From Aminobacter niigataensis (GTDB taxonomy: Bacteria; Pseudomonadota; Alphaproteobacteria; Rhizobiales; Rhizobiaceae): DNA of 64,000 nt. This document shows positions 1-64,000 of this stretch, one piece after another. The translations under genes and the position numbers were made by a program. The notes under the pieces were generated by a model. That model was not told where the DNA came from. It was given only the letters and a program-made list of their open reading frames with translations, and searched no databases. Each line of letters starts with the position of its first letter. The first letter of the stretch is position 1. The DNA lies in NCBI RefSeq assembly GCF_014200015.1, contig NZ_JACHOT010000008.1, positions 124,001 to 188,000 on the forward strand. Direction: 5' to 3'.

Positions 1-336
1 GCCGCCGACGCCGCCATAGCCGATCAGCATGGCGATGGCCGAGCCCATGAACATCAGCGCCAGTATGTAGAGGCGCGCCATCAGGCCGATGAGGCCGCCG
101 ATGAGCAACTCCGAGGCGATCATCGGCATCAGCACGCCCGGGCGCGCATCGACATAGGGAAAGATCTGGTCCCAGAGGTGGACCAGAAGCCCGCCGGTGG
201 CGGCGACGGCGACGAACAGCCGGACATGCATGGGCACGCGTACGCTCGAAATGCCGGGCATCAGCATGAAGCAGCTGCCGATGCGGCAAAAGGCGAGGAA
301 CGCCGCAAGGACGAACCCTTGCGCGGCAACATTCAT
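1..336 (-). CDS. fliR: Flagellar export gate protein FliR (N-terminal part, cut by window edge)
   Basis: FliR is an inner-membrane part of the flagellar type III export gate with FliP, FliQ, FlhA and FlhB. The frame starts at the ATG at 336-334, which overlaps the flhA stop as ATGA, and runs off the left edge after 112 codons. The family-like stretch [11 protein letters not shown] lies near residues 18-28, and hydrophobic segments are seen around residues 5-20, 40-55 and 75-105. A FliR protein is about 250 residues, so less than half is present. Translational coupling to flhA is likely. Confidence 0.93.
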
Positions 337-2423
337 GAGATGGTTCCAAGCACGCGCAGCTCGACGCCCTTGGCGATCTCGACATGGCTGAGCACCGGCA
401 GGGTCGGGAACAGCCGTTCGATGATCATGCGGACATAGGGCCGGGCGTCGGGGGCGGTGACGAGCACGAAGCGCTCGCCGGCCTCGAGGTGGATGCGGAT
501 CGCCTTCGAGGCGTCCTGGCCGAATTCCTCGAGCTGGCGCGGGTCGATGTCGAATTCGCGTACTTCGCCCTTGGCGTCGCGTTTGAGGCTCTGGTGAAAG
601 GCGAGGTCCCAGCGGTTGCCGAGACGCAGCACCTTGAGCACGCCGCTTTCGCCAAGGTCGCCGCAGATCTGCTGGGCCATGCGGATGCGGACATGCTCGA
701 CGATCTGCTCGGTGCGGCGGACATGGGGGGATATCTCGGCGATGGCCTCGATGATGAGGTGGAGATTGCGGATCGACACGCGCTCGGCGAGCAACAGCTT
801 CAGCACGGCCTGCAGGCCGGGATAGGTGATGTGCGAGGTGCAGATCTCGTCGGCAAGCTTGCGGTATTCCGGATCCTGGCGTTCGAGCAGCGCCTTCATG
901 TCCTTGTAGGACAGCAGCTGCGGCAGGTTGTTGCGGATCACCTCGGAGAGATGGGTGAGCAGCACCGACATATTGTCGGCGAAGGTGAACTGCTCGCGCT
1001 TGAGGTCCTCGGCGAAGGAATCGAGCACCGAAAACGCGCGCATGCCGAAGGCGGGTTCGCGAACTTCCTCGCCCGGAATGTCGGGCAGTTCGCGCGAGCC
1101 GAGCAGCACCATGATCTCGCCGACGCGCATCTGGTATTCGGCGACGACCGTGCCGTGGATCTTGATCTGGTAGCTCTTGGGCGGGATCGAGTAGTCGTCG
1201 GTCATCCTGACTTCAGGCACGACGAAGCCGTATTGGGTGGCGAACTTCTTGCGCATCTTCGACATGCGGAAGGCGAGTTCCTGATGCGTTGCAAGCAGGC
1301 GCGTCGACAACTGCTTGCCGATCAGGAGTTCGATCTCGGCGGTGGCGAGCGATGCCTTGACCGAGTTCTTTTCCTCTTCGACCTTGTCGACTTCCGCCTG
1401 CTTCTTCTCGGCGTCGGCCTCGGCGACGCGGCGGTTGTGGCGCATCGGGATGACGTAACCGAGTGCGGCCATGCCGGCAGCGAGCGTGACGAACGGGAAC
1501 ATCGGCAGGCCGGGCATCAAGCCGAGCAACAGCAGCAGGCCGGCGGCGACGTAGAGCGCGCGCGGATAGGCGCCGAGCTGGCCGAACACTGCCTGGTCGG
1601 TCGAGCCGCGCGTGCCGCCCTTGGAGACCAGCAGGCCGGCGGCGAGCGAGACGATGAGGGCCGGGATCTGGGTCACCAGACCGTCACCGACCGACAGCTT
1701 GATGAACACGTCGGCGGCTTCGCCCATGCCCATGTCGTGGCGGAAATAGCCGATGGCGATGCCGCCGACGATGTTGATGGCGGTGATCATCAGGCCGGCG
1801 ATGGCGTCGCCGCGGACGAATTTCGAGGCACCGTCCATCGAGCCGAAAAACGAGCTTTCCTCTTCCAGTTCGCGGCGGCGCAATTGAGCGGTCTTGTCGT
1901 CGATCATGCCGGCGGCGAGATCGGCGTCGATCGACATCTGCTTGCCGGGGATGGCGTCGAGGGTGAAACGCGCGCCGACTTCGGCGATACGCGTCGCACC
2001 CTTGGTGATGACGATGAAGTTCACCACGATCAGGATCAGGAAGACGATCAGGCCGATGACGAAATCGCCGGACATGACCAGGCTGGAGAAGCCCGAGATG
2101 ACGTAGCCGGCGGCGTGCGTGCCCTCGTTGCCGTGCGAAAGGATCATGCGCGTGGTGGCGATGTTGAGGGACAGGCGCAGCATCGTGGCGATCAGCAGGA
2201 TCGTCGGGAACGACGAGAAGTCCAGCGGCCGCTGGATCCACAGGGCGACCATGAGGATCAGCACTGAAATGGCGATGGAGAAGGCGAGGCCGACGTCGAT
2301 CAGGAAAGCCGGGATCGGCAGGAACAGGACGACCAGGATAACCACGATGCCGAGCGCGAAGAAGACGTCGCGTCCGCTCTTGTTTGGCGCGCCTATGCCC
2401 GAAATGGTTTCACTGATCGCCAT
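333..2423 (-). CDS. flhA: Flagellar export apparatus protein FlhA
   Basis: FlhA is the largest export-gate protein. Its N-terminal half spans the inner membrane and its C-terminal half forms the cytosolic ring that receives substrate-chaperone complexes. The 696-residue length is typical. Hydrophobic helices fill about residues 18-140 and 200-320, the FHIPEP signature region ([13 protein letters not shown]) is at about 151-163, and a charged linker near 330-365 precedes the cytosolic domain. The stop overlaps fliR. In related rhizobia flhA directly follows fliQ, but here about 4.2 kb of other genes lie between, so flhA probably needs its own promoter in the gap to its right. Confidence 0.97.
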
Positions 2424-3159
2424 GGCTCATCCGATCGAATTCTGCCGCGAACCCATGCCACGGCCCGTTGACCCTATTGCTTCAAGCTTGCGCGAGGGTG
2501 GGAGCTTGCCTTCGAAGGGCCAAGCTTGCTCACCGCCACGCCCCGTTTCCGGTCTGGCTATTGTCTGGGAGAATTCGGGAAGCGGGGCGCGGGGCCGTGC
2601 CTGCCGATAGTCTGAGATGTGGCGCGAACCCGCGCACCGCCGGCGATTTCCGTTCCCGTCCGTTCCGCTTCCGGGGCATCGGGCATTTTCGCCCATGCCC
2701 CCACTAGCGCATCGTCCAGCGCACCCGGGCCGTAGTGCCCGAGGGGGAACCCTTGGACGGAACCTCCCCGGACCATGAGCCACGTTAGCCCATGATCGGA
2801 GGCGCCGGTTCCTCCCCACAGATCACCGTCGCGACCGGCGTTCCCGCGGGAGGAACTGGCATGGATTGTACGGGAGGTTTTCAGGGCGTGGAAAAGAGGG
2901 ATGGGTCTATCCACGCGGATTGCTGACAGATGGTGACACATCGGGATGTATCGGCGTTGGTTCTGGACCACAGCGGCAATTGCCATTTCACGCATGGATC
3001 CCCGGGTCTCCGCAGGTCGCTTCGCTTCTGCTCCGCCCGAGGATGACGAGCTTCGTTAGACGTCGCCGCCAATCTTCAACGTATGCGATTGGCGAGGAAG
3101 GGAGGATCGCGATGTGGAGGGAAGGCTGCTCGCGAGGACATCCACGAAGCCGGTTTCGC
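2424..3159. other. 736-base gene-poor stretch upstream of flhA
   Basis: No convincing coding region was found. The short open frames here have shadow-like composition (Arg/Pro/Ser-rich) and no recognisable product. The stretch probably contains the promoter of flhA-fliR, now cut off from fliQ. Its left part (about 2700-2880) shows GGAACC/GGTTCC-type inverted fragments, and its right part (2993-3050) looks like a dispersed intergenic repeat. Confidence 0.6.
2993..3050. repeat. Possible dispersed intergenic repeat fragment
   Basis: The segment has the pattern ATCCCCGGGTCT...CGCCCGAGGATGACG. From memory this resembles short repeats scattered between genes in many alphaproteobacterial genomes. 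It lies next to the non-flagellar insert. Only one copy is in the window, so the repeat status is recall, not observation. Confidence 0.35.
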
Positions 3160-3654
3160 TCACAGCCATCGCCGCACGCGTCGCCTGTAGTCGAGATACG
3201 CATTGCCGAAGCGACGTTCGAGGTAGGCCTCCTCGCGGGCAACGACGCCGTAGCGGATCACGATGGCAAGAGGAACAGTGAGGACAAGGATCCACGGGCT
3301 CAGTGCGGCGACGCCGATGCCGCCATAGAGCAGGAACATGCCGAGGTAGATGGGATTGCGCGTCCACCCGTGAATGCCTGAGGTGACGAGCACGCGGGTC
3401 GGCTCATAGGTGGGCACCGGTGTCGCCGCCCGCGAGAAGTTGCGAATACCCGCGATCGCTAGCGCAAAGCCGGTGAGGATCAGGCAACCGCCGACCAGAC
3501 GGACCAGATCGCTCGCCGCGACAGGGGCCATCAAAGGCAGCAGGCGATCCGCGGCCAGTCCAAGCAGAAGAGCGCCAAGAAACAGCAGAGGCGGCCGCGC
3601 GATGACGCCTGCCGTTCCAGTGTCGTTCACGTGTTGGCCAGATGGTTCACGCAT
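3160..3654 (-). CDS. Isoprenylcysteine carboxyl methyltransferase (ICMT/PEMT)-like membrane protein
   Basis: A 164-residue integral membrane protein. Hydrophobic segments lie at about residues 18-40, 48-68 and 108-135. The C-terminal region has TRNPIYLGMFLLYGG followed by REEAYLERRFGNAYLDYRRRVRRW, matching the methyl-donor-binding end of the ICMT/phospholipid methyltransferase superfamily (NPxYxG, EExxLxxxFGxxYxxYxxxVxRW). The substrate cannot be told. The start at 3654 was chosen because the frame upstream is low-complexity and crosses the operator region. It is divergent from the MarR gene, which probably controls it. Confidence 0.8.
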   Translation of the reverse strand: MREPSGQHVNDTGTAGVIARPPLLFLGALLLGLAADRLLPLMAPVAASDLVRLVGGCLILTGFALAIAGIRNFSRAATPVPTYEPTRVLVTSGIHGWTRNPIYLGMFLLYGGIGVAALSPWILVLTVPLAIVIRYGVVAREEAYLERRFGNAYLDYRRRVRRWL

Positions 3655-3697
3655 GAATGCTCCCGCATATGCTGGAGGACGAAATTCAATGCAAAAC

Positions 3698-3741
3698 GAC
3701 AACCAAGGTGTCATTCTACAAATTGACAACCATGGTGTCAA
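3698..3741. promoter_or_regulatory. Tandem inverted-repeat operator between the methyltransferase and MarR genes
   Basis: Two near-identical sites sit 27 bases apart: GACAACCAAGGTGTC at 3698-3712 and GACAACCATGGTGTC at 3725-3739. The second extends to TTGACA-N7-TGTCAA (3723-3741), a perfect six-base inverted repeat, while the first keeps four- to five-base arms. The location between divergent genes, one of them a MarR regulator, fits an autoregulatory operator. Confidence 0.7.
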
Positions 3742-3857
3742 TGACGGAGGCTGTGCAGCTTGTTTTACGCAATTCCGGACGGAAAGCCGCTGCACACTTT
3801 TCCTGGAATTGCTCTCACCGGACGAAGGCGATGACGTCGGCACGACAGGAGACCGGG

Positions 3858-4340
3858 ATGGCGGCTGAGACGGGGGCGGGCCCAACCGCCGACAACAAGG
3901 CAGAGGCGATCGCCGAGCTGATGCTCGAAGTGGCCCAGTGCTTCTTCAGGATACGGGCGGTCGGCCAGAAGACCGGCTTGATCACCAACTGGGGCGGCGG
4001 TGCGTTCGGTTTCATGCGAAGCCTGGCGGTGCTTGGTCCGCTGACGGTGCCGCAGATCGCCCAGATGCGGCCCACGAGCCGCCAGCGCATGCAGCGGCTG
4101 GCGGACGAACTTGCGGCCGAGGGGCTGGTGGCATTCATCGAAAATCCGAAGCACCAGCGCTCGAAGTTGGTGCAGCTGACTGCGAAAGGCGAGGCGCGCT
4201 ATCGCGAGATGAACGCCCAGCTCCTGGCGATCGCCTCGAGCATGGGCGTCGCCCTCAGCGAAGCCGATATCCTCAGGACCACCGAGATCGTGCGGCAGCT
4301 GAGCGACGATGTGAAAGCGCGGTCGGAGCGGCTGCCGTAG
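3858..4340 (+). CDS. MarR-family transcriptional regulator
   Basis: A 160-residue regulator with a winged-helix core. LTVPQIAQMRPTSRQRMQRL at about residues 62-81 is the helix-turn-helix, followed by a wing with NPKHQRSKLVQLTAKGEARY. MarR proteins bind palindromic operators as dimers and usually release DNA on ligand binding. The start at 3858 is preferred over an in-frame ATG at 3831 because AGGAG lies seven bases upstream. It is divergent from the ICMT-like gene, with a duplicated inverted repeat between them. The ligand is unknown. Confidence 0.87.
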   Translation: MAAETGAGPTADNKAEAIAELMLEVAQCFFRIRAVGQKTGLITNWGGGAFGFMRSLAVLGPLTVPQIAQMRPTSRQRMQRLADELAAEGLVAFIENPKHQRSKLVQLTAKGEARYREMNAQLLAIASSMGVALSEADILRTTEIVRQLSDDVKARSERLP

Positions 4341-4358
4341 CAGGCACCGCCACGCTGT

Positions 4359-4805
4359 TCAGACGCCCTTGGGTTTCTTCTGCGAGCGGACGGATCGGGC
4401 GGCGAGCACCGAGGTGTTCAGGGCCACGGCGGCGCGGATGAGCGCCTTCAACGCCTCTTCATCGATGGTGTCGCCCTCGTGGAAATCGATGGCACGCCTG
4501 GTGTTGCCTTCGAGGCTGGAGTTGAAAAGGCCCTTCGGGTCTTCCACCGAGGCGCCCCTGGCGAAGGTCATCTTCACGGCGTTCTTGTAGGTCTCGCCGG
4601 TGCAGATGATGCCGGCATGCGACCAGACCGGAACGCCGCGCCACTTCACCTCCTCGACCACCTCGGGGTCGGCCTGCAGGATCAGGGCGCGCACCCGGGC
4701 AAGCGTCTGGCCGCGCCAATCGCCGAGCGCAGTGATCTTGTCATCGATCTGCCGGGAAGCTGCGACTCCGCTGCCCGCTTCATTCGAGGCCGTTTTCTTT
4801 TCCAT
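4359..4805 (-). CDS. DUF1801 (YdhG-like) domain protein
   Basis: A 148-residue protein of the DUF1801 group, small single-domain proteins of unknown function. Family-like features are EVKWRGVPVWSHAGIIC, KMTFARGASVEDPKGLFNSS and IDFHEGDTIDEEALKALIRA. A lysine- and serine-rich tail (RSVRSQKKPKGV) ends the protein. The ATG at 4805 is preferred over an upstream in-frame ATG because GAGGAGGAAAG precedes it. It lies 35 bases after the MFS gene and may be co-transcribed with it. Confidence 0.82.
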   Translation of the reverse strand: MEKKTASNEAGSGVAASRQIDDKITALGDWRGQTLARVRALILQADPEVVEEVKWRGVPVWSHAGIICTGETYKNAVKMTFARGASVEDPKGLFNSSLEGNTRRAIDFHEGDTIDEEALKALIRAAVALNTSVLAARSVRSQKKPKGV

Positions 4806-4840
4806 TCTTTCCTCCTCGATGGGCAGATTGCGCTTGACCC

Positions 4841-6484
4841 TCAATGCAGGTCGATCGGGCCTTTCGGCGTGACGATGGCCGCAGCGAGGCTGGTGGGACG
4901 CTCGATCAGGCGATGGACGCGCGGCGGCTGGGCGCCGCTGTGCAACGACCTGAGCTTCTCGCCAATCTCGGCGTCGGCATGGGTGGCGCGCTGGTTGTGG
5001 CGGACATATTCGAGCCAGGTCGGCGTGTGGTAGCTCTCGACCCAGATCTCGGGGTTTTCCAGGTCGCGTGCCAGCGTCCAGTTACGGGCACCGTCGCGGC
5101 GGCGGATGCGGCGACGCTCGGCCATGGCATCGAGGAAGGCGGGTACGTCTTCCTCGCGGATGATGAACTCGATGATGATGGCGATGGGACCGCTGCGCGG
5201 CTGGACGTCGAGCGCCAGATGCGGTTCGCGGAAGCGGTTCAGCGGGTCGAGGTTGAGCGCCGTATGCTCGGGCAGGGGCAGGAGGAAACCGATCGCGGCG
5301 CCGGCCAGCATGACGATGCCGGCGACGATGAGGGCGGTCGCCGGGCCCTGGCCTTCGGCGATCAGGCCCCAGACCCAGCTGCCGAGTGCCATGCCGCCGA
5401 AGGTCGCCATCTGGTAGATCGAGAGCGCGCGGCCGACGACCCAGCGCGGCGTCGACATCTGCACGGTGATGTTGAAGTGCGACAGCGCCAGCACCCAGCA
5501 GGCGCCGCCGATGAGCAGGCCGGCGCTGGTGACCCAGGCGTTCGAGCTCCAGGCGGCGATCCAGCTGCACAGGGCAAAGCCGAGGAAGGACGAGCGCACG
5601 ATCGCCTCGCTCGACATGCTGCTGCGGATGCGGCCGCTGATCAGCGCGCCGCCGACGGCGCCGACGCCGAAAGCGCCGAGCATGATGCCGTAGGTCAGCG
5701 GGCCGCCGGCGACGAGGTCGCGCGCGACGAGCGGCAGCAGCGCCTGGAGGACGACGGCGGTGAAGCCGAAGGCGAAGCTGCGCAGCAGGACCTTGCCGAT
5801 GTTGGGCGACATGGCGATGTAGCGCAGCCCCGCACCCATGGCGTGGCCGAGCGTTTCGCGCGGCAGCGGGTTCGCCGGATACTGCGGACGCCAGCGAAAC
5901 AGGACGAAGATGATGGCGAAATAGCTCAGCGTGTTGACGGCGAAGGCGGCAGCGGCTCCGGCGGCGGCGACGATGATGCCGCCGATGGCCGGGCCGACGC
6001 TGCGCGTCATGTTGAAGCCCATCGAATTGAGCGCCACTGCCGCCGGCATGACCGGGCGGGGAACCATGTCGCCGACGGAGGCCTGCCAGGACGGGTTGTT
6101 GAGGGCGGTGCCGCAGCCGATGAGGAAGGTGAAGGCGAGCAGCAGCCACGGCGTGATCAGGCCGAGATAGGCAACGAGCGTCAGCAGCGCCGAGACCGCC
6201 AGCATGAAGCACTGGGCCGTCAACATGACGCGGCGGCGGTCGAAGCTGTCGGCAAGGGCGCCCGAGACCAGCGAAAACAGCATGATCGGCAGCGTGATCG
6301 AAGCCTGGACCAGCGCCACCATGTCCGACGAGGTGGCGATCGAGGTCATCAGCCAGGCGGCGCCGACCGACTGGATCAGGCTGCCGAAATTCGATGCCAG
6401 GCTGGCGAGCCAGACGGAACGGAAAATGCCGTGCTTGAACGGCTCGAGTGCAGAACCTCGCTCGTACTGGTGGTCGTCGTCCAT
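4841..6484 (-). CDS. MFS exporter of the EntS/MFS_3 group with C-terminal cytosolic domain
   Basis: A 547-residue transporter with about twelve membrane segments in residues 20-405. The loop after helix 2 carries ADSFDRRRVM, the MFS motif A. As in many MFS_3 (DUF894) proteins, a soluble tail of about 130 residues follows (IIIEFIIREEDVPAFLDAM and ESYHTPTWLEYVRHNQRATH), resembling an antibiotic-biosynthesis-monooxygenase-like ferredoxin fold. Proteins of this group export siderophores or drugs, but the substrate here is unknown. It sits inside a flagellar operon without an obvious link to motility. Confidence 0.88.
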   Translation of the reverse strand: MDDDHQYERGSALEPFKHGIFRSVWLASLASNFGSLIQSVGAAWLMTSIATSSDMVALVQASITLPIMLFSLVSGALADSFDRRRVMLTAQCFMLAVSALLTLVAYLGLITPWLLLAFTFLIGCGTALNNPSWQASVGDMVPRPVMPAAVALNSMGFNMTRSVGPAIGGIIVAAAGAAAAFAVNTLSYFAIIFVLFRWRPQYPANPLPRETLGHAMGAGLRYIAMSPNIGKVLLRSFAFGFTAVVLQALLPLVARDLVAGGPLTYGIMLGAFGVGAVGGALISGRIRSSMSSEAIVRSSFLGFALCSWIAAWSSNAWVTSAGLLIGGACWVLALSHFNITVQMSTPRWVVGRALSIYQMATFGGMALGSWVWGLIAEGQGPATALIVAGIVMLAGAAIGFLLPLPEHTALNLDPLNRFREPHLALDVQPRSGPIAIIIEFIIREEDVPAFLDAMAERRRIRRRDGARNWTLARDLENPEIWVESYHTPTWLEYVRHNQRATHADAEIGEKLRSLHSGAQPPRVHRLIERPTSLAAAIVTPKGPIDLH

Positions 6485-6635
6485 GCGCCAAGCCGGCCGA
6501 GCCGGATGCCCTCGTGTGAATCGTCGTCGTGCGACTAGACCATGATCGGCGAGCGGGGTGAACCCATTTGTCGAAGGCGGCCATGGGCCAAGGCCGGTTC
6601 GCCGGCGGTCCAGCCGGGCGCGGACCGCGGCCTGC

Positions 6636-6902
6636 TCAGAAGCCGGTTTCGATGCGCTCGAAGATGACGTTGGTGAAGGCTGAGATCTGGGCGCCGATGA
6701 ACGGGCCGGTCAGCGCCACGACCAGGAAGATGGCGACGATCTTGGGCACGAAGGTGAGGGTGATTTCCTGGATCTGGGTCAGCGCCTGGATGAGGGCGAT
6801 GCCGACGCCGACCAGCATGGCTGCGGCCACGGCGGGCGCCGAGGCGGTCAGCACGGTCCAGATGGCGAACTGGACAAGGTCGAGGGCATCGGCCTCGTTC
6901 AC
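6636..6902 (-). CDS. fliQ: Flagellar export gate protein FliQ
   Basis: An 88-residue protein with two hydrophobic helices (about 15-40 and 53-75) and the conserved core ALIQALTQIQEITLTFVPK. FliQ packs around FliP/FliR in the export gate. The start ATG overlaps the flgD stop by four bases. It is the last gene of the rem-flgE-...-flgD run. flhA, expected next, is displaced to 2423. Confidence 0.95.
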   Translation of the reverse strand: MNEADALDLVQFAIWTVLTASAPAVAAAMLVGVGIALIQALTQIQEITLTFVPKIVAIFLVVALTGPFIGAQISAFTNVIFERIETGF

Positions 6903-7324
6903 GCCGGCGTGGCCTTGATCGAAACGCCGGGATTGATGACGACCTGCTTGCCGTCGGTCAGGACGGCGACGACGCCGTCCTTGAACAGGCGGACTTCGGC
7001 GACGACGCCGGAAGTCTTGCCGTCGGGCGAGGTGACGGTCCGGCCGATCAGCGCGTCGGCCTGGGCGAGCGCCGAGCCCTGCAGGATCTGGTCGAGCCGC
7101 GTGTTCATCTGCACCGACTGTTCGACCTGCGAGAAGGTGGCGAGCTGCGCCACATACTGGGTCGAGTCCATCGGCTTGGTCGGGTCCTGGTTCTTCATCT
7201 GCGCGACGAGCAGCTTGAGGAACGAATTGTAATCGACCTGGGTCTTGGACGGCGCCGGCGTGCCGGTGGCCGTCTTGTTGGTGCTGGTGGAGCCCGGCAC
7301 CGAGGCGGTGTAGTCGATGGCCAT
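6899..7324 (-). CDS. flgD: Flagellar hook assembly scaffold FlgD
   Basis: FlgD caps the growing hook during FlgE polymerisation. The 141-residue protein has the FlgD N-terminal signature FLKLLVAQMKNQDPTKPMDS at about residues 35-54 followed by QYVAQLATFSQVEQ. It is much shorter than the enterobacterial protein, lacking most of the C-terminal Ig/tudor-like region, as is usual in rhizobia. The start shares one base with the flbT stop and its own stop overlaps fliQ. Confidence 0.94.
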   Translation of the reverse strand: MAIDYTASVPGSTSTNKTATGTPAPSKTQVDYNSFLKLLVAQMKNQDPTKPMDSTQYVAQLATFSQVEQSVQMNTRLDQILQGSALAQADALIGRTVTSPDGKTSGVVAEVRLFKDGVVAVLTDGKQVVINPGVSIKATPA

Positions 7325-7767
7325 CAGAATGTACCTCCGGCTGCGATGGCGTGCTCGGCCAGCTGTGGCTGGTCGTTGCTGGCCATGGCGCGCTTTTCCA
7401 GGGGATAGAGCGAGCGGATGGTCTTCAGCGCTTCGTAGACATGGTCCTCGGCGACGAGGCGGTCGATATGCTTGAGGCTCGACAGGATTTCGGGATTGTC
7501 GAAGGTGGCGAGCAGCAGCGGCAGCGACCGGCGGAACATATCGCGGGCCTCGACGGCGCCGACGGGATCGACCAGCATGACCTGCAGGATGAAGTAGAGC
7601 TGGCGCAGCGGCGTCGATGCCTGCTCGGGCTGCAGCACATGGCTTTCGAGCAGGAACTGCACGTCGTTGAGCAGTTCGAGCGAGACCTTGCGGTCGACGC
7701 GGACGACCGCGCCGTTGATGTAGATCTTCTCGTTGGCCTTCAGCGAAATCTTCAGGGTGTTTTTCAT
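7324..7767 (-). CDS. flbT: Flagellin synthesis regulator FlbT
   Basis: A 147-residue FlbT-family protein (KISLKANEKIYINGAVVRVDRK at the N terminus, then QFLLESHVLQPEQASTPLRQ). In Caulobacter FlbT acts after transcription, binding the flagellin mRNA leader and controlling its stability. In this window five flagellin genes carry a conserved structured leader that could be its target (inference). It overlaps flaF by four bases and flgD by one. Confidence 0.94.
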   Translation of the reverse strand: MKNTLKISLKANEKIYINGAVVRVDRKVSLELLNDVQFLLESHVLQPEQASTPLRQLYFILQVMLVDPVGAVEARDMFRRSLPLLLATFDNPEILSSLKHIDRLVAEDHVYEALKTIRSLYPLEKRAMASNDQPQLAEHAIAAGGTF

Positions 7768-8111
7768 TGGATGCCGTCGCGGATGATCTGCGAGACCTCG
7801 ATCAGGCCTTCGAAGCTGTCGGTGCGGCCCTGGCGGATGTCTTCGGCTTCACGCAGCAGCCACAGGCCGATGGAGATGAGATTGGCGCGGAGTTCCTTCG
7901 GCAGCTCGTTCTCGGGGCTGCCGAGGTCGTCGAGCAGCGATGTCCACACCCGGTTGGTGAAGTTCAGCGCCTGGATGGCCTCGTTGGAATTGGCTCCGAC
8001 CTCGCTGGCCGTGGTCAGCATGTCGATCGAGCGCGTGAGAAGCTGACGTTCGCGATCCCGCGCATCGGCGACGGAGTCGGTCTGGATGTCGGCATAGGAG
8101 AATTGATACAT
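7764..8111 (-). CDS. flaF: Flagellin synthesis regulator FlaF
   Basis: A 115-residue FlaF-family protein (start MYQFSYADIQTDSVADARDRE). In Caulobacter FlaF is needed for flagellin synthesis or secretion and acts opposite to FlbT, and it can serve as a flagellin chaperone. It lies 26 bases after flgL and overlaps flbT, an arrangement conserved in rhizobia. Confidence 0.94.
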   Translation of the reverse strand: MYQFSYADIQTDSVADARDRERQLLTRSIDMLTTASEVGANSNEAIQALNFTNRVWTSLLDDLGSPENELPKELRANLISIGLWLLREAEDIRQGRTDSFEGLIEVSQIIRDGIQ

Positions 8112-8137
8112 ATGCGTCCCGTTTGTTGCCGGTCAGG

Positions 8138-9199
8138 TCAGAGATACTTCATCAGGCTGAGCTGCTGGATGCGCGCGGTCAGCGCGTAGGATCTGTCTAT
8201 CTGCGATACCAGGTCGGCGACGCGCGCCGAAGCCACGTAGTAATCGACACCCTCGGTGTCTAGGATGTAGCGCTCGTACAGGTCCACCTGCACGTTGATG
8301 CGGTCGGTGGCGCTCTTGACGCGCTGTTCGATGATGCCGGTCTGCGCTTCCAGCTGGCCGATGTCGCTGATGGCCTCGCCGATGCTCGACACGGCATGGG
8401 TGACGAGCGCGCCACGTGCGGCGTTGCCGACATTGCTGTCGAGCAGGTCGCTGATGATGGCCGCTGACATGGCGATCTTGCGAATGCCTTCGTTGTTGGC
8501 GCTGACCGAGGTCTCGGTGGTCTCGTTGAGCGTGATGCGGCTGGTGATGCCTTGATTGGTGGCATTCGACCACGGGCTGCCGGCTGGAGGTGGCGTCTGC
8601 CAGTCCGCGCCGAGGAACATCGGCTCGACGATGGTGGACATGAAATTGTTCATGTCGGCCGCGGTGATGTCCTGGGCGTCGGCATGGTTCTGGCTGAAGC
8701 CGAAATAGCCGGCGAAGGCGGCGTCGAATGCCACCTTGGTTGGCGAGCCCGGCTTGAAGTCGTTGATCGGCTTGACGTCGGTGTTGGTGCCCGAGAACAG
8801 ATATTCGCCGTTGAGGCTGGTGTTGAGCACCGAGGTCAGTGTGTCGAGCGTGGCACGCCCGCTCTTTTGGGTCAGCGCGTAGGCGGCATCGCCCGAGGCA
8901 CTGCTGGTCAGGCTCGAGAGGAAGGACTGGGCGGCGGCGCCAACCTGGGTCAAGGCTTTCTGCGTCGCCGATAGCCGGGCCGAAACCAGCCCGTTGGAAT
9001 CGACGATACCGCCGAGCCGTTCGAGGTCGCGGTGGAGCGTGACCGACTGGGCGGTGCGGGCGCCTAGCGCCAGTCCTGTGTCGGCGACAAAGCCGGACGA
9101 GGCTTCCTTCTGTGCCTTGGCCAATTCCGACTGCTGGCGCAGCAGCGAGTAGCGCAGTGCGCTGGTGACGGCGGCGGAAGAGACGAAGGTGGTTTTCAT
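8138..9199 (-). CDS. flgL: Hook-filament junction protein FlgL
   Basis: A 353-residue FlgL/HAP3 homologue. The flagellin-like N-terminal D0/D1 helix contains TSALRYSLLRQQSELAKAQK, and the C-terminal helix contains DRSYALTARIQQLSLMKYL. The mid region FLFSGTNTDVKPI matches FlgL proteins, which have YLFSGxxTxxxPF. It joins FlgK to the filament. It starts two bases after flgK. Confidence 0.94.
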   Translation of the reverse strand: MKTTFVSSAAVTSALRYSLLRQQSELAKAQKEASSGFVADTGLALGARTAQSVTLHRDLERLGGIVDSNGLVSARLSATQKALTQVGAAAQSFLSSLTSSASGDAAYALTQKSGRATLDTLTSVLNTSLNGEYLFSGTNTDVKPINDFKPGSPTKVAFDAAFAGYFGFSQNHADAQDITAADMNNFMSTIVEPMFLGADWQTPPPAGSPWSNATNQGITSRITLNETTETSVSANNEGIRKIAMSAAIISDLLDSNVGNAARGALVTHAVSSIGEAISDIGQLEAQTGIIEQRVKSATDRINVQVDLYERYILDTEGVDYYVASARVADLVSQIDRSYALTARIQQLSLMKYL

Positions 9200-9201
9200 C
9201 G

Positions 9202-10650
9202 CTACCTCACCGCCGCAAGCAGCGCCGACAGCATCTCGTCGACCGCCTTTATGAGCCGCGCCGAGGCCTGGTAGGATTGTTCGAGTTCGAGCAGCAGCGA
9301 CATTTCGACGTCGACATTGACCGACGTCTCGTTGGACAGCGCCTCGGCCGTGCGCACGGCCAGCGCTTCCTTGGTCTCGGACGCGCTGGAAGCCTGCTTG
9401 CGCATGCCCTCGAGCCAGCCGATCGAGTTGGTGGTGAAGGTGCTGAGGCTCGACGAGGCGCTGATGCCCGCGGCCGGATCGAAGCTCATGGTCTGGTCGA
9501 TGCGGTCGCCGTAGGAGATCAGCAGGTCGGCGTAGGAGGCGTTCGCTGCCGGGTTCTTGATGTAGCCAGCGCCATTGATGCCGCCGTCGCGCAGCAGCTT
9601 GGGGTTGCCACCGGCAGCCGGGTCGACGGCCGGATTGAGGCGGATCGAACGGGCAAGGCCGTTGACCAGCCCGCCGGGGACCGCCGGTCCGCCCGACCAG
9701 GTGAACAGGCCGGCCTGGTCGGCAAGCGCGGGCGCGGTTTCGGAAAAAGCCGTGATCAGGCCGCGCGCCGTCTCGTCGAGCTGGGCCTGCATGGTGACGG
9801 CGACGCTGTCGCGCAACTGGACGAGGCCGGCGAGCTTGCCCGCCGCATCGGTATTGGCGCCGGTGCCGGGCTGGACCGGCACGCCGTCGATGTAGATCTT
9901 GTTGCCCGCGGCACCTGGGGCATAGCCGGCCGATGGGGAGAAGCTGACAGCACGCGGGACGGTTTCGAACAATGTCGAACCGTCGGCCGTGGTGATGACC
10001 ATGTCGTTGTCGGAGCGCTTGAAGGTCGAGATCGGCACGATCTCGGAGATCTTCTTCAGGATGGCGTCGCGCTGGTCTAGCGAATCGTTGACGTCGCGGC
10101 CGGTGCGGGTGCCCGCGATGATGGTCTTGTTGGCCTGCTCGAAATCGGCCAGAAGCCGGTTCAGATCGTCGACAGTGGTGGCGATTTCGCTGTCGGTCTC
10201 GGTGCGGAAACGCTGGATCGCGCTGGACCCGTCGTTGAGCGTGCGGACCACCTGGCGGGCGGCGTCGATAGCGGCCACGCCGAGGTTCTGGTTGGACGGG
10301 GAGGCGGCGTAGAATTGCAGCGCCTGCTGGAACTTGCCGAGCGCCGTTGCCGGCGAGCCCGCGTTGTCGCTGCCGTTCACGTCGAGGGTGAGTTTCTGCA
10401 GGCCCTCGAAGAGCGTGCTCTGGCCGGAGAAGGAGGCGAGCGCGGACAGGTTCTGACGGAACAGAAGTTCGTTGGTCGCCCGCTGTATCTCGACGACGCG
10501 CGCGCCAGGGCCGGTGCTTGCCAGCATGGCCGAGCGGCGCGCGTAGTCGGGGTTCTGCGCCTCCGAGACATTGCGGGAAACGTTGCTGGTCTGGCGCGAC
10601 GTGTGGAGAAGCGCGGATTGGGCGATGTTGAGGGCAGACGTCAGGGACAT
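9202..10650 (-). CDS. flgK: Hook-filament junction protein FlgK
   Basis: A 482-residue FlgK/HAP1 homologue. The rod/hook N-terminal motif (MSLTSALNIAQSALLHTSRQ; ...VSRNVSEAQNPDYARR) and the C-terminal motif VNVDVEMSLLLELEQSYQAS followed by ARLIKAVDEMLSALL are typical. It forms the first junction ring above the hook. It lies 33 bases downstream of flgE. Confidence 0.95.
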   Translation of the reverse strand: MSLTSALNIAQSALLHTSRQTSNVSRNVSEAQNPDYARRSAMLASTGPGARVVEIQRATNELLFRQNLSALASFSGQSTLFEGLQKLTLDVNGSDNAGSPATALGKFQQALQFYAASPSNQNLGVAAIDAARQVVRTLNDGSSAIQRFRTETDSEIATTVDDLNRLLADFEQANKTIIAGTRTGRDVNDSLDQRDAILKKISEIVPISTFKRSDNDMVITTADGSTLFETVPRAVSFSPSAGYAPGAAGNKIYIDGVPVQPGTGANTDAAGKLAGLVQLRDSVAVTMQAQLDETARGLITAFSETAPALADQAGLFTWSGGPAVPGGLVNGLARSIRLNPAVDPAAGGNPKLLRDGGINGAGYIKNPAANASYADLLISYGDRIDQTMSFDPAAGISASSSLSTFTTNSIGWLEGMRKQASSASETKEALAVRTAEALSNETSVNVDVEMSLLLELEQSYQASARLIKAVDEMLSALLAAVR

Positions 10651-10683
10651 GCGGGATCTTTCGCGGGCTGAGGCCCGTCAGTC

Positions 10684-11937
10684 CTATCTCTTCAGGTTGA
10701 CGAGGACATCCATGAGGTCGGCGCCGGTTTGGAAGACCTTGGAATTGGCGGTGTAGTTACGCTGGGACTCGATCATGGCGGTGAGTTCTTCGGCGATGTC
10801 GACGTTGGAATTCTCCACCGCGCCGGAGACGACCTTGCCGTTCTTGCCTTCGGTCGGCCAGCCGATAGTGACTGCGCCCGATTCCGCGCCCTGGCTGAAG
10901 ACGTTGCCGGAGATGACGGTCAGCTTGTCGGGGCTGGGGACGTTGGCCATGGGGATCGAGAACAGCGCCTTCATCGAGCCGTTGGCATACTGGGCGTAGA
11001 CGGTGCCGTCCTTGTCGATCTCGATGCGCTCGATCTTGCTGGGCGGACTACCGTCGATGACGGCCTTGGCGACGCTGTAGTCGGCATCGGCCTGCGTCAT
11101 CTTCGACAGGTCGATGGTCAGCGCGGCGCCGCCCGGTACGGTCAGCGTAATGTCGGTCGCGCTCGTGGCGGTCAGCTTGCCGGTGGCGTCGAAATCGAGC
11201 GTCTCGGTGGAAAGTGCAGCTCCCGTGTATGGGAAGCCTCCCGCCGTTGCCTGCGACTGGTCGAAGACCGTGACTTCCCAGGTGCCTGCCGCCGTCTTGC
11301 TCATGTAGACGTCGAGGATCACCTGTCCGCCGGCGCTGTTGTAGGCGACCACAGACGATTTGGCCGTATAGGCAGCCGTGGCGGCGTTGGCCGATGGCAG
11401 ATTGGCAGCCGGGACGATGGTCGCATCGCGCGGCAGGTTGGCCGCGAACGTGCCGTTCTCGCTCGCCGCCCACTGGGGCGTCGTGTCGTCGATCTTGATG
11501 GCGTCGATCTGGCTGGGGTCTATCGGCGCACCCGGCCTGGGGCCCTGGCTCAGATCCCAGCCCTGGAGCCTGAAACCGGCGGTGTTGACGAGATAGCCGT
11601 CCTTGTCGGGCACGAAGGCGCCGGCGCGGGTCAGGAACGTGGTGCCGCCAGCGTCTTCGACGACGAAGAAGCCGTCGCCGTCGATGGCGAGATCGGTGAC
11701 CGACGTGGTGTATTGCAGGGCGCCCTGCTTGCTAATCGAGTTGATCACCGTGGTGGTGACGCCGCCGGAATTGTAGCTGCCGGCAGTGCTTGGCAGGACC
11801 AGGGACGAGAATTCGGTAGAGGCGCGCTTGTAGCCGGTCGTGCTCGAATTGGCGATGTTGTCAGCGACCGTCGAGAGGCGGTTCGCCTGGGAGTTCATCC
11901 CCGACACGCCAGTCCGCATCATTCCATAGAGGCTCAT
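10684..11937 (-). CDS. flgE: Flagellar hook protein FlgE
   Basis: A 417-residue hook protein. The N terminus MSLYGMMRTGVSGMNSQANR with ADNIANSSTTGYKR is the axial-protein signature, and the C terminus has VDIAEELTAMIESQRNYTAN with KVFQTGADLMDVLVNLKR. The start at 11937 was chosen over one five codons upstream because MSLYGMMRTG is the family start and GGAGAGACC precedes it. It follows rem with 64 bases between. Confidence 0.95.
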   Translation of the reverse strand: MSLYGMMRTGVSGMNSQANRLSTVADNIANSSTTGYKRASTEFSSLVLPSTAGSYNSGGVTTTVINSISKQGALQYTTSVTDLAIDGDGFFVVEDAGGTTFLTRAGAFVPDKDGYLVNTAGFRLQGWDLSQGPRPGAPIDPSQIDAIKIDDTTPQWAASENGTFAANLPRDATIVPAANLPSANAATAAYTAKSSVVAYNSAGGQVILDVYMSKTAAGTWEVTVFDQSQATAGGFPYTGAALSTETLDFDATGKLTATSATDITLTVPGGAALTIDLSKMTQADADYSVAKAVIDGSPPSKIERIEIDKDGTVYAQYANGSMKALFSIPMANVPSPDKLTVISGNVFSQGAESGAVTIGWPTEGKNGKVVSGAVENSNVDIAEELTAMIESQRNYTANSKVFQTGADLMDVLVNLKR

Positions 11938-12001
11938 CGGTGGTCTCTCCAATTCTCATGCCACGAAGCAAAACTACGCAACATGTCTTGCGCGAGGCTG
12001 G

Positions 12002-12670
12002 TCAGACAACCAGCCGGTAGCCAAGGAAGCGTTTTGAATCGATCGGATCGTGGCCGAGACGCTCACGCAGCTTCTTGCGCAGCTTGGAGATGTGGCTTTC
12101 GACGACATTTTCTTCGACTTCTTCGTCGAAGACACCATAGATGGCGTTGAACACCTGGGTCTTGGTGACGCGGCGGCCGCTGTTGCTTGCCAGATATTCG
12201 AGGATGCGGCGTTCGCGGCGCGGCAACGGCATCGGCTGGCCGTCGATCTCGGGATCGCGGCCATCCATGAAGATGCGCATGGCGCCGATCTGGGTGAAGC
12301 CGGTGTCTTCCTGGGCGCGGCGGCGGATCGCCGAGATGCGGGCCAGGATTTCGCGGATGTGGACCGGCTTGCGAATGACGTCGTCGACGCCGGATTCGAA
12401 AAGCTTGAGCGTGTTCTCGAGATTGTTCTGCTCGCTGAGCGCGATCACGGGCGCCTTGGAGCGGTCCCGCAGCTGGCGCGGAGAGATCGAACCCTCGTTG
12501 CAGTCGCCAATGAGAAAGGCGCGCACCGAACGCAGATCCTCTTCAGGAGCGCTGGTCACCCATTCGCCGAACTCGCCCGAACGGAAGCCTGCGCAAGCCA
12601 CGCCTTCCCGGTCGAAAAGTGAATTATAGCCTTTAGTGACGAGCTCGCGCTCGTCGACAACAACAATCAT
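12002..12670 (-). CDS. ftcR: Flagellar response regulator Rem/FtcR
   Basis: A 222-residue OmpR-type regulator, called Rem in Sinorhizobium and FtcR in Brucella. An N-terminal receiver-like domain ([19 protein letters not shown]) lacks the usual acidic pair followed by a clear phospho-acceptor pocket. A C-terminal winged helix ([20 protein letters not shown] and [18 protein letters not shown]) binds DNA. In those species it sits below VisNR and activates class II/III flagellar promoters. It has its own 214-base upstream gap containing a GTTAACCA sequence at 12703-12710, a motif also seen near flagellin genes here. Confidence 0.93.
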
Positions 12671-12884
12671 CGGCCCCGCCTCCGAATCAGAAAAAATGCC
12701 CCGTTAACCAATCGGTAATGGGTCGAGACCAAGGCGACCAATCGTGAATTCTTGCCGCTATTTTTTAGGGAGTCTGGAATCGCATGGGTTGAAGCGGTTG
12801 CACGACATGCGTGCATCCGGGTTTCAAGTCGTCGATGAGGGGCGGGGTCGCGGTCGTGGCCGGTTCAGCGTGGCGCAAAACCGC

Positions 12885-13475
12885 CTAGGGGTTGCAGAAG
12901 ACTTTGGCGTTTTCGGTCCAGCGGCCAAAGCCGGTGGCGACCATGTTGGCGATGACGCGGCAGACATAACGCTTCTGTGCGGGGTCGTTGTCGGGGCCGG
13001 CGTGATAGCGGGCGACGGCCATGGACCAGGACTCGTGGCGGCCGTGCAGGCTGACCAGGAAACGCGCTGCATAGTCGACATTGCGGCGCGGATCGAGCAT
13101 GTCGCGCACGCTGCGGAACTCGGCAGCGTGATAGCGGTGGTTGATCTGCATGCAGCCGAGGTCGATCAACGTCTTGCCTTCGCTGCGGGCTGTATCGAAG
13201 GCGGCAAGAGCTTCGGCCGCGCTTTTTGGAAAGACAGCTTTTCCTTCTATATTCAATGCGTTGGGCTGAAGGCTGCCCTTCCTGCCGGTTTCGGTGAGGC
13301 CGACTGCATAAAGGATGCCGACCGGCACGCCATAGCGGTCGGCGGCGCGCAGGATCTCCGGCTCGCACGGATTGGCCGCGGCTGCGGCCAGACCGGTCGC
13401 GGCACTAGATATAGCGGCTGCTGCCAGGGCGATCCGTGCGAGGCGACGAGATGTTGCGTGCATTGGCTTCTTCAT
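12885..13475 (-). CDS. Flagellum-associated lytic transglycosylase (SLT domain)
   Basis: A 196-residue exported SLT-type murein hydrolase. A signal peptide (positively charged start, then LARIALAAAAISSAATGLAAAA) precedes the catalytic domain. VGLTETGRKG places the catalytic Glu near residue 67, then LIDLGCMQINHRYH and ARFLVSLHGRHESWSMAVARYHAG follow. It probably opens the peptidoglycan for the rod, the role of FlgJ or SltF elsewhere, since no flgJ is seen here. The start at 13475 gives a 71-base overlap with fliK. A second ATG at 13463 is possible. Confidence 0.85.
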   Translation of the reverse strand: MKKPMHATSRRLARIALAAAAISSAATGLAAAAANPCEPEILRAADRYGVPVGILYAVGLTETGRKGSLQPNALNIEGKAVFPKSAAEALAAFDTARSEGKTLIDLGCMQINHRYHAAEFRSVRDMLDPRRNVDYAARFLVSLHGRHESWSMAVARYHAGPDNDPAQKRYVCRVIANMVATGFGRWTENAKVFCNP

Positions 13476-14718
13476 TTGCCGCTCTCCCACCGGGACGTCC
13501 ACTGCCTGAATTGCCACCTTCGCCGCCCATCCCGTCCGACTGGAAAGCCGGCTGTTCGCGGCCGCCGGAGCCGGAGGAAAGGCCACCGCCGTCGCTGCGC
13601 GTCTGCGCCTGCGCGGGCGACTGAGGCTGCAGGATGGTGACGCGGTCGACGTCGAAGCCGAGGCCACGAAGGGCGGAATTGATCGCTTCGCGATCGGCCG
13701 AGAGGCGGTGATAGGCCTCGGCGTTTTCGACTTCGATTTCAATCGAAAGTTGTTCTCCGGCGAGATGCAGGTTCGCCGTGACCATGCCCAATTCGACGGG
13801 GCGCAACTGGATCTTCAGAACTTGGGCCGCGGGCGCGTTTGTGGCGCTGGCCTGGAGCTGCTGGACAGCGCTCGCGGCGGCGGTGTGACGGGGTGCCGAG
13901 GAGGCAATCTCCATCGCCAGCGCGCCAGCCGTGCCGGTGGCGCCGGAGGCGACCGGGGCAGGGATTATTTGTTCGGAAATGACGCTGACGCGGGTGGCCG
14001 CGGCGGACTGTTCCGGCTGCCTGGAGGGTGTCGGGCGTGACGGCTTGTCGGCCTCGGTGGCTGCATCGCCGGTTGCCGAACCCACGGCAGAGGCCGGCGC
14101 GGGCGAGGCTTCGGCGCGCGTCGGTGCTTCGGTCGCGGCCGTCATGCCGGGCGGTAATGCGGTGCCGGAGGCTGTTGCCCGGGAAGGCGCGGTGCCGGCG
14201 CTGCGCGACGGATGCTCCGTCTCCAGTGCATCGGTGGCGAGGTTCGGCTGTTCGAGGACGCCTTCCGCCTCTGTGGCGGGTGCGTCGGCCGGACCGGCAC
14301 TGGCCGCCTGGCTGCCTGCCTTGCGCAATTCGCTCAACGCAAGCACCAGCGGCAAAGCCGTGTCGGCTGACGCATCGGGCTTGGCAGGTTCCTTGGCCGA
14401 TACTTCGGCAAGTGGCGGTTCAGCGTCTTCGACCTGTTCGCCATGCCTGGCCGGGTTGGCGTCGACAGTGTCGTCCCTGGGCTCCGCCACATGCGGGCCG
14501 CGCACGGCTAGCCGTTCGGCCAGCTTGAGCCAGTGCTTTTCATGCGGTGGCTCGGCGGCGAGGCGCTTTTCTTCGGACTTCTGGTCGCCCTTTTGCGGCG
14601 TTGCCAGGGCACGGTCGAAATCGGCCTGGTCGTCGTTTCCGGCGAACGCGTTGCGATCGGTGGCGGATGACTGCGATGCGAGCGGGCCTGCCAGCGCCGA
14701 GCGGATGGCGTCGGTCAT
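13405..14718 (-). CDS. fliK: Flagellar hook-length control protein FliK (formerly MotD)
   Basis: A 437-residue protein with a long Ala/Pro/Glu-rich, low-complexity N-terminal part and a C-terminal Flg_hook domain (about residues 290-365: LKIQLRPVELGMVTANLHLA and LSADREAINSALRGLGFDVD). In Sinorhizobium the gene called motD was shown to act as fliK, setting hook length and export-specificity switching. A Gly/Ser-rich tail follows the domain. The start overlaps motC by four bases. Confidence 0.88.
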   Translation of the reverse strand: MTDAIRSALAGPLASQSSATDRNAFAGNDDQADFDRALATPQKGDQKSEEKRLAAEPPHEKHWLKLAERLAVRGPHVAEPRDDTVDANPARHGEQVEDAEPPLAEVSAKEPAKPDASADTALPLVLALSELRKAGSQAASAGPADAPATEAEGVLEQPNLATDALETEHPSRSAGTAPSRATASGTALPPGMTAATEAPTRAEASPAPASAVGSATGDAATEADKPSRPTPSRQPEQSAAATRVSVISEQIIPAPVASGATGTAGALAMEIASSAPRHTAAASAVQQLQASATNAPAAQVLKIQLRPVELGMVTANLHLAGEQLSIEIEVENAEAYHRLSADREAINSALRGLGFDVDRVTILQPQSPAQAQTRSDGGGLSSGSGGREQPAFQSDGMGGEGGNSGSGRPGGRAANEEANARNISSPRTDRPGSSRYI

Positions 14719-16082
14719 TTGGGGGAGCCTCCGAGAAGTTCGTCTATGGCTTCGAGCGTACGGCGCGCTTCGGTAATCTTTGGGTCTTCCGCTTCAGGCG
14801 GGGCTTCGGCGGAAGCCGGCTGCGCCGCCGCCGTCAGGGGCACTATCCTGGGCTTGAGACTGGGCGCGGCCGCGACTGCCGGCTCCTGGATCGTGGTCAC
14901 CGGCCGTGTTTCGGGGGCGGGCGTCTCGGCCGCATCGGGAACCATCGGATCGGCTGCCGGCGTGGCGATGTCGATCGGGGCCGGCGGCAGGTCTTCGATG
15001 TCGACAGGCTTCGGCTTGGCGTTCGGCGAGGCCGGCAGGGCCGAGGTCAGTCCGGAAGCGACGGCTTCCACGGCATCGAGCAAGGCGCGGTCGCCCTTGG
15101 ACAGCTTGTCGCGATCGATGCCGCTGAGCTTGCCCAGCATGTCGTCGGCCGAGCCTGAGGTGACAGACGACAGCCCGGAATAGAGTTGGGTGCGCGGGTC
15201 GGCATCGTTGCGCTGGCCGTCGCGTCCCCGTTCGGCCTTGGCGGCTGCGAAGGCGGAAAGCTCGGTAAGCCCGTCGATCGCGGCACGCCGGGCGACGCGG
15301 AGGTAGACGACCCGTTCCTGCTCGGCATCCATCATCGCGGTGATCTCGCCCAAGGCATCGAGGCTGATCGAGGCATGCAGCGCGACGATGCCGGCGACGA
15401 AGGCGTCGGCGAACTGGCTGGCATAGGGCGAGCGCAGATAATAGCGGACATACTGGGTCGAACTGCGCAGGAAGCGGGCGCCGTCCTCGAGCCGGGGGGC
15501 GAGCGCCACCGAACGGCGCAGCGCGGCCTCCTCGACGAGGGTGCCGGGGCTGAGCAGCCGGGCCTGGTCGAACAGCTTCATCGCCTGTTCGGGCTCCTGG
15601 GCAATGCTGACCGAACCCTTGACCAGCGCCAGGAAGGCGCCCAGTTCGGAAATCTGCGTCAGCGGGTCGACCGAAGCGAGGGCGTCGACGGTGCTCTTGG
15701 GCTTGCCCCTGAGATAGTCGATGATGCCTTGCGCCAGCGCCTGGTCGGCCTCTTCGAGGCTGAGGCGCGAGACGACCTGCTCGATGGTCAGCGGGTTGCC
15801 GCCGCTCATGGCGTATATGAGCAAGGCGCGAAAATTCTTGGGTTCCTTGAATGCGTCGGGACTGGCCGCGCGCATGTTCTCGTCGGTCATTTCGAGCAGG
15901 CGGCGCTGCATCGGCAGCGAGGCCTGGTCGCCGGCGGCGATGCGGTCCTGCACCAGCTGCAGGCAGCGCACCATCTGGTAGGGCTCGAGCGCCGGCGCCT
16001 CGGCGGCGCGCGCGTGCTCGGGCGCCGTCACCGCAAGCAAAGCGACGAACGCGGCGCCGGAGAGGGTCGCCGCGAGCCTCAT
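14715..16082 (-). CDS. motC: Periplasmic motility protein MotC
   Basis: A 455-residue exported protein with a signal peptide (hydrophobic residues 3-20, cleavage near ARAAEA). It has a helical middle and a Pro/Ala-rich C-terminal third. MotC is found in rhizobia, where it binds the periplasmic part of MotB and is needed for rotation. The gene is between motB and fliK with four-base overlaps on both sides. Its chaperone MotE is encoded at 29463-30068. Confidence 0.92.
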
Positions 16083-17398
16083 TCAGCCCGCTCCAGCAGG
16101 ATTTCGATACGGCGGTTGGTGGCCGAGAATGGCTCCGCCGTGTCCTTGAGCTTGCGGTCGGCGAAGCCGGCGACCTCGACGATGCGCTTCTCGTCGAGCC
16201 CGGCGCGCACCAGCATGTAATAGGCCGAGTGGGCGCGCGCGGTCGACAGCCGCCAGTTGTCGTAGCCGCCGCCACGGAAGGGGCGGGCGTCGGTGTGGCC
16301 ATTGATCGAGACGTTGCCTTCGTGGGCCGCGATGGTCCTGGCGATCTTTTCCATGGCCAGCACCAGCTGCTTGCGCGGCACGGCGGAGCCGATCTCGAAC
16401 ATGCCGAAATCGAACTGCTCGGTGACCGAGATGACGACGCCCTTGTCGGTGGCGACGACGGACAGGCCGTCGGGCAGGTTCTTGCCCGACTTGATCGCCT
16501 CGGCGAGTTCGCGCCGGATGGCGTCGGCCTCGCCGATGGTGTGTTCGCTCGGCGCGGCGTCGCGGGGCTTCGGCTTGTCGGCCATTGCCTCGGCTTCCGC
16601 GGTCTCGGCCTTCGGGGCGTCGCCCGGCTTGGCGCCGTCGCGGGCGAGGGCGCCGGGAGCGATGTCGAGCGGCGAACGCTGCTCGGCGGCCTCAGGCTTG
16701 GGCTCCGGCGCTTTCACCGGCTCGGGCGTGGCGGAGCGCTCGGTCTTGTCGCCGGGCTTTGCCGGATCGCCTTCGATGGCCGCGCGCTCGGCGCTTGCCT
16801 CGGCGATAGGCGTGGCGACCTGCTCGGTCCAGAAATCGGGCGCGAACGGATCGCGATAGGCTTCGCCGCCGGAGGCGCCGCTGGACGGCCCGGCATTCTG
16901 CGCGCCGCCTTCGCCTCGTTCGGAGACATTGGCCTTGGTGCCGGTGTCCTGGGCGATCTCGGCCAGCACCGCATAGGGGTCGTTGAACAGGTGTTCGTCG
17001 GAGCGCTTGACGACGTGTGCGGAATCCCTGGAATTCTGTTCGGTCGCGGGGCCGGCATTGCCACGCCCGTCGGTACCAGCCTTGCCACTGGCTTCCTGCG
17101 GGCTCTCGGCGGTCAGGCCGACGGAATTGGGGCCGTCGCCGAGCTCTTCCAGTCCCTTGCGGCTGGCGTTGCGGTCGACGAGCTTGACCGGGTTGAAATA
17201 ACTCGCCACCGCAGCCTTGGTCTGCTCGTTGGCGGCGCTGATGAGCCACATGACGAGGAAGAAGCACATCATCGCCGTCATGAAGTCGGCGAAGGCGATC
17301 TTCCAGGCACCACCGTGGTGGCCTTCGTCGTGATCGGAATGGGCACGCCGGACGATGACGATCTCGTGGCGCGGCTCGGTGCCGTCGGCGACACTCAT
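16079..17398 (-). CDS. motB: Flagellar motor stator protein MotB
   Basis: A 439-residue stator subunit. A short cytosolic part is followed by one membrane helix ([19 protein letters not shown], about residues 35-53) whose Asp38 is the expected proton-carrying residue. An unusually long charged linker (about 75-290) leads to an OmpA-like peptidoglycan-binding domain ([20 protein letters not shown] and [20 protein letters not shown]). The ATG at 17398 overlaps the preceding stop as ATGA and gives the family-like start. The long linker matches rhizobial MotB proteins that bind MotC. Confidence 0.95.
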
Positions 17399-18015
17399 GG
17401 CAAGGTCTCTGTCAGGGCGGCCGACCACTCGCCGAGGCGGGTCTCGAACAGGTTGTCATCGATCGAGACGCTGAGGTCGAAGCCGACCCCCTCGCTGAAG
17501 TCCATGTTTTCGGCACGGTCGCCGATGGCGGTTGCCAGCGCGCCGAATAGGAATTGCGGGCCGCTGACCTTGATGCGCACGGCATCGCGGTCGGCGGTGG
17601 CCGAGAGGATCGCGGTGGCGAGGGCATCGATCGAGCGGGTGGCGATGTCATCGCTGACCAGGCCGGCGACGACGCGGGCGGCGGCGTCGGTGGCGAGATG
17701 GACGACGCGGGTCTCCATCTCGGCGATGCGCGCGCCAATGACGGCGCCGATGTCGGTGCCGAAGCGGGCGCCCAGGTTGGCGATTTCGGACGCATGGCGC
17801 TGGCGCTCGGCTTCAAGGGCGGCCTGGTGCTCGGTGTCCAGGCGTATCGCCAGTTCGGCCTCGGCCGTGGCGACTGCTGCCGCGACGATGGCCGGGATGT
17901 CCGGATCTGGAACCGCCTTGGGATAGGAATTCGGGGCCGGGGCTTCGACGTCGGAGGCATTTGCGGCCAGCGGCGCGAAGTCGGTCAGCCTTTCGAAAAG
18001 TGCGGCAATCGACAT
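17395..18015 (-). CDS. FliH-like flagellar ATPase regulator candidate
   Basis: A 206-residue protein between fliF and motB. After a short variable start, a long Ala/Glu-rich helix (about residues 45-100, with [20 protein letters not shown]) is probably coiled coil. It is followed by a domain with [20 protein letters not shown] and [20 protein letters not shown]. The latter resembles the C-terminal region of FliH/SctL proteins, which bind the FliI ATPase. No other fliH is seen in the window. The start ATG at 18015 shares one base with the fliF stop. The function is inferred from layout and weak motif likeness. Confidence 0.6.
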
Positions 18016-19652
18016 CAGGCGGCGACTTCCTGGGCAGCCCATTTGCGCAGGATCAGAGCGGTGCGCTCTTCATTGATGTCGACCATGCGGGCGAGGCGGT
18101 CCTGTGGGGCGGGACGCAACTTGTTGCGCAGGTCGTCGATGGCGGTGGGACGCGCGCCGGGAAGGGCCGCAGGCGCTTCGGCGGAGGCGGAACCGGCATC
18201 CGGCGTCGGCAGCGAACGCTGGACCTCGTCGAAGCTGGGCCCGGCGATGGCGGCCGGGACCGGCTTGGAAAGGGCGGACGCAAGCGGCCGCAGGCCGAAG
18301 AAGGCGACGAGGAAGACGACGACGATGAAGGCCGCGGCGTTGATCAGCGTGCCGGCGTGCTGGCCAACCGAAGCGAGGACGCCGGGGCTGGCGATCTCCT
18401 CGCCGTCGAGGCCGTCGATGAACTCCACCGCCGAGACGTTGATCAGGTCGCCGCGCTTTTCGTCGAAGCCGGTGGCCGAGATTACCATCTTCTGGATCTC
18501 GGCGACGCGGGTGGCGATCGCCTCCGGCGTGGCGTCCTTGCCGAGGATCGTAGCGAGGCGCTGCTGGTTTACGACGACGGCGATCGACATCTTGGTCACC
18601 GAATAGCCGTTCGAGACGGTCGCGATACGCTTCGAGTTCATCTCATAGTTGGTGATCTCTTCCTTGCGGTCGCTGGCCGAAGTCGACTGCGGCCCGTCCG
18701 TCGCGGTGGCCTCGGCATCGGGCAGGTTCTGCTCGACGGTAGCAGGCGTGGCGGACTGCTTCTGGTTGCTGTTTTCGTTGGCGCGGACGACCTGGACGGA
18801 GCGTTCGACGCGCGACTCGGGATCGAAGATGGTCTCTTCGGTCTGGCGCGAGTCGGTGTTGACGTCGGCTTTGACGCTGGCGCGGAAATTGTCCGGGCCG
18901 AGATAGGCGGCAAGCGCGCGGCGGATGTTGTCCTCGATCTGGGTCTCGACGGTGCGCTCGACGCCGATGGAGCGGGCGGCACTCGAATTGTTGGGATCGT
19001 CGCCCGCTGCAAGCAGGTTGCCGCTCGAATCAAGCACGGTCACCCGCTCGGCATCGAGGCCAGGCACCGCAGCGGCGACCAGATGCCGGATCGACATGGC
19101 GCTCTTGTCGGCATCGAGGCTGGAGGCGCGGATGACGACGGAGGCCGAAGGCTTCTGCTCGTCGCGGCGGAAGTTGGCGCGTTCGGACATGACGATGTGG
19201 ACGCGGGCGGCCTTGATGCCCGTGATCGACTGGATGGTGCGGGCGATCTCGCCTTCCAGCGCACGGACGCGGGTGACCTGCTGCATGAAGGAGGTGAGGC
19301 CGAGCGAGCCGACATTGTCGAAGAGTTCGTAACCGGCGTTGGCGCTGGTCGGCAGGCCCTTTTCGGCAAGCAGCATGCGTGCCTGCGCGGTCTTGCCGGC
19401 GGGGACCAGGACCGTCGTGCCGTCGGAGGCGACGTCGAAGCCGATGCCGGCCTCGCCGAGGACCATGCCGATCTGGTTCACGTCAGAGCGTTCCAGCCCG
19501 ACATAGAGCGTCTCGTAGGCCGGGCGGTTGAGATAGACGGAAGCCACGCCGACGACGGCGATGACCAACGCCGTGATGCCGCCGAGTATGGCGAGCCGGC
19601 GCGGGCCAAAACTCCTGAAATTGGCAACTATGCTCTGTAGCTGTTCGGGCAC
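18015..19652 (-). CDS. fliF: Flagellar MS-ring protein FliF
   Basis: A 545-residue MS-ring protein. The first membrane helix is at about residues 20-40, followed by the ring-building domains (YETLYVGLERSDVNQIGMVL; VRALEGEIARTIQSITGIKA with ARVHIVMSERANFRRDEQKP). A Ser/Thr/Asn-rich linker, a second membrane helix near residues 430-450 and a cytosolic tail that binds FliG complete it. In Sinorhizobium fliF precedes visN, but here it leads the motB operon instead. Confidence 0.95.
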   Translation of the reverse strand: MPEQLQSIVANFRSFGPRRLAILGGITALVIAVVGVASVYLNRPAYETLYVGLERSDVNQIGMVLGEAGIGFDVASDGTTVLVPAGKTAQARMLLAEKGLPTSANAGYELFDNVGSLGLTSFMQQVTRVRALEGEIARTIQSITGIKAARVHIVMSERANFRRDEQKPSASVVIRASSLDADKSAMSIRHLVAAAVPGLDAERVTVLDSSGNLLAAGDDPNNSSAARSIGVERTVETQIEDNIRRALAAYLGPDNFRASVKADVNTDSRQTEETIFDPESRVERSVQVVRANENSNQKQSATPATVEQNLPDAEATATDGPQSTSASDRKEEITNYEMNSKRIATVSNGYSVTKMSIAVVVNQQRLATILGKDATPEAIATRVAEIQKMVISATGFDEKRGDLINVSAVEFIDGLDGEEIASPGVLASVGQHAGTLINAAAFIVVVFLVAFFGLRPLASALSKPVPAAIAGPSFDEVQRSLPTPDAGSASAEAPAALPGARPTAIDDLRNKLRPAPQDRLARMVDINEERTALILRKWAAQEVAA

Positions 19653-19717
19653 GTGCGTAGGCTCCCCGCAATATCTTCCGCGGAGACCCTAGACCTCGAA
19701 GCTTGTGCGAAAATGAT

Positions 19718-19743
19718 ATGGGCCGCGCACGAGGCGCGGCCCA
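19718..19743 (-). terminator. Terminator hairpin after flagellin 1
   Basis: The inverted repeat ATGGGCCGCG-cctcgt-GCGCGGCCCAT lies 30 bases past the flagellin stop. The following bases on the minus strand are only moderately T-rich (ATCATTTTCG). The stem is related to, but shorter and different in loop from, those after the other five flagellin genes. Confidence 0.75.
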
Positions 19744-19773
19744 TTGAAAAAGAAGGGGCGTTTCAGATGCCGA

Positions 19774-20838
19774 TCAGCTCTTGAACAGCGCCAGGATGTT
19801 CTGCGAGTTCGAGTTGGCGATCGACAGCGCCTGGATGCCGAGCTGCTGCTGGACCTGAAGCGCCTGCAGGCGGGTCGATTCCTTGTTCATGTCGGCGTCG
19901 ACGAGCTGGCCGACGCCACGGTCGATGGAGTCCATCAGGCTGGTCGTGAAGTTTTTCTGCAGGTCGATCTGCTTCTTGGCCGCACCGAGCGTGGTTGCGA
20001 CATCGGTCAGATCCTTGAGCACTTCGTCGACCTTGGAGATCATCTGGTTGATGATGTCGTTGGTCACGCCCGTCGCCATGATGTCGAGATTATGGACCGA
20101 CACGTTGTCGACCCTTGTCGTCGCGCCGGCTGCGGCCAGGCCTGCGGTGTGCGCCGCGATGTCGGTGCCGCCGCCGGCAAGCGAAGCGGCATAGGCCGTG
20201 TCGTACTGGGTCTGCGCCGCGGCGGTAGCATAGACGGAGGTCTTGCGGTCGAGGTGGCCGGAATTCTTGACTTCGGCTGCGAGGCCGGAATCGAACAGCT
20301 TGACGCCTTCGACATCGACATCGATGGTGCCGAGCGTGACCTTGCCGTCGGCGCCACGGTTGAAGGCGGACACGATCTTGGCGTCGGGCTGCACACCGTC
20401 GTTGGCGGCGGCAATCTGCTTCGAGGTCACCGACAGGATGTTGGTGCCGGAGAAGGTGGCGGCATCCGCATAGGACTTCATCTGGCCCTGGAGGGCCTCG
20501 ATTTCGGTCTGGATCTTGGCCTTGTCGGAATCGCTGGCGCTGTAGGCGGCGACGAGCTTGATCTTGATCTGGTCGACGGTCTCCAGAACCTTGTTCATGC
20601 CGGTATAGGCGGTGTCGACCTTGGAGGCGCCGAGACCGAGCGCATCCTGCACGGTGGAGAGCGCCTGGTTGTCGGAGCGCATGGTGGTGGCGATCGACCA
20701 GTAGGCGGCGTTGTCCATCGCTTCAGCGACTCGGTAGCCGGTCGAGATGCGGGCTTGCGTGGTCTGGAGCGCCTTGTTTGTGGCGTTGAGGCTCTGAAGC
20801 GCGGTCAGGGCCGAAGCGTTGGTCATGATACTGGACAT
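19774..20838 (-). CDS. fla: Flagellin 1 (divergent member of the flagellin array)
   Basis: A 354-residue flagellin and the most divergent of the six. It starts MSSIMTNASALTALQSL with ISTGYRVAEAMDNAAYW, where the others have MSSINTNASAMTALQTL and IATGLRVAEASDNAAYW, and it ends NSNSQNILALFKS. D0/D1 helices at both ends flank a variable middle (about 150-260). The product is secreted and polymerises into the filament. The upstream region lacks the hairpin leader of the other five and carries a 9-base inverted repeat instead, so it may be regulated separately. Confidence 0.96.
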   Translation of the reverse strand: MSSIMTNASALTALQSLNATNKALQTTQARISTGYRVAEAMDNAAYWSIATTMRSDNQALSTVQDALGLGASKVDTAYTGMNKVLETVDQIKIKLVAAYSASDSDKAKIQTEIEALQGQMKSYADAATFSGTNILSVTSKQIAAANDGVQPDAKIVSAFNRGADGKVTLGTIDVDVEGVKLFDSGLAAEVKNSGHLDRKTSVYATAAAQTQYDTAYAASLAGGGTDIAAHTAGLAAAGATTRVDNVSVHNLDIMATGVTNDIINQMISKVDEVLKDLTDVATTLGAAKKQIDLQKNFTTSLMDSIDRGVGQLVDADMNKESTRLQALQVQQQLGIQALSIANSNSQNILALFKS

Positions 20839-20890
20839 CGAAATACCCCCTCTGAAATCCGCGCGCTGCGCAGGACCGCCCTAGCAATTG

Positions 20891-20920
20891 GTTAACCATA
20901 ACTACCGTTTCATGGTTAAC
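20891..20920. promoter_or_regulatory. Inverted repeat upstream of flagellin 1
   Basis: GTTAACCAT (20891-20899) and ATGGTTAAC (20912-20920) form a perfect nine-base inverted repeat with a 12-base spacer. It lies 53-82 bases upstream of the flagellin 1 start. The half-site ATGGTTAAC recurs upstream of flagellins 2 and 4, and a variant is upstream of flagellin 6. It may be a binding site for a dimeric regulator. Confidence 0.6.
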
Positions 20921-21038
20921 GAGCGATTAAGGGTGGCATGCCCACGCGCGGCCGATGACGCGGCGGAACTTATCTCGGGGGGAGCTTGCGCGGGGCTAGC
21001 GTCGTGGGGCGGCGGCCTTAGGCAGGGGACAAAAGCAA

Positions 21039-21066
21039 TCGGGCCGCATCTTGCGATGCGGCCCGA
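21039..21066 (-). terminator. Terminator hairpin after flagellin 2
   Basis: Perfect stem TCGGGCCGCATC-ttgc-GATGCGGCCCGA followed on the minus strand by TTGCTTTTG. It is identical or nearly so to the hairpins after flagellins 3 to 6. Confidence 0.9.
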
Positions 21067-21098
21067 GCTGGGACGTCTTGTTGCCTGGAACGGTCCGG

Positions 21099-22019
21099 TT
21101 AGCCGCGGAACAGCGACAGGATGGTCTGCGAGTTGCCGTTGGCGATCGACAGCGCCTGGATACCGAGCTGCTGCTGGACCTGGATGGCCTGCAGACGGGT
21201 CGATTCCTTGTTCATGTCGGCGTCGACGAGCTGGCCGACGCCGCGGTCGATCGAGTCCATCAGGCTCGAAGTGAAGGTCTTCTGCAGCTCGATGCGGTTC
21301 TTGGCGGCGCCGAGATCGGTGGCGGCGGTGTTCATTTCCTTGAGCGCCGCTTCGACGCGCTGCAGGTGGTCACCGACGTCGGTGTCGGTGCTGGCAGCGG
21401 TCAGAGCGATGCCGGAAACGGCCGTGCCGGCGCCGGCGGCGCCGGTGGCGGTACGGGTCTTGTCGAGGATGCCCTTGGGAGCTGCGCCGGCCTCGAACAG
21501 CTTGATGTTCTCGACGGTGACGTCGATGGTCGAGATCGAGGCCGTGCCGGTCGCATTGCGGTTGAAGGCTGAGACGATCTTGACGTCGGCCGCCGCCGCC
21601 GCACCGTTGGTCGAGAGCATGTTGGTGCCGGAGAAGGTGGCACCGTCGGCATAGGCCTTGAGCTGCTTCTGCAGCGCCTGGATCTCGGTGTTGATCTTTT
21701 CCTTGTCGGCACCCGAGGCGCCGTTGGCGGCGACGAGCTTGACCTTGATCTCGTTGAGGGTGTCGATGGCCTTGTTCATGCCGGTGTAGGCGGTGTCGAC
21801 CTTCGAGGCGCCGAGACCGAGCGAATCCTGGACCGTCGAGAGTGCCTTGTTGTCCGAACGCATGGTGGTGGCGATCGACCAGTAGGCGGCGTTGTCGGAA
21901 GCTTCGGCGACGCGGAGGCCGGTGGCGATGCGGCCCTGGGTGGTGTTGAGCGCCTTGTTGGTGGCGGCGAGGGTCTGCAGCGCCGTCATTGCCGACGCGT
22001 TGGTATTGATGCTGGACAT
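21099..22019 (-). CDS. fla: Flagellin 2
   Basis: A 306-residue flagellin, the shortest of the set because of a small central domain (about residues 150-220). The N-terminal 85 and C-terminal 70 residues are almost identical to flagellins 3 to 6 (start MSSINTNASAMTALQTL, end SIANGNSQTILSLFRG). The start at 22019 rather than further upstream is set by AGGGG about ten bases before it and by alignment to the paralogues. It has its own promoter region, leader and terminator. Confidence 0.96.
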   Translation of the reverse strand: MSSINTNASAMTALQTLAATNKALNTTQGRIATGLRVAEASDNAAYWSIATTMRSDNKALSTVQDSLGLGASKVDTAYTGMNKAIDTLNEIKVKLVAANGASGADKEKINTEIQALQKQLKAYADGATFSGTNMLSTNGAAAAADVKIVSAFNRNATGTASISTIDVTVENIKLFEAGAAPKGILDKTRTATGAAGAGTAVSGIALTAASTDTDVGDHLQRVEAALKEMNTAATDLGAAKNRIELQKTFTSSLMDSIDRGVGQLVDADMNKESTRLQAIQVQQQLGIQALSIANGNSQTILSLFRG

Positions 22020-22151
22020 GGGAATAACGCCCCTAGGAAAATGCAAAATACAGGGACATACCGGATCGGCCGGTATGACGGAGAGGCATCATGCCCATGA
22101 CCCGAAGGTCACCCGCCATGCCCGGTAACCTGTCGGAGACTCGCTACCAAA
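22020..22151 (-). promoter_or_regulatory. Flagellin 2 promoter and structured leader
   Basis: On the minus strand, in transcription order: box TTTGGTAG (22151-22144), stem TGACC-cgaa-GGTCA (22098-22111), palindrome GGCATGATGCC, stem CATACCGG-N5-CCGGTATG (22057-22077), then CCTAGGGGCG as ribosome site before the ATG at 22019. The half-site ATGGTTAAC lies just upstream at 22164-22172. The transcription start is not known. Confidence 0.7.
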
Positions 22152-22227
22152 GCTCTAAGCGGCATGGTTAACCCAAGAATTAGTGCTGCTTTATTTGGGT
22201 TTTCTGCAAATAGACTGTGTAAAAGCA

Positions 22228-22257
22228 ATCTGGCCGCATCTTGCGATGCGGCCAGAT
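22228..22257 (-). terminator. Terminator hairpin after flagellin 3
   Basis: Perfect stem ATCTGGCCGCATC-ttgc-GATGCGGCCAGAT followed on the minus strand by TGCTTTTACAC. One base pair is changed together relative to the neighbouring copies (C-G pair become T-A). Confidence 0.9.
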
Positions 22258-22289
22258 GAGAGAAGTCTGTTGCCTGGAACGGTTCGGTG

Positions 22290-23396
22290 TTAGCCGCGGA
22301 ACAGCGACAGGATCGACTGCGAGTTGCCGTTGGCGATCGAGAGCGCCTGGATGCCGAGCTGCTGCTGGACCTGGATGGCCTGCAGGCGGGTCGATTCCTT
22401 GTTCATGTCGGCATCGACGAGCTGGCCGACACCACGATCGATGGAGTCCATCAGGCTCGAGGTGAAGGTCTTCTGCAGTTCGATGCGGTTCTTGGCGGCG
22501 CCGAGATCGGTGGCAGCCGTGTTCATCTGCTTGAGCGCGGTTTCGACCTTGCCGAGCAGGCCGGCAAAGAACTGGTCGCCGACAGTGGTGATGTTGAAGT
22601 TGAACACCGAAACGCCTGCGGTCGACGTCGCACCGACGACGCCGCCCGATGCGGGCAGCACGGCGGCAGCCGCGCCGGCCGTGTGCGCGGCCGTATCGGC
22701 GCCGCCGCCGGCGACCGAGGCGGCATAGGCCTTGTCATAGGCCGCCTGCGCGGCGGCCGAATCCCAGATTGCGGTCTGGCGATCGAGGATGCCGGCATTC
22801 TTGATGTAGGTCGGGTTTGCGGCGTTGGTGTCGAACAGCTTGATGTTCTCGACCTTGATGTCGATGGTCGAGATCGAAGCCGTGCCGGCCGCGTTGCGAT
22901 TGAAGGCCGAGACGATCTTCGCATCGGCCTGAACCGCGGTGCCGGCAGCGGCGGCTGCTGCGCCCGCCGCGGTCTTGTCCGAAGACACGGACAGGAAGTT
23001 TGCGCCTGAGAAGGTGGCGCCGTCGGCATAGGCCTTCAGCTGCTTCTGCAGCGCCTTGATATCGGTGTCGATCTTGGCCTTATCGGCAGCCGAGGCACCG
23101 GTGGCGGCGACGATCTTGACCTTGATCTCGTTGAGGGTGTCGATCGACTTGTTCATCGCGGTGTAGGCGGTGTCGACCTTGGATGCGCCGAGGCCGAGGG
23201 AGTCCTGGACCGTCGACAAAGCCTTGTTGTCCGAACGCATGGTGGTTGCGATCGACCAGTAGGCGGCGTTGTCGGAAGCTTCGGCGACACGCAGGCCGGT
23301 GGCAATGCGGCCCTGGGTGGTGTTGAGCGCCTTGTTGGTGGCTGCGAGGGTCTGCAGCGCCGTCATTGCCGACGCGTTGGTGTTGATGCTGGACAT
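22290..23396 (-). CDS. fla: Flagellin 3
   Basis: A 368-residue flagellin with the largest central domain, rich in Ala/Gly/Thr (for example KTAAGAAAAAAGTAVQ near residue 145). The conserved ends match flagellins 2 and 4 to 6. Residue 84 region reads TAYTAMNKSID where others have TAYTGMNK. The middle of this copy shares YDKAYAASVAGGGADTAAHT with the corresponding part of flagellin 1 (YDTAYAASLAGGGTDIAAHT). This suggests the two share a domain type or exchanged sequence. Confidence 0.96.
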   Translation of the reverse strand: MSSINTNASAMTALQTLAATNKALNTTQGRIATGLRVAEASDNAAYWSIATTMRSDNKALSTVQDSLGLGASKVDTAYTAMNKSIDTLNEIKVKIVAATGASAADKAKIDTDIKALQKQLKAYADGATFSGANFLSVSSDKTAAGAAAAAAGTAVQADAKIVSAFNRNAAGTASISTIDIKVENIKLFDTNAANPTYIKNAGILDRQTAIWDSAAAQAAYDKAYAASVAGGGADTAAHTAGAAAAVLPASGGVVGATSTAGVSVFNFNITTVGDQFFAGLLGKVETALKQMNTAATDLGAAKNRIELQKTFTSSLMDSIDRGVGQLVDADMNKESTRLQAIQVQQQLGIQALSIANGNSQSILSLFRG

Positions 23397-23532
23397 GGGA
23401 AAATACGCCCCTAGGAAAATGCAAAAAGTACAGGGACATACCGGGTTGGCCGGTATGGCGGAGCGGCATCATGCCCATGATCGAAAAGATCACCCGCCAT
23501 GGGCAGAGTGTTCCCAGATAATCCCTACCAAA
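23397..23532 (-). promoter_or_regulatory. Flagellin 3 promoter and structured leader
   Basis: TTTGGTAG box at 23532-23525, stem TGATC-gaaaa-GATCA at 23478-23492, stem CATACCGG-N5-CCGGTATG at 23437-23457 and CCTAGGGGCG before the ATG at 23396. The sequence upstream of the box (about 23530-23600) is unusually AT-rich for this genome and lacks the ATGGTTAAC half-site seen at flagellins 2 and 4. Confidence 0.7.
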
Positions 23533-23647
23533 CTGTGTATATTCGATAGATGAGCGAAGTGTTTTGAGATTATATACTTTGGATACTTCCGAAGGCGCAG
23601 TTTGGTCTCAGTCTTTCGCTGCAGGAGCCCTGACCTTCCAAAAGCAA

Positions 23648-23677
23648 TCGGGCCGCATCCAGGGATGCGGCCCGATC
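23648..23677 (-). terminator. Terminator hairpin after flagellin 4
   Basis: Perfect stem ATCGGGCCGCATCC-ag-GGATGCGGCCCGAT followed on the minus strand by TGCTTTTGG. The loop differs from the ttgc loop of most other copies. Confidence 0.9.
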
Positions 23678-23705
23678 TTATGATCAATCGAAAGAGACGG
23701 TCAGG

Positions 23706-24710
23706 TCAGCGGAACAGCGACAGGATGGTCTGTGAGTTGCCGTTGGCGATCGACAGAGCCTGGATGCCGAGCTGCTGCTGGACCTGGATGGCCTGCAGGC
23801 GGGTCGATTCCTTGTTCATGTCGGCGTCGACGAGCTGGCCGACACCGCGATCGATGGAGTCCATCAGGCTCGAGGTGAAGGTCTTCTGCAGTTCGATGCG
23901 GTTCTTGGCGGCGCCGAGATTGGTGGCGGCCGTGTTCATGTCCTTGAGAGCCGCTTCGACGACGCCGAGCATGTCTCCGATCTGGGTGTCGCTCGCCGCC
24001 GTGGCACCGCTGACCAGGGCCATGGTGGCGACGCTGTAGGTGTCGCCAGCAGCCGAGGCGACGCCGAGGGTCGGTGCCTGGATGTCGGCATCGGCGACAC
24101 GCACGCCATCGCTGGTGCGCTGGGCGTCGAGCAGGCCGGCATGGGCATTGTCGGCGGCGCCGGCAGCGTCATAGAGCTTGAGGGCGTTGACGTCGACGTC
24201 GATGGTCGAGATCGAGGCCGTGCCGGCTGCGCTACGGTTGAAGGCCGAGACGATCTTGACCGGTGCGGCGGTGCCGACCGTGGCCGCGGCCGAGGAGTCG
24301 ACCGAGAGCATGTTGGTGCCGGAGAAGGTGGCACCGTCGGCATAGGCCTTCAGCTGCTTCTGCAGCGCCTTGACCTCGGTGTCGATCTTGGCCTTGTCGG
24401 CAGCCGAAGCGCCGGTGGCGGCGACGAGCTTGACCTTGATCTCGTTGAGGGTCTCGATCGACTTGTTCATGCCGGTATAGGCGGTGTCGACCTTCGATGC
24501 GCCGAGGCCGAGGGAATCCTGGACCGTCGACAGTGCCTTGTTGTCGGAACGCATGGTGGTTGCGATCGACCAGTAGGCGGCGTTGTCGGAGGCTTCGGCG
24601 ACGCGAAGGCCCGTGGCAATGCGCCCCTGGGTGGTGTTGAGCGCCTTGTTGGTGGCCGCAAGGGTTTGCAGCGCCGTCATTGCCGACGCGTTGGTATTGA
24701 TACTGGACAT
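23706..24710 (-). CDS. fla: Flagellin 4
   Basis: A 334-residue flagellin with the common ends and its own middle (about residues 145-250). It ends ...ILSLFR without the final Gly of the other copies. The leader is conserved enough that the frame stays open upstream of the start. The ATG at 24710 is fixed by the shared MSSINTNASAM start and by AGGGG upstream. Confidence 0.96.
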   Translation of the reverse strand: MSSINTNASAMTALQTLAATNKALNTTQGRIATGLRVAEASDNAAYWSIATTMRSDNKALSTVQDSLGLGASKVDTAYTGMNKSIETLNEIKVKLVAATGASAADKAKIDTEVKALQKQLKAYADGATFSGTNMLSVDSSAAATVGTAAPVKIVSAFNRSAAGTASISTIDVDVNALKLYDAAGAADNAHAGLLDAQRTSDGVRVADADIQAPTLGVASAAGDTYSVATMALVSGATAASDTQIGDMLGVVEAALKDMNTAATNLGAAKNRIELQKTFTSSLMDSIDRGVGQLVDADMNKESTRLQAIQVQQQLGIQALSIANGNSQTILSLFR

Positions 24711-24842
24711 GGGAATAACGCCCCTAGGAAATGCAAAATACAGGGACATACCGGGTTGGCCGGTATGGCGGAGCGGCATCATGCCCATGATCGAAACGAT
24801 CACCCGCCATGCCGGGTAACCTGTCGGAGACTCGCTACCAAA
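24711..24842 (-). promoter_or_regulatory. Flagellin 4 promoter and structured leader
   Basis: TTTGGTAG box at 24842-24835, stem TGATC-gaaac-GATCA at 24788-24802, stem CATACCGG-N5-CCGGTATG at 24747-24767, and CCTAGGGGCG before the ATG at 24710. ATGGTTAAC lies at 24855-24863, in nearly the same place as at flagellin 2. Confidence 0.7.
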
Positions 24843-24920
24843 GTTCTAAGCGGCATGGTTAACCCCCGGCCGGGGTGCCGCTTTGGCTGGATTCGCCTCA
24901 AATAGACTGTGCAAAAGCAA

Positions 24921-24950
24921 ATCGGGCCGCATCTTGCGATGCGGCCCGAT
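24921..24950 (-). terminator. Terminator hairpin after flagellin 5
   Basis: Perfect stem ATCGGGCCGCATC-ttgc-GATGCGGCCCGAT, followed on the minus strand by TTGCTTTTGC. Confidence 0.9.
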
Positions 24951-24982
24951 GAGAGATGTCTGTTGCCTGGAACGGTTCGGTG

Positions 24983-25984
24983 TTAGCCGCGGAACAGCGA
25001 CAGGATCGACTGCGAGTTGCCGTTGGCGATCGAAAGGGCCTGGATGCCGAGCTGCTGCTGGACCTGGATGGCCTGCAGACGGGTCGATTCCTTGTTCATG
25101 TCGGCGTCGACGAGCTGACCGACGCCGCGATCGATGGAGTCCATCAGGCTCGAGGTGAAGGCCTTCTGCAGCTCGATGCGGTTCTTGGCGGCGCCGAGAT
25201 TGGTGGCAGCCGTGTTCATGTCCTTGAGCGCGCTTTCGACAACGCTGAGCATCTGGCCGATCTGCGCGTCGTTGGCGTAGTCGGTGCCGTCGGTCAGCTG
25301 CATTGACGCCACCGTGAAGGTGTCGGTTTGGCTGAAGGTGCCGAGCACCACGGCATCAACCGCAGCAACCTCGGAGACAGCGCCTGCAACGCTGACAACG
25401 CGGTTGGAGTCGAGGATGCCCTTGTTGACGCCGGCAGCGGTGCCGGCTTCGTAGAGCTTGATGTTCTCGACGGTGACGTCGATGGTCGAGATCGCAGCCG
25501 TGCCGGTCGCATCGCGGGTGAAGGCCGAGACGACCTTGATGTCGGCCGCAGTGGTGGCGGTGGCGCCGCTGTTGACCGAAAGCATGTTGGCGCCGGAGAA
25601 GGTCGCGCCGTCGGCATAGGCCTTGAGCTGCTTCTGCAGCGCCTTGACCTCGGTGTCGATCTTGGCCTTGTCGGCAGCCGAAGCGCCGGTGGCGGCAACG
25701 AGCTTGACCTTGATTTCGTTGAGGGTGTCGATGGTCTTGTTCATGCCGGTGTAGGCGGTGTCGACCTTCGAAGCGCCGAGACCGAGGGAATCCTGGACCG
25801 TGGACAGCGCCTTGTTGTCCGAACGCATGGTGGTGGCGATCGACCAATAGGCGGCATTGTCGGAAGCTTCGGCGACGCGGAGGCCGGTGGCGATGCGGCC
25901 CTGGGTGGTGTTGAGCGCCTTGTTGGTGGCTGCGAGGGTCTGCAGCGCCGTCATTGCCGACGCATTGGTGTTGATGCTGGACAT
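24983..25984 (-). CDS. fla: Flagellin 5
   Basis: A 333-residue flagellin. It shares with flagellin 6 features absent from 2 to 4, such as RIELQKAFTSSLMDS near the C terminus (the others have KTFTSS) and VVSAFTRDA in the middle (the others have NRNA or NRSA). It is therefore the closest paralogue of flagellin 6. The start is set as for flagellin 2. Confidence 0.96.
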   Translation of the reverse strand: MSSINTNASAMTALQTLAATNKALNTTQGRIATGLRVAEASDNAAYWSIATTMRSDNKALSTVQDSLGLGASKVDTAYTGMNKTIDTLNEIKVKLVAATGASAADKAKIDTEVKALQKQLKAYADGATFSGANMLSVNSGATATTAADIKVVSAFTRDATGTAAISTIDVTVENIKLYEAGTAAGVNKGILDSNRVVSVAGAVSEVAAVDAVVLGTFSQTDTFTVASMQLTDGTDYANDAQIGQMLSVVESALKDMNTAATNLGAAKNRIELQKAFTSSLMDSIDRGVGQLVDADMNKESTRLQAIQVQQQLGIQALSIANGNSQSILSLFRG

Positions 25985-26122
25985 GGGAATAACGCCCCTA
26001 GGAAAATGCAAAATACAGGGACATACCGGATCGGCCGGTATGGCGGAGAGGCATCATGCCCATGACCGTTTCAAGCAAGTCATCCGCCATGCAGCAGATG
26101 TAGCTTCGGCGTGGCTACCAAA
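25985..26122 (-). promoter_or_regulatory. Flagellin 5 promoter and structured leader
   Basis: TTTGGTAG box at 26122-26115, stem ATGAC-N12-GTCAT at 26062-26083, stem CATACCGG-N5-CCGGTATG at 26022-26042, and CCTAGGGGCG before the ATG at 25984. The region above the box is AT-rich (AATTAAC-type repeats at 26120-26165). Confidence 0.68.
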
Positions 26123-26188
26123 TTGCTAACAATTGTAGTTAATTTCAATTAACTTATTGTAATTGCTTACTTTTGGTCCGCAAAAATA

Positions 26189-26218
26189 ATCGGGCCGCAT
26201 CTTGCGATGCGGCCCGAT
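26189..26218 (-). terminator. Terminator hairpin after flagellin 6
   Basis: Perfect stem ATCGGGCCGCATC-ttgc-GATGCGGCCCGAT, followed on the minus strand by TATTTTTGCGG, the best T-tract of the set. Confidence 0.92.
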
Positions 26219-26250
26219 CAGAGACGTTGGTTGCCTGGAACGGTTGGGTG

Positions 26251-27237
26251 TTAGCCGCGGAACAGCGACAGGATCGACTGCGAGTTGCCGTTGGCGATCG
26301 ACAGGGCCTGGATACCGAGCTGCTGCTGGACCTGGATGGCCTGCAGGCGGGTCGATTCCTTGTTCATGTCGGCGTCGACGAGCTGGCCGACGCCGCGATC
26401 GATGGAGTCCATCAGGCTCGAGGTGAAGGCCTTCTGCAGTTCGATGCGGTTCTTGGCGGCGCCGAGGTTGGTGGCAGCCGTGTTCATGTCCTTGAGCGCG
26501 CTTTCGACGACGCCGAGCATGGCGCCGATCTGCGTGTCGCTGGCAAACAGCGTACCGTTGGTCAGCTGCATGGTGGCGACCGTGTAGGTGTCGGCGGCAA
26601 CGGCAGCGGCACCAAGCGTCGGAGCGGCTGCAGCACCTTCAACGCCGGCGGCGGTGCGGTTGGAGTCGAGAATGCCCTTGCCGGTCGTGGCGACGCCTGC
26701 GCCGGCTTCGTAGAGCTTGATGCCCTCGACGTTGATGTCGATGGTCGAGATCGAAGCCGTGCCGGACGCATCGCGGGTGAAGGCCGAGACGACCTTGACG
26801 TCGGCAGCCACGGCGGCGCCGCTGCTGACCGAAAGCATGTTGGCGCCGGAGAAGGTCGCACCGTCGGCATAGGCCTTGAGCTGCTTCTGCAGGGCCTTGA
26901 TTTCGGTGTCGATCTTGGCCTTGTCGGCGTCCGAGGCGCCGCTGGCGGCAACGATCTTGACCTTGATCTCGTTGAGGGTGTCGATGGCCTTGTTCATGCC
27001 GGTGTAGGCGGTGTCGACCTTCGAAGCGCCGAGACCGAGCGAATCCTGGACCGTCGAGAGTGCCTTGTTGTCCGAACGCATGGTGGTGGCGATCGACCAG
27101 TAAGCGGCATTGTCGGAAGCTTCAGCGACGCGGAGACCCGTGGCGATGCGGCCCTGGGTGGTGTTGAGCGCCTTGTTGGTGGCTGCGAGGGTCTGCAGCG
27201 CCGTCATTGCCGACGCATTGGTGTTGATGCTGGACAT
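26251..27237 (-). CDS. fla: Flagellin 6 (first in the array)
   Basis: A 328-residue flagellin directly downstream of the fliP terminator. It has the common N terminus (MSSINTNASAMTALQTL) and C terminus (SIANGNSQSILSLFRG), and is closest to flagellin 5. It is expected to be secreted without a cleaved signal and assembled in the filament. Confidence 0.96.
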   Translation of the reverse strand: MSSINTNASAMTALQTLAATNKALNTTQGRIATGLRVAEASDNAAYWSIATTMRSDNKALSTVQDSLGLGASKVDTAYTGMNKAIDTLNEIKVKIVAASGASDADKAKIDTEIKALQKQLKAYADGATFSGANMLSVSSGAAVAADVKVVSAFTRDASGTASISTIDINVEGIKLYEAGAGVATTGKGILDSNRTAAGVEGAAAAPTLGAAAVAADTYTVATMQLTNGTLFASDTQIGAMLGVVESALKDMNTAATNLGAAKNRIELQKAFTSSLMDSIDRGVGQLVDADMNKESTRLQAIQVQQQLGIQALSIANGNSQSILSLFRG

Positions 27238-27377
27238 GGGAAATACGCCCCTAAAATATGCGCAAGGTACAGGGACATACCGGATCGGCCGGTATGGCGG
27301 AGAGGCATCATGCCAATGACCGCTTCAAGGAGGGTCATCCACCATGCCGGGCAATCTGGCCGATACTTACTACCAAA
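27238..27377 (-). promoter_or_regulatory. Flagellin 6 promoter and structured leader
   Basis: TTTGGTAG box at 27377-27370, stem ATGACC-N11-GGTCAT at 27316-27338, stem CATACCGG-N5-CCGGTATG at 27276-27296, and TTTAGGGGCG before the ATG at 27237. The CCTAGGGG seen in the other copies has diverged to TTTAGGGG. ATGGTTAAT (27390-27398) and GTTAAC (27403-27408) lie just upstream. Confidence 0.68.
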
Positions 27378-27443
27378 CGTCTAAATGTTATGGTTAATGC
27401 GCGTTAACCCGCTAAAATTGTTGATATTCCGAGCGAACAAAGA

Positions 27444-27468
27444 AACGCCCGCAGCAAAGGCGGGCGTT
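27444..27468 (-). terminator. Terminator of the flgF-fliP operon
   Basis: Stem AACGCCCG-N9-CGGGCGTT located 53 bases past the fliP stop, followed on the minus strand by TCTTTGTTCG. It separates the basal-body operon from the flagellin array. Confidence 0.8.
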
Positions 27469-27521
27469 GTCTCCTGACGGTTCCGGCGAGGGCAGCGCGC
27501 GTCCTTCAGACGCGCGGCGGT

Positions 27522-28253
27522 CTACGTAAACGAGCGCACAAGACTGCCGACGAGCAGGTTCCAGCCGTCGATCAGGACGAAGAACAATATCTTGAACGGC
27601 AGCGAGACCACGGTTGGCGGCAGCATCATCATGCCCATGGCCATGGTGATGGTTGCGACGATCAGGTCGATGACGAGGAAGGGCAGCACGATCAGGAAGC
27701 CGATCTCGAAGCCGCGCCGGATCTCGGAGATCATGAAGGCCGGAACCAGGATGCGCAGGTCGACCTTGTCTTCCGATACCGTCTGGCCGCGCTCGCGAGC
27801 GAGGTCGGCGAACAGGTTGAAGTCCTTGTCGCGGACGTTGTGCATCATGAAGGTGCGGAACGGATCGGAGATGCGGTCGACGGCTTCGGTCTGGGTGATC
27901 TGGTTGTCCATCAGCGGCTTGACGCCGTTGTTCCAGGCCTGATCGAAGGTCGGCGACATGACGTAGAAGGTCATGAACAGCGACAGCGAAATCAGGATCA
28001 GGTTGGCCGGCGTCGACTGCAGGCCGATGCCGGTGCGCAGGATCGAGAAGGCGATGACGAAGCGGGTGAAGCTCGTGACCATGATCAGCAGACCCGGCGC
28101 CACCGAAAGCACGGTGAGCAGGCCGAACATCTGGATGATGTAGCCGATGGTGGCGCCGTCGGCATTGCCGATGGCGCCGAGGTCGAGCTGCTGCGCGCTC
28201 GCGGGCAGGGCGGTGCCGGCAAGGATGGCTGCGGTGGCCAGGAGTTTTTTCAT
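27522..28253 (-). CDS. fliP: Flagellar export gate protein FliP
   Basis: A 243-residue export-gate protein with a cleavable signal peptide (hydrophobic residues 4-15, ending PASA). Four membrane helices carry the family signatures FTRFVIAFSILRTGIGLQS and ISEIRRGFEIGFLIVLPFLV. FliP forms the pentameric pore with FliR and FliQ. The ATG overlaps the fliL stop as ATGA. It is the last gene of the operon, before a terminator. Confidence 0.96.
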   Translation of the reverse strand: MKKLLATAAILAGTALPASAQQLDLGAIGNADGATIGYIIQMFGLLTVLSVAPGLLIMVTSFTRFVIAFSILRTGIGLQSTPANLILISLSLFMTFYVMSPTFDQAWNNGVKPLMDNQITQTEAVDRISDPFRTFMMHNVRDKDFNLFADLARERGQTVSEDKVDLRILVPAFMISEIRRGFEIGFLIVLPFLVIDLIVATITMAMGMMMLPPTVVSLPFKILFFVLIDGWNLLVGSLVRSFT

Positions 28254-28753
28254 TCGAACAGCAACGTTCTGATCAGCACTTCCTTGACGTGGCCGTCGCT
28301 GCGGATCGCGGCGCGTTCGTCGAGGTCGGTCTTGAGGTGGCGCAAGGCGCTGGCGCCCTGGACCTGATGGATCCGGAGCGTGCGCACGAAGGCGAGCAGG
28401 TCCTGGTGGACGCGCTCGGCGAGGTCCGGCGGTTGCGGTGCGTCGAGCACCAGGGAAAGCTCGAGGCGCACCCACATGCTGTCGGGGGCGGCGAGGTTGG
28501 AGGTGATGGCGGGCAATTGCACCAGGGTGCCGGCGCCTTCGGTCGCGCCGGTGTCGGTGCTGCCCTCTTTCGCGGTGTGGGGCTTGGCTTGTTCGGCTGC
28601 GGCCTGCTCGACCGGCTTGGCTTCGCCGTAGAGATAGCCGCCGGAGAGCCAGCCCATGCCGATGGCCGCAGCGGTCATCAGCAGCAGGATGCCGACCTGG
28701 ACGACGAGCGAGGGGCCGGATTTCTGGGCGGGGGTCTGTTCGATCGCTGACAT
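28250..28753 (-). CDS. fliL: Flagellar basal body-associated protein FliL
   Basis: A 167-residue single-pass inner-membrane protein. The cytosolic start (MSAIEQTPAQKSGPS) is followed by one helix at about 16-38, an Ala/Glu-rich linker, and a periplasmic domain with VRLELSLVLDAP and HVKEVLIRTLLFE, typical of FliL. It surrounds or supports the stator. It starts eight bases after flgH and overlaps fliP. Confidence 0.93.
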   Translation of the reverse strand: MSAIEQTPAQKSGPSLVVQVGILLLMTAAAIGMGWLSGGYLYGEAKPVEQAAAEQAKPHTAKEGSTDTGATEGAGTLVQLPAITSNLAAPDSMWVRLELSLVLDAPQPPDLAERVHQDLLAFVRTLRIHQVQGASALRHLKTDLDERAAIRSDGHVKEVLIRTLLFE

Positions 28754-28761
28754 GACCTGAC

Positions 28762-29466
28762 CTAGAAGGGGAGAACCTGGTCGAGGAACTGCTGGCCATA
28801 AGGTGGCTGCTGGACCTCGGTGATACGGCCGCGGCCGCCATAGGAGATGCGTGCTTCGGCGATGCGCTCGTAGGGAATGGTGTTTTCGGGGCCGATGTCG
28901 GACGGGCGGACTATGCCGGCGATGGTCAGCACGCGCAGCTCGGCGTTGACGCGGACTTCCTGCGAGCCACGGATCATCATGTTGCCGTTGGGCAGAACCT
29001 CGGTGACCACGGCGGCGACAAGCAGGTTGAGCTTTTCCGAGCGCGTGGTGGCGCCGTCGCCGGAGAAGACCGACTTGGAGCCGGCGCTGCCGTCGGCCGA
29101 GCCGCCCGTGCCGACACCATCCCATTCCATGTCGAGGCCTGCCCCGATGGTCCTGTTGGTGGTGCGGTTGCGCTCGGACTCGTTCTGGAAGCGGGCCCGG
29201 TCGTCGATCTCGATCTTGACGGTCAGGATGTCGCCGGGTTGAAGCGCGCGCGGATCGGTGAACATGCGGCTCTGCTTGTCCTGCCACAGCGAGAAACGCT
29301 TGGGCGGTGCCGAGGGTGCCTCGGGATAGCGGTACATCGTCGAGCTGCCATCCTCGATGCCGGAACCGACGGCCGACATCTTCGGCTCCTTGCCGATTTC
29401 CTTGAGGTCGGTGGCGCAGCCGGCGAGGCTGGCGAGCATGGCCGCGAGGAGGGCTTTTCTGATCAT
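28762..29466 (-). CDS. flgH: Flagellar L-ring lipoprotein FlgH
   Basis: A 234-residue lipoprotein with lipobox LAGC (Cys17). Family motifs include SLWQDKQSRMFTDPRALQPG, DILTVKIEIDDRARFQNES and VNAELRVLTIAGIVRPSDIG. FlgH forms the outer-membrane L-ring around the rod. The start overlaps the motE stop by four bases. Confidence 0.96.
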   Translation of the reverse strand: MIRKALLAAMLASLAGCATDLKEIGKEPKMSAVGSGIEDGSSTMYRYPEAPSAPPKRFSLWQDKQSRMFTDPRALQPGDILTVKIEIDDRARFQNESERNRTTNRTIGAGLDMEWDGVGTGGSADGSAGSKSVFSGDGATTRSEKLNLLVAAVVTEVLPNGNMMIRGSQEVRVNAELRVLTIAGIVRPSDIGPENTIPYERIAEARISYGGRGRITEVQQPPYGQQFLDQVLPF

Positions 29467-30068
29467 GAGGGGTCTTCCCGGCGGGCGGCGCTCGCCATGA
29501 TGCGGGTCAGCTCGGCGGCCGACTTGCTTTCCATTTCGTTGAGGATGACGCTCGACTTGCGGGCGTCGAGCTTCATCAGGATGGCGGCGGCGAGATCGAC
29601 ATGCATGACGGCCAGGCGCTCGGCCGCGGCATCGGGCTTCATGCGCGAATAGATCTGGACGACGCCTTCCTCGGCGCGGGCGAGGAAGACCTCGCGGCGC
29701 TTGAGCCAGGTTTCGTACTCGGTCTTGCGCTCTTCGAGCAGGGCGATGCGTTTGTCGACCTCGGCCTGAAGCTTCTTCAACTCCTCGGCCTGGAGGGCAT
29801 AGCGGCGGTCACGGGCGGCGTCGGCGATGTTGGAGCAGAAACGCTCGACCTCGCTAGGCTCGAGCGCGGCGGTCATCTCGCCGGCGGGTTGCTCGGTGGG
29901 GATTTCGCGCTCGACGACGCGGGTGGGCACGCCCTGGACGGGAGCAGCAGCGGCTTCGCCCGTGGCTTCCTCAGCAAGGGCGGAAGCACTGCCGAACAGC
30001 ACGATGGCAAGCACTGCCGCTGCAAGTGCGCGGCTGCTGGTTGTCCTGGAGTGTCGGATCAAGGCCAT
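29463..30068 (-). CDS. motE: MotE chaperone
   Basis: A 201-residue exported protein with a signal peptide (cleavage near SALAEE) and a coiled-coil-prone middle (EELKKLQAEVDKRIALLEER). The C-terminal MgtE-N-like part has AAERLAVMHVDLAAAILMKL. In Sinorhizobium MotE is a periplasmic chaperone specific for MotC. It sits between flgI and flgH as in other rhizobia, while motC is about 13 kb away here. Confidence 0.9.
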   Translation of the reverse strand: MALIRHSRTTSSRALAAAVLAIVLFGSASALAEEATGEAAAAPVQGVPTRVVEREIPTEQPAGEMTAALEPSEVERFCSNIADAARDRRYALQAEELKKLQAEVDKRIALLEERKTEYETWLKRREVFLARAEEGVVQIYSRMKPDAAAERLAVMHVDLAAAILMKLDARKSSVILNEMESKSAAELTRIMASAARREDPS

Positions 30069-30071
30069 GGC

Positions 30072-31328
30072 TTACTGCACCACCAGGTCGGCCTGGAGCG
30101 CGCCGGCCGACTTGATGCCCTGGAGGATTGCGATGATGCCGTCCGGCTTGACGCCGAGGCGGTTGAGGCCGGCGACCAGCGTCTGCAGGTCGGGGCCTTC
30201 GAGCATCGCCAGCTTGGAGCCGGGACGCTCGGCGTCGATGACGGTGAAATCCTCGACGGCGGTCTCGCCGCGCGAGAACGGCTCGGGCTGGACGACGCGC
30301 GGCTGCTCGGTGATGCGGACGGTCAGCGTGCCGTGGCTGATGGCGACGCGCGCGATCTTGACCTCGTTGCCGATGACGATGGTGCCGGTACGCTCATCGA
30401 CGACGACGCGGGCAGGCGTGTCGGACATGACCAGCAGGTTTTCCAACTCGGCATAGAAGCGCGCCGTCGAAATGCCCTCCGGCTTGCGGATGGTGACGGT
30501 GCGCGAATCCTGCTCGCCGGCGACACGCTTGCCGAAGCGATGGCGGGCGTAGTCGTTGATGGCGTCGGCGATGCGCACCGAGGTCGAGAAGTCCGGATTG
30601 AAGAGCTGCAGCGTCAGCATGTTCTCGTCGCCGAAGCGGGCCTTGACCTCGCGCTCGACGATGGCGCCGTTGGGTACCCGGCCGGCGGTGGGAATGCCCT
30701 GGGTGACCTGCTCGGCCGCACCCTGGGCAGTGAAACCGCCAACGAGCATGGAGCCTTGCGCCACGGCATAGATCTCGCCGTCGGCAGCCTTGAGCGGGGT
30801 CATGACCAGTGTGCCGCCGGCGAGCGAGGAGGCATCGCCGAGGGACGAGACGTTGACGTCGATGCGCGCGCCGGCCTGGACGAAGGCGGGCAGGTTGGCG
30901 GTGACGATGACGGCGGCGACGTTGCGAACGCGGGCGCGGCCATCCTCGGAGGCGATGCCCAGGTTTTCCAGCATGGCGCGGATGGACTGCTCGGTGAACG
31001 GCGAATTGCGCAGGCTGTCGCCCGAGCTGTTCAAGCCGATGACAAGACCGTAGCCGACGAGCTGGTTGTCGCGGGCTTCCTGAAGCGAGGCGACATCCTT
31101 GATGCGGACATTGACGAGGTTGGCGCCGGTGCCGCTGTTGAGCGTGGTCATCCGTCCGCCGTCGCCGGCACTGGCGAAGTTCTCGCCAAGCTCGGCAACC
31201 GCACCACCTCCAGCGGCCGTGGCACCGCGTGCCTTGAGCTGCGATGCGGGGACGCCGTCGGGGCCGTCGGCATGGGCCACCTGCAGACCCAGAACGGCAA
31301 TTGCCGCGAGCACCAGTCTGCGGATCAT
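30072..31328 (-). CDS. flgI: Flagellar P-ring protein FlgI
   Basis: A 418-residue periplasmic P-ring protein. The signal peptide (RLVLAAIAVLGLQVAHA) is followed by a 55-residue Ala/Gly-rich stretch before the family core. The core begins VRIKDVASLQEARDNQLVGY, with GLVIGLNSSGDSLRNSPFTE and the C-terminal LNRLGVKPDGIIAILQGIKS. The length is about 40 residues above the common 370-380 because of the N-terminal stretch. The start overlaps the flgA stop. Confidence 0.96.
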   Translation of the reverse strand: MIRRLVLAAIAVLGLQVAHADGPDGVPASQLKARGATAAGGGAVAELGENFASAGDGGRMTTLNSGTGANLVNVRIKDVASLQEARDNQLVGYGLVIGLNSSGDSLRNSPFTEQSIRAMLENLGIASEDGRARVRNVAAVIVTANLPAFVQAGARIDVNVSSLGDASSLAGGTLVMTPLKAADGEIYAVAQGSMLVGGFTAQGAAEQVTQGIPTAGRVPNGAIVEREVKARFGDENMLTLQLFNPDFSTSVRIADAINDYARHRFGKRVAGEQDSRTVTIRKPEGISTARFYAELENLLVMSDTPARVVVDERTGTIVIGNEVKIARVAISHGTLTVRITEQPRVVQPEPFSRGETAVEDFTVIDAERPGSKLAMLEGPDLQTLVAGLNRLGVKPDGIIAILQGIKSAGALQADLVVQ

Positions 31329-31807
31329 GACGCACCCACGCGGATCGAGCCGTCGGCCATGACGACACCAGTGAATATCTTGCCGCTGTCGAGGTTGCGG
31401 ACCTTGACGATGTCGCCGGCGGCACCCGGCTCGAGCGTGACGGCAGCGGCGGAGATCATCAGCCCGGCAGCGGCGAAGACGACCTGGACGGAAGAGCCGC
31501 GGTCGACCAGCCAGGCCTCGCGGAGCGCTGCCACCGGAACGTAGCGACCGGGCAGCAGCGTGCGCTTGGCGACCCTGCCGTCGAGCTCGTCGGGGAGGGT
31601 GGCGACCGCGTCCGGCCGCACCTTGCCCGGCTTGAGAGTGATTTCCTTGAGCGCGGACAGCACGATCGTCTCGCCGGGATAGATGACGCGGTTGGGAACG
31701 AGCACGACCTCCTGCTCGGCAGCCAGTGCCGTGCCGCCAAGCATGGCGAAGGCGAGCACTGCCGCGCGTAGCCGAGGGAGGGCGTTCCGTCGCCGCATGA
31801 CAATCAC
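31325..31807 (-). CDS. flgA: P-ring assembly chaperone FlgA
   Basis: A 160-residue exported chaperone for FlgI. A signal peptide ([15 protein letters not shown]) is followed by a SAF-type domain ([20 protein letters not shown]) and [20 protein letters not shown] near the C terminus. The frame opens with GTG at 31807, whose GTGA overlaps the flgG stop. An ATG three codons inside (31798) is an alternative start. Confidence 0.9.
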
Positions 31808-32592
31808 CGGATATTCTTGGAGACGACGGCGGCCATTTCGTCAGCCGCCTGGATGATCTTGGAGTTCATCTCATAGGCGCGCTGCGCCGAGATCAGCTCG
31901 GTGATTTCCTTGACCGGATCGACGTTGGAGTTCTCGAGATAACCCTGCTTGATGGTGGCGAAGCCGGGGCTGCCCGGCAGGCCGGTGACGGCGGCACCAG
32001 AAGCTTCAGTCTCGGAGAACAAATTGTCGCCCAGCGGCGCGAGCCCTGCCTCGTTGGCGAAGTTGGCCAGATCCAACTGACCTTCGAGCTGCAGCGCTGT
32101 CTGGTTGGAGAGGCGGGAGAAGACCTGGCCGGCGTCGTTGACGATGACTTCGAGCGCATCGGGCGGGATGGCGATGCCGCCGCTGACGACATAGCCGTCG
32201 ACGGTGACGAGCTGGCCGGTGGCATTGGTGTTGAAGGAGCCGGCGCGGGTGTAGAGCGTCTGGCCGTCGGCACCCTCGATCTGGAACCAGCCACGGCCGG
32301 TGAGCGCGAGGTCGAACTGGTTGCCGGTGTTGGTCAAGCCGCCTTGGATATGGACGTTGCGGACGGCAGCGGTCTTGACGCCGAGGCCGATGCTGACGCC
32401 TTCGGGCACGACCGACGAGTTGGCGCGGCTAGGCACGCCCTGCATGCGGTCGACCTGGTAGAGCAGGTCGGAGAATTCGGCGCGGGCGCGCTTGTAGCCG
32501 GTGGTGTTGATGTTCGCGATGTTGTTCGCGATCACCTCGAGATTGGTCTGCTGGGCATTCATGCCCGTTGCAGCGATGGCCAGTGCTTTCAT
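31804..32592 (-). CDS. flgG: Flagellar distal rod protein FlgG
   Basis: A 262-residue rod protein. The N terminus [20 protein letters not shown] with [16 protein letters not shown] and the C terminus [20 protein letters not shown] with [11 protein letters not shown] are the axial-protein signatures, and the length is that of FlgG. It follows fliE by 11 bases and overlaps flgA. Confidence 0.97.
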
Positions 32593-32603
32593 CGGGATGT
32601 TCC

Positions 32604-32915
32604 TCAGATGCCCATGCGGCTGACTTCGAGATAGGCCGTGACGATCTTGTCGCGGATGGCGATGGCTGCTTGAAGCGCCTGCTCGGCGCTCATCACCGCG
32701 TCGACCACCTCGCGGGTGTCGGCCTTGCCCTGGAGGCCGGCGATGGAAAGCTGCTCGGCCTGGCGCAGCGTGGCCTGGGTCTGGGCGGCGGCGTCCGAAA
32801 GAGCGGCGGCGAAGGACGAGGCGACACCTGCGGCCGCGGTCGAGCCAGCGTCGGGAACGACGCTCGTCGGCTTGGTCAGGATCTGTTGGCCGAGCGGGCT
32901 GATGGCACCGATCAT
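32604..32915 (-). CDS. fliE: Flagellar MS-ring/rod junction protein FliE
   Basis: A 103-residue FliE homologue. The C-terminal half ([20 protein letters not shown] and [18 protein letters not shown]) matches the family, which links FliF to the proximal rod. The start overlaps flgC by four bases. Confidence 0.95.
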
Positions 32916-33331
32916 GACTGGCTCCTCATAAGATCAATGGTCATGGAAATAAGATCGCGCGCCTGCTTGATGACTTGCAGGTTGGCTTCATAAGAACGGT
33001 TGGCCTCGGTCATGTCGGCCATCTCGATGATGACATTGACGTTCGGCATCTTGACGTAGCCATTGGCGTCGGCCGCTTCGTTGCCCGGCTGGAACTCCAG
33101 CGGGAAGGCGGACTGGTCGTGGCCGATCGCGGCGATCTCGACGGTCGAGGCGCCGGTCGCGCGGTCAAGCTCTGCGGCGAAGCTGACGGTCTTGCGGCGA
33201 TAGGGCTCGGCGCCGGGCGTGTTGCCGGTCGATTGCGCGTTGGCGAGGTTTTCCGAGACGATGCGGAGACGTTCGGACTGGGCTCCGAGACCGGAACCGG
33301 CGACCTTGAGGGCGGCGACGAGCGGATCCAT
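32912..33331 (-). CDS. flgC: Flagellar proximal rod protein FlgC
   Basis: A 139-residue proximal rod protein. The N terminus has [20 protein letters not shown] with [11 protein letters not shown], and the C terminus has [20 protein letters not shown] with [19 protein letters not shown]. It starts four bases after flgB. Confidence 0.96.
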
Positions 33332-33335
33332 TCAA

Positions 33336-33716
33336 TCAGCCCTTGCTGCTCAGCATGATCATGCGGTGGAATGCCTTGACGATGGCCGTGTTGAGCTCGA
33401 AGGAGCGGCGGACCTCGCCGGCCTTCATCAATTCGTCTTCCATCGCCACCGTGTTGTCGGAGGGAAGCACCGCGTGCCTGGGCTCTTCCGGCTTCACGGC
33501 AAAGCCCGCTTCGGTGGCGCCGCCGGTGAGATGGCCCGCCTGGGTCGACGTCATGGCGACCCGGGAACGGTCAAGCACGCGCTCGAACGGTTCGATCTCG
33601 TTGGTCCGATAGCCCGGCGTGTTGGCGTTGGCGACGTTGCCGGCGATGGCGTTCTGGCGCACCGAGAGCCAGCGTGCCTGCTGGGCGGCCAGATCGAACA
33701 GATTGACGGGTTCCAT
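33336..33716 (-). CDS. flgB: Flagellar proximal rod protein FlgB
   Basis: A 126-residue proximal rod protein with WLSVRQNAIAGNVANANTPG near residue 16 and the C-terminal VMKAGEV-like ELMKAGEVRRSFELNTAIVK. It follows orf209 after a 79-base gap, the largest inside this operon. Confidence 0.95.
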   Translation of the reverse strand: MEPVNLFDLAAQQARWLSVRQNAIAGNVANANTPGYRTNEIEPFERVLDRSRVAMTSTQAGHLTGGATEAGFAVKPEEPRHAVLPSDNTVAMEDELMKAGEVRRSFELNTAIVKAFHRMIMLSSKG

Positions 33717-33795
33717 GGAAATCTCCGAGCAGATTTCCGGACACTATTGGGTCAGTCTTGCGCGGGCCTTGCGCGGGGGGCCGGCGCATCGGGCC

Positions 33796-34425
33796 TCAGC
33801 GCGAGACCTGGAGAACCTCGTCGCGCGAGGTGACCAGCACCCACTTGCCATTGCGCTGCTCGATCGAGGCGACCTTGCTCGAATCCGGCAGGACCGAGCC
33901 GGCCTGGACGACCCAGAGGCCGGCATTGTCCTGGATCATGGCGCGGCCGTTGGCGACGTGGACAAGGGTGAAGTCGATCTTGGGGCCTGGAAACGGCTGT
34001 TCGGCAGCGCCGGGAACGCCGACCTCGTCATCCTTGCCACGGCGCAACGAACCGGTGGCGAAGAGGTCGAGCTTCATCGCCGGAATGTCCTCGACCGACA
34101 TCGGCGCGCCGACGCGCTCGGGCTGCTGACCCATGGCGAGCGGGATCGGCTGCTCGTTCTGGCCGCCGCCTGAAAATTTCATGGCGCGGATGCCGAACTT
34201 CTCCTGGTTGAAGAAGATGTACCAGGGAAACAGCGCGCAGGTGAGGCCGAGCGTGATGCCGAGGCAGGCAACGACGAAGTCGCTGCTGCGGTCGCGCTTC
34301 TTGCGTTTCGGCGTCATGGGCCTGATCGGGGCCGCCGGGCGCAGGCGCTGGAACAGCGAACGCGGCTTGTCCTTCGCCTCGATGATGTCCAGAAGCTCGC
34401 GCGCTGGGTCATTCCGCCTGAACAT
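33796..34425 (-). CDS. Conserved single-pass membrane protein between fliI and flgB (orf209)
   Basis: A 209-residue protein with no function that I recognise. The basic cytosolic start (RPMTPKRKKRDRSSDF) is followed by one membrane helix at about residues 50-70 (VVACLGITLGLTCALFPWYI). The periplasmic part ends in a compact beta-rich domain (VHVANGRAMIQDNAGLWVVQ, then KVASIEQRNGKWVLVTSRDE). The frame starts 17 bases inside the end of fliI. The position is that of fliJ in other bacteria, but FliJ is a soluble coiled coil, so this is not FliJ. Confidence 0.85.
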   Translation of the reverse strand: MFRRNDPARELLDIIEAKDKPRSLFQRLRPAAPIRPMTPKRKKRDRSSDFVVACLGITLGLTCALFPWYIFFNQEKFGIRAMKFSGGGQNEQPIPLAMGQQPERVGAPMSVEDIPAMKLDLFATGSLRRGKDDEVGVPGAAEQPFPGPKIDFTLVHVANGRAMIQDNAGLWVVQAGSVLPDSSKVASIEQRNGKWVLVTSRDEVLQVSR

Positions 34426-35809
34426 GGGGTCTTTCCTTGGCTCTCAAATAGCTTGCGAGGTCGGAGAACGGGTCAGGCGACGGCCCGTCGGCGGGCGATT
34501 GTGCCAGCGCTTCGTAGATCACCGGAACCTGGCGCACGGCCAGGTCGAGTTCGGGGTCGGCGCCGGCCTGGTAGGCACCAAGCAGGCGGATGTCGCGCGT
34601 ATCCTCGAAACGCGAGATCATCGCCTTGAGCTTGCCGACGAGCTGGCGCTGCTCCGGCGTCCAGGCCTTGCCGGCAAGGCGCGAGATGGACGACAGCGGA
34701 TTGACCGGGGGATAGCGGCCCTGTTCGGCGATCGAGCGGTCGAGCACGATGTGGCCGTCAAGGATGCCGCGGACGGAATCGGCGACCGGATCGTTGTGGT
34801 CGTCGCCGTCGACGAGGACAGAGATGATCGCCGTGATGGAGCCCTTGCCCTCCATGCCGGGACCGGCGCGCTCGAGCAGCTTGGGCAGGTCGGTAAAGAC
34901 CGAGGCCGGATAGCCGCGCGCTACCGGCGGCTCGCCGGCGCCGATCGCCACCTCGCGCAGGGCGTGGGCGAAGCGGGTGATCGAATCCAGCACCAGCAGC
35001 ACGCGGTCGCCGCGGTCGCGGAAATGCTCGGCGACGCGCATCGCGGTATCGGGCGCGCGGCGGCGCATCATGGCGCTCTCGTCGGAGGTGGCAACGACAG
35101 CGACGGTCTTGGCCATGGAGGCCACGCCGATGGTGTCTTCGAGGAATTCGCGCACTTCGCGTCCGCGCTCGCCGATCAGGGCGACGACGACCGTGTCGAA
35201 GGCATCGGCGCCGGCGAGCATGGCAAGCAGCGTCGACTTGCCGACGCCGGAGCCGGCGAAGATGCCCATGCGCTGGCCCAAGCAGAGCGGGGTGAAGATG
35301 TCGATGACGCGGACGCCGGTCATGAAGCCGGTTTCGACACGCTGGCGGGCGAGCGCTGCCGGCGGCACGGCTTCGGCCGCGTCCTGCCTGGCATTGCGGA
35401 CCAGCGGCGCGCCGCTGTCGATGGGTCGGCCGAGCGCGTCGATGGCGCGGCCGCGCCAACTCGGGTGCGGGGTGATGGCGATGGGGCCCCGGGTGAAGAT
35501 GGCGTCGCCGACGCCGACCTCGCCGCTGCTCTCATAGGGGGCGACCAGCACCTCGTCGCGACCAATCTGGACGATCTCGCCGCGGCGGTTGCGGCCCTGG
35601 CCACGATGCTCGACGATGTCGCCGAGGCGCGCGCTGGATGACAGGCCGCCGACCTTGTAGTGGGTCGGCGCTATTTCGGTCACCCTGCCGCCACGTCTGA
35701 CCAGAAGACGGTCGTCGGCGAAGCGGTGCATGATGCGCTCCAGCGCCTCCAGCCGGTTGTCGTGCACGAGCGGGGGCTCGGTGCGTATGGCGGTCAGGGA
35801 GGTGCTCAC
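34409..35809 (-). CDS. fliI: Flagellum-specific ATPase FliI
   Basis: A 466-residue F1-beta-like ATPase that energises export with FliH and FliJ. Walker A GSGVGKST is at about residues 187-194, Walker B is in RVLLVLDSITRFAHALREVA near 265-284, and GYPASVFTDLPKLLERAG follows. The start is the base next to the flgF stop, so the two are coupled. Confidence 0.97.
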   Translation of the reverse strand: MSTSLTAIRTEPPLVHDNRLEALERIMHRFADDRLLVRRGGRVTEIAPTHYKVGGLSSSARLGDIVEHRGQGRNRRGEIVQIGRDEVLVAPYESSGEVGVGDAIFTRGPIAITPHPSWRGRAIDALGRPIDSGAPLVRNARQDAAEAVPPAALARQRVETGFMTGVRVIDIFTPLCLGQRMGIFAGSGVGKSTLLAMLAGADAFDTVVVALIGERGREVREFLEDTIGVASMAKTVAVVATSDESAMMRRRAPDTAMRVAEHFRDRGDRVLLVLDSITRFAHALREVAIGAGEPPVARGYPASVFTDLPKLLERAGPGMEGKGSITAIISVLVDGDDHNDPVADSVRGILDGHIVLDRSIAEQGRYPPVNPLSSISRLAGKAWTPEQRQLVGKLKAMISRFEDTRDIRLLGAYQAGADPELDLAVRQVPVIYEALAQSPADGPSPDPFSDLASYLRAKERPHVQAE

Positions 35810-36532
35810 TTACTTCGAGCCGAGCGTCTTGATGGCGTCGGAGAACGAGGCGTCGGTCTGGCGTATCAGGGCTGCGGTGTTCTCGAAAGCGCGCTGCACC
35901 ATGATGAGCTTGGTCATCTCCTTGATCGGATTGACGTTGGACTCCTCGACGAAACCCTGGACCATGCCGGCTTCCATGCGGTCGACCACCGGCTCCGGCG
36001 TCGTCGGCGGCACGACCCCGGAATTGCCGTAACGGACGAAATTGGCGCCGGGGTTGAATTCGTAGAGGCCGATGGCGCCGATCAGGCGACCGTCCTGGCG
36101 CAGCGAGCCGTCGGCGCCGGCCGTAGGCGGTCCGGCACGCGGGTCGAGCTGCATCGGCGCGCCGCCGGCATCGAGCACCGGGTAGCCCTCGACTGAGACC
36201 AGCTGGCCGTCCTGGGTTATGGTGAAGCGGCCGTCGCGGGTCATGACGGTGCCGGCCGGCGTATCGATGCCGAACCAGGCGTCGCCGCGAATGGCAAAAT
36301 CGAACGGGTTGCCGGTTTCGCGCATGCCGCCATGCTGGGTCGAAAGGTAGGTGTCGCCCGCCGAAGCGAAGGAAACCGATTTCGAGCCAAGGCCGGAGAC
36401 GACATCCTCGAACTTCACCCCCGTAGCGCGGAAGCCGACGGTCGAGGCATTGGCGACGTTGTCGGCGATGGTGTTGAGGCGCTTTTCCTGTGCGACCTGG
36501 GCGGAAAGGGCGACGTATAGACTGTTCTGCAT
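35810..36532 (-). CDS. flgF: Flagellar proximal rod protein FlgF
   Basis: A 240-residue rod protein. The N terminus MQNSLYVALSAQVAQEKRLN with TIADNVANASTVGFRATG and the C terminus NVNPIKEMTKLIMVQRAFEN are family-typical. It lies between the DUF1217 gene (seven-base gap) and fliI (no gap). Confidence 0.95.
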   Translation of the reverse strand: MQNSLYVALSAQVAQEKRLNTIADNVANASTVGFRATGVKFEDVVSGLGSKSVSFASAGDTYLSTQHGGMRETGNPFDFAIRGDAWFGIDTPAGTVMTRDGRFTITQDGQLVSVEGYPVLDAGGAPMQLDPRAGPPTAGADGSLRQDGRLIGAIGLYEFNPGANFVRYGNSGVVPPTTPEPVVDRMEAGMVQGFVEESNVNPIKEMTKLIMVQRAFENTAALIRQTDASFSDAIKTLGSK

Positions 36533-36539
36533 GGTGACC

Positions 36540-37661
36540 TCAGAACCTCAGTTTCTGCATGGCGAACATCAGGTCGGTCGACACGCCGTAAGCCGGCGGC
36601 ATGCCGAACAGGATGCCGACTGACGCCTGCACCGGCGACGACGGGTTGTTGATCTCCCAAAGGCTGGTGAAGCGCTTGAGGAATTCGCCGAGCTTCTTGG
36701 GATTGGAGAAGTCCGTGATCTTCAGCTTCTCTTCGAACAGCTTGACCTGGCGGTCGATGTCGGCCGAAGCAAAGGCTTCTGGCAAGCCGAGCGCGGTGCG
36801 CACGACCTTGGCCAGAGCGGGGTCGGCGAGCACGTCGTAGAAGCTGCCGATGGAGGATGCCTTGCGTTCGAAATAGAGCGCCAACCGGACGCCTTCGTTG
36901 TCCCTGCCCGCGTCCTCTTCCAGCGTCTGGCGCAGGAACTTGTCGGTTGCCGGTTGCTGGGAAGGATTGATGGTTGTGGCATCGGCGCCATGGGCCTCGA
37001 AGTTGAAGGCGGTGGCGAAGGCGGCGTAGCGCTTGTCCGCCATCTCGTTGGCGTAGCTTTTGGGATCGCGAACACCGCCGGCCAAAACCTTCTCCATCAT
37101 CTCCTTGTTGGGGATGGAGGCTTCGATGCCGAAGGATTTCATCGCGAAGGCGTAGAGCCTGGTGTCGGCCATCAGATCCTTGGCCGACGTCACCTTGACG
37201 ATGTTGTCGAGGTAGTACTTCACTTCCTTCTGGACGGCTTCCGACTTGGGATCGCCGCCGTCCATCCCGACCCGCAGCAGGTATTTGTCGACGGCGCCCT
37301 GCTGGGCCTTGTTGAAGACCGTGGCGCGTTCGCCGAGCTCGGCGAAGTTGAAGCTCTTGACGAATTCGGCGTAGCGCTTGTCGGTCAGCTTGTTGGCGAA
37401 GCTGTCCTTGTCGGCGACGCCTTCCTTCAGCGCCTTGACCATGAACGCCTTGGCATAGGCCATGTCCTGCAGGCCGTGGGCCTTCATGGCATATTTGAAC
37501 AGCCGGTCGTTCTTGACGAACTCATCAATGGTTTTCACCTTGGTGATGTTCTTGAGGTAATATTCGGTCTCGCGCTCGATGATGGGCTGCTTTTCCACGC
37601 GTTCGAGAGCCTTGCCGATGTCTCTCGCGATCAGCTGGTAGCTTGTATAGGTATTGAGCAC
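36540..37661 (-). CDS. DUF1217 flagellar-operon protein
   Basis: A 373-residue protein of unknown function, found in alphaproteobacterial flagellar operons next to flgF. It contains two clear internal repeats of about 105 residues (YYLKNITKVKTIDEFVKND... and YYLDNIVKVTSAKDLMADT..., each ending DKRYAxFxxxFNF) and a more distant third. It shows no signal peptide or membrane helix, so it is probably cytosolic or exported through the flagellum. The likely start is the GTG at 37661 (protein begins LNTYTSYQLIARD after the Met), preceded by GGAAGGGC. It is the first gene of the 14-gene minus-strand operon. Confidence 0.85.
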   Translation of the reverse strand: MLNTYTSYQLIARDIGKALERVEKQPIIERETEYYLKNITKVKTIDEFVKNDRLFKYAMKAHGLQDMAYAKAFMVKALKEGVADKDSFANKLTDKRYAEFVKSFNFAELGERATVFNKAQQGAVDKYLLRVGMDGGDPKSEAVQKEVKYYLDNIVKVTSAKDLMADTRLYAFAMKSFGIEASIPNKEMMEKVLAGGVRDPKSYANEMADKRYAAFATAFNFEAHGADATTINPSQQPATDKFLRQTLEEDAGRDNEGVRLALYFERKASSIGSFYDVLADPALAKVVRTALGLPEAFASADIDRQVKLFEEKLKITDFSNPKKLGEFLKRFTSLWEINNPSSPVQASVGILFGMPPAYGVSTDLMFAMQKLRF

Positions 37662-37813
37662 GACACGCCCTTCCGCCGCAGGATAGACTGGGAAGGCTAC
37701 GCTCAAATGCTTGCGCGAGGCTGAATCGTTTTCGCGTCGTCCCTTCAAGCCTCACACAAGGCACAGCCGCTATCTGTGCATGCATAGTGCTTTGAATGCG
37801 GAAGGACCGGCTT
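37662..37813. promoter_or_regulatory. Divergent promoter region of motA and the flgF operon
   Basis: This is a 152-base gap between two divergent flagellar operons, so it must hold both promoters. No certain -35/-10 or sigma-54 element was identified. GGAAGGAC before the motA GTG is the likely ribosome site. Confidence 0.55.
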
Positions 37814-38689
37814 GTGGGTATTCTGATCGGACTCGTCGTGACGCTGGGCTGCGTGCTTGGCGGCTTCATGGCGATGGGCGGACACCTCAACGTCCTGATG
37901 CAGCCGTGGGAACTCGTCATCATCGGCGGTGCGGCGCTCGGAACGTTCCTCGTCGCCAACCCTATGGCCACGGTGAAGGACACCGGCAAGGCGATGGTCG
38001 AGGCGCTCAAGCAGCAGGTGCCGAAAGAACAGGACTATCTCGAGACGCTCGGCGTGCTGCACTCGCTAATGCGTGAGCTGCGCACCAAGACGCGTTCCGA
38101 GGTTGAAGCGCATATCGACAACCCCGACGAGTCGGCGATCTTCCAGGCCTTTCCTTCGGTGCTGAAGAACTACGACCTGACGCATTTCATCTGCGACTAC
38201 TGCCGCATCATCATCATCGGCAATGCGCGCTCGCATGAGATCGAAGCGCTGATGGACGAGGAAATCCAGACCATCCGCGCCGATAAGCTCAAGTCCTATC
38301 ACGCGCTGATCGCTGTCGGTGACGGCCTGCCGGCGCTGGGCATCGTTGCTGCGGTGCTCGGCGTCGTGAAAGCGATGGGCGCCCTCGACCAGTCTCCCGA
38401 GATCCTCGGCGGCCTGATCGGTGCCGCACTCGTCGGCACCTTCCTCGGCATCTTCCTGTCTTATGCCGTGGTCGCGCCGATCGCCACCAAGATCAAGACG
38501 GTGCGCGAGAAAAAGAACCGCCTCTACATCGTCGTGAAGCAGACGCTGCTGGCCTACATGAACGGCTCGCTGCCGCAGGTGGCGATCGAGTTCGGCCGCA
38601 AGACGATCTCGTCCTACGACCGCCCGTCGATCGACGCGGTGGAGCAGAGCACGCTGAACACGGGCAATCTCGAAAAGAAGGCGGCCTGA
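37814..38689 (+). CDS. motA: Flagellar motor stator protein MotA
   Basis: A 291-residue proton-channel subunit with four membrane helices (about 2-20, 30-50, 168-190, 200-222). The start is taken as GTG at 37814, giving the family start [22 protein letters not shown] after the initiator. GGAAGGAC lies upstream. An in-frame ATG at 37796 would add six residues. Motif [20 protein letters not shown] matches MotA helix 3. It opens the plus-strand C-ring/export operon. Confidence 0.95.
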
Positions 38690-38725
38690 GCCAATGCGGG
38701 ACGCTGACAAAGGGCATCGCCAGTC

Positions 38726-39655
38726 ATGAATACCACCGCAAGCCCGGCGGAACCGCGCGACCTCGTCATCGAGCGCCTGCTGGGCGACACCGGCGAGCCA
38801 GCCAAGGTGCATGCCGCCGCCCGCCGCCTGGCGGAACGTTCGGCGACAGCGATTGCCGCCGCCGTCAACGAGGTGCTGCCGTCGCCGATCTTCGTCGAAG
38901 TCGCCGAGGTCAAGCTCGGCCGCATGGCCGACGCCAAGACCGGCAAGAACAACCAGGCCATGTGCGTGGCGGCGACCCGGACGTCGCCTGACGGGCTGGT
39001 GATGACGTTCGACCCGCAGGCGATCGCGATCCTCGTCAATGTCATGTTCGGCGGCGATCCGGACCGCGAAGTCGCAGCCATCGAGCGCGAGCTGTCGTCG
39101 ATCGAACTCGGTGTCGTTTCGCTGCTCATCCAGGACGTGGCACGGGCGATGAATGCGCAGGGCGCCAATGGCGGCCTTGGTGTTAAGCTGCCGGTGCCGG
39201 AAGCGATTACCAGCACGGTGATGAAGAAGCACGTGTTCCGCGACGGGCCTTCGGCGCGCGTCGTGCTGTCGGTCTCGACGGCGGTGTCTCGCGGGACGCT
39301 GACCCTGACGCTGCCGCAACGCGTGCTGGTCGAGGATCGCCGCGACAAGAGCGAGGCGGAGTCCGCGCCGGCCACGGAATGGAGTTCGCGCTTCTCCGAC
39401 GAGCTGATGCGCTCGACCGTCCGGCTCGAGGCGTCGATGCCGCTCGGACGCATGACCCTTGGCGATCTCTCCGTGCTCGAGTTGGGGCAGGTCATCGAAC
39501 TCGCCGAAAACACCCAATCCAATGCCGTGATCTCGGCGCGCGGCAAGTCACTGTTTGCGTGCGAATTCGGCAAGCTCGGCCAGAACTACACCGTCCGCAT
39601 CAGGCGTCCGTTCGATGCCACCGAAGAAACAATTGAAGGGATCGTCGCGGGTTGA
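38726..39655 (+). CDS. fliM: Flagellar motor switch protein FliM
   Basis: A 309-residue C-ring protein. The C-terminal SpoA-like domain (LEASMPLGRMTLGDLSVLEL and GQVIELAENTQSNAVISARG) is clear. The N-terminal two thirds follow the divergent rhizobial FliM form, without the classic CheY-binding N-terminal peptide that I would recognise. It lies 36 bases after motA. Confidence 0.93.
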   Translation: MNTTASPAEPRDLVIERLLGDTGEPAKVHAAARRLAERSATAIAAAVNEVLPSPIFVEVAEVKLGRMADAKTGKNNQAMCVAATRTSPDGLVMTFDPQAIAILVNVMFGGDPDREVAAIERELSSIELGVVSLLIQDVARAMNAQGANGGLGVKLPVPEAITSTVMKKHVFRDGPSARVVLSVSTAVSRGTLTLTLPQRVLVEDRRDKSEAESAPATEWSSRFSDELMRSTVRLEASMPLGRMTLGDLSVLELGQVIELAENTQSNAVISARGKSLFACEFGKLGQNYTVRIRRPFDATEETIEGIVAG

Positions 39656-39712
39656 GGCGATGCGCTGCCAAGCAGCGCCCGGCACCGTGAACGACAGAAC
39701 TGGAGAACACCG

Positions 39713-40108
39713 ATGAGCAAGGCGCAGCCCAAGCCCGAGGTCGAAAAGCCCGAAATCGAAGCCGAGGACGACCAGCTCAACCGCGCCATCGAAGAACTGC
39801 GCGGCGTGCTGAGCGAGGAAGAGAAGCGCCCAGGCGCCGCTCCCGCCGCCGCCGCCGGCAACAGCGTCATCTTCGACATTCCGGTCGAGGTGCAGATCGT
39901 GCTCGGCAGCACGGAGATGCCGGTGTCCGACCTGATGACGCTGCAGAAGGGTTCGACCGTGGCGCTCGACCGCCGCATCGGCGAACCGGTCGACGTGGTG
40001 GTCAACGGCCGCCGCATCGCGCGCGGCGAGATCACCGTGCTCGAAAGCGACCCGTCGCGCTTCGGCATCCGGCTGACCGAGATCGTCGCGGCAACCAAGA
40101 GCGCCTGA
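39713..40108 (+). CDS. fliN: Flagellar motor switch protein FliN
   Basis: A 131-residue C-ring protein. A charged Glu/Lys-rich start (about 1-45) precedes the SpoA domain (FDIPVEVQIVLGSTEMPVSD and LMTLQKGSTVALDRRIGEPV; VNGRRIARGEITVLE). It follows fliM by 57 bases. Confidence 0.96.
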   Translation: MSKAQPKPEVEKPEIEAEDDQLNRAIEELRGVLSEEEKRPGAAPAAAAGNSVIFDIPVEVQIVLGSTEMPVSDLMTLQKGSTVALDRRIGEPVDVVVNGRRIARGEITVLESDPSRFGIRLTEIVAATKSA

Positions 40109-40151
40109 GGAGCCCGACCGTGCTTTCCCCTGCTTCGAGAAAGGCCTCCGC

Positions 40152-41162
40152 ATGACATTGCTGGCGACGCTGACGCGGCCGCAGAAGGCGGCGGCCATTC
40201 TGGTGGCGATGGGCAAGCCGTCGGCGAGCCGGCTGCTCAAGTTCTTCAAGCAGGACGAGCTCAAGGCGCTGATCGAAGGCGCACGGCTGCTGCGCACCAT
40301 TCCGCAGGCCGACCTCGAACGGATCGTCGCCGAGTTCGAGGCCGAGTTCACCGAGGGTGCGGGCCTGCTCGATTCCGCCGACAAGATGGACACGATCCTC
40401 AACGAGTCGCTGTCGCCCGAAGAAATGAGCGCGCTGATGGGCAAGGACGAGCCCGCCGCCAAGAAGGACACGACGCCGCCGGTCTGGCCGCAGCTCGAAA
40501 AGCTGGAGCCGGCGCAGATCGGCACCTTCCTTTCCAACGAACATCCGCAGACGGCGGCGATGATCCTCTCCAACCTTGTCCCGACCTATGCCGCAAGCGT
40601 GGTGCTGACGCTGGACAAGCCCCTGCGCAGCGAAATCATCAAGCGGATGATGGAACTGGCGAGCGTGCCCCCGGCCGCGACCAAGCTGGTGGAGGACCAG
40701 ATCCGCAACCGCGTGCTGACCGAAAGCGCCCAGAAGGATACCTCGGCCGGCCAGACGCGCGTCGCCAGCGTGCTCAACGAACTCGACAAGTCGCAGCTCG
40801 AGGAAGTGATGAACGACCTGCGCGAGGTCGGCATGGCCGACCTCGATGCCATCCGCGCCCGGCTGTTCTCGTTCGACGATGTTCCTGTCATGTCGCAGAA
40901 GGCGCGCGTGGCGCTGTTCGACGGCCTGTCGAGCGAACTGATTACCCTTGCCCTGCGCGGCACGGCGCTGCCGCTTGCCGAAGCAGTGCTTTCGTCGATC
41001 GGCGCGCGCACGCGGCGCATGATCGAATCCGAACTCAGCCAGGGCTCGGAAGGCGTCCAGCCGGCGGAGATCCTGCGCGCCCGCAAGACCATTGCCTCCA
41101 CCGCTTTGCGCATGGCGAACGAGGGTCTCCTCGAATTGCCGTCGGCGCAGAACGCCGCCTGA
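40152..41162 (+). CDS. fliG: Flagellar motor switch protein FliG
   Basis: A 336-residue C-ring protein that contacts FliF and the MotA stator. The middle domain has the EHPQT motif (SNEHPQTAAMILSNLVP near residue 127). The C-terminal domain contains FDDVPVMSQKARVALFDGL, and charged helices there face the stator. It lies 43 bases after fliN. Confidence 0.96.
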   Translation: MTLLATLTRPQKAAAILVAMGKPSASRLLKFFKQDELKALIEGARLLRTIPQADLERIVAEFEAEFTEGAGLLDSADKMDTILNESLSPEEMSALMGKDEPAAKKDTTPPVWPQLEKLEPAQIGTFLSNEHPQTAAMILSNLVPTYAASVVLTLDKPLRSEIIKRMMELASVPPAATKLVEDQIRNRVLTESAQKDTSAGQTRVASVLNELDKSQLEEVMNDLREVGMADLDAIRARLFSFDDVPVMSQKARVALFDGLSSELITLALRGTALPLAEAVLSSIGARTRRMIESELSQGSEGVQPAEILRARKTIASTALRMANEGLLELPSAQNAA

Positions 41163-41185
41163 ATTCGCGCCAGGGTTCCTGAGCG

Positions 41186-42265
41186 ATGGCGGACGGCGAG
41201 GACAAAGACTCCAAAACAGAAGAACCGACAGAGAAGAAAATCCGCGACACGATGGAGAAGGGCAAACTGCCCGCCTCCAAGGAAGTGGCGATCTTCACGT
41301 CGTTCCTGGCGATCCTCGTCTACACCGTGTTCTTTGCCAGCAATTCGGTGGCCGAACTCGGCGTCTTCCTGTCGAACTTCCTGGAAAAACCGGAAGCCTG
41401 GCCGCTCGGCACCGAACGCGATGTCGTCGAGCTCTACCAGGCGGTGGCAGTCGAGGTCGGCCGGGCAATCGCCAGCCTGTTCCTGATGCTGGTGGTGGCC
41501 GGCGTCGGGGCGTCGCTGGTGCAGAACGTCCCGCAATTCATTGGCGAACGCGTCCGGCCGCAGGCCTCGCGGATCTCGCTGACCCAGGGTTGGAAGCGCA
41601 TGTTCGGCGTGCAGGGGTTCGTCGAATTCCTGAAATCGCTGGGCAAGCTCGGTTTCGCGATCATCGTGCTGATCTTCGTGCTTTCGGACGACCTGCGCGT
41701 GCTGCTGACCGGCATGATCACCAATCCGGTTGCCTATGGCAGCGTCATCCGCAACATCGCCGTCGACATCCTGGTGGCGATCGTCTTCGTCATGGGCGCG
41801 ATCGCCGTTGCCGACTTCGTCTGGTCGCGTTTCCACTGGTTCCAGGAACAGCGCATGACCAAGCAGGAGGTCAAGGACGAACTGAAGCAGTCGGAAGGCG
41901 ATCCTATCGTCAAGTCGCGGCTGCGCTCGATCGCCCGCGACCGTGCCCGCCAGCGGATGATGACGGCGGTGCCGAAGGCGACGCTGGTCATCGCCAACCC
42001 GACCCACTTCGCCATCGCGCTGCGCTATGTCCGCGACGAGAATGCGGCCCCGGTCGTGCTCGCCAAGGGGCAGGACCTGGTGGCGCTGAAGATCCGCGAG
42101 ATTGCCGAGCAGAACGGCGTCCCGGTGTTCGAGGACGTGGCGCTCGCACGCTCCATGTACAAGCAAGTTTCGGTGGATAGTGTCATTCCACCTCAGTTCT
42201 ACCAGGCCGTCGCCGAGTTGGTGCGGATCGTTTACGGAAACAGGGCCCAGCGCAATCAGCCATGA
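41186..42265 (+). CDS. flhB: Flagellar export switch protein FlhB
   Basis: A 359-residue export-gate protein. The acidic/basic start (MADGEDKDSKTEEPTEKKIR) is followed by four membrane helices (about 32-55, 88-112, 145-170, 188-210) and a cytosolic domain. That domain has the self-cleaving NPTH loop at residues 271-274 (VIANPTHFAIALRY). Cleavage there switches export from hook to filament substrates, together with FliK. It overlaps the next gene by four bases. Confidence 0.97.
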   Translation: MADGEDKDSKTEEPTEKKIRDTMEKGKLPASKEVAIFTSFLAILVYTVFFASNSVAELGVFLSNFLEKPEAWPLGTERDVVELYQAVAVEVGRAIASLFLMLVVAGVGASLVQNVPQFIGERVRPQASRISLTQGWKRMFGVQGFVEFLKSLGKLGFAIIVLIFVLSDDLRVLLTGMITNPVAYGSVIRNIAVDILVAIVFVMGAIAVADFVWSRFHWFQEQRMTKQEVKDELKQSEGDPIVKSRLRSIARDRARQRMMTAVPKATLVIANPTHFAIALRYVRDENAAPVVLAKGQDLVALKIREIAEQNGVPVFEDVALARSMYKQVSVDSVIPPQFYQAVAELVRIVYGNRAQRNQP

Positions 42266-42702
42266 AAAACCAGACGCATGCTTTGTCCCGAGAAGTCCTT
42301 GTCGCAACAGCTATCCAGCCGGTGGTGCGCGAATTGCGCCTCATCGACATTGCCGACTACATCGCCTTCATTCGGATGGAGCATTTCGGCAACGTGGCCG
42401 ATCTCGTCGACTCCGCGGCGGAGCTCTATTTCATGCCGGGCGCATTGCGGCTCGGGCTTGGCGGCGAGGCGCATGTCAGCTGGACCGGCGCGCCGCGCAT
42501 CGTGCTCGACCTCGAACTCAGGCCGGAAGGGGCGGTGGTCTATTTCCAGCTGTCGATGACGGCCAACAACGCCTCGGTCGAGGTGCACTACGTGTCGTTC
42601 GAAAAGCCCGACCTGGAGCCCGAGAAGAACACCGAATATCTCGCCGCCGCCATCCAGCACGCGATGATCCGAGGTGCGGAACCGCGGGCCGAGGCGGCCT
42701 AG
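42262..42702 (+). CDS. Conserved small protein downstream of flhB (orf146)
   Basis: A 146-residue soluble protein without a function known to me. Its start ATG overlaps the flhB stop, so it is translationally coupled and is probably a flagellar or motility accessory. Visible features are the helix LRLIDIADYIAFIRMEHFGN, a beta-rich middle (LRLGLGGEAHVSWTGAPRIV and VVYFQLSMTANNASVEVHYV), and an acidic tail. No signal peptide or membrane helix is seen. It is convergent with visR. Confidence 0.85.
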   Translation: MKNQTHALSREVLVATAIQPVVRELRLIDIADYIAFIRMEHFGNVADLVDSAAELYFMPGALRLGLGGEAHVSWTGAPRIVLDLELRPEGAVVYFQLSMTANNASVEVHYVSFEKPDLEPEKNTEYLAAAIQHAMIRGAEPRAEAA

Positions 42703-42738
42703 GATTCAGGTGCTGCCTGACCTGGTTCTCGATACAGC

Positions 42739-43494
42739 CTAGTCGATCAAGCCCATGCGCAGGGCCTTGGCGACCGCATGCATGCGGTTGACCGCATTGA
42801 GCTTCTGCGTCGTCTGGGTGAGGTACTGGTTGGCGGTGTGGACCGACAGCTTGAGCAGCTTGGCTATCTCTTCGCTGGTGTAGCCGCGCGAGGTGAGCTT
42901 CAGGCATTCGATCTCGCGGCGCGACATTGCCGGCATGTCGGACGAGCGGCCGGGAGCGAGGCTGGCAACCGCGCCGAACAGCGCAAAGCAGCGGCCGTGC
43001 AGGTCGTGCAGCGAATGCGGGCTGGGTGCCAGATCGGGACCGGCGAAGATCAGCAGTCCCGCCTGGCCGGCGTCGGTATAGACGGGGAAGGCGATGCCGC
43101 GGCCGCTCTGCGCCAGGGGCTCGATCCGGCTCGTCCAGGCGAGCTGCGAAAACGGCTTTTCAGCGTCGGCATCGTCGGCCCACCAGCAGGGCGCCGTCGA
43201 CTGCCTGATGTGGCGCATCAGATGTTCGCCTATGCCGCCGCCGAGCAGTCGGGCCGCGGACATGGTGCTGGGATAGTCGGAATCGAAGACAGGCGTCAGC
43301 CGGCTGCTGTCGGAGGACGAGCCGGCAAGGCAGAGCGCGAAGTCGCGCGCGCCGAGATCGATCGCTATCCAGCGGCAACGCTTGGCAGCATCGGCGAGGG
43401 TAACGGCGTGCTGGCTGGGTGGACGACCAGCGGCCGAAACGTCCTGCCTGAGGTCGAGTGCGCGGCCAGGCTGCCTTGACTGGGCGTAGCTCAA
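42739..43494 (-). CDS. visR: LuxR-family flagellar master regulator VisR
   Basis: A 251-residue regulator with an N-terminal ligand-binding-like domain and a C-terminal LuxR helix-turn-helix (MSRREIECLKLTSRGYTSEE, then IAKLLKLSVHTANQYLTQTT). VisR works with VisN as a heteromer at the top of the flagellar hierarchy and activates rem in Sinorhizobium. Its start overlaps the visN stop as ATGA. Confidence 0.9.
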   Translation of the reverse strand: MSYAQSRQPGRALDLRQDVSAAGRPPSQHAVTLADAAKRCRWIAIDLGARDFALCLAGSSSDSSRLTPVFDSDYPSTMSAARLLGGGIGEHLMRHIRQSTAPCWWADDADAEKPFSQLAWTSRIEPLAQSGRGIAFPVYTDAGQAGLLIFAGPDLAPSPHSLHDLHGRCFALFGAVASLAPGRSSDMPAMSRREIECLKLTSRGYTSEEIAKLLKLSVHTANQYLTQTTQKLNAVNRMHAVAKALRMGLID

Positions 43495-44192
43495 ATGATG
43501 CCGCTCCTGATCGCGGTCGCAATCGCCATGGCGCGATTTGAGGCCGACAGTTTCTGGATCGCATGCGTGATGTAGCTGTTGACCGTGTTCGACGAGACGC
43601 CAAGGATCAGCGCGACTTCATCGGTGGTCTTGCCCTCGGACACCCAGAACAGGCACTCGCGCTCGCGGTCGGAGAGCGGGTCCCGCATCGTCGCTGCGGC
43701 GAGGATGGCCGGTGCCTGGGACAGCGCATAGCAGCATTCGAGCTGGGTGCGCGGCATCGCGGCGGGATCGATGCGGCCGGCCTCGGCGGCGGAGAACAGC
43801 ACGAACAGGCGCTGGCGGCCGACATGCAGCCTGAGGGCGAAAATCTCGGCATGGCCGAGGACGTCGAGCAGGCGGGCTTCCTCTCCGCCCAGGACGGCGG
43901 GAGCCTGCGCGGCAATCAGGCTCTGCGGGCGGACGCCCGGGGCGCTGGCGAAGGGGCTCTGGGCAAGCCCGGCGATAAGGGCGTGGCCGGCGATCTGGAT
44001 GGCGTCGTAGATCCAGTTCGAGGCGATGATCTGGAGATTGTCGCGGTCCTGGTCCTGGGGAATCGCGACGAGCATGTAGCCGTCGGCACCGATCTCGTCG
44101 GTCATATTCATGAAAAAGGCCGTGAGATCGCTGCGCGATGCGAGCCTTGCTGCGACGGTCGTCTGTTCGTTGCGGGCTGCGAGGGCGGTCAT
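43491..44192 (-). CDS. visN: LuxR-family flagellar master regulator VisN
   Basis: A 233-residue regulator with a C-terminal LuxR helix-turn-helix (PLSDRERECLFWVSEGKTTD, then EVALILGVSSNTVNSYITHA). It is the partner of VisR. The start is uncertain: the ATG at 44192 (MTALAARNEQ) gives a length in the family range, but in-frame ATGs at 44303 and 44366 would add 37 or 58 residues, and none has a strong ribosome site. In Sinorhizobium fliF precedes visN; here it does not. Confidence 0.87.
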   Translation of the reverse strand: MTALAARNEQTTVAARLASRSDLTAFFMNMTDEIGADGYMLVAIPQDQDRDNLQIIASNWIYDAIQIAGHALIAGLAQSPFASAPGVRPQSLIAAQAPAVLGGEEARLLDVLGHAEIFALRLHVGRQRLFVLFSAAEAGRIDPAAMPRTQLECCYALSQAPAILAAATMRDPLSDRERECLFWVSEGKTTDEVALILGVSSNTVNSYITHAIQKLSASNRAMAIATAIRSGII

Positions 44193-44600
44193 GCGGTACT
44201 TGGCCAGAATCCATTTGAGGCCGGAAAAGGCTGGTGCCTGAACCGGGTCGAAAATCACTTCACTTGGGCGAAAAAACGCGACGCGGACACCTGAGGTACC
44301 CATCGGCCGAATCCGTGCTGGTCGCGCGAAGCCTGACGCGCTCTCCACCGGGAAAGTTCCCGGCATTTCAGAGAGTTGGTGGTTCGCCGCGCCCCCCGAG
44401 GACCGGCTGATTCGGGTTCAATCTAACCCCTCGCGAATCGCTCCGCAAACAGAATTGACAAAAAGTTAATTCAGAGTCCTCCAACAGACTCAGCGCGGTA
44501 CCGAAGGCCCGTCAAATGCTGGGGAAGTGCGGTCGAAAATCGCCATTGATCGGTCGGGGCATTCGGCTTAACGCTGCGTCCACTGCGGCAGGGGAATGCA
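44193..44600. other. Divergent intergenic region between visN and the TMEM43-like gene
   Basis: A 408-base stretch without a supported gene, unless visN starts further upstream. It should contain the visNR promoter and that of the plus-strand gene. A TTGACA at 44455-44460 lies in a locally AT-rich patch, but no matching -10 element was found at the usual spacing. Confidence 0.5.
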
Positions 44601-45785
44601 ATGAGCGACCAATTTCGTGAAGTGACCAGCGTGTCCTGGTTCGGGCGGATCAAGCGCGCGGTCGGCGGCGTGCTGGTCGGCCTGATCCTGGCCGTCGCGA
44701 TGGTGGCCGTGCTGTTCTGGAACGAGGGCCGGGCGGTGACCACCGCGCGCTCGCTCGCCGAGGGTGCGGGTGCCGTGGTGTCGGTGCCCGTCGACAAGGT
44801 CGATGCGGTCAACGAAGGCGAGCTGGTGCACACCACGGGCCCGCTGACCTCTTCGGAGGGGGTCGGCGATCCGGATTTTGCGATCGAGGCCAAAGGCGTG
44901 CGCCTGGTGCGCAATGTCGAGATGTTCCAGTGGGTCGAGAACTCCAAGTCGGAGACGAACACGAAGCTTGGCGGCGGCGAAGAGACGGTCACCACCTACA
45001 GCTATGCCAAGGAGTGGCAGGACCGGCCGATCGCCTCGGCGGAGTTCAAGCAGCCGGCCAACCACCAGAACCCGTCGATGGAGCTCGGCTCGCGGTCTTT
45101 CCAGATCCATGAAGGCAAGCTCGGCGCGTTCACACTCGACGAGCCGATGCTCGACCGCATCGGCGACACCGATCCGCTGACGATCACACCAAGCCAGCTT
45201 GCCGACATCACCGCAGCCTATTCCGGCACGGAGCGCGTCAGCATTGTCGATGGACGCATCTTCATCGGCGCCAATCCGACCTCGCCTGGCATCGGCGACT
45301 ACCGCATCGGCTACCAGCTGGTTCCGCTGGGCGAGATCAGCGTCATCGGGCGCCAGACCGGCGACCGGTTTTCGCCCTACCAGACGGTGGCCGGCGACGA
45401 ACTGCTGATGGTCGACACCGGCAGGGTGCCGGCGGAGAAGATGTTTGCCGAGGCGGTGAGCGTCAACACGATCGTCACCTGGCTGGTGCGCGCAGGCTGC
45501 CTGCTGCTCCTGGCGCTCGGCTTCGGGCTGTTGCTGGCGCCGCTTGGCGTGCTGGCCGACGTGATCCCGTTCGTCGGCTCGATCGTGCGCATGGGCACGG
45601 GGCTGATCGCGTTCGTGCTGGCGCTGCTGGTGGGAACGGCGACGATCGCGGTGGCGTGGTTCTGGTACAGGCCGCTGCTGGCAATCGGCATCGCCGTGGC
45701 TGGATTGGCGGTCGCCCTGCTGCTGACGCGGCTCGGACGCCGTAAGCTGGCCGCCGCGCCGCCACAGGCGGGCGCGACGGCCTGA
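44601..45785 (+). CDS. TMEM43-family membrane protein
   Basis: A 394-residue protein of the TMEM43 family (related to human LUMA), whose bacterial role is unknown. One membrane helix is near residues 22-42 (VGGVLVGLILAVAMVAVLFW). A long extracytoplasmic region follows, containing WVENSKSETNTKLGGGEETV and YSYAKEWQDRPIASAEFKQP, which is the family signature. Three or four helices at about 293-380 close the protein. It stands alone, convergent with the amidohydrolase gene (four-base gap). No link to motility is visible. Confidence 0.85.
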   Translation: MSDQFREVTSVSWFGRIKRAVGGVLVGLILAVAMVAVLFWNEGRAVTTARSLAEGAGAVVSVPVDKVDAVNEGELVHTTGPLTSSEGVGDPDFAIEAKGVRLVRNVEMFQWVENSKSETNTKLGGGEETVTTYSYAKEWQDRPIASAEFKQPANHQNPSMELGSRSFQIHEGKLGAFTLDEPMLDRIGDTDPLTITPSQLADITAAYSGTERVSIVDGRIFIGANPTSPGIGDYRIGYQLVPLGEISVIGRQTGDRFSPYQTVAGDELLMVDTGRVPAEKMFAEAVSVNTIVTWLVRAGCLLLLALGFGLLLAPLGVLADVIPFVGSIVRMGTGLIAFVLALLVGTATIAVAWFWYRPLLAIGIAVAGLAVALLLTRLGRRKLAAAPPQAGATA

Positions 45786-45789
45786 ACGG

Positions 45790-46821
45790 TCAGTCGCCCT
45801 CGAACCCGGTGAGCACGCCGACGGCATTGATGCCGATCTCGTCGACGGCGTAGCCGCCTTCCATGACGAACAGGCTGGGCAGGCCGAGCCTGGCGATGCG
45901 AGCGCCGATCTTTGGATAGTCGGCGCTGGTCAGCTTGAACTGGCTGATCGGATCCTTCTCGAAGGTGTCGACGCCGAGCGAGACGACAACGACGTCCGGC
46001 GCATAGGCGGCGAGCTTCTGGCAGGCATCCTCGAGTGCTTCGTTCCACTTTGCCCACGAGGTGCCGAAAGGCAGGGGGTAGTTGAGGTTGAAGCCTTCGC
46101 CTGCGCCCGCGCCGCGCTCGTCGGCGTGGCCGAGGAAGAACGGGTACTCGGTCATCGGGTCGCCATGCAAGTTGATGACCTGGATGTCGGGACGATCGTA
46201 GAAGATTTCCTGCGTGCCGTTGCCGTGGTGATAGTCGACGTCGAGAACGGCGACGCGCGTCGCGCCCTGATCACGGAACCACTGCGCGGCGACGGCGGCG
46301 TTGTTGATGAAGCAGTAGCCACCCATGAAGGCAGCACCGGCATGGTGGCCGGGAGGGCGGCAGAGCGCGAAGGCAGCGCGTTCGCCAGCCTTGACCAGCT
46401 GGGCTGCGGTCAGCGCCACGTCATAAGACGACTTGATGGCGTCCCAGGTACCCTTCACAAAGCTCGCTCCGCCGTCGAAGGAATAAAAGCCGAGCAGGGC
46501 CTCGATGTTGCGCGGGGGGACATCGCCGCGCAGGCCGCGCGTCGGCCAGGCAAAGGGGATCGCCGAACCCGACTTGCCGGCGGCTTCCCACTGCGGCCAG
46601 ACGGTCGGCAGGAAGTCGATGTAGTCGGCGGCGTGCACGCGCTTTGCAGCGGTGAGGTCATGTATTTCGGGCGCCAGGATCGGGCCGAGCTTCTCGCTTT
46701 CGACCCGCTTTCTGATGATCTCGGCCCGCGAGGGCTTCTCGAAGCCGGGCACGATGGCACCGGCGACAAGCTCCATCTGGCCGCCGTGGCCGGCATGGAG
46801 CGGCGAAAAGACTGTCTTCAT
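45790..46821 (-). CDS. Acetylpolyamine amidohydrolase (histone-deacetylase family)
   Basis: A 343-residue zinc amidohydrolase of the APAH group, which removes acetyl or other acyl groups from polyamines. Catalytic features include PPGHHA with His159-His160, DVDYHHGNG near 194-202 with the zinc ligands Asp196 and His198, SLGVDTFEKDP with the third ligand, and EGGYAVDE at the end. The loop and length fit bacterial APAH rather than acetoin-utilisation proteins. The ATG at 46821 overlaps the TetR-gene stop by four bases. A polyamine-type ABC transporter lies 2.7 kb away. Confidence 0.9.
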   Translation of the reverse strand: MKTVFSPLHAGHGGQMELVAGAIVPGFEKPSRAEIIRKRVESEKLGPILAPEIHDLTAAKRVHAADYIDFLPTVWPQWEAAGKSGSAIPFAWPTRGLRGDVPPRNIEALLGFYSFDGGASFVKGTWDAIKSSYDVALTAAQLVKAGERAAFALCRPPGHHAGAAFMGGYCFINNAAVAAQWFRDQGATRVAVLDVDYHHGNGTQEIFYDRPDIQVINLHGDPMTEYPFFLGHADERGAGAGEGFNLNYPLPFGTSWAKWNEALEDACQKLAAYAPDVVVVSLGVDTFEKDPISQFKLTSADYPKIGARIARLGLPSLFVMEGGYAVDEIGINAVGVLTGFEGD

Positions 46822-47492
46822 GAAAATCCTTCCTTGTTCTGGTCGAGGTCGAGATAGGGGATGACCAGTGCGAGCCACATGGTCTTGACGTCGTCCTGGA
46901 TGAGATCGAACGCCTTGCGGTCCCGCTTGAGCCCGACGAGCCGGCAGACGTGGCCGACTTCCATCATCACTACGCCCAGCCGACTGGCGACCTGGTCCTC
47001 AAGTGCGGGGTTCACATGCTGCAGCCAGGCCGCGTAGAGGGCGATGATCTGGTCGTCGTATTCGTTCTGGATGGGCCTCAGGTCGGGGTTGCCGGTAATG
47101 GCCTCGATGACCGGCATCAGGTTGGCATTGTCGAGATAGAGCCTGGAGGTGTCGATGAAGAGCTTGTCGACTTCCTGCTGAAACGTCTCGTGGCTGTTGG
47201 GGCGAGGAGCGTTGATGCGCCTGGCGATCACCTCGGGAAAGGCTGCGAGCCAGCGCCGGGCGAGATCCAGAAGAATGGCTTCCTTGTTGGGGAAGTACTG
47301 ATAGACCGAACCGACGGACAAGCCGGCGCGCTGCGCAATGGCGAGCGTCGTCGGGGTCTTGGTCCCCTGTTCCCTGGTCAGAATCAGAGCGGCATCGAGA
47401 ATCCGGTCGACCACCTTGCTCGAGCGTTCCTGTCGCGGCTGCTTGCGCGGTGTCAGCGCTGTCCTGGTTTTCCAGTTGAGACTGCGATTCAC
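46818..47492 (-). CDS. TetR-family transcriptional regulator
   Basis: A 224-residue repressor-type regulator. The N-terminal HTH is in LAIAQRAGLSVGSVYQYFPN near residues 48-67, and the C-terminal helical ligand domain follows. It is in one operon with the acetylpolyamine amidohydrolase and divergent from the YtcJ-type amidohydrolase, so it may control both. The start is uncertain: GTG at 47492 (NRSLNWKTR) is favoured, while in-frame ATGs at 47525 and 47570 would extend it. Confidence 0.85.
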   Translation of the reverse strand: MNRSLNWKTRTALTPRKQPRQERSSKVVDRILDAALILTREQGTKTPTTLAIAQRAGLSVGSVYQYFPNKEAILLDLARRWLAAFPEVIARRINAPRPNSHETFQQEVDKLFIDTSRLYLDNANLMPVIEAITGNPDLRPIQNEYDDQIIALYAAWLQHVNPALEDQVASRLGVVMMEVGHVCRLVGLKRDRKAFDLIQDDVKTMWLALVIPYLDLDQNKEGFS

Positions 47493-47752
47493 GGAATGAT
47501 CTTCTCGCTCCCTAGGCGCGCGCATCATACACGGGGGCGTCCTCCACAACGCATCCGAAAAATCCCGCATATTGACAAACGCGAATAATTAGTCGCATTT
47601 TTTCGTGTTGCTGTCTTCAGGGAAACGCGAGGAATTCCTGGGGTCAGCGGATCGGCTTCAGCCTTCCAGTCTGGTTGCGCCATCCCCTTGGGAATTGGGG
47701 GCAGCCGATGCGAGGGTGAACGGCCTCAGTCAGTCAAGTGCGCGGAGTCGCG

Positions 47753-49429
47753 ATGTCTGTCCAAACGGTTCGCAATGCCGACCTGATCGTCATCAACGGC
47801 CGCGTGCTGACCATGGACCCGGCCCAGCCCGCTGCGGAAGCGGTGGCCATCAAGGATGGCCTGATCGCCGCTGTCGGCGACAAGACGACAATCGAAGCAC
47901 TGCGCGGGCCCGACACAAAGGTCATCGACGCGCGCGGCGGGTCGGTGGTGCCGGGCTTCATAGAAGCGCACATGCACCTGTTTTCGGGTGCTGCCGAACT
48001 CGCCCATCTGCAGCTTTCCGGCGTGCATGGCTTCGAGGCGCTTCGCGTTGCGGTGCAGGCCTACGCCAGGTCGCGGCCCGATGCGCGGATGCTGGTGGGG
48101 CAAGGCGCCGACTACACCATTCTTGGCAGCGAGCGCGTGACGCGGCATCACCTCGACGCCATCCTTCCCGACCGGGCGTTCCTGATGGCGGCGCCCGACC
48201 ATCACACCTATTGGGCCAACACACGTGCGCTCGAGATGGCCGACGTGCTGCACGGGCGCGAACTGACGCCCGGCAACGAGATCGTCATGGGCGCCGACGG
48301 CCTGGCCGAGGGCGAGCTGCGCGAAAACGAGGCGTTCAACCCGGTGCTGAAGCTCGCAGGCGAGGGGCGCGTTCGGCTCGGCCTGTCGACCGGCGGCGAG
48401 CCTGACCCGATGCCCAATGCGGAAGAACGTGCCGGCGACCGCGCCATCATGCGCCGCGGGCTCGACTGGTGCGCCCGGCACGGCATCACCTCGATCCAGA
48501 ACATGGATGGCAACTACTACCAGCTGGAGCTTCTGTCGGAGGTAGAGGCCGAGGGCGACCTGATCTGCCGGGTGAAGGTGCCGTTCCACTACAAGAACTT
48601 CATGACCCTCGACATGCTGGACAAGGCGACTGACATGGCCAACCGCTATGACAGCGAGTGGCTGTCGTCCGGCATGGTCAAGCTGTTCTACGACGGCGTG
48701 CTCGATTCCTGGACAGCCGTAATGATCGAGCCATATGCCGACCGGCCGGACTGGGTCGGCGAGCCGCTGTTTTCGCCGGAAGAGTTCAAGCGCATCGCCG
48801 TCGAGATCGACAGGCGCGGCCTTCAGATCGCAGTGCATTCGATCGGCGACGGGGCGACGCGCGCCGTGCTCGACGGCTACGAGGCGGCGCAAAAGGCCAA
48901 CGGCAAGCGTGACAGCCGCCACCGCGTGGAGCATGTCGAACTGACGACGGCGACCGACATCCAGCGCTTCGTCGACCTCGGCGCGATCGCCTCGATGCAG
49001 CCGCCGCACCCGCCCGGCGCGATGACCTTTCCGCTGGAGCCGACGGTCTCGCGCATCGGGCGCGCACGCTGGCCCTATGCCTATCCGACACGGACGCTGA
49101 TCGAGGCAGGAGCACATGTGGTGTTCGCTTCCGATTGGCCGGTGGCACCGATCGACCCGATCGCCGGCATGCAGGCGGCGATGCTGCGCAAGCCTTGGGC
49201 AGAAGACATGCCAGACCAGAGCGTTTCGCTGCACCAGGCATTGGCCGGCTACACCGTCGAGGGTGCCTATGCCGAGTTCATGGAAGACAGGAAGGGCCGG
49301 TTGAAGCCGGGTTTCTTCGGCGATCTGGTCGTGCTGTCCGCCGACATCGAAGCGACCGATGCTGCCGTGCTGCATGAGGTGCGGCCGGTGACGACGGTCT
49401 GTGGCGGCAGGGTGACCTACCAGGCCTGA
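47753..49429 (+). CDS. YtcJ-type metal-dependent amidohydrolase
   Basis: A 558-residue enzyme of the amidohydrolase-3 family, hydrolases with a TIM-barrel metal centre. It shows the composite beta-sandwich start (NADLIVINGRVLTMDP), the metal-binding HxH in EAHMHLFSGA, AVHSIGDGATRAVLDGYEAA and HRVEHVELTT with further metal ligands, and FASDWPVAPIDPIAG for the final Asp. Relatives hydrolyse amides, carbamates or N-acyl compounds, and the substrate here is not known. The start at 47753 gives the usual short N-terminal strand. It is 100 bases upstream of the ABC transporter and probably belongs to the same unit. Confidence 0.85.
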   Translation: MSVQTVRNADLIVINGRVLTMDPAQPAAEAVAIKDGLIAAVGDKTTIEALRGPDTKVIDARGGSVVPGFIEAHMHLFSGAAELAHLQLSGVHGFEALRVAVQAYARSRPDARMLVGQGADYTILGSERVTRHHLDAILPDRAFLMAAPDHHTYWANTRALEMADVLHGRELTPGNEIVMGADGLAEGELRENEAFNPVLKLAGEGRVRLGLSTGGEPDPMPNAEERAGDRAIMRRGLDWCARHGITSIQNMDGNYYQLELLSEVEAEGDLICRVKVPFHYKNFMTLDMLDKATDMANRYDSEWLSSGMVKLFYDGVLDSWTAVMIEPYADRPDWVGEPLFSPEEFKRIAVEIDRRGLQIAVHSIGDGATRAVLDGYEAAQKANGKRDSRHRVEHVELTTATDIQRFVDLGAIASMQPPHPPGAMTFPLEPTVSRIGRARWPYAYPTRTLIEAGAHVVFASDWPVAPIDPIAGMQAAMLRKPWAEDMPDQSVSLHQALAGYTVEGAYAEFMEDRKGRLKPGFFGDLVVLSADIEATDAAVLHEVRPVTTVCGGRVTYQA

Positions 49430-49529
49430 TGGGGCAGGCCGGCGATGGCGTGGCGTGTGTGGACTGCGAGCCGTTGTTGCCAAGCCTAGCGGCGTGTGGT
49501 GACAATCGAACGGGGAAAAAAGTTCCACT

Positions 49530-50657
49530 GTGAAGGTGGACGGAAACAATGGGGCGATTTGCGTGCCGGCTACACCGGGTAAGAATGCGATTGAAGTTCG
49601 CGGGGTTCGCAAGGTCTTTGGAACGGGAGAGGCGCAGGTCGCGGCGCTGGACACCGTCTCGGTGTCGATCAGGGAAAACGAGTTCTTCACGCTGCTCGGG
49701 CCATCCGGCTGCGGCAAGACCACGCTTCTGAGGTTGATTGCCGGCTTCGACTTTCCGTCGGATGGCGAGATCATGCTTTACGGCGAGGACATTGCGCCGC
49801 TGCCGCCGTTCAAGCGGCCGGTCAACACGGTGTTCCAGTCCTACGCGCTGTTCCCGCACATGACGGTGGCGCAGAATATCGGCTTCGGCCTGGAGATGCT
49901 GGGCAAGCCGCGCGCCGAGATCGACGCGCGTGTCGCCGAGATGCTGAAGCTGGTGCGCATGGAAAAGCTCGCCAAGCGCCGCACCAGCCAGATCTCGGGC
50001 GGCCAGCAGCAGCGCGTGGCGCTCGCCCGTGCGCTGGCGCCGCAGCCCAAGGTGCTGCTGCTCGACGAGCCGCTGTCGGCGCTCGACTACAAGCTGCGCA
50101 AGGAAATGCAGATCGAACTCAAGCGCCTGCAGCACGAGACCGGCATCACCTTCATCTTCGTCACGCATGACCAGGAGGAGGCGCTGACGATGTCGGACCG
50201 CATCGCGGTGATGTCGTCGGGCAAGATCCTGCAGGTCGGCAGCCCGCGCGACATCTACGACCGGCCGGCCGAACGCTTCGTCGCCGACTTCATCGGCGAG
50301 ACCAACTTCCTCGATGCGCGGATCGACAGCATCGAGGAGGGGAGAGCCAAGGTGACGCTGAAGTCGGGCGCGACGATCTCGGCGACGCTGCCCGACGGCT
50401 TCAAGCCGGACGGCGAAGCCACGGTGGTGATCCGGCCCGAACATGCCAAGGCCGTCAAAGACGGTGGCGACATTTCGGGCGTGGTCGAAAACGTCGTCTA
50501 CTTCGGCACCGATACGCATGTTCACATCAGGCTGGACGACGGCGAGACGTTCACGGTCCGCCAGCAGAACGCGCGGGGGGCTGGAACGAGCTTCGAGCGC
50601 GGCCAGCGCGTCGGCATCGTCATCGGCGACGATGCGGCCCAGATCCTGAAGGACTGA
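49530..50657 (+). CDS. potA: Spermidine/putrescine-type ABC transporter ATPase
   Basis: A 375-residue ATPase of the PotA/PotG group. Walker [10 protein letters not shown] is near residues 58-66, Q-loop is in [13 protein letters not shown], signature is SGGQQQR, Walker B is [12 protein letters not shown], and the switch His is in [16 protein letters not shown]-terminal TOBE domain follows (about 280-370). The frame opens with GTG at 49530 behind a weak GGGGAAA, so the exact start is uncertain. It energises the two permeases that follow. Confidence 0.93.
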
Positions 50658-50660
50658 GCC

Positions 50661-51581
50661 ATGGCGACCGCAGCCGAAATCGAAAAGCAGGCAGAGGCGC
50701 GGGAGGTCAGGAACCGCTGGTTTCTGTCGGCGCCGGCGCTGATCATCATCCTGCTGGCCGCATCCGGCCCGCTGCTGATCGTGCTCCTCTATTCGTTCCT
50801 GACGCCCGGACCCTACGGCGACGTGGTCTGGAAGTTCTCGACCGAAGGCTGGGTATCGGTCTTTCTCGAACGCGATATCTTCGACGACACGCTGTCGTTT
50901 GCCGGTGCCCACCTCACCATCTTCTGGCGGTCGCTGAAGCTTGCCATCATGGCGACGGTGGCGACGCTGATCTTCGGCTTTCCGACGGCGTATTTCATCG
51001 CCACGCGGCCGGAGCGGACGCGCGACATCTGGCTGTTCCTGATCACCATCCCGTTCTGGACGAACCTTCTGATCCGCACCTTTGCCGTGCTGCAGGTGAT
51101 CCGTAACGAGGGCATCATCAACACGGCGCTGATCAATCTCGGCATCATCGACCAGCCGATCCAGATGCTCTACACCGACTTCGCCATCATGGTCGGCATG
51201 GTCTACGTCTACCTGCCGCTGATGGTGCTGCCGCTCTATGCCAGCATGGAAAAGCTCGATTTCCGGCTGGTCGAGGCCGGATACGACCTCTATGCCACGC
51301 GCTGGCAGGTGCTCAAGCGGATCATCTTCCCGATGGTCAGGCCCGGCGTCATCGCAGGCTCGATCCTGGTCTTCATCCCGGCCATCGGCGCCTATGTCAC
51401 GCCCAGCGTTCTCGGCGGCGGCAAGAACATGATGTTCGCCAACCTGATCGAGCTGCAGTTCGGGCAGGGCCGCAACTGGCCACTGGGCGCTGCGCTGTCG
51501 ATCACCGTCATGGCGATCGTGATGGTGGCGCTGCTGGTCTATGTCCGCAACACGTCCGGATCGGAGGCGCGCCATGGCTAA
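50661..51581 (+). CDS. Polyamine-type ABC transporter permease (PotB/PotH-like)
   Basis: A 306-residue inner-membrane permease with six predicted helices. The EAA loop is VEAGYDLYATRWQVLKRIIF near residue 210, which contacts the ATPase. IAGSILVFIPAIGAYVTPSV is typical of PotB/PotH. It starts three bases after the ATPase gene (AAGGACTGAGCC upstream), and its end overlaps the next permease by eight bases. Confidence 0.93.
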   Translation: MATAAEIEKQAEAREVRNRWFLSAPALIIILLAASGPLLIVLLYSFLTPGPYGDVVWKFSTEGWVSVFLERDIFDDTLSFAGAHLTIFWRSLKLAIMATVATLIFGFPTAYFIATRPERTRDIWLFLITIPFWTNLLIRTFAVLQVIRNEGIINTALINLGIIDQPIQMLYTDFAIMVGMVYVYLPLMVLPLYASMEKLDFRLVEAGYDLYATRWQVLKRIIFPMVRPGVIAGSILVFIPAIGAYVTPSVLGGGKNMMFANLIELQFGQGRNWPLGAALSITVMAIVMVALLVYVRNTSGSEARHG

Positions 51582-52374
51582 GCGTTTTTCGATCCGCCAG
51601 CAGACCGGCTTTACCGCAATCGCTGCGGCCTGCTTCGTGCTGCTCTACGTGCCGATCGCGGTGCTGGTGGCGTATGCCTTCAACGAGTCGACCTCCGTGT
51701 CGGAATGGGGCGGCTTCTCGCTGCGCTGGTTCGCCGCCGCCTGGAACAACGACCAGGTCATCGACGCCTCGCTGCGTTCGTTGAAGATTGCTTCGTCTGC
51801 GGCGGTGATCGCGACGATCGCGGCAACCATGGCGGCGCTGGCGACGACGCGGACACGAGCCTATCGCGGGCTGACGTTCAAATACGCCTTCATCAACCAG
51901 CCGCTGATGGTGCCCGAGATCGTCACCGGCGTAGCACTCTTGATCTTCTTTGCGCAGATCAAGATCGCCACGGGTTATTCGGGCCTCGGCTACCTGATCG
52001 CCGCGCATACGGCGTTCTGCATCCCCTTCGCCTATCTGCCGATCCGGGCGCGGCTCGAGAACATGGACCTGACGCTCGAACGCGCGGCCGCCGATCTCTA
52101 CGCCACGCCGTGGAAGGCGTTTCGCCGCGTGACGCTGCCACTGCTCTGGCCCGGCATCATCGCCGGGCTGATGCTGGCCTTCGTCATCTCTCTCGACGAC
52201 GTGGTGATCACCGAATTCGTCAAGTCGGGCGGTCAGGATACCCTGCCGACCTACATGCTGGGGCAAATCCGCCGCGGCATCACGCCGGAGGTCAATGCGA
52301 TTTCGACCGTCTTCCTGCTCTTGTCGGTCGTCATCGTCACGCTGTTCTTCTTCTTGAGCAGGAAACGGGATTAA
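51574..52374 (+). CDS. Polyamine-type ABC transporter permease (PotC/PotI-like)
   Basis: A 266-residue permease with six predicted helices. The EAA loop is ERAAADLYATPWKAFRRVTL and the later stretch is MLAFVISLDDVVITEFVKSG, characteristic of PotC/PotI. The ATG at 51574 gives MAKRFSIRQQ and an eight-base overlap with the first permease gene. An upstream in-frame ATG at 51541 is unlikely. Confidence 0.93.
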   Translation: MAKRFSIRQQTGFTAIAAACFVLLYVPIAVLVAYAFNESTSVSEWGGFSLRWFAAAWNNDQVIDASLRSLKIASSAAVIATIAATMAALATTRTRAYRGLTFKYAFINQPLMVPEIVTGVALLIFFAQIKIATGYSGLGYLIAAHTAFCIPFAYLPIRARLENMDLTLERAAADLYATPWKAFRRVTLPLLWPGIIAGLMLAFVISLDDVVITEFVKSGGQDTLPTYMLGQIRRGITPEVNAISTVFLLLSVVIVTLFFFLSRKRD

Positions 52375-52388
52375 TCAACGGGAGAGAA

Positions 52389-53426
52389 ATGATGAACCTG
52401 AAATCCATGTCGACGGCGGTCGGCCTGGCGCTGCTGGCCTCGACCAGCCTTGCCTCGGCCGAGGGCGCGCTGAACATCTACAACTGGGGCAATTACATCA
52501 GCCCCGACATGATCAAGAAGTTCGAGGAGAAGCATAGCGTCAAGGTCACGGTGACCGACTACGACTCGAACGACACGGCACTCGCCAAGGTGCGCCAGGG
52601 CGGCCACGGCTTCGACGTCGCCATGCCGTCGCAGACCTACATCCCGATCTGGATCCAGGAAGGCCTGCTGCTCGAGACCCGTCCCGACCAGATGGAGAAT
52701 TTCAAGAACGTCATGCCCGAGTGGAAGGATCCTGCCTTTGATCCGGGCCGCCACTACAGCGTGCCGTGGGCGCTGGGCACCGTTGGCGTTGGCGTCAATA
52801 CCGAGTTCTACAAGGGCGACATCAACACCTGGAAAATCGTCTTCGATACGCCGGACGAGCTGAAGGGCAAAGTCAACGTCGTCCCCGAGATGAACGACGT
52901 GATGCATGCCGCGATCAAGTATGTCGGTGGCGAGCAGTGCACCGGCGACAAGGAAGTACTGAAGAAGGTGCGCGACGTGCTCGTGGCCGCCAAGCCGAAC
53001 TGGATCGCCATGGAGTACAACACCATCGACAAGATGGGCGCCGGCGACTTCAAGGCGACCAGCGACTGGAACGGTTCAGTTCTGCGTCAGCGTCTGGCCA
53101 ATCCGGCCATCCACTATGGCTACCCGGTCGAGGGCTTCCAGTTCTGGAGCGACAACGTCGTGGTGCTGAAGGACGCCGCGAACGTCGAGAATGCCAAGCT
53201 GTTCCAGAACTTCATGATGGATCCGGAAAACGCGGCGATGAACTCGGCCTTCCACCGCTACGCCAACGGCATCGCCGGCTCGGAGAAGTTCATGCCGGCC
53301 GACATGACCTCGGCGCCGGAAGTCGTGGTGCCTGAGGAGTTCAAGAAGAACGGCGAAATCCTGCAGACGTGCGCGCCGGAAGTGACGGCGCTCTACACCA
53401 AGATCTGGACCGAACTGCAGAAGTAA
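52389..53426 (+). CDS. Polyamine-type substrate-binding protein 1
   Basis: A 345-residue periplasmic binding protein of the PotD/PotF group. The signal peptide (VGLALLASTSLASAEG, cleavage near residue 25) is followed by LNIYNWGNYISPDMIKKFEE, the family start. It is closely similar over its whole length to the next gene, for example both have KLFQNFxMDP and FHRYANGIAGSEKFMP. GGGAGAGAA precedes the tandem ATG-ATG start. It is transcribed with the permeases (14-base gap) and followed by a strong hairpin. Confidence 0.93.
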   Translation: MMNLKSMSTAVGLALLASTSLASAEGALNIYNWGNYISPDMIKKFEEKHSVKVTVTDYDSNDTALAKVRQGGHGFDVAMPSQTYIPIWIQEGLLLETRPDQMENFKNVMPEWKDPAFDPGRHYSVPWALGTVGVGVNTEFYKGDINTWKIVFDTPDELKGKVNVVPEMNDVMHAAIKYVGGEQCTGDKEVLKKVRDVLVAAKPNWIAMEYNTIDKMGAGDFKATSDWNGSVLRQRLANPAIHYGYPVEGFQFWSDNVVVLKDAANVENAKLFQNFMMDPENAAMNSAFHRYANGIAGSEKFMPADMTSAPEVVVPEEFKKNGEILQTCAPEVTALYTKIWTELQK

Positions 53427-53448
53427 GTTCTGCCGGATTCGCAAGGAA

Positions 53449-53481
53449 CCATCGCAGCCGGACCCCGTCCGGCTGCGATGG
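53449..53481 (+). terminator. Hairpin between the two binding-protein genes
   Basis: Long perfect stem CCATCGCAGCCGGA-ccccg-TCCGGCTGCGATGG followed by ACTTTTAG. It starts 22 bases after the stop of binding protein 1. It may act as a terminator/attenuator or protect the upstream message from 3' decay, so that the binding protein is made in excess. Confidence 0.75.
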
Positions 53482-53537
53482 ACTTTTAGCCTGCCGCTGG
53501 CAGGGTCATCACAGCTCAGATAAAAAGGAGTCCCGCT

Positions 53538-54572
53538 GTGAAACCATTGATGTCCACCACTGTCGCGGCGATTGCGCTGCTTGCGGCGACCGGTCTTGGC
53601 CGGGCCGAAGGGCAGCTCAACATCTACAACTGGGGCAATTACACCAACCCCGAGGTCATCAAGAAATTCGAGGACAAGTACAAGGTCAAGGTGACGGTCA
53701 CCGACTACGACTCGAACGAGACCGCGCTCGCCAAGGCACGCCAGGGCGGCAGCGGCTTCGACATCGTGGTTCCCTCGCAGACGCACCTGCCGATCTGGAT
53801 CAACGAAGGCCTGCTGCTCGAAACCAATCCCGGCGGCATGGAGAACTTCAAGAACGTCGCGTCCGAATGGGCCAACCCCGAGTTCGACCCGGGCCGCAAA
53901 TATTCGGTGCCGTGGGCCTGGGGCACCGTCGGCGTGGTGGTCGACACCGAGGCCTACAAGGGCGACATCAACAGCTGGAAGATCATTTTCGAGACGCCGG
54001 AAGAGCTGAAGGGCAAGGTCAACGTCGTTCCCGAAATGAAGGACGTGGTCACGGCGGCCGTCCGCTATGTCGGCGGCGAACAGTGCACGACCGACAAGGA
54101 AGTGCTGAAGAAGGCGCGTGACCTGCTGGTTGCCGCCAAGCCCAACTGGGTGGCCATGGAATATGGCGCCGTCGACAAGATGAAGGCCGGCGACTTCAAG
54201 GCCTCCAGTACGTGGAACGGCGCAGGACTGCGTATCCGCCTGGAGCGTCCTGAAGTGCATTTCGGCTATCCGAAGGAAGGCTTCACCTATTGGAGCGACA
54301 ACGTCGTCGTCCTCAAGGACGCCGCGAATGTCGAGAACGCGAAGCTGTTCCAGAACTTCATCATGGATCCCGAGGTCGCGGCCGGGCTTTCGGCGTTTCA
54401 TCGCTATGCCAACGGCATTGCCGGGTCGGAGAAATTCATGCCTGATGACATGAAGGATGCACCGGAGATCGTCATTCCGGAGGCCAGCAAGGCGCATGGC
54501 ACGATGGCACTGATGTGCTCGCCGGAAGCCGATGCGCTCTACACCCGGATCTGGACCGATCTGCAGAAGTAA
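53538..54572 (+). CDS. Polyamine-type substrate-binding protein 2
   Basis: A 344-residue paralogue of binding protein 1 with signal peptide (VAAIALLAATGLGRAEG) and core start LNIYNWGNYTNPEVIKKFED. The start is GTG at 53538 behind AAAAAGGAGTCCC, a strong ribosome site. Differences cluster in ligand-facing stretches (for example PSQTHLPIWINEGLL against PSQTYIPIWIQEGLL). The two proteins may serve one permease pair with different ligands. Confidence 0.93.
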   Translation: MKPLMSTTVAAIALLAATGLGRAEGQLNIYNWGNYTNPEVIKKFEDKYKVKVTVTDYDSNETALAKARQGGSGFDIVVPSQTHLPIWINEGLLLETNPGGMENFKNVASEWANPEFDPGRKYSVPWAWGTVGVVVDTEAYKGDINSWKIIFETPEELKGKVNVVPEMKDVVTAAVRYVGGEQCTTDKEVLKKARDLLVAAKPNWVAMEYGAVDKMKAGDFKASSTWNGAGLRIRLERPEVHFGYPKEGFTYWSDNVVVLKDAANVENAKLFQNFIMDPEVAAGLSAFHRYANGIAGSEKFMPDDMKDAPEIVIPEASKAHGTMALMCSPEADALYTRIWTDLQK

Positions 54573-54585
54573 GTGACTTTTGCGA

Positions 54586-54613
54586 TGGGGTTCGGCGTCC
54601 GCGCCGAACCCCA
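54586..54613 (+). terminator. Hairpin after binding protein 2
   Basis: Perfect stem TGGGGTTCGGCG-tccg-CGCCGAACCCCA beginning 13 bases after the stop and ending 22 bases before the next start. It lacks a T-tract, so it is more likely a partial terminator or mRNA-stabilising hairpin than a full stop. Confidence 0.45.
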
Positions 54614-54635
54614 GAAACAGCGCGAGGGTGATGCC

Positions 54636-55832
54636 ATGAGCTCCTACCGCAACAGCGAAACCGTGCCGCCGATCATGCAGGGCTCGCCGCCCAGGATGCC
54701 GGTGCCGAAAGCGGCGTGGGACATGCCGCCGTGGAACCGCTGGGCCTTCCAGCATGTACGCGAGATCGTGCCGACGGTGGAGGTGTGGCGCGGCGAAGGG
54801 CCGGTGCGTGCATTGCCGCGCGCCGAAACCGACCTGGACGGGCTGGCGGTCGTTGACAGCGAGGGCAAGCCGACGACGCTTTCGGGCCTGCTCGACGAGA
54901 CCTACACTGACGGCTTCCTGGTGCTCAAGGACGGCAACATCGCCTATGAACGCTATTTCAACGGCATGACGCCGCGCACGCCGCATCTGTCGCAATCGGT
55001 GGCCAAGTCTGTGACGGGAGCGACGTTCGGCATCCTGGCGGGGCGTGGCATCGTCGACCCGAAGAAGCTGGTGACCGACTATCTGCCGGAACTGGCAACG
55101 ACCGGCTGGAAAGGTGCGACCCTCCAGCAGGTGCTCGACATGACCACCGGCGTGCGCTTCAGCGAGGCCTATACCGACCCCTATTCGGACATCGGCCAGG
55201 TCGATGTCGCCGGCGGCTGGAAGCCCGTTCCCTCGGACACCGACCCCGACTTTCACTGGCCGCAGCATATGTTCGAGCTGATCCTGCGCCTGACCGAAAC
55301 CACGCGGCCGCATGGCGCTGCCTTCGAATACCGCTCGATTGAAACAGACGTGCTCGCCTTCGTCATGGAGCGGGCGACGGGCAAGCGGCTGGCGCAATTG
55401 GTCTCGGAAGAGCTGTGGCAGAAGATCGGCGCTGAGGAGAGCGCCCATTTCACCGTCGACAGCGCCGGCTATGCGATAGCCGATGGCGGCTTCAACGCGA
55501 CGCTGCGCGACTATACCCGCTTTGGCCAGGCGATCCTGGAAGATGGCGCCGGTATCGTGCCAGCCGACTGGATTGCCGAGACGCGGAACGGCGTTCACGG
55601 CCCGAACTTCAGCACTTCGATGCCGGATGCCAGCTACCGCAACCAGTTCTGGATCGAGGATCCGCGCTCGCGCGCCCTGATGTGCCGGGGCGTGTTCGGG
55701 CAGCTGATCCATATCGACTGGGCGACCCGAATGGTGACGGTGAAGCTGTCGACCTGGCCTGACTTCACCTCCGTGCCCTATTCAGTGGCGACCTTGAAGG
55801 CTGTGCATGCAATCGCCGCCGCACTGGCCTGA
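54636..55832 (+). CDS. Beta-lactamase-fold serine hydrolase 1
   Basis: A 398-residue enzyme of the class C beta-lactamase/EstB/6-aminohexanoate-dimer-hydrolase group. The nucleophile motif SxxK is SVAK at residues 121-124, and the Tyr motif is probably in FEYRSIETDVLAFVMERATG. No signal peptide is seen, so it is likely cytosolic, unlike true beta-lactamases. It probably hydrolyses a small amide or ester brought in by the adjacent transporter (inference). The ATG at 54636 follows GCGAGGGTG. Confidence 0.85.
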   Translation: MSSYRNSETVPPIMQGSPPRMPVPKAAWDMPPWNRWAFQHVREIVPTVEVWRGEGPVRALPRAETDLDGLAVVDSEGKPTTLSGLLDETYTDGFLVLKDGNIAYERYFNGMTPRTPHLSQSVAKSVTGATFGILAGRGIVDPKKLVTDYLPELATTGWKGATLQQVLDMTTGVRFSEAYTDPYSDIGQVDVAGGWKPVPSDTDPDFHWPQHMFELILRLTETTRPHGAAFEYRSIETDVLAFVMERATGKRLAQLVSEELWQKIGAEESAHFTVDSAGYAIADGGFNATLRDYTRFGQAILEDGAGIVPADWIAETRNGVHGPNFSTSMPDASYRNQFWIEDPRSRALMCRGVFGQLIHIDWATRMVTVKLSTWPDFTSVPYSVATLKAVHAIAAALA

Positions 55833-55860
55833 CGGGAATATTCAGCAGCAAGGAAAGATC

Positions 55861-57039
55861 ATGACGTCATCCACCGCGTTCGAGCGCATGTTCGGCTTCG
55901 CCCGCCAGGACGTGAGCCTGGGCAACTGGCGCGAGCAGCCATACAATAGCTGGTCGTTCCAGAACGCTGGCGAGATGGTGCCGAGTGCGCGCATCGCGGC
56001 GCGCGATGGCGACATTGAAGAAGCGCCGGTCGATCTGGGCGGGCTGCTCGACGATAGCGTTGCGATCAACGGCAATGACGAAACCGTCGCCGGCTTCCTC
56101 TCGCGCTCGTCGACAGATGCGCTGGCGGTGATGAAGAAGGGCCGTTTCGTCGGCGATTGGTTCGCGCCGACGATGAAACCCGATGCGCGGCACATCATCT
56201 TCTCGATCTCGAAGTCGCTGACGGCGATCCTCGCAGGCAGCCTCGAAGGCGAGGGCAGGCTCGACCCGAACGCGCCGGTGACCGACTACGTGCCGGAAGC
56301 GGCAGGCTCGGTCTATGCCAATGCCACCGTGCGCCATGTGCTCGACATGACGGTCAGCCTCGATTTCGAAGAGGCCTATCTCGATCCCGAGAGCCTGTTC
56401 GCGCGCTATCGCCGCGCCACGATGTGGAACCCCGGCGGCGGGGCGGAATCGCTGCGTGAGTTTCTAATCGCCCTGCAGCCGCTGGACGAACCGCATGGCC
56501 AGACCTTCCGCTACCGCTCGCCCAATTCCGACCTTCTCGGCATCATCGTCGAGCGCGCCTCCGGCCAGCGCTATGCCGAGCTGATGTCCGACAGGCTGTG
56601 GAAGCCATTGGGCGCCAGGCGTGACGGCTTCGTCACCGTCGACAAGGAGGGTTCGGCGCGTGCCGCGGGCGGGGTTTCGGTTGCGGTGCGCGACCTTGCC
56701 CGCGTCGGCGAGATGATGCGGCATGGCGGTGTGGCGGAGGGCGGACGGATCGTGCCGCAGGCCTGGGTGGAGGATACGATCCATGGCGGCGACGCTGCCG
56801 CCTGGCAGCGCGGCACCATGACCAACCTGTTCGCCCACGGGCGCTATCGCAACAAGTGGTACCAGAGCGCCAACGCTAGCGGCGCCTATTGCGGCATCGG
56901 CATCCATGGCCAGTGGCTCTATGTCGACCCCAAGGCCGAGGTGGTGATTTCCAAGATGTCGTCGCAGGCGCTGCCGGTGGACGATCCGCTCGACCTCGAC
57001 AATGTCGCGTTCTTCGAGGCGATCTGCGCAAGGGTTTGA
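55861..57039 (+). CDS. Beta-lactamase-fold serine hydrolase 2
   Basis: A 392-residue paralogue-type neighbour of hydrolase 1. SxxK is SISK at residues 115-118, the Tyr motif is in FRYRSPNSDLLGIIVERASG, and AGGVSVAVRDLARVGEMMRH is the later conserved stretch. No signal peptide is present. AAGGAAAG precedes the ATG at 55861, 28 bases after hydrolase 1. The pair shares layout but clearly differs in sequence, so they may act on different members of one substrate family. Confidence 0.85.
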   Translation: MTSSTAFERMFGFARQDVSLGNWREQPYNSWSFQNAGEMVPSARIAARDGDIEEAPVDLGGLLDDSVAINGNDETVAGFLSRSSTDALAVMKKGRFVGDWFAPTMKPDARHIIFSISKSLTAILAGSLEGEGRLDPNAPVTDYVPEAAGSVYANATVRHVLDMTVSLDFEEAYLDPESLFARYRRATMWNPGGGAESLREFLIALQPLDEPHGQTFRYRSPNSDLLGIIVERASGQRYAELMSDRLWKPLGARRDGFVTVDKEGSARAAGGVSVAVRDLARVGEMMRHGGVAEGGRIVPQAWVEDTIHGGDAAAWQRGTMTNLFAHGRYRNKWYQSANASGAYCGIGIHGQWLYVDPKAEVVISKMSSQALPVDDPLDLDNVAFFEAICARV

Positions 57040-57062
57040 GGGGTCGACCGGCTTCGAGCAGG

Positions 57063-57187
57063 CCCCTCATCCGGCCGCTCCGCGGCCACCTTCTCCCGTT
57101 GGGGAGAAGAGGAAGGGCGGCGCCGTCTCAGATCTCCTCGCCCCACCGGGGAGAGGTCACCCGAGCGTAGCGGAGGGTGGTGAGGGG
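57063..57187. repeat. Composite inverted intergenic repeat
   Basis: The element is bounded by CCCCTCA and TGAGGGG and contains nested stems such as GGCCGC-tcc-GCGGCC and CTTCTCCC...GGGGAGAAG. It fills the gap between two convergent genes. From memory this CCCCTCATCCGGCCGCT-type sequence is a common REP/BIME-like intergenic repeat in Mesorhizobium and relatives, but only one copy is in this window. Confidence 0.7.
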
Positions 57188-57196
57188 GCGCCCTTC

Positions 57197-58216
57197 TCAC
57201 TCCACCGTCGAAAACCTGTATTCCGTCACCTGCGAATAGATCTCGCCCGGCCTGAGCACCGTGCTCGGGAAGTGCGGATGGTTGGCCGCATCGGGGAAGC
57301 GTTGCGGCTCGAGGCATAGCGCGCCGAAGCGGACGGGGTCGATGCCGCCGCGCAAAGGCGGGGCGACCGGCAGGAACGCGCCATCGTAGAATTGCAGGCC
57401 GGGCTCCGTGGTCCAGAGATCGAGACGGATGCCTGAGCGGGACCCTTCCAGCCGGGCGGCGTGCCAGGGCTCGGGTGCCGGCTGCATGGCGAGCACGAAA
57501 TTGTGGTCGTACGCCTGGTGAGCGTCGTCCTGGCCGTTGCGGATGGCGCGCAACTCACGGAAGTCGAAGACGGTGTCGTCCACCGCCAGCACCTCGCCGG
57601 TCGGGATGCTCGCGGCATCGACCGGCGTATAGGCCTCGGCGGCGATCTTGAGGCGGTGGTCGAGGATCGAGCCTGAGCCGCCGAGGTTGAAATAGGCGTG
57701 GGCTGCGAGGTTCATCAGGGTCGGGGCGTCGGTGCGGCCGCCGAGCGCGATGCGCAGCCGGCCCTTGTCGAGCAAATAGCGGCAGGTGACGATGACCTTG
57801 CCAGGGTAGCCCTGGTCGCCGTCGGGCGAGGTCAGGCCGAGCAGGACGGAGTTTTCGCTGGCGTCGACGACCGTCCAGTTGCGGCGGTAGAAGCCTTCGC
57901 CACCGCCGTGCAGGTGGGTGCGCCCGGCCTCGTTGACGTCGACCTGATGCTGGACACCGTCGAGGCTGAAACGGCCGCCGGCGATGCGGTTGGCGCAGCG
58001 TCCGGCGATGGCACCGAAATAGCCGCCATGGGCGAGATAGCCGTCGAGGTCGTTGAAGCCGAGGATGACCGAACGTGGACCGGCCGGGGTGGTGACCGTC
58101 AGGTCGGCGAGGGTGGCGCCGAAGGTGAGAACCCTGGCCTCGATGCCGTCGGCAGCAATGCTGACCGCTTCCACCATCGAACCGTCGGGCATCCGACCGA
58201 ATTCGCTGACCGGCAT
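57197..58216 (-). CDS. galM: Aldose 1-epimerase
   Basis: A 339-residue mutarotase interconverting alpha and beta aldoses. Catalytic candidates are His in NLAAHAYFNLGG and Glu in LCLEPQRFPDAANH near the C terminus. FGAIAGRCANRIAGGRFSLD and THLHGGGEGFYRRNW are family motifs. The ATG at 58216 follows GGAGGTGTC. It is downstream of the ferredoxin reductase gene and on the same strand (110-base gap), so it may belong to the same unit. Confidence 0.93.
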   Translation of the reverse strand: MPVSEFGRMPDGSMVEAVSIAADGIEARVLTFGATLADLTVTTPAGPRSVILGFNDLDGYLAHGGYFGAIAGRCANRIAGGRFSLDGVQHQVDVNEAGRTHLHGGGEGFYRRNWTVVDASENSVLLGLTSPDGDQGYPGKVIVTCRYLLDKGRLRIALGGRTDAPTLMNLAAHAYFNLGGSGSILDHRLKIAAEAYTPVDAASIPTGEVLAVDDTVFDFRELRAIRNGQDDAHQAYDHNFVLAMQPAPEPWHAARLEGSRSGIRLDLWTTEPGLQFYDGAFLPVAPPLRGGIDPVRFGALCLEPQRFPDAANHPHFPSTVLRPGEIYSQVTEYRFSTVE

Positions 58217-58326
58217 TGCTTGACACCTCCGCAGTCGGCGCGCGCGAGCCCTCGGGGCAGGCGAGCTGCCTCGCTCCAGAGTCCAGGAAAGCGGTCCGAT
58301 TCTCAAGCGGCTTGCCCCCGAAAAAA

Positions 58327-59559
58327 TCAGGCAGCGAGCAGGCTCTTGAGCTTGACGGCTGTCGACGCCAGAGCAGTGAGGTCGGGGCGGGCCGATCTGG
58401 CGATCAGCATCTCGGCGAGACGAATGTCGCGGGCGACCGTGTTGTCCGGGCCGATGCCACTGGCAGCAACGAGACGACCGTCACCTTTGAGGTGGAACAG
58501 GATGAAGGCGCCGTCGCCGAGATCGCGGCGGACAGTGCGTTCGCCTTCGTCGGGCAGGCCGGCGATCTGCAGGGTGAGCCCGTACTGGTCGGACCAGAAC
58601 CAGGGGACCGAGGCGTGGGCTTCCTCGGCGCCGAGCATGTTGCGGGCGGCAAGCGCGCCATGTTCCTGGGCGCTGCGCCATGCCTCGAGGCGGACGCGGC
58701 GGTGGCCATAGACGGCGAGCGGGAAGGAGCAGCAGTCGCCGGCGGCAAAGATGTGCGGGTCGCTGGTGCGCAGGCGGGCGTCGACGGAGATGCCGTTGTT
58801 GAGCGCCAAGCCGGCGGTTTCGGCAAGGGCGGTCACGGGGACGGCGCCGATGCCGATGATGGCGAGGTCGGCCACAACAGTCCGGCCGCTCGACAGCGCG
58901 ATGCGAACCAAGTTGCCGTCGTCTTCGATGGCTGCGATGCCGTCGCCGCAGACGATCTCGACGCCTTCGGTGACGTGCGTCTCATGCACGATGGCGGCGA
59001 TCTCCTCGGGCACGCCGCGCATGAGGATGCGGGGCTGCGCCTCGACGACCGTCACTTCGGCGCCGAGTTTGCGGGCCGAGGCTGCGAGTTCGAAGCCGAT
59101 GAAACCGCCGCCGACGATGGCGATGCGGACGTCCTCGCGCAAATACTGCCGGATCAGCAGCGCGTCGTCGAAGGTGCGGAGATAGACGCAACGCGCCCCA
59201 AGGCCCGACATAGGTAACTTTCGCGGGATGGAACCGGTGGCCACCAGCAGCTTGTCGTAGGCCAAGTCGGAGCCATCGCCGAGGCGCACCGAGCGGTTGG
59301 CGCGGTCGATGGAGATGACGGTCGTCGAGCCCTTGAGGTCGATACGGTGTTCGGCCAGGCGGGCGGCATCGGCGATGGCCTTGATGGAGGGCGCCTCGCC
59401 ACTTGTCATCGCCTCCTTGGAGAGCGGCGGGCGCTCATAGGGAAGGTGAGGCTCTGAACCGACCAGCGTGATGCTTCCGTCGTAGCCTTCCTCGCGCAGG
59501 GCGAAGGCCGCGCGCGTGCCGCATTCGCCAGCGCCGATAATGACCATTCCAGCCGTCAT
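58327..59559 (-). CDS. FAD-dependent ferredoxin reductase (MocF-like)
   Basis: A 410-residue NAD(P)H:ferredoxin reductase. An N-terminal FAD-binding motif (VIIGAGECGTRAAFALREEG), a central NAD-binding motif (IAIVGGGFIGFELAASARKL near residue 145), and TSDPHIFAAGDCCSFPL for FAD, followed by a reductase-C domain, are visible. It passes electrons to the Rieske ferredoxin encoded one base upstream. In Rhizobium leguminosarum the matching trio is mocD-mocE-mocF of rhizopine catabolism. Homology to that exact protein is inferred from gene order and families. Confidence 0.88.
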   Translation of the reverse strand: MTAGMVIIGAGECGTRAAFALREEGYDGSITLVGSEPHLPYERPPLSKEAMTSGEAPSIKAIADAARLAEHRIDLKGSTTVISIDRANRSVRLGDGSDLAYDKLLVATGSIPRKLPMSGLGARCVYLRTFDDALLIRQYLREDVRIAIVGGGFIGFELAASARKLGAEVTVVEAQPRILMRGVPEEIAAIVHETHVTEGVEIVCGDGIAAIEDDGNLVRIALSSGRTVVADLAIIGIGAVPVTALAETAGLALNNGISVDARLRTSDPHIFAAGDCCSFPLAVYGHRRVRLEAWRSAQEHGALAARNMLGAEEAHASVPWFWSDQYGLTLQIAGLPDEGERTVRRDLGDGAFILFHLKGDGRLVAASGIGPDNTVARDIRLAEMLIARSARPDLTALASTAVKLKSLLAA

Positions 59560-59560
59560 A

Positions 59561-59878
59561 TCAGTTGCCCAGTTGGATGAAGACTTTGCCGGCGTCGACC
59601 TTGACCGGATAGGTCTGGAGGTTGACGCAGACGGGCGCGCCGCGGGCCGCCCCAGTCTTGTAGTTGAAGCGGCCGTTATGCTTGGGGCACTCGATGATGT
59701 CGCCCATGACCAGCCCCTGCGAGAGGTGGATCTGCTCGTGGGTGCACAGGCCGTCGGTGGCGAAGAATTCGTCCTCCGGGCTGCGGTAGATGGCGAAGCT
59801 TCTGCCCGCATGGTCGAAGCGGATCACGTCTTCCTCGTCGATGTCGTCGGCCGCGCAGGCCTCGATCCAGTCGCTCAT
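59561..59878 (-). CDS. mocE: Rieske-type [2Fe-2S] ferredoxin (MocE family)
   Basis: A 105-residue ferredoxin. The cluster ligands are in CTHEQIH (C-x-H) and CPKHNGRF (C-x2-H), spaced 16 residues apart, as in Rieske proteins. It carries electrons from the reductase to the desaturase-like oxygenase. The ATG at 59878 follows GGGAGAGAC. The neighbours on both sides complete a three-component oxygenase. Confidence 0.85.
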   Translation of the reverse strand: MSDWIEACAADDIDEEDVIRFDHAGRSFAIYRSPEDEFFATDGLCTHEQIHLSQGLVMGDIIECPKHNGRFNYKTGAARGAPVCVNLQTYPVKVDAGKVFIQLGN

Positions 59879-59949
59879 GTCTCTCTCCCTGGGATTTTGG
59901 AATACGGGGCCGGCTGGGGGCCGCCGCCCCGGGGTGGCGCCTTGGGAGG

Positions 59950-61038
59950 CTATTCGGCGGCGAGGGCTGCCTCGCTGTGGAATTCCTCGCGGTAGGGCCG
60001 CGCAGTGGGGGGCAGCTCGCGCTTGATGAAATAGTCCTCGTTGCGGAGCTGGCGGACAAAGGCCGGCAGCATTTCCCGGTAGCCCGCCCACATGGAAGCG
60101 TTCGGCGCCGGCAGGTCGTGCCTGATCATCTCGTGCAGCTTCGGCAGCGCGTGATAGGGCACCATCGGGAACATGTGGTGTTCGACGTGATAGTTCATGT
60201 TCCAGTAGATGAAGCGGCTGATTGGGTTCATCAGCACCGTGCGGCTGTTGAGGCGGTGGTCGACGACGTTGTCGGCGAGGCCGCCATGCTGCAGCAGGCC
60301 GGTGAGCACATGGTGCCAGGCGCCGTAGAGGCGGGGCAGGCCGATCAGCATCAGCGGCAGCCACGAACCGAGATAGACGGCGAGTGCGATGGTTGCAAGG
60401 TAGATGGCGAGCCAGATGCGGGCGATGCGGATGGCCCTGGGCTGCTCACTCTCGGGAATGAAGGTCTTTTCTTCCTTGCCGATCACGCCGGCGGCGTTGC
60501 GGACCATGTCGACGATCGCGTGCCAGGCATCGACCAGACCGAAGAAGTTGAGCACGACGCGCAGAAGGTCCGGCGGGCGCATGACTGATATCTCGGGGTC
60601 GCGGCCGACGATGACGGTGTCCGTATGGTGGCGGGTGTGGCTCCAGCGCCAGGTGACCGGGTTGCGCATGATCATGAAGCAGGCGATCTGGTAGACCGCG
60701 TTGTTCATCCACTGCGTCTTGAAGGCGGTGCCGTGGCCGCATTCATGCCAGCGGGCATCGGTGGCCGAGCCGTAGAGCACGCCATAGCAGAAGAAGAAGG
60801 GCACGCACCACCAACTGCCCCAAAGCGCTGCACCTACGGCGCCGAAGGCAACGAGCAGGCCGAGCCAGATCGCGGTGTCGCGGATGGCCGGACCGTCGGA
60901 GCGCTGCATCAGCTCCTTCATCTGCTTGCGCGGAATGTCGGTGTGGTACCACTCGGCGGCGGCGAGGCCGCTCTCGACGGCGCGGCGCGCGCTCTCTCCC
61001 ACAAGACTGTAGTCGCGCGTCGAAGGCGTGACGGTCAT
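59950..61038 (-). CDS. mocD: Fatty-acid-desaturase-family oxygenase (MocD-like)
   Basis: A 362-residue membrane di-iron enzyme. The three histidine boxes are HECGH at residues 98-102, HTRHH at 134-138 and HVEHH at 284-288, with membrane helices around 55-95, 115-130 and 205-235. MocD of Rhizobium leguminosarum, a member of this family, is needed to convert the rhizopine 3-O-methyl-scyllo-inosamine, presumably by demethylation. Function here is inferred from the desaturase-Rieske-reductase order; a lipid desaturase is the alternative. GGGAGAGAGCC precedes the ATG. Confidence 0.75.
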   Translation of the reverse strand: MTVTPSTRDYSLVGESARRAVESGLAAAEWYHTDIPRKQMKELMQRSDGPAIRDTAIWLGLLVAFGAVGAALWGSWWCVPFFFCYGVLYGSATDARWHECGHGTAFKTQWMNNAVYQIACFMIMRNPVTWRWSHTRHHTDTVIVGRDPEISVMRPPDLLRVVLNFFGLVDAWHAIVDMVRNAAGVIGKEEKTFIPESEQPRAIRIARIWLAIYLATIALAVYLGSWLPLMLIGLPRLYGAWHHVLTGLLQHGGLADNVVDHRLNSRTVLMNPISRFIYWNMNYHVEHHMFPMVPYHALPKLHEMIRHDLPAPNASMWAGYREMLPAFVRQLRNEDYFIKRELPPTARPYREEFHSEAALAAE

Positions 61039-61136
61039 GGCTCTCTCCCTGGAAGTCGGGAACGGTTCCACGGTAGGCGTCGGAGATCGTTCACTGGAAG
61101 AATGGTACCCCATGATGCGATTTTTTCAATCACAAG

Positions 61137-61163
61137 ATGATAGTTTCTATCATTTTCTATCAT
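61137..61163. promoter_or_regulatory. Operator with three ATGATAG/CTATCAT half-sites
   Basis: ATGATAG (61137-61143), TTT, CTATCAT (61147-61153), TTT, CTATCAT (61157-61163). The first two form a perfect inverted repeat with a three-base centre and the third repeats the right arm. It lies between mocD-like and lacI-type divergent genes, 37-63 bases before the regulator start, in an AT-rich patch, and is probably bound by that regulator. Confidence 0.78.
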
Positions 61164-61199
61164 GATGGATTATCGTGAGCGCAAATCCCGGGAGCGGAC

Positions 61200-62231
61200 A
61201 TGAGCAAGCGGCCCACCATCACCGATCTCGCCCGCGCATCGGGCGTCAGCGTCGCCACCGTCGACCGGGTGCTGAACGGGCGGCTGCCGGTGCGCGAGGA
61301 GACGCAGCGCCGCGTTTATGAGGCTGCGACCGGCATCGGCTATCACGCTGCCGGGCTGATCGCGCAGCGCATGCGCAAGGAACTGCCGGAATACCGGCTC
61401 GGCTTCGTGCTGCTGCGCCCCAGGGACGTGTTCTACCGCGCCTTCGCCAGCGAGTTGGAAAAGGCGATCACACAGGCGCCCGGTTTCCGCGGCACCGCGG
61501 TCATCGACTTCGCAGAATCGCTCGCGCCGGAAGAGATCGTCGACAAACTGCGCCGTCTGGCGGCAAACTGCGATGCCGTGGCGCTGGTCAGCCCCGACCA
61601 TCCGACGGTCACGGCTGCGGTGGCGGAGGTGAAGGCGCGGGGAGTTCCCGTCTTTTCACTGCTGTCCGACTTCGCCACGGGCATTCGCGAGGGTTATGTC
61701 GGCATCGACAATCTCAAGGTCGGGCGGACGGCTGCCTGGATGATTTCCAGATGCGCGCGCAAGCCGGGCAAGGTGGCGCTGCTCGTCGGCAGCCACCGCT
61801 TCCATGGCCACGAGCTGCGCGAGATCGGCTTCCGCGCCTTCTTCCGCGAGCACGCGCCCGAGTTCACGGTGCTGGAGACCATCGTCAACCACGAGTCCTA
61901 CGAGATCACGCATGAGGCTGTCGCCGGGCTGCTCGGTCAGCATGGCGATCTCGTCGGGTGCTATGTGGCCGGCGGCGGCATCGAAGGAGCGATCTCGGCG
62001 TTGCGGCAGGTGAGGCCCGATCCACTGCCGGTGCTGATCTGCAACGAGATCACCGTCGACACGCGCGCAGCACTCGCCGACAACCTTGCCGTCATGGCGA
62101 TCGCGACGCCGCTCGCGCCGCTGTGCCGCGAACTCGTCGGACTGATGGCGCATTCGATCGAGGAGGGGGCAGCGAACGCTCCCGGGCAGACCTTCCTGCC
62201 GTTCGACATCTATCTGCCCGAGAATGTCTGA
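61200..62231 (+). CDS. LacI-family transcriptional regulator
   Basis: A 343-residue regulator. The N-terminal LacI HTH is ITDLARASGVSVATVDRVLN (about residues 7-26), followed by a hinge and a periplasmic-binding-protein-like effector domain of the sugar-binding type (LGFVLLRPRDVFYRAFASEL; AVALVSPDHPTVTAAVAEVK). The effector may be an inositol- or sugar-like compound. It is divergent from the mocD-like operon, with a clear operator between. GGGAGCGGAC precedes the ATG. Confidence 0.92.
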   Translation: MSKRPTITDLARASGVSVATVDRVLNGRLPVREETQRRVYEAATGIGYHAAGLIAQRMRKELPEYRLGFVLLRPRDVFYRAFASELEKAITQAPGFRGTAVIDFAESLAPEEIVDKLRRLAANCDAVALVSPDHPTVTAAVAEVKARGVPVFSLLSDFATGIREGYVGIDNLKVGRTAAWMISRCARKPGKVALLVGSHRFHGHELREIGFRAFFREHAPEFTVLETIVNHESYEITHEAVAGLLGQHGDLVGCYVAGGGIEGAISALRQVRPDPLPVLICNEITVDTRAALADNLAVMAIATPLAPLCRELVGLMAHSIEEGAANAPGQTFLPFDIYLPENV

Positions 62232-62234
62232 GGA

Positions 62235-63239
62235 TCAGCCCCTGAAGAGGCGGATGATGTTGCGTGGAATCCGCCGGATCTCTGCGGCAATCCGCTGGAC
62301 CGGTGTCCTGACAGACCGCACCGCCGGTGGGGCATCCTTCGCCGCCAGCTGGCCCGCCTGGGCCTGAAGTCGCCGGTTTGTCGTGGCCCGGTTGTGCCGG
62401 ATCTCATCCCACGCAAGGCGGGCAGCAAGATCGGCGGATGCCTGCCGAATGTGGCTGCACCATCCGGGCGTGCTGCCCATCAGATCGGCAAATGTTTCCT
62501 GTTCGGTCCGGTCCGGATCAATCGGCACGCGCAGGGCATCGGGCCACCACGCTGCGGAATCGGCAATCGCAATGAACTCCGCCAACTGAGGCATGGCCGA
62601 ATGCCTGGATGCCTTCCTGCGGGCGCTGAAATGCAGGACGGTCGGCGTCCGGCAATAGGCAATGCGTGATTGGGGATTGGCATCCAGGATGCGGTTCCAC
62701 AGGCGCCAGTCTGCGGCGGAAGGCACATCCTCCGGCCATGCATCGCGATTTGGGAGGGCGTCGGCTCTGTAAAGGAAGCAACTCGCCGCAATGGTGTTGC
62801 CCCGGCGAAAGGCATCCATCTCGTCCTGAAACTCCAGATTGGTCAGGAAGGGCGCGACGATGCCATCAGTGGAGACCCAGAGCGCCTGGCTATAGGTGAT
62901 GGCTGCACCGCTCTCCAGGCCGCGAAGCAGGGTTTCGAGATGGTCGGGGAACAGAAGGTCGTCGTCGGCCGCGAAGCCGATCAACTCGCCGCGCGATTCC
63001 CTCAGGGCGACGTTTCGATTGGCGTAGCCGAAATGCGGAGCCTTGGGCAGGTCGAAGTAGCGGATGCGCGGGTCGTCGAACCGCTTGACCGCCTGCGCCG
63101 TGCCGGGGATTGCACCGTCGCCGACAACCAAAAGTTCGAAATCCCCGAACGTCTGGTTGAGGACGGATTCTACGGCCAGCCCGACAACGTCCGGCCGGCA
63201 GTGCGTGGGCATCAAGATCGAGATGCGTGGACGACTCAC
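62235..63239 (-). CDS. Family 2-type glycosyltransferase
   Basis: A 334-residue GT-A glycosyltransferase. It has ISILMPTHCRPDVVGLAVES at the start, ESVLNQTFGDFELLVVGDGA, and the acidic metal site in FAADDDLLFPDHLETLLRG. It ends with a basic helical tail (RRIPRNIIRLFRG). The frame starts with GTG at 63239, overlapping the stop of the upstream gene as GTGA. A likely role is surface polysaccharide synthesis; donor and acceptor are unknown. It is convergent with the LacI gene (three-base gap). Confidence 0.87.
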   Translation of the reverse strand: MSRPRISILMPTHCRPDVVGLAVESVLNQTFGDFELLVVGDGAIPGTAQAVKRFDDPRIRYFDLPKAPHFGYANRNVALRESRGELIGFAADDDLLFPDHLETLLRGLESGAAITYSQALWVSTDGIVAPFLTNLEFQDEMDAFRRGNTIAASCFLYRADALPNRDAWPEDVPSAADWRLWNRILDANPQSRIAYCRTPTVLHFSARRKASRHSAMPQLAEFIAIADSAAWWPDALRVPIDPDRTEQETFADLMGSTPGWCSHIRQASADLAARLAWDEIRHNRATTNRRLQAQAGQLAAKDAPPAVRSVRTPVQRIAAEIRRIPRNIIRLFRG

Positions 63240-63802
63240 CACCCAGTGGTGTCCCCGAAGCTGTAGGGAATAAGGTCCGTGTCGAGCGGAAGGCGATATT
63301 TGTCGGGGCTTGAATGGTCGTACTGGATGGTCGGGAAATTGACCACGACCACGTCTGACGTGCCGATGTTGCGGTCCGCATGCCAGACGAACTTGGGCAC
63401 ATTGATCAAGCGCGGGCGACTGCCCGAGAGGTAGACCTTGCAAACCTTGCCGCAAGTGCTGGAGTCGGGTCGTGGATCGTAAAGGACAAGCTCCAGTTCG
63501 CCGCTGATCACGAAGTAGCGGTCCTCATGCAGCTTGTGCAGGCCCCAGCCCTTCGCCATGCCTGGCCGGATCGTGAAGATATAGGAGAACACTAACGGGT
63601 CGGGATGCCATCCCCAACGCGGGTCAAACAACTCGGTGACGCTGCCGCGGTCATCGTCGTGGCGGATGCTGTCGTAGAACGACATGCCGTCAAGCAGAGG
63701 TGCCGTGCTGCGGCGCTGTTCATCGACGGTGCGTTGATCCTGCATGGCCGCGGCAAGAGTTGCTTCAAGGATGTTGTGGCGATTTTCGGGGCCAGCGCTC
63801 AT
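63236..63802 (-). CDS. RmlC-like cupin (dTDP-sugar 3,5-epimerase-related)
   Basis: A 188-residue cupin. RGSVTELFDPRWGW, KGWGLHKLHEDRYFVISGEL, LELVLYDPRPDSSTCGKV and INVPKFVWHADRNIGTSDVV follow the pattern of dTDP-4-dehydrorhamnose 3,5-epimerases, including the catalytic-type His in GLH. The spacing departs from the classic enzyme, so a ketoisomerase or non-catalytic relative is possible. GGAGGAGC precedes the ATG at 63802. It is co-transcribed with the glycosyltransferase. Confidence 0.82.
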   Translation of the reverse strand: MSAGPENRHNILEATLAAAMQDQRTVDEQRRSTAPLLDGMSFYDSIRHDDDRGSVTELFDPRWGWHPDPLVFSYIFTIRPGMAKGWGLHKLHEDRYFVISGELELVLYDPRPDSSTCGKVCKVYLSGSRPRLINVPKFVWHADRNIGTSDVVVVNFPTIQYDHSSPDKYRLPLDTDLIPYSFGDTTGW

Positions 63803-63927
63803 GATCAAGCTCCTCCAGAGTGCGACACGGTTTGCCACGTGTGGCTCTGAAACACTACGGCCGTTGCAAGGATTTGTGGTTCTCTGGGAGCGCGCGCCTG
63901 TGCCCTTTGCCGCCGATGATGTTGAAT

Positions 63928-63943
63928 CTATCAGAAATGATAG
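63928..63943. promoter_or_regulatory. Inverted repeat CTATCA-gaaa-TGATAG upstream of the cupin gene
   Basis: A perfect six-base inverted repeat with a four-base centre lies 126 bases upstream of the cupin start. Its half-sites are the same hexamer as in the LacI-gene operator at 61137-61163, in the opposite arrangement. It may be a second site for that regulator or a chance match. Confidence 0.4.
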
Positions 63944-64000
63944 CTTGGAAGGTTGATGCGGCTTTGACCGGCTTGCAGAGAATGACGTATATCGCTCCAC

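Follow-up and report, generated by a model that had tools for sequence, protein, structure and literature searches.

The flagellin 5' UTR of Caulobacter crescentus was reportedly found by Anderson and Gober in 2000 to be bound by FlbT. Passages of PMC4347634 and PMC3930126 describe this FlbT as a repressor that promotes decay. In the order to which Aminobacter belongs, FlbT is instead described as an activator needed for flagellin: FlbT-dependent flagellin synthesis is reported for Brucella melitensis (Ferooz 2011) and for LafA of Bradyrhizobium (Mongiardini 2017) in passages of PMC8781033, PMC4347634 and PMC8429497, which describe no structured leader. A motility screen of A. fabrum also recovered insertions in flbT and flaF among its non-motile mutants. 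In rhizobia, the signal that switches on the late (class III) genes of flagellin and chemotaxis once the basal body is complete is described as presumed in PMC8429497. Finally, the CsrA-FliW system acts on the translation of flagellin mRNA through an RNA-binding protein (PMC4894983).

The locus described here lies in a stretch of 64,000 nucleotides from Aminobacter niigataensis, referred to as the window. It resembles Caulobacter crescentus in its flagellin 5' UTR, in the presence of flbT-flaF and in a set of flagellins with one member set off from the rest. It differs in that, within the class sample, a covariance model trained on leaders of its own family (R2) gives convincing matches inside the order alone. 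Control of flagellin mRNA at translation by an RNA-binding protein would be common to the CsrA-FliW system and this locus; however, CsrA binds GGA motifs, and none occurs in the loops of P3 or of the hairpin in the window, and the profiles of FlbT and CsrA do not match. Structured leaders that sequester the Shine-Dalgarno (SD) site are a known mode of control among the cis-regulatory families of Rfam 15, none of which matches this leader.

Flagellin genes of the window and their leaders

The sequence-only reading had described an eight-pair stem, CATACCGG-N5-CCGGTATG, before five of six flagellin genes. All five 21-mers were recovered where it had placed them, without mismatch and in two loop versions; with up to 3 mismatches allowed, the pattern has 5 matches in the window against a mean of 0.14 (largest 1) in 100 shuffles. 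Genome-wide these five are the only exact copies, and the other 24 forward matches all carry 2-3 mismatches, about as many as a backward-pattern control gives (22). The distance from hairpin end to ATG is 36-40 nt, where 37-40 had been given, and the conservation reported around the hairpin is real, with a block of about 105-112 nt instead of about 90. The leader is non-coding, as had been proposed; a coding sequence was rejected because length differences in the P2 loop are not divisible by three. In relatives the leader is about 110 nt long and comprises P1, the P3 arm, a short hairpin and, in about two thirds, P4. The leader-bearing genes are on the minus strand, and leader spans below are matches of R2.

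7324..7767, minus strand: flbT, candidate trans-acting reader of the leaders (PF07378, 140.3 bits)
7764..8111, minus strand: flaF, overlapping flbT (PF07309, 112.7 bits)
19774..20838, minus strand: flagellin 1, without leader (Pfam Flagellin_N and Flagellin_C)
21099..22019, minus strand: flagellin 2, leader-bearing (ORF with flagellin N-terminus)
22017..22135, minus strand: leader of flagellin 2 (R2 90.0 bits, E 1.3e-24); P1 22113-22119 / 22075-22081, P3 22085-22095, core 22060-22074, P4 5' arm 22052-22058, SD 22029-22034
22144..22151, minus strand: TTTGGTAG, possible promoter element, 24 nt before P1
22290..23396, minus strand: flagellin 3, leader-bearing (ORF with flagellin N-terminus)
23394..23515, minus strand: leader of flagellin 3 (R2 88.2 bits); P1 23494-23500 / 23455-23461, P3 23465-23475, core 23440-23454, P4 5' arm 23432-23438, SD 23407-23412
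23706..24710, minus strand: flagellin 4, leader-bearing (ORF with flagellin N-terminus)
24708..24826, minus strand: leader of flagellin 4 (R2 93.1 bits; in the R2 training set); P1 24804-24810 / 24765-24771, P3 24775-24785, core 24750-24764, P4 5' arm 24742-24748, SD 24720-24725
24983..25984, minus strand: flagellin 5, leader-bearing (ORF with flagellin N-terminus)
25982..26105, minus strand: leader of flagellin 5 (R2 91.2 bits); P1 26084-26090 / 26040-26046, P3 26050-26060, core 26025-26039, P4 5' arm 26017-26023, SD 25994-25999
26251..27237, minus strand: flagellin 6, leader-bearing (Pfam Flagellin_N and Flagellin_C)
27235..27361, minus strand: leader of flagellin 6 (R2 92.7 bits; in the R2 training set); P1 27339-27345 / 27294-27300, P3 27304-27314, core 27279-27293, P4 5' arm 27271-27277, SD 27247-27252
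23525-23532, 24835-24842, 26115-26122 and 27370-27377, minus strand: elements of the TTTGGTAG type at the same spacing

All five leaders of the window run to the ATG, and the region is presumably transcribed. Of 62 leaders with a seven-pair P1, window leaders included, 19 have GGTAG at a distance of 18-30 nt upstream of P1, against 2 of 62 for a control window. Pairwise identity of the five leaders averages 0.87 for positions -62 to -1 and 0.71 for -108 to -63, and further upstream it averages 0.56 and 0.54. Since the five genes are close paralogs (identity is 0.89 across their first 150 codons, and 0.81 at the third positions of degenerate codons that encode the same residue), identity within the genome proves little, and the comparison with relatives carries the proof.

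Covarying structure and the Shine-Dalgarno site

The comparison started from 118 flagellin starts, two more having no upstream sequence. There were 109 distinct upstream regions, 95 with the P3 anchor and 89 also with CCGG..CCGG; because rows were chosen by these anchors, the constancy of P3 and of the CCGG core in later counts partly reflects selection. Alignment A4 holds 70 of the 89 leaders, one being too long and 18 over 80% alike.

P1, which reads ATGGCGG/CCGCCAT in this genome and closes a junction, forms all seven pairs in 63 of the 89 leaders, compared with 21% for swapped arms differing at two or more sites; one P1 arm is empty. None of 2000 permutations of the arms, which ignore relatedness, reaches the observed value. 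In P1, 94.7% of cells are paired, and six of the seven pairs have changed on both sides. The covariation score of the whole structure is 0.244, against 0.161 when shuffled and at most 0.144 when the structure is slid. In held-out leaders of other families (70 matches reduced to 67 distinct sequences, four of these before chemoreceptors), P1 reaches 61% against 27%, with none of 5000 as high, although some arms lie at implausible distances because the test lets the arm slide. The loop of the P3 arm, AUGAN, is nearly invariant, and the short hairpin, CCGG/CCGG, is the core of the stem reported earlier. This comparison demonstrates a structure in which P1 closes a junction with P3 (AUGAN loop), together with the CCGG/CCGG hairpin; a further putative arm, P2, is less well supported. 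RNAalifold predicts P1, P2, P3, core and P4 all together for the five window leaders, whose fold z-scores are modest (-1.3 to -2.0).

The isolated eight-pair hairpin CATACCGG/CCGGTATG was not retained as the conserved unit, for its outer three pairs do not covary: all three are kept in 45 of the 89 leaders, and the mean number paired is 2.31 for own and 2.34 for swapped partners. The covarying structure is larger, and in it the CAT of these outer pairs is part of P1. Two other identities were rejected. The window loops, AUGAU (P3) and CCGAU or CCAAC (hairpin), contain no GGA as a CsrA target leader would, and the hairpin is followed by UCCCUGUA, not by the U run of an intrinsic terminator or attenuator.

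P4, which would pair GUCCC with GGGRC of the SD site in roughly two out of three leaders of the family, is supported less strictly. Both motifs occur in 61 family leaders, one alone in 1 and 3, and neither in 24; in leaders of other families the counts are 36 both, 3 and 12 singly, and 16 neither. Among leaders of the TGTCCC class, own partners pair no better than swapped ones (17.5 vs 17.5), and the 28 of the 89 that lack TGTCCC show no P4 (10.5 vs 10.8). P4 rests on co-occurrence, and a purine-rich SD would favour GGGRC anyway. In the five window leaders the SD pairing probability is 0.90-0.99. Energy models alone favour the eight-pair-hairpin fold in four of the five, by 1.7 to 5.3 kcal/mol; since this fold also buries the SD site, via another pairing, neither fold is evidently the ON state. 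This fold and the P1/P4 fold are mutually exclusive, as the eight-pair stem has its CAT in common with P1 and its ATG next to P4, and the choice between them could be the switch. Pairing of the SD site suggests control of translation, unlike the decay role of FlbT in Caulobacter. As the fold appears to hide the ribosome-binding site, the leader probably serves these genes as a common element that controls flagellum production.

Distribution of the leader and leaderless flagellins

The covariance model, whose building the sequence-only reading had proposed, was searched against relatives, and R2 matches the leader in 120 of 151 genomes of the family and in 118 of the 124 that bear flagellin, counts that are not independent because R2 was trained there. 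In the order, a group of soil and root bacteria in which the leader is widespread, 74 of 249 genomes have a match, 55 of those at E <= 1e-5; matches outside the family are independent of the training. The leader nearly always precedes flagellins, and in some genomes it precedes chemoreceptor or GGDEF-EAL genes. Among 385 genomes of the class, 17 outside the order give weak matches (best E 6.7e-5), and no flagellin was found at the 10 such loci fetched (one 14-residue match at E 0.91). Within this sample the leader is convincing inside the order alone. Rfam 15 gives no match at the gathering cut-off for 18 related loci, and none up to E 5 falls on a leader in window positions 19500-28300. The main text of PMC3616915, on transcription starts of S. 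meliloti, names flaA, flaC, flaD, mcpE and mcpY for CtrA motifs only, and flagellin terms are absent from the main text of the sRNA survey PMC2873474.

As the earlier reading had it, the element is common to five flagellins and missing from flagellin 1, upstream of which R2 finds no match up to E 10; leaderless copies occur in relatives too. A single FljJ-like orthologous group including flagellin 1 was rejected. On a 53-row tree that leaves out Caulobacter FljJ, the leaderless label changes 7 times, at least 6 changes being forced by starred branches. Because leaderless flagellins are not one clade, only a functional analogy to FljJ is kept. Gene conversion could blur the flagellin tree.

FlbT as candidate reader and rival explanations

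On balance we think it somewhat more likely than not that each of the five flagellin mRNAs carries a structured, translation-controlling leader whose trans-acting reader is most probably FlbT. Transcription would start near the 5' arm of P1, and P4 would hold translation off by default. A trans-acting factor, most likely FlbT and possibly with FlaF or cytoplasmic flagellin, would recognise the platform of P1, P3 and hairpin and free the SD site once the hook-basal body is ready. Flagellin 1 would escape this control for want of a leader.

FlbT is a plausible candidate reader. Leader and FlbT occur together in 118 of 151 family genomes, and FlbT in 118 of the 120 with a leader, a co-occurrence confounded because both follow motility; FlbT occurs without the leader in 8 of the 151. 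That the structured leader is real and read by another factor (a small RNA, RNA-binding protein, RNase or ligand), with no contact by FlbT, is possible but rather doubtful. Such a reader would suit the 135 of 385 class genomes with FlbT, only 2 of which, both of the order, have a convincing leader, so that nearly all go without, including G230 and G265 of the order itself. Two family genomes have a leader and no FlbT, namely G130 (89% complete) and G098; another reader would also suit G098, which lacks flagellin and keeps a match (E 3.8e-9) before an apparent globin-coupled chemoreceptor. Against it stand the post-transcriptional effects of FlbT on flagellin reported, in the passages cited above, for Brucella, Bradyrhizobium and Caulobacter, and the flbT and flaF insertions of the A. 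fabrum screen.

The fold of FlbT was examined without row L383, excluded because its DNA held N. Kinship with CsrA was rejected on profiles: the strand pattern looked similar, but for the N-terminal beta region hhalign probabilities against only four CsrA sequences are 0.5% and 0.2%. For both FlbT models Foldseek returned nothing at E <= 0.001, and VIA-align gave no informative match and did not list CsrA, an absence that proves nothing. A FliS-like C-terminal bundle was also set aside, as Z scores of 8.5, 7.9 and 7.5 to FliS chains are below the tool's informative level for helical bundles.

It is improbable that the leader is a passive by-product, a 5' UTR carried along by recent flagellin duplication whose fold merely stabilises the mRNA; the close paralogy of the five genes would agree with this, but other families of the order also have the leader, P1 being maintained there through compensatory changes, and in some genomes it lies upstream of non-homologous genes. 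Least credible of all is the view that the inverted repeats serve a transcription factor as DNA operators, for although GGCATGATGCC and CATACCGG-N5-CCGGTATG are near-palindromic and the five stems identical, RNA fits better because the P1 arms covary while their spacing varies with the P2 arm, P1 tolerates G-U (21 G-U cells in one pair), and the element extends to just ahead of the start codon, with complementarity to the SD in most leaders.

Returning to FlbT as reader, a wider and frankly speculative extension, which we hold to be unlikely as a whole, is an order-wide (Hyphomicrobiales) post-transcriptional regulon of late motility, in which FlbT would read the leaders of flagellins, of chemoreceptors and of some c-di-GMP enzymes. 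By acquiring the SD-closing leader, the order would have made an activator of FlbT, the Caulobacter repressor that is apparently dispensable for swimming in Phaeobacter. The flagellin without a leader, whose start codon is often weak, would be made first, its secretion reporting hook completion.

A covarying leader on flagellins and some chemoreceptor genes makes the activation step of late genes testable. It could help to explain the reports of FlbT as a repressor in Caulobacter and as a requirement for flagellin in Brucella and Bradyrhizobium, and would also bear on the need for FlbT in Agrobacterium swimming seen in the motility screen. The leader can be added to annotation, as a single covariance model detects it in 118 of the 124 genomes with flagellin that were sampled from the family.

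Architecture of the flagellin leader

The sequence-only reading had reported an eight-pair hairpin with an N5 loop before flagellins 2-6, all encoded on the minus strand. Sequence matching in the window recovered all five 21-mers at exactly the positions claimed, with no further exact copy in the 5.28-Mb genome and none before flagellin 1, as had also been said. Each hairpin ends 36-40 nt upstream of the ATG, against the reported 37-40; conservation of the surrounding leader was borne out, the conserved span being 105-112 nt among the five leaders and not about 90. With R2, the structure (covariance) model, only these five flagellins score in the organism's own genome, the next best match having E 0.49. 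Other elements observed in the window are listed here.

20891-20920, minus strand: inverted repeat GTTAACCAT-N12-ATGGTTAAC upstream of flagellin 1, adjoined by a CtrA-site-like TTAA-N7-TTAAC
26182-26253 and 24914-24965, minus strand: terminator-like hairpins GGGCCGCATC..GATGCGGCCC followed by a T run, as found behind several flagellin genes; both give weak, below-cut-off matches to Rfam BjrC68
54635-54770, minus strand: weak leader-model match of 14 bits, with E 0.014 when the window alone is searched

Because the five leader-bearing genes are close paralogs, the comparison was taken to relatives, where fetched loci gave 89 distinct leaders whose anchor could be recognised; these were compared alignment-free. 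Helix P1 has as its 3' arm the seven bases preceding the hairpin core (CCGCCAT or CCGTCAT in the window; TCGTTAT, TCGCTAT, CTGCTGT and others in relatives) and as its 5' arm a segment that in most cases lies 25-40 nt upstream of P3 (ATGGCGG or ATGGTGG in the window; ATGACGG, ATAGCGA and ACAGCAG in relatives). All seven pairs form in 63 of the 89 leaders, versus 21% after swapping arms that differ at at least two sites, and none of 2000 permutations, which ignore relatedness, reached as high. When 70 leaders were aligned with MAFFT (alignment A4), pairing in P1 reached 94.7%, and both sides had changed in six of its seven pairs. The corresponding pairing values are 99.5% for P3 and 95.4% for the core (the invariance of both is partly owed to the criteria by which leaders were selected), 80.2% for P4, and 59.1% for P2, in which many rows are put out of register by a bulge.

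The inner five pairs of the reported stem are this hairpin core. As a conserved unit the eight-pair stem did not survive: its outer three pairs (CAT/ATG) show no changes on both sides, are all kept in only 45 of 89 leaders, and across the 89 pair no better with their own partners than with swapped ones. Since the 3' arm of P1 ends in this CAT, and the ATG borders P4 and supplies part of it, the stem competes with both helices. RNAalifold returned P1, P2, P3, core and P4 from the five window leaders, and single-sequence energies prefer the eight-pair fold in four of them and the P1/P4 fold in one, the Shine-Dalgarno (SD) sequence being paired in either. The predicted competing folds are a possible switch.

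P4 would pair GUCCC, downstream of the hairpin, with GGGRC before the start codon. Of the 89 family leaders, 61 have both motifs, 4 have a single one and 24 have none (Fisher p 2e-17); for the 67 from other families the counts are 36, 15 and 16 (p 1.5e-5). The base opposite U is A or G in all 97 leaders with both motifs, as pairing demands and as would also be expected from a purine-rich SD alone. P4 is considered less certain than P1, because within the TGTCCC class swapping partners between leaders does not worsen the pairing, and in the 28 of 89 leaders lacking TGTCCC no substitute pairing was found.

Upstream of the leader, TTTGGTAG sits exactly 24 nt before the P1 5' arm in all five window genes, and GGTAG is enriched at that place among leaders with a seven-pair P1 (19/62 versus 2/62 in a control window). 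The fixed spacing and the enrichment suggest that transcription starts close to P1. Sequences of the TTAACCAT type further upstream are CtrA-site-like; the consensus TAA-N7-TTAAC is given, with flaA, flaC, flaD, mcpE and mcpY of S. meliloti listed, in PMC3616915.

Distribution among relatives

At E <= 0.001, R1, the primary-sequence model from the five window leaders, matches 80 of 151 family genomes and R2 matches 120. The covariance-model search of relatives proposed in the sequence-only reading found it, within these 120, in 118 of the 124 flagellin-bearing family genomes; two of the six exceptions have a weak leader directly before a flagellin-like start under laxer filters. Of the 249 genomes searched in the order, R2 matches 74 at E <= 0.01 and 55 at E <= 1e-5 (10 of the own family, 45 of others). 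At the latter threshold 67 matches are out-of-family, and 62 were examined; the remaining five belong to two clusters from which other loci had been taken. A flagellin follows in 56 (in one at 65 nt greater distance), a chemoreceptor in four and a flagellin-like ORF in one, and one match is cut by a contig end. Weaker matches are mixed, including some flagellins and, from about E 1e-4, matches without a flagellin or chemoreceptor gene. In the class, 19 of 385 genomes match at E <= 0.01, of which two belong to the own order, and the ten fetched out-of-order loci have no flagellin nearby; R2 was trained on family leaders, and distant forms could escape it.

Leader-bearing genera among the matches listed include Mesorhizobium, Aminobacter, Nitratireductor, Chelativorans and Microvirga. 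Contigs with leaders occur in G143, a genome of the window's genus, and Aminobacter sp. HY435; Phyllobacterium carries the leader at three flagellins, and a pRL11 flagellin of Rhizobium johnstonii 3841 has a weak match (29.8 bits). Genome G137 (contig C1) has eleven flagellin and eight leader matches. The flagellin-like ORF (locus L278, reverse strand, 1096-1917, 274 residues; leader E 7.9e-15) keeps an AAYWSI flagellin-like motif with no Pfam match, and may be a decayed flagellin.

Loci whose matches were solitary or away from flagellin clusters, plus one from genome G098, comprised six flagellins and fourteen other genes, with leader matches of E 1.3e-13 to 0.0023 at the latter. Pfam places all 13 that were scanned among chemotaxis or c-di-GMP genes: ten chemoreceptors (four of them globin-coupled), one CheA-like protein and two PAS-GGDEF-EAL proteins. 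The fourteenth, L359 (G098; E 3.8e-9), looks on inspection of its sequence like a globin-coupled chemoreceptor; G098 has no FlbT or flagellin match, and the P1 of L359 is doubtful (six pairs, out of register). P1 has six or seven pairs in its usual place in nine loci (L245, L246, L252, L247, L248, L254, L255, L251, L261) and reaches five in L249, L250 and L257; in L258 (seven pairs) and L359 (six) it is out of place and hence uncounted. The ORF starts at the model end only in L247, L248 and L261; elsewhere the longest ORF was taken, and it begins 14-232 nt beyond that point, which makes its link to the leader looser. From these comparisons, chemotaxis genes are probable added targets.

Leaderless flagellins

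The tree set comprised 16 full-length leaderless and 37 leader-bearing flagellins, some rows being near-copies. By alignment 13 of the 16 begin with GTG or TTG (for L353, GTG was read from the bases preceding the first aligned residue), and the other three belong to the window's genus; all 37 leader-bearing flagellins, two L020 rows and the window genes included, start with ATG. A single leaderless clade was rejected, with 7 label changes on the tree versus 14 after shuffling. Absence of the leader thus accompanies a weak start codon, as fits a flagellin that is minor or has a regulatory role. According to PMC7591256, a single Caulobacter flagellin, FljJ, acts with FlbT as co-repressor of the other flagellins; the analogy is one of role, with no homology implied.

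FlbT and the standing of the leader

FlbT, proposed earlier as the reader of the hairpin, is encoded by a gene overlapping flaF in the window. Of the 151 family genomes, 118 have both leader and FlbT and 23 have neither, an agreement in 141 that any two motility features might show. FlbT occurs in 135 of 385 class genomes, two of which have a convincing leader; a dozen more have weak matches (E 6.7e-5 to 0.01) that are probably chance. FlbT is reported to repress in Caulobacter (PMC4347634, PMC3930126), to activate in Brucella (PMC8781033, PMC4347634) and to induce LafA flagellins in Bradyrhizobium (PMC8429497); non-motile mutants of A. fabrum include flbT insertions (PMC9812332), and a Phaeobacter flbT mutant is still motile (PMC11974857). 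The sign of FlbT action may go with leader presence, as judged from the published FlbT effects in these five organisms. The AlphaFold2 model of FlbT (pLDDT 87.5) predicts beta structure in the N-terminal part and a bundle of helices at the C-terminus; fold searches gave no informative match. The modelled bundle aligns with the flagellin chaperone FliS, but the Z values of 8.5 and 7.9 fall short of being decisive.

No Rfam family matches the leader, and no description of it was found in full-text literature that is mostly open-access, the primary FlbT papers lying outside its coverage. That the leader is a by-product, a 5' UTR carried along in flagellin duplication, is judged very improbable; this view gains a little, and translational control loses a little, since covariation is missing from P4 inside its class and the majority of chemotaxis ORFs start away from the leader end. 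The explanation somewhat favoured by the sequence comparisons is a structured leader that would control flagellin translation, with FlbT as its most likely reader. Translational leaders of flagellin genes are of a known kind; this putative one is judged to have a new structure, and its distribution is wide.
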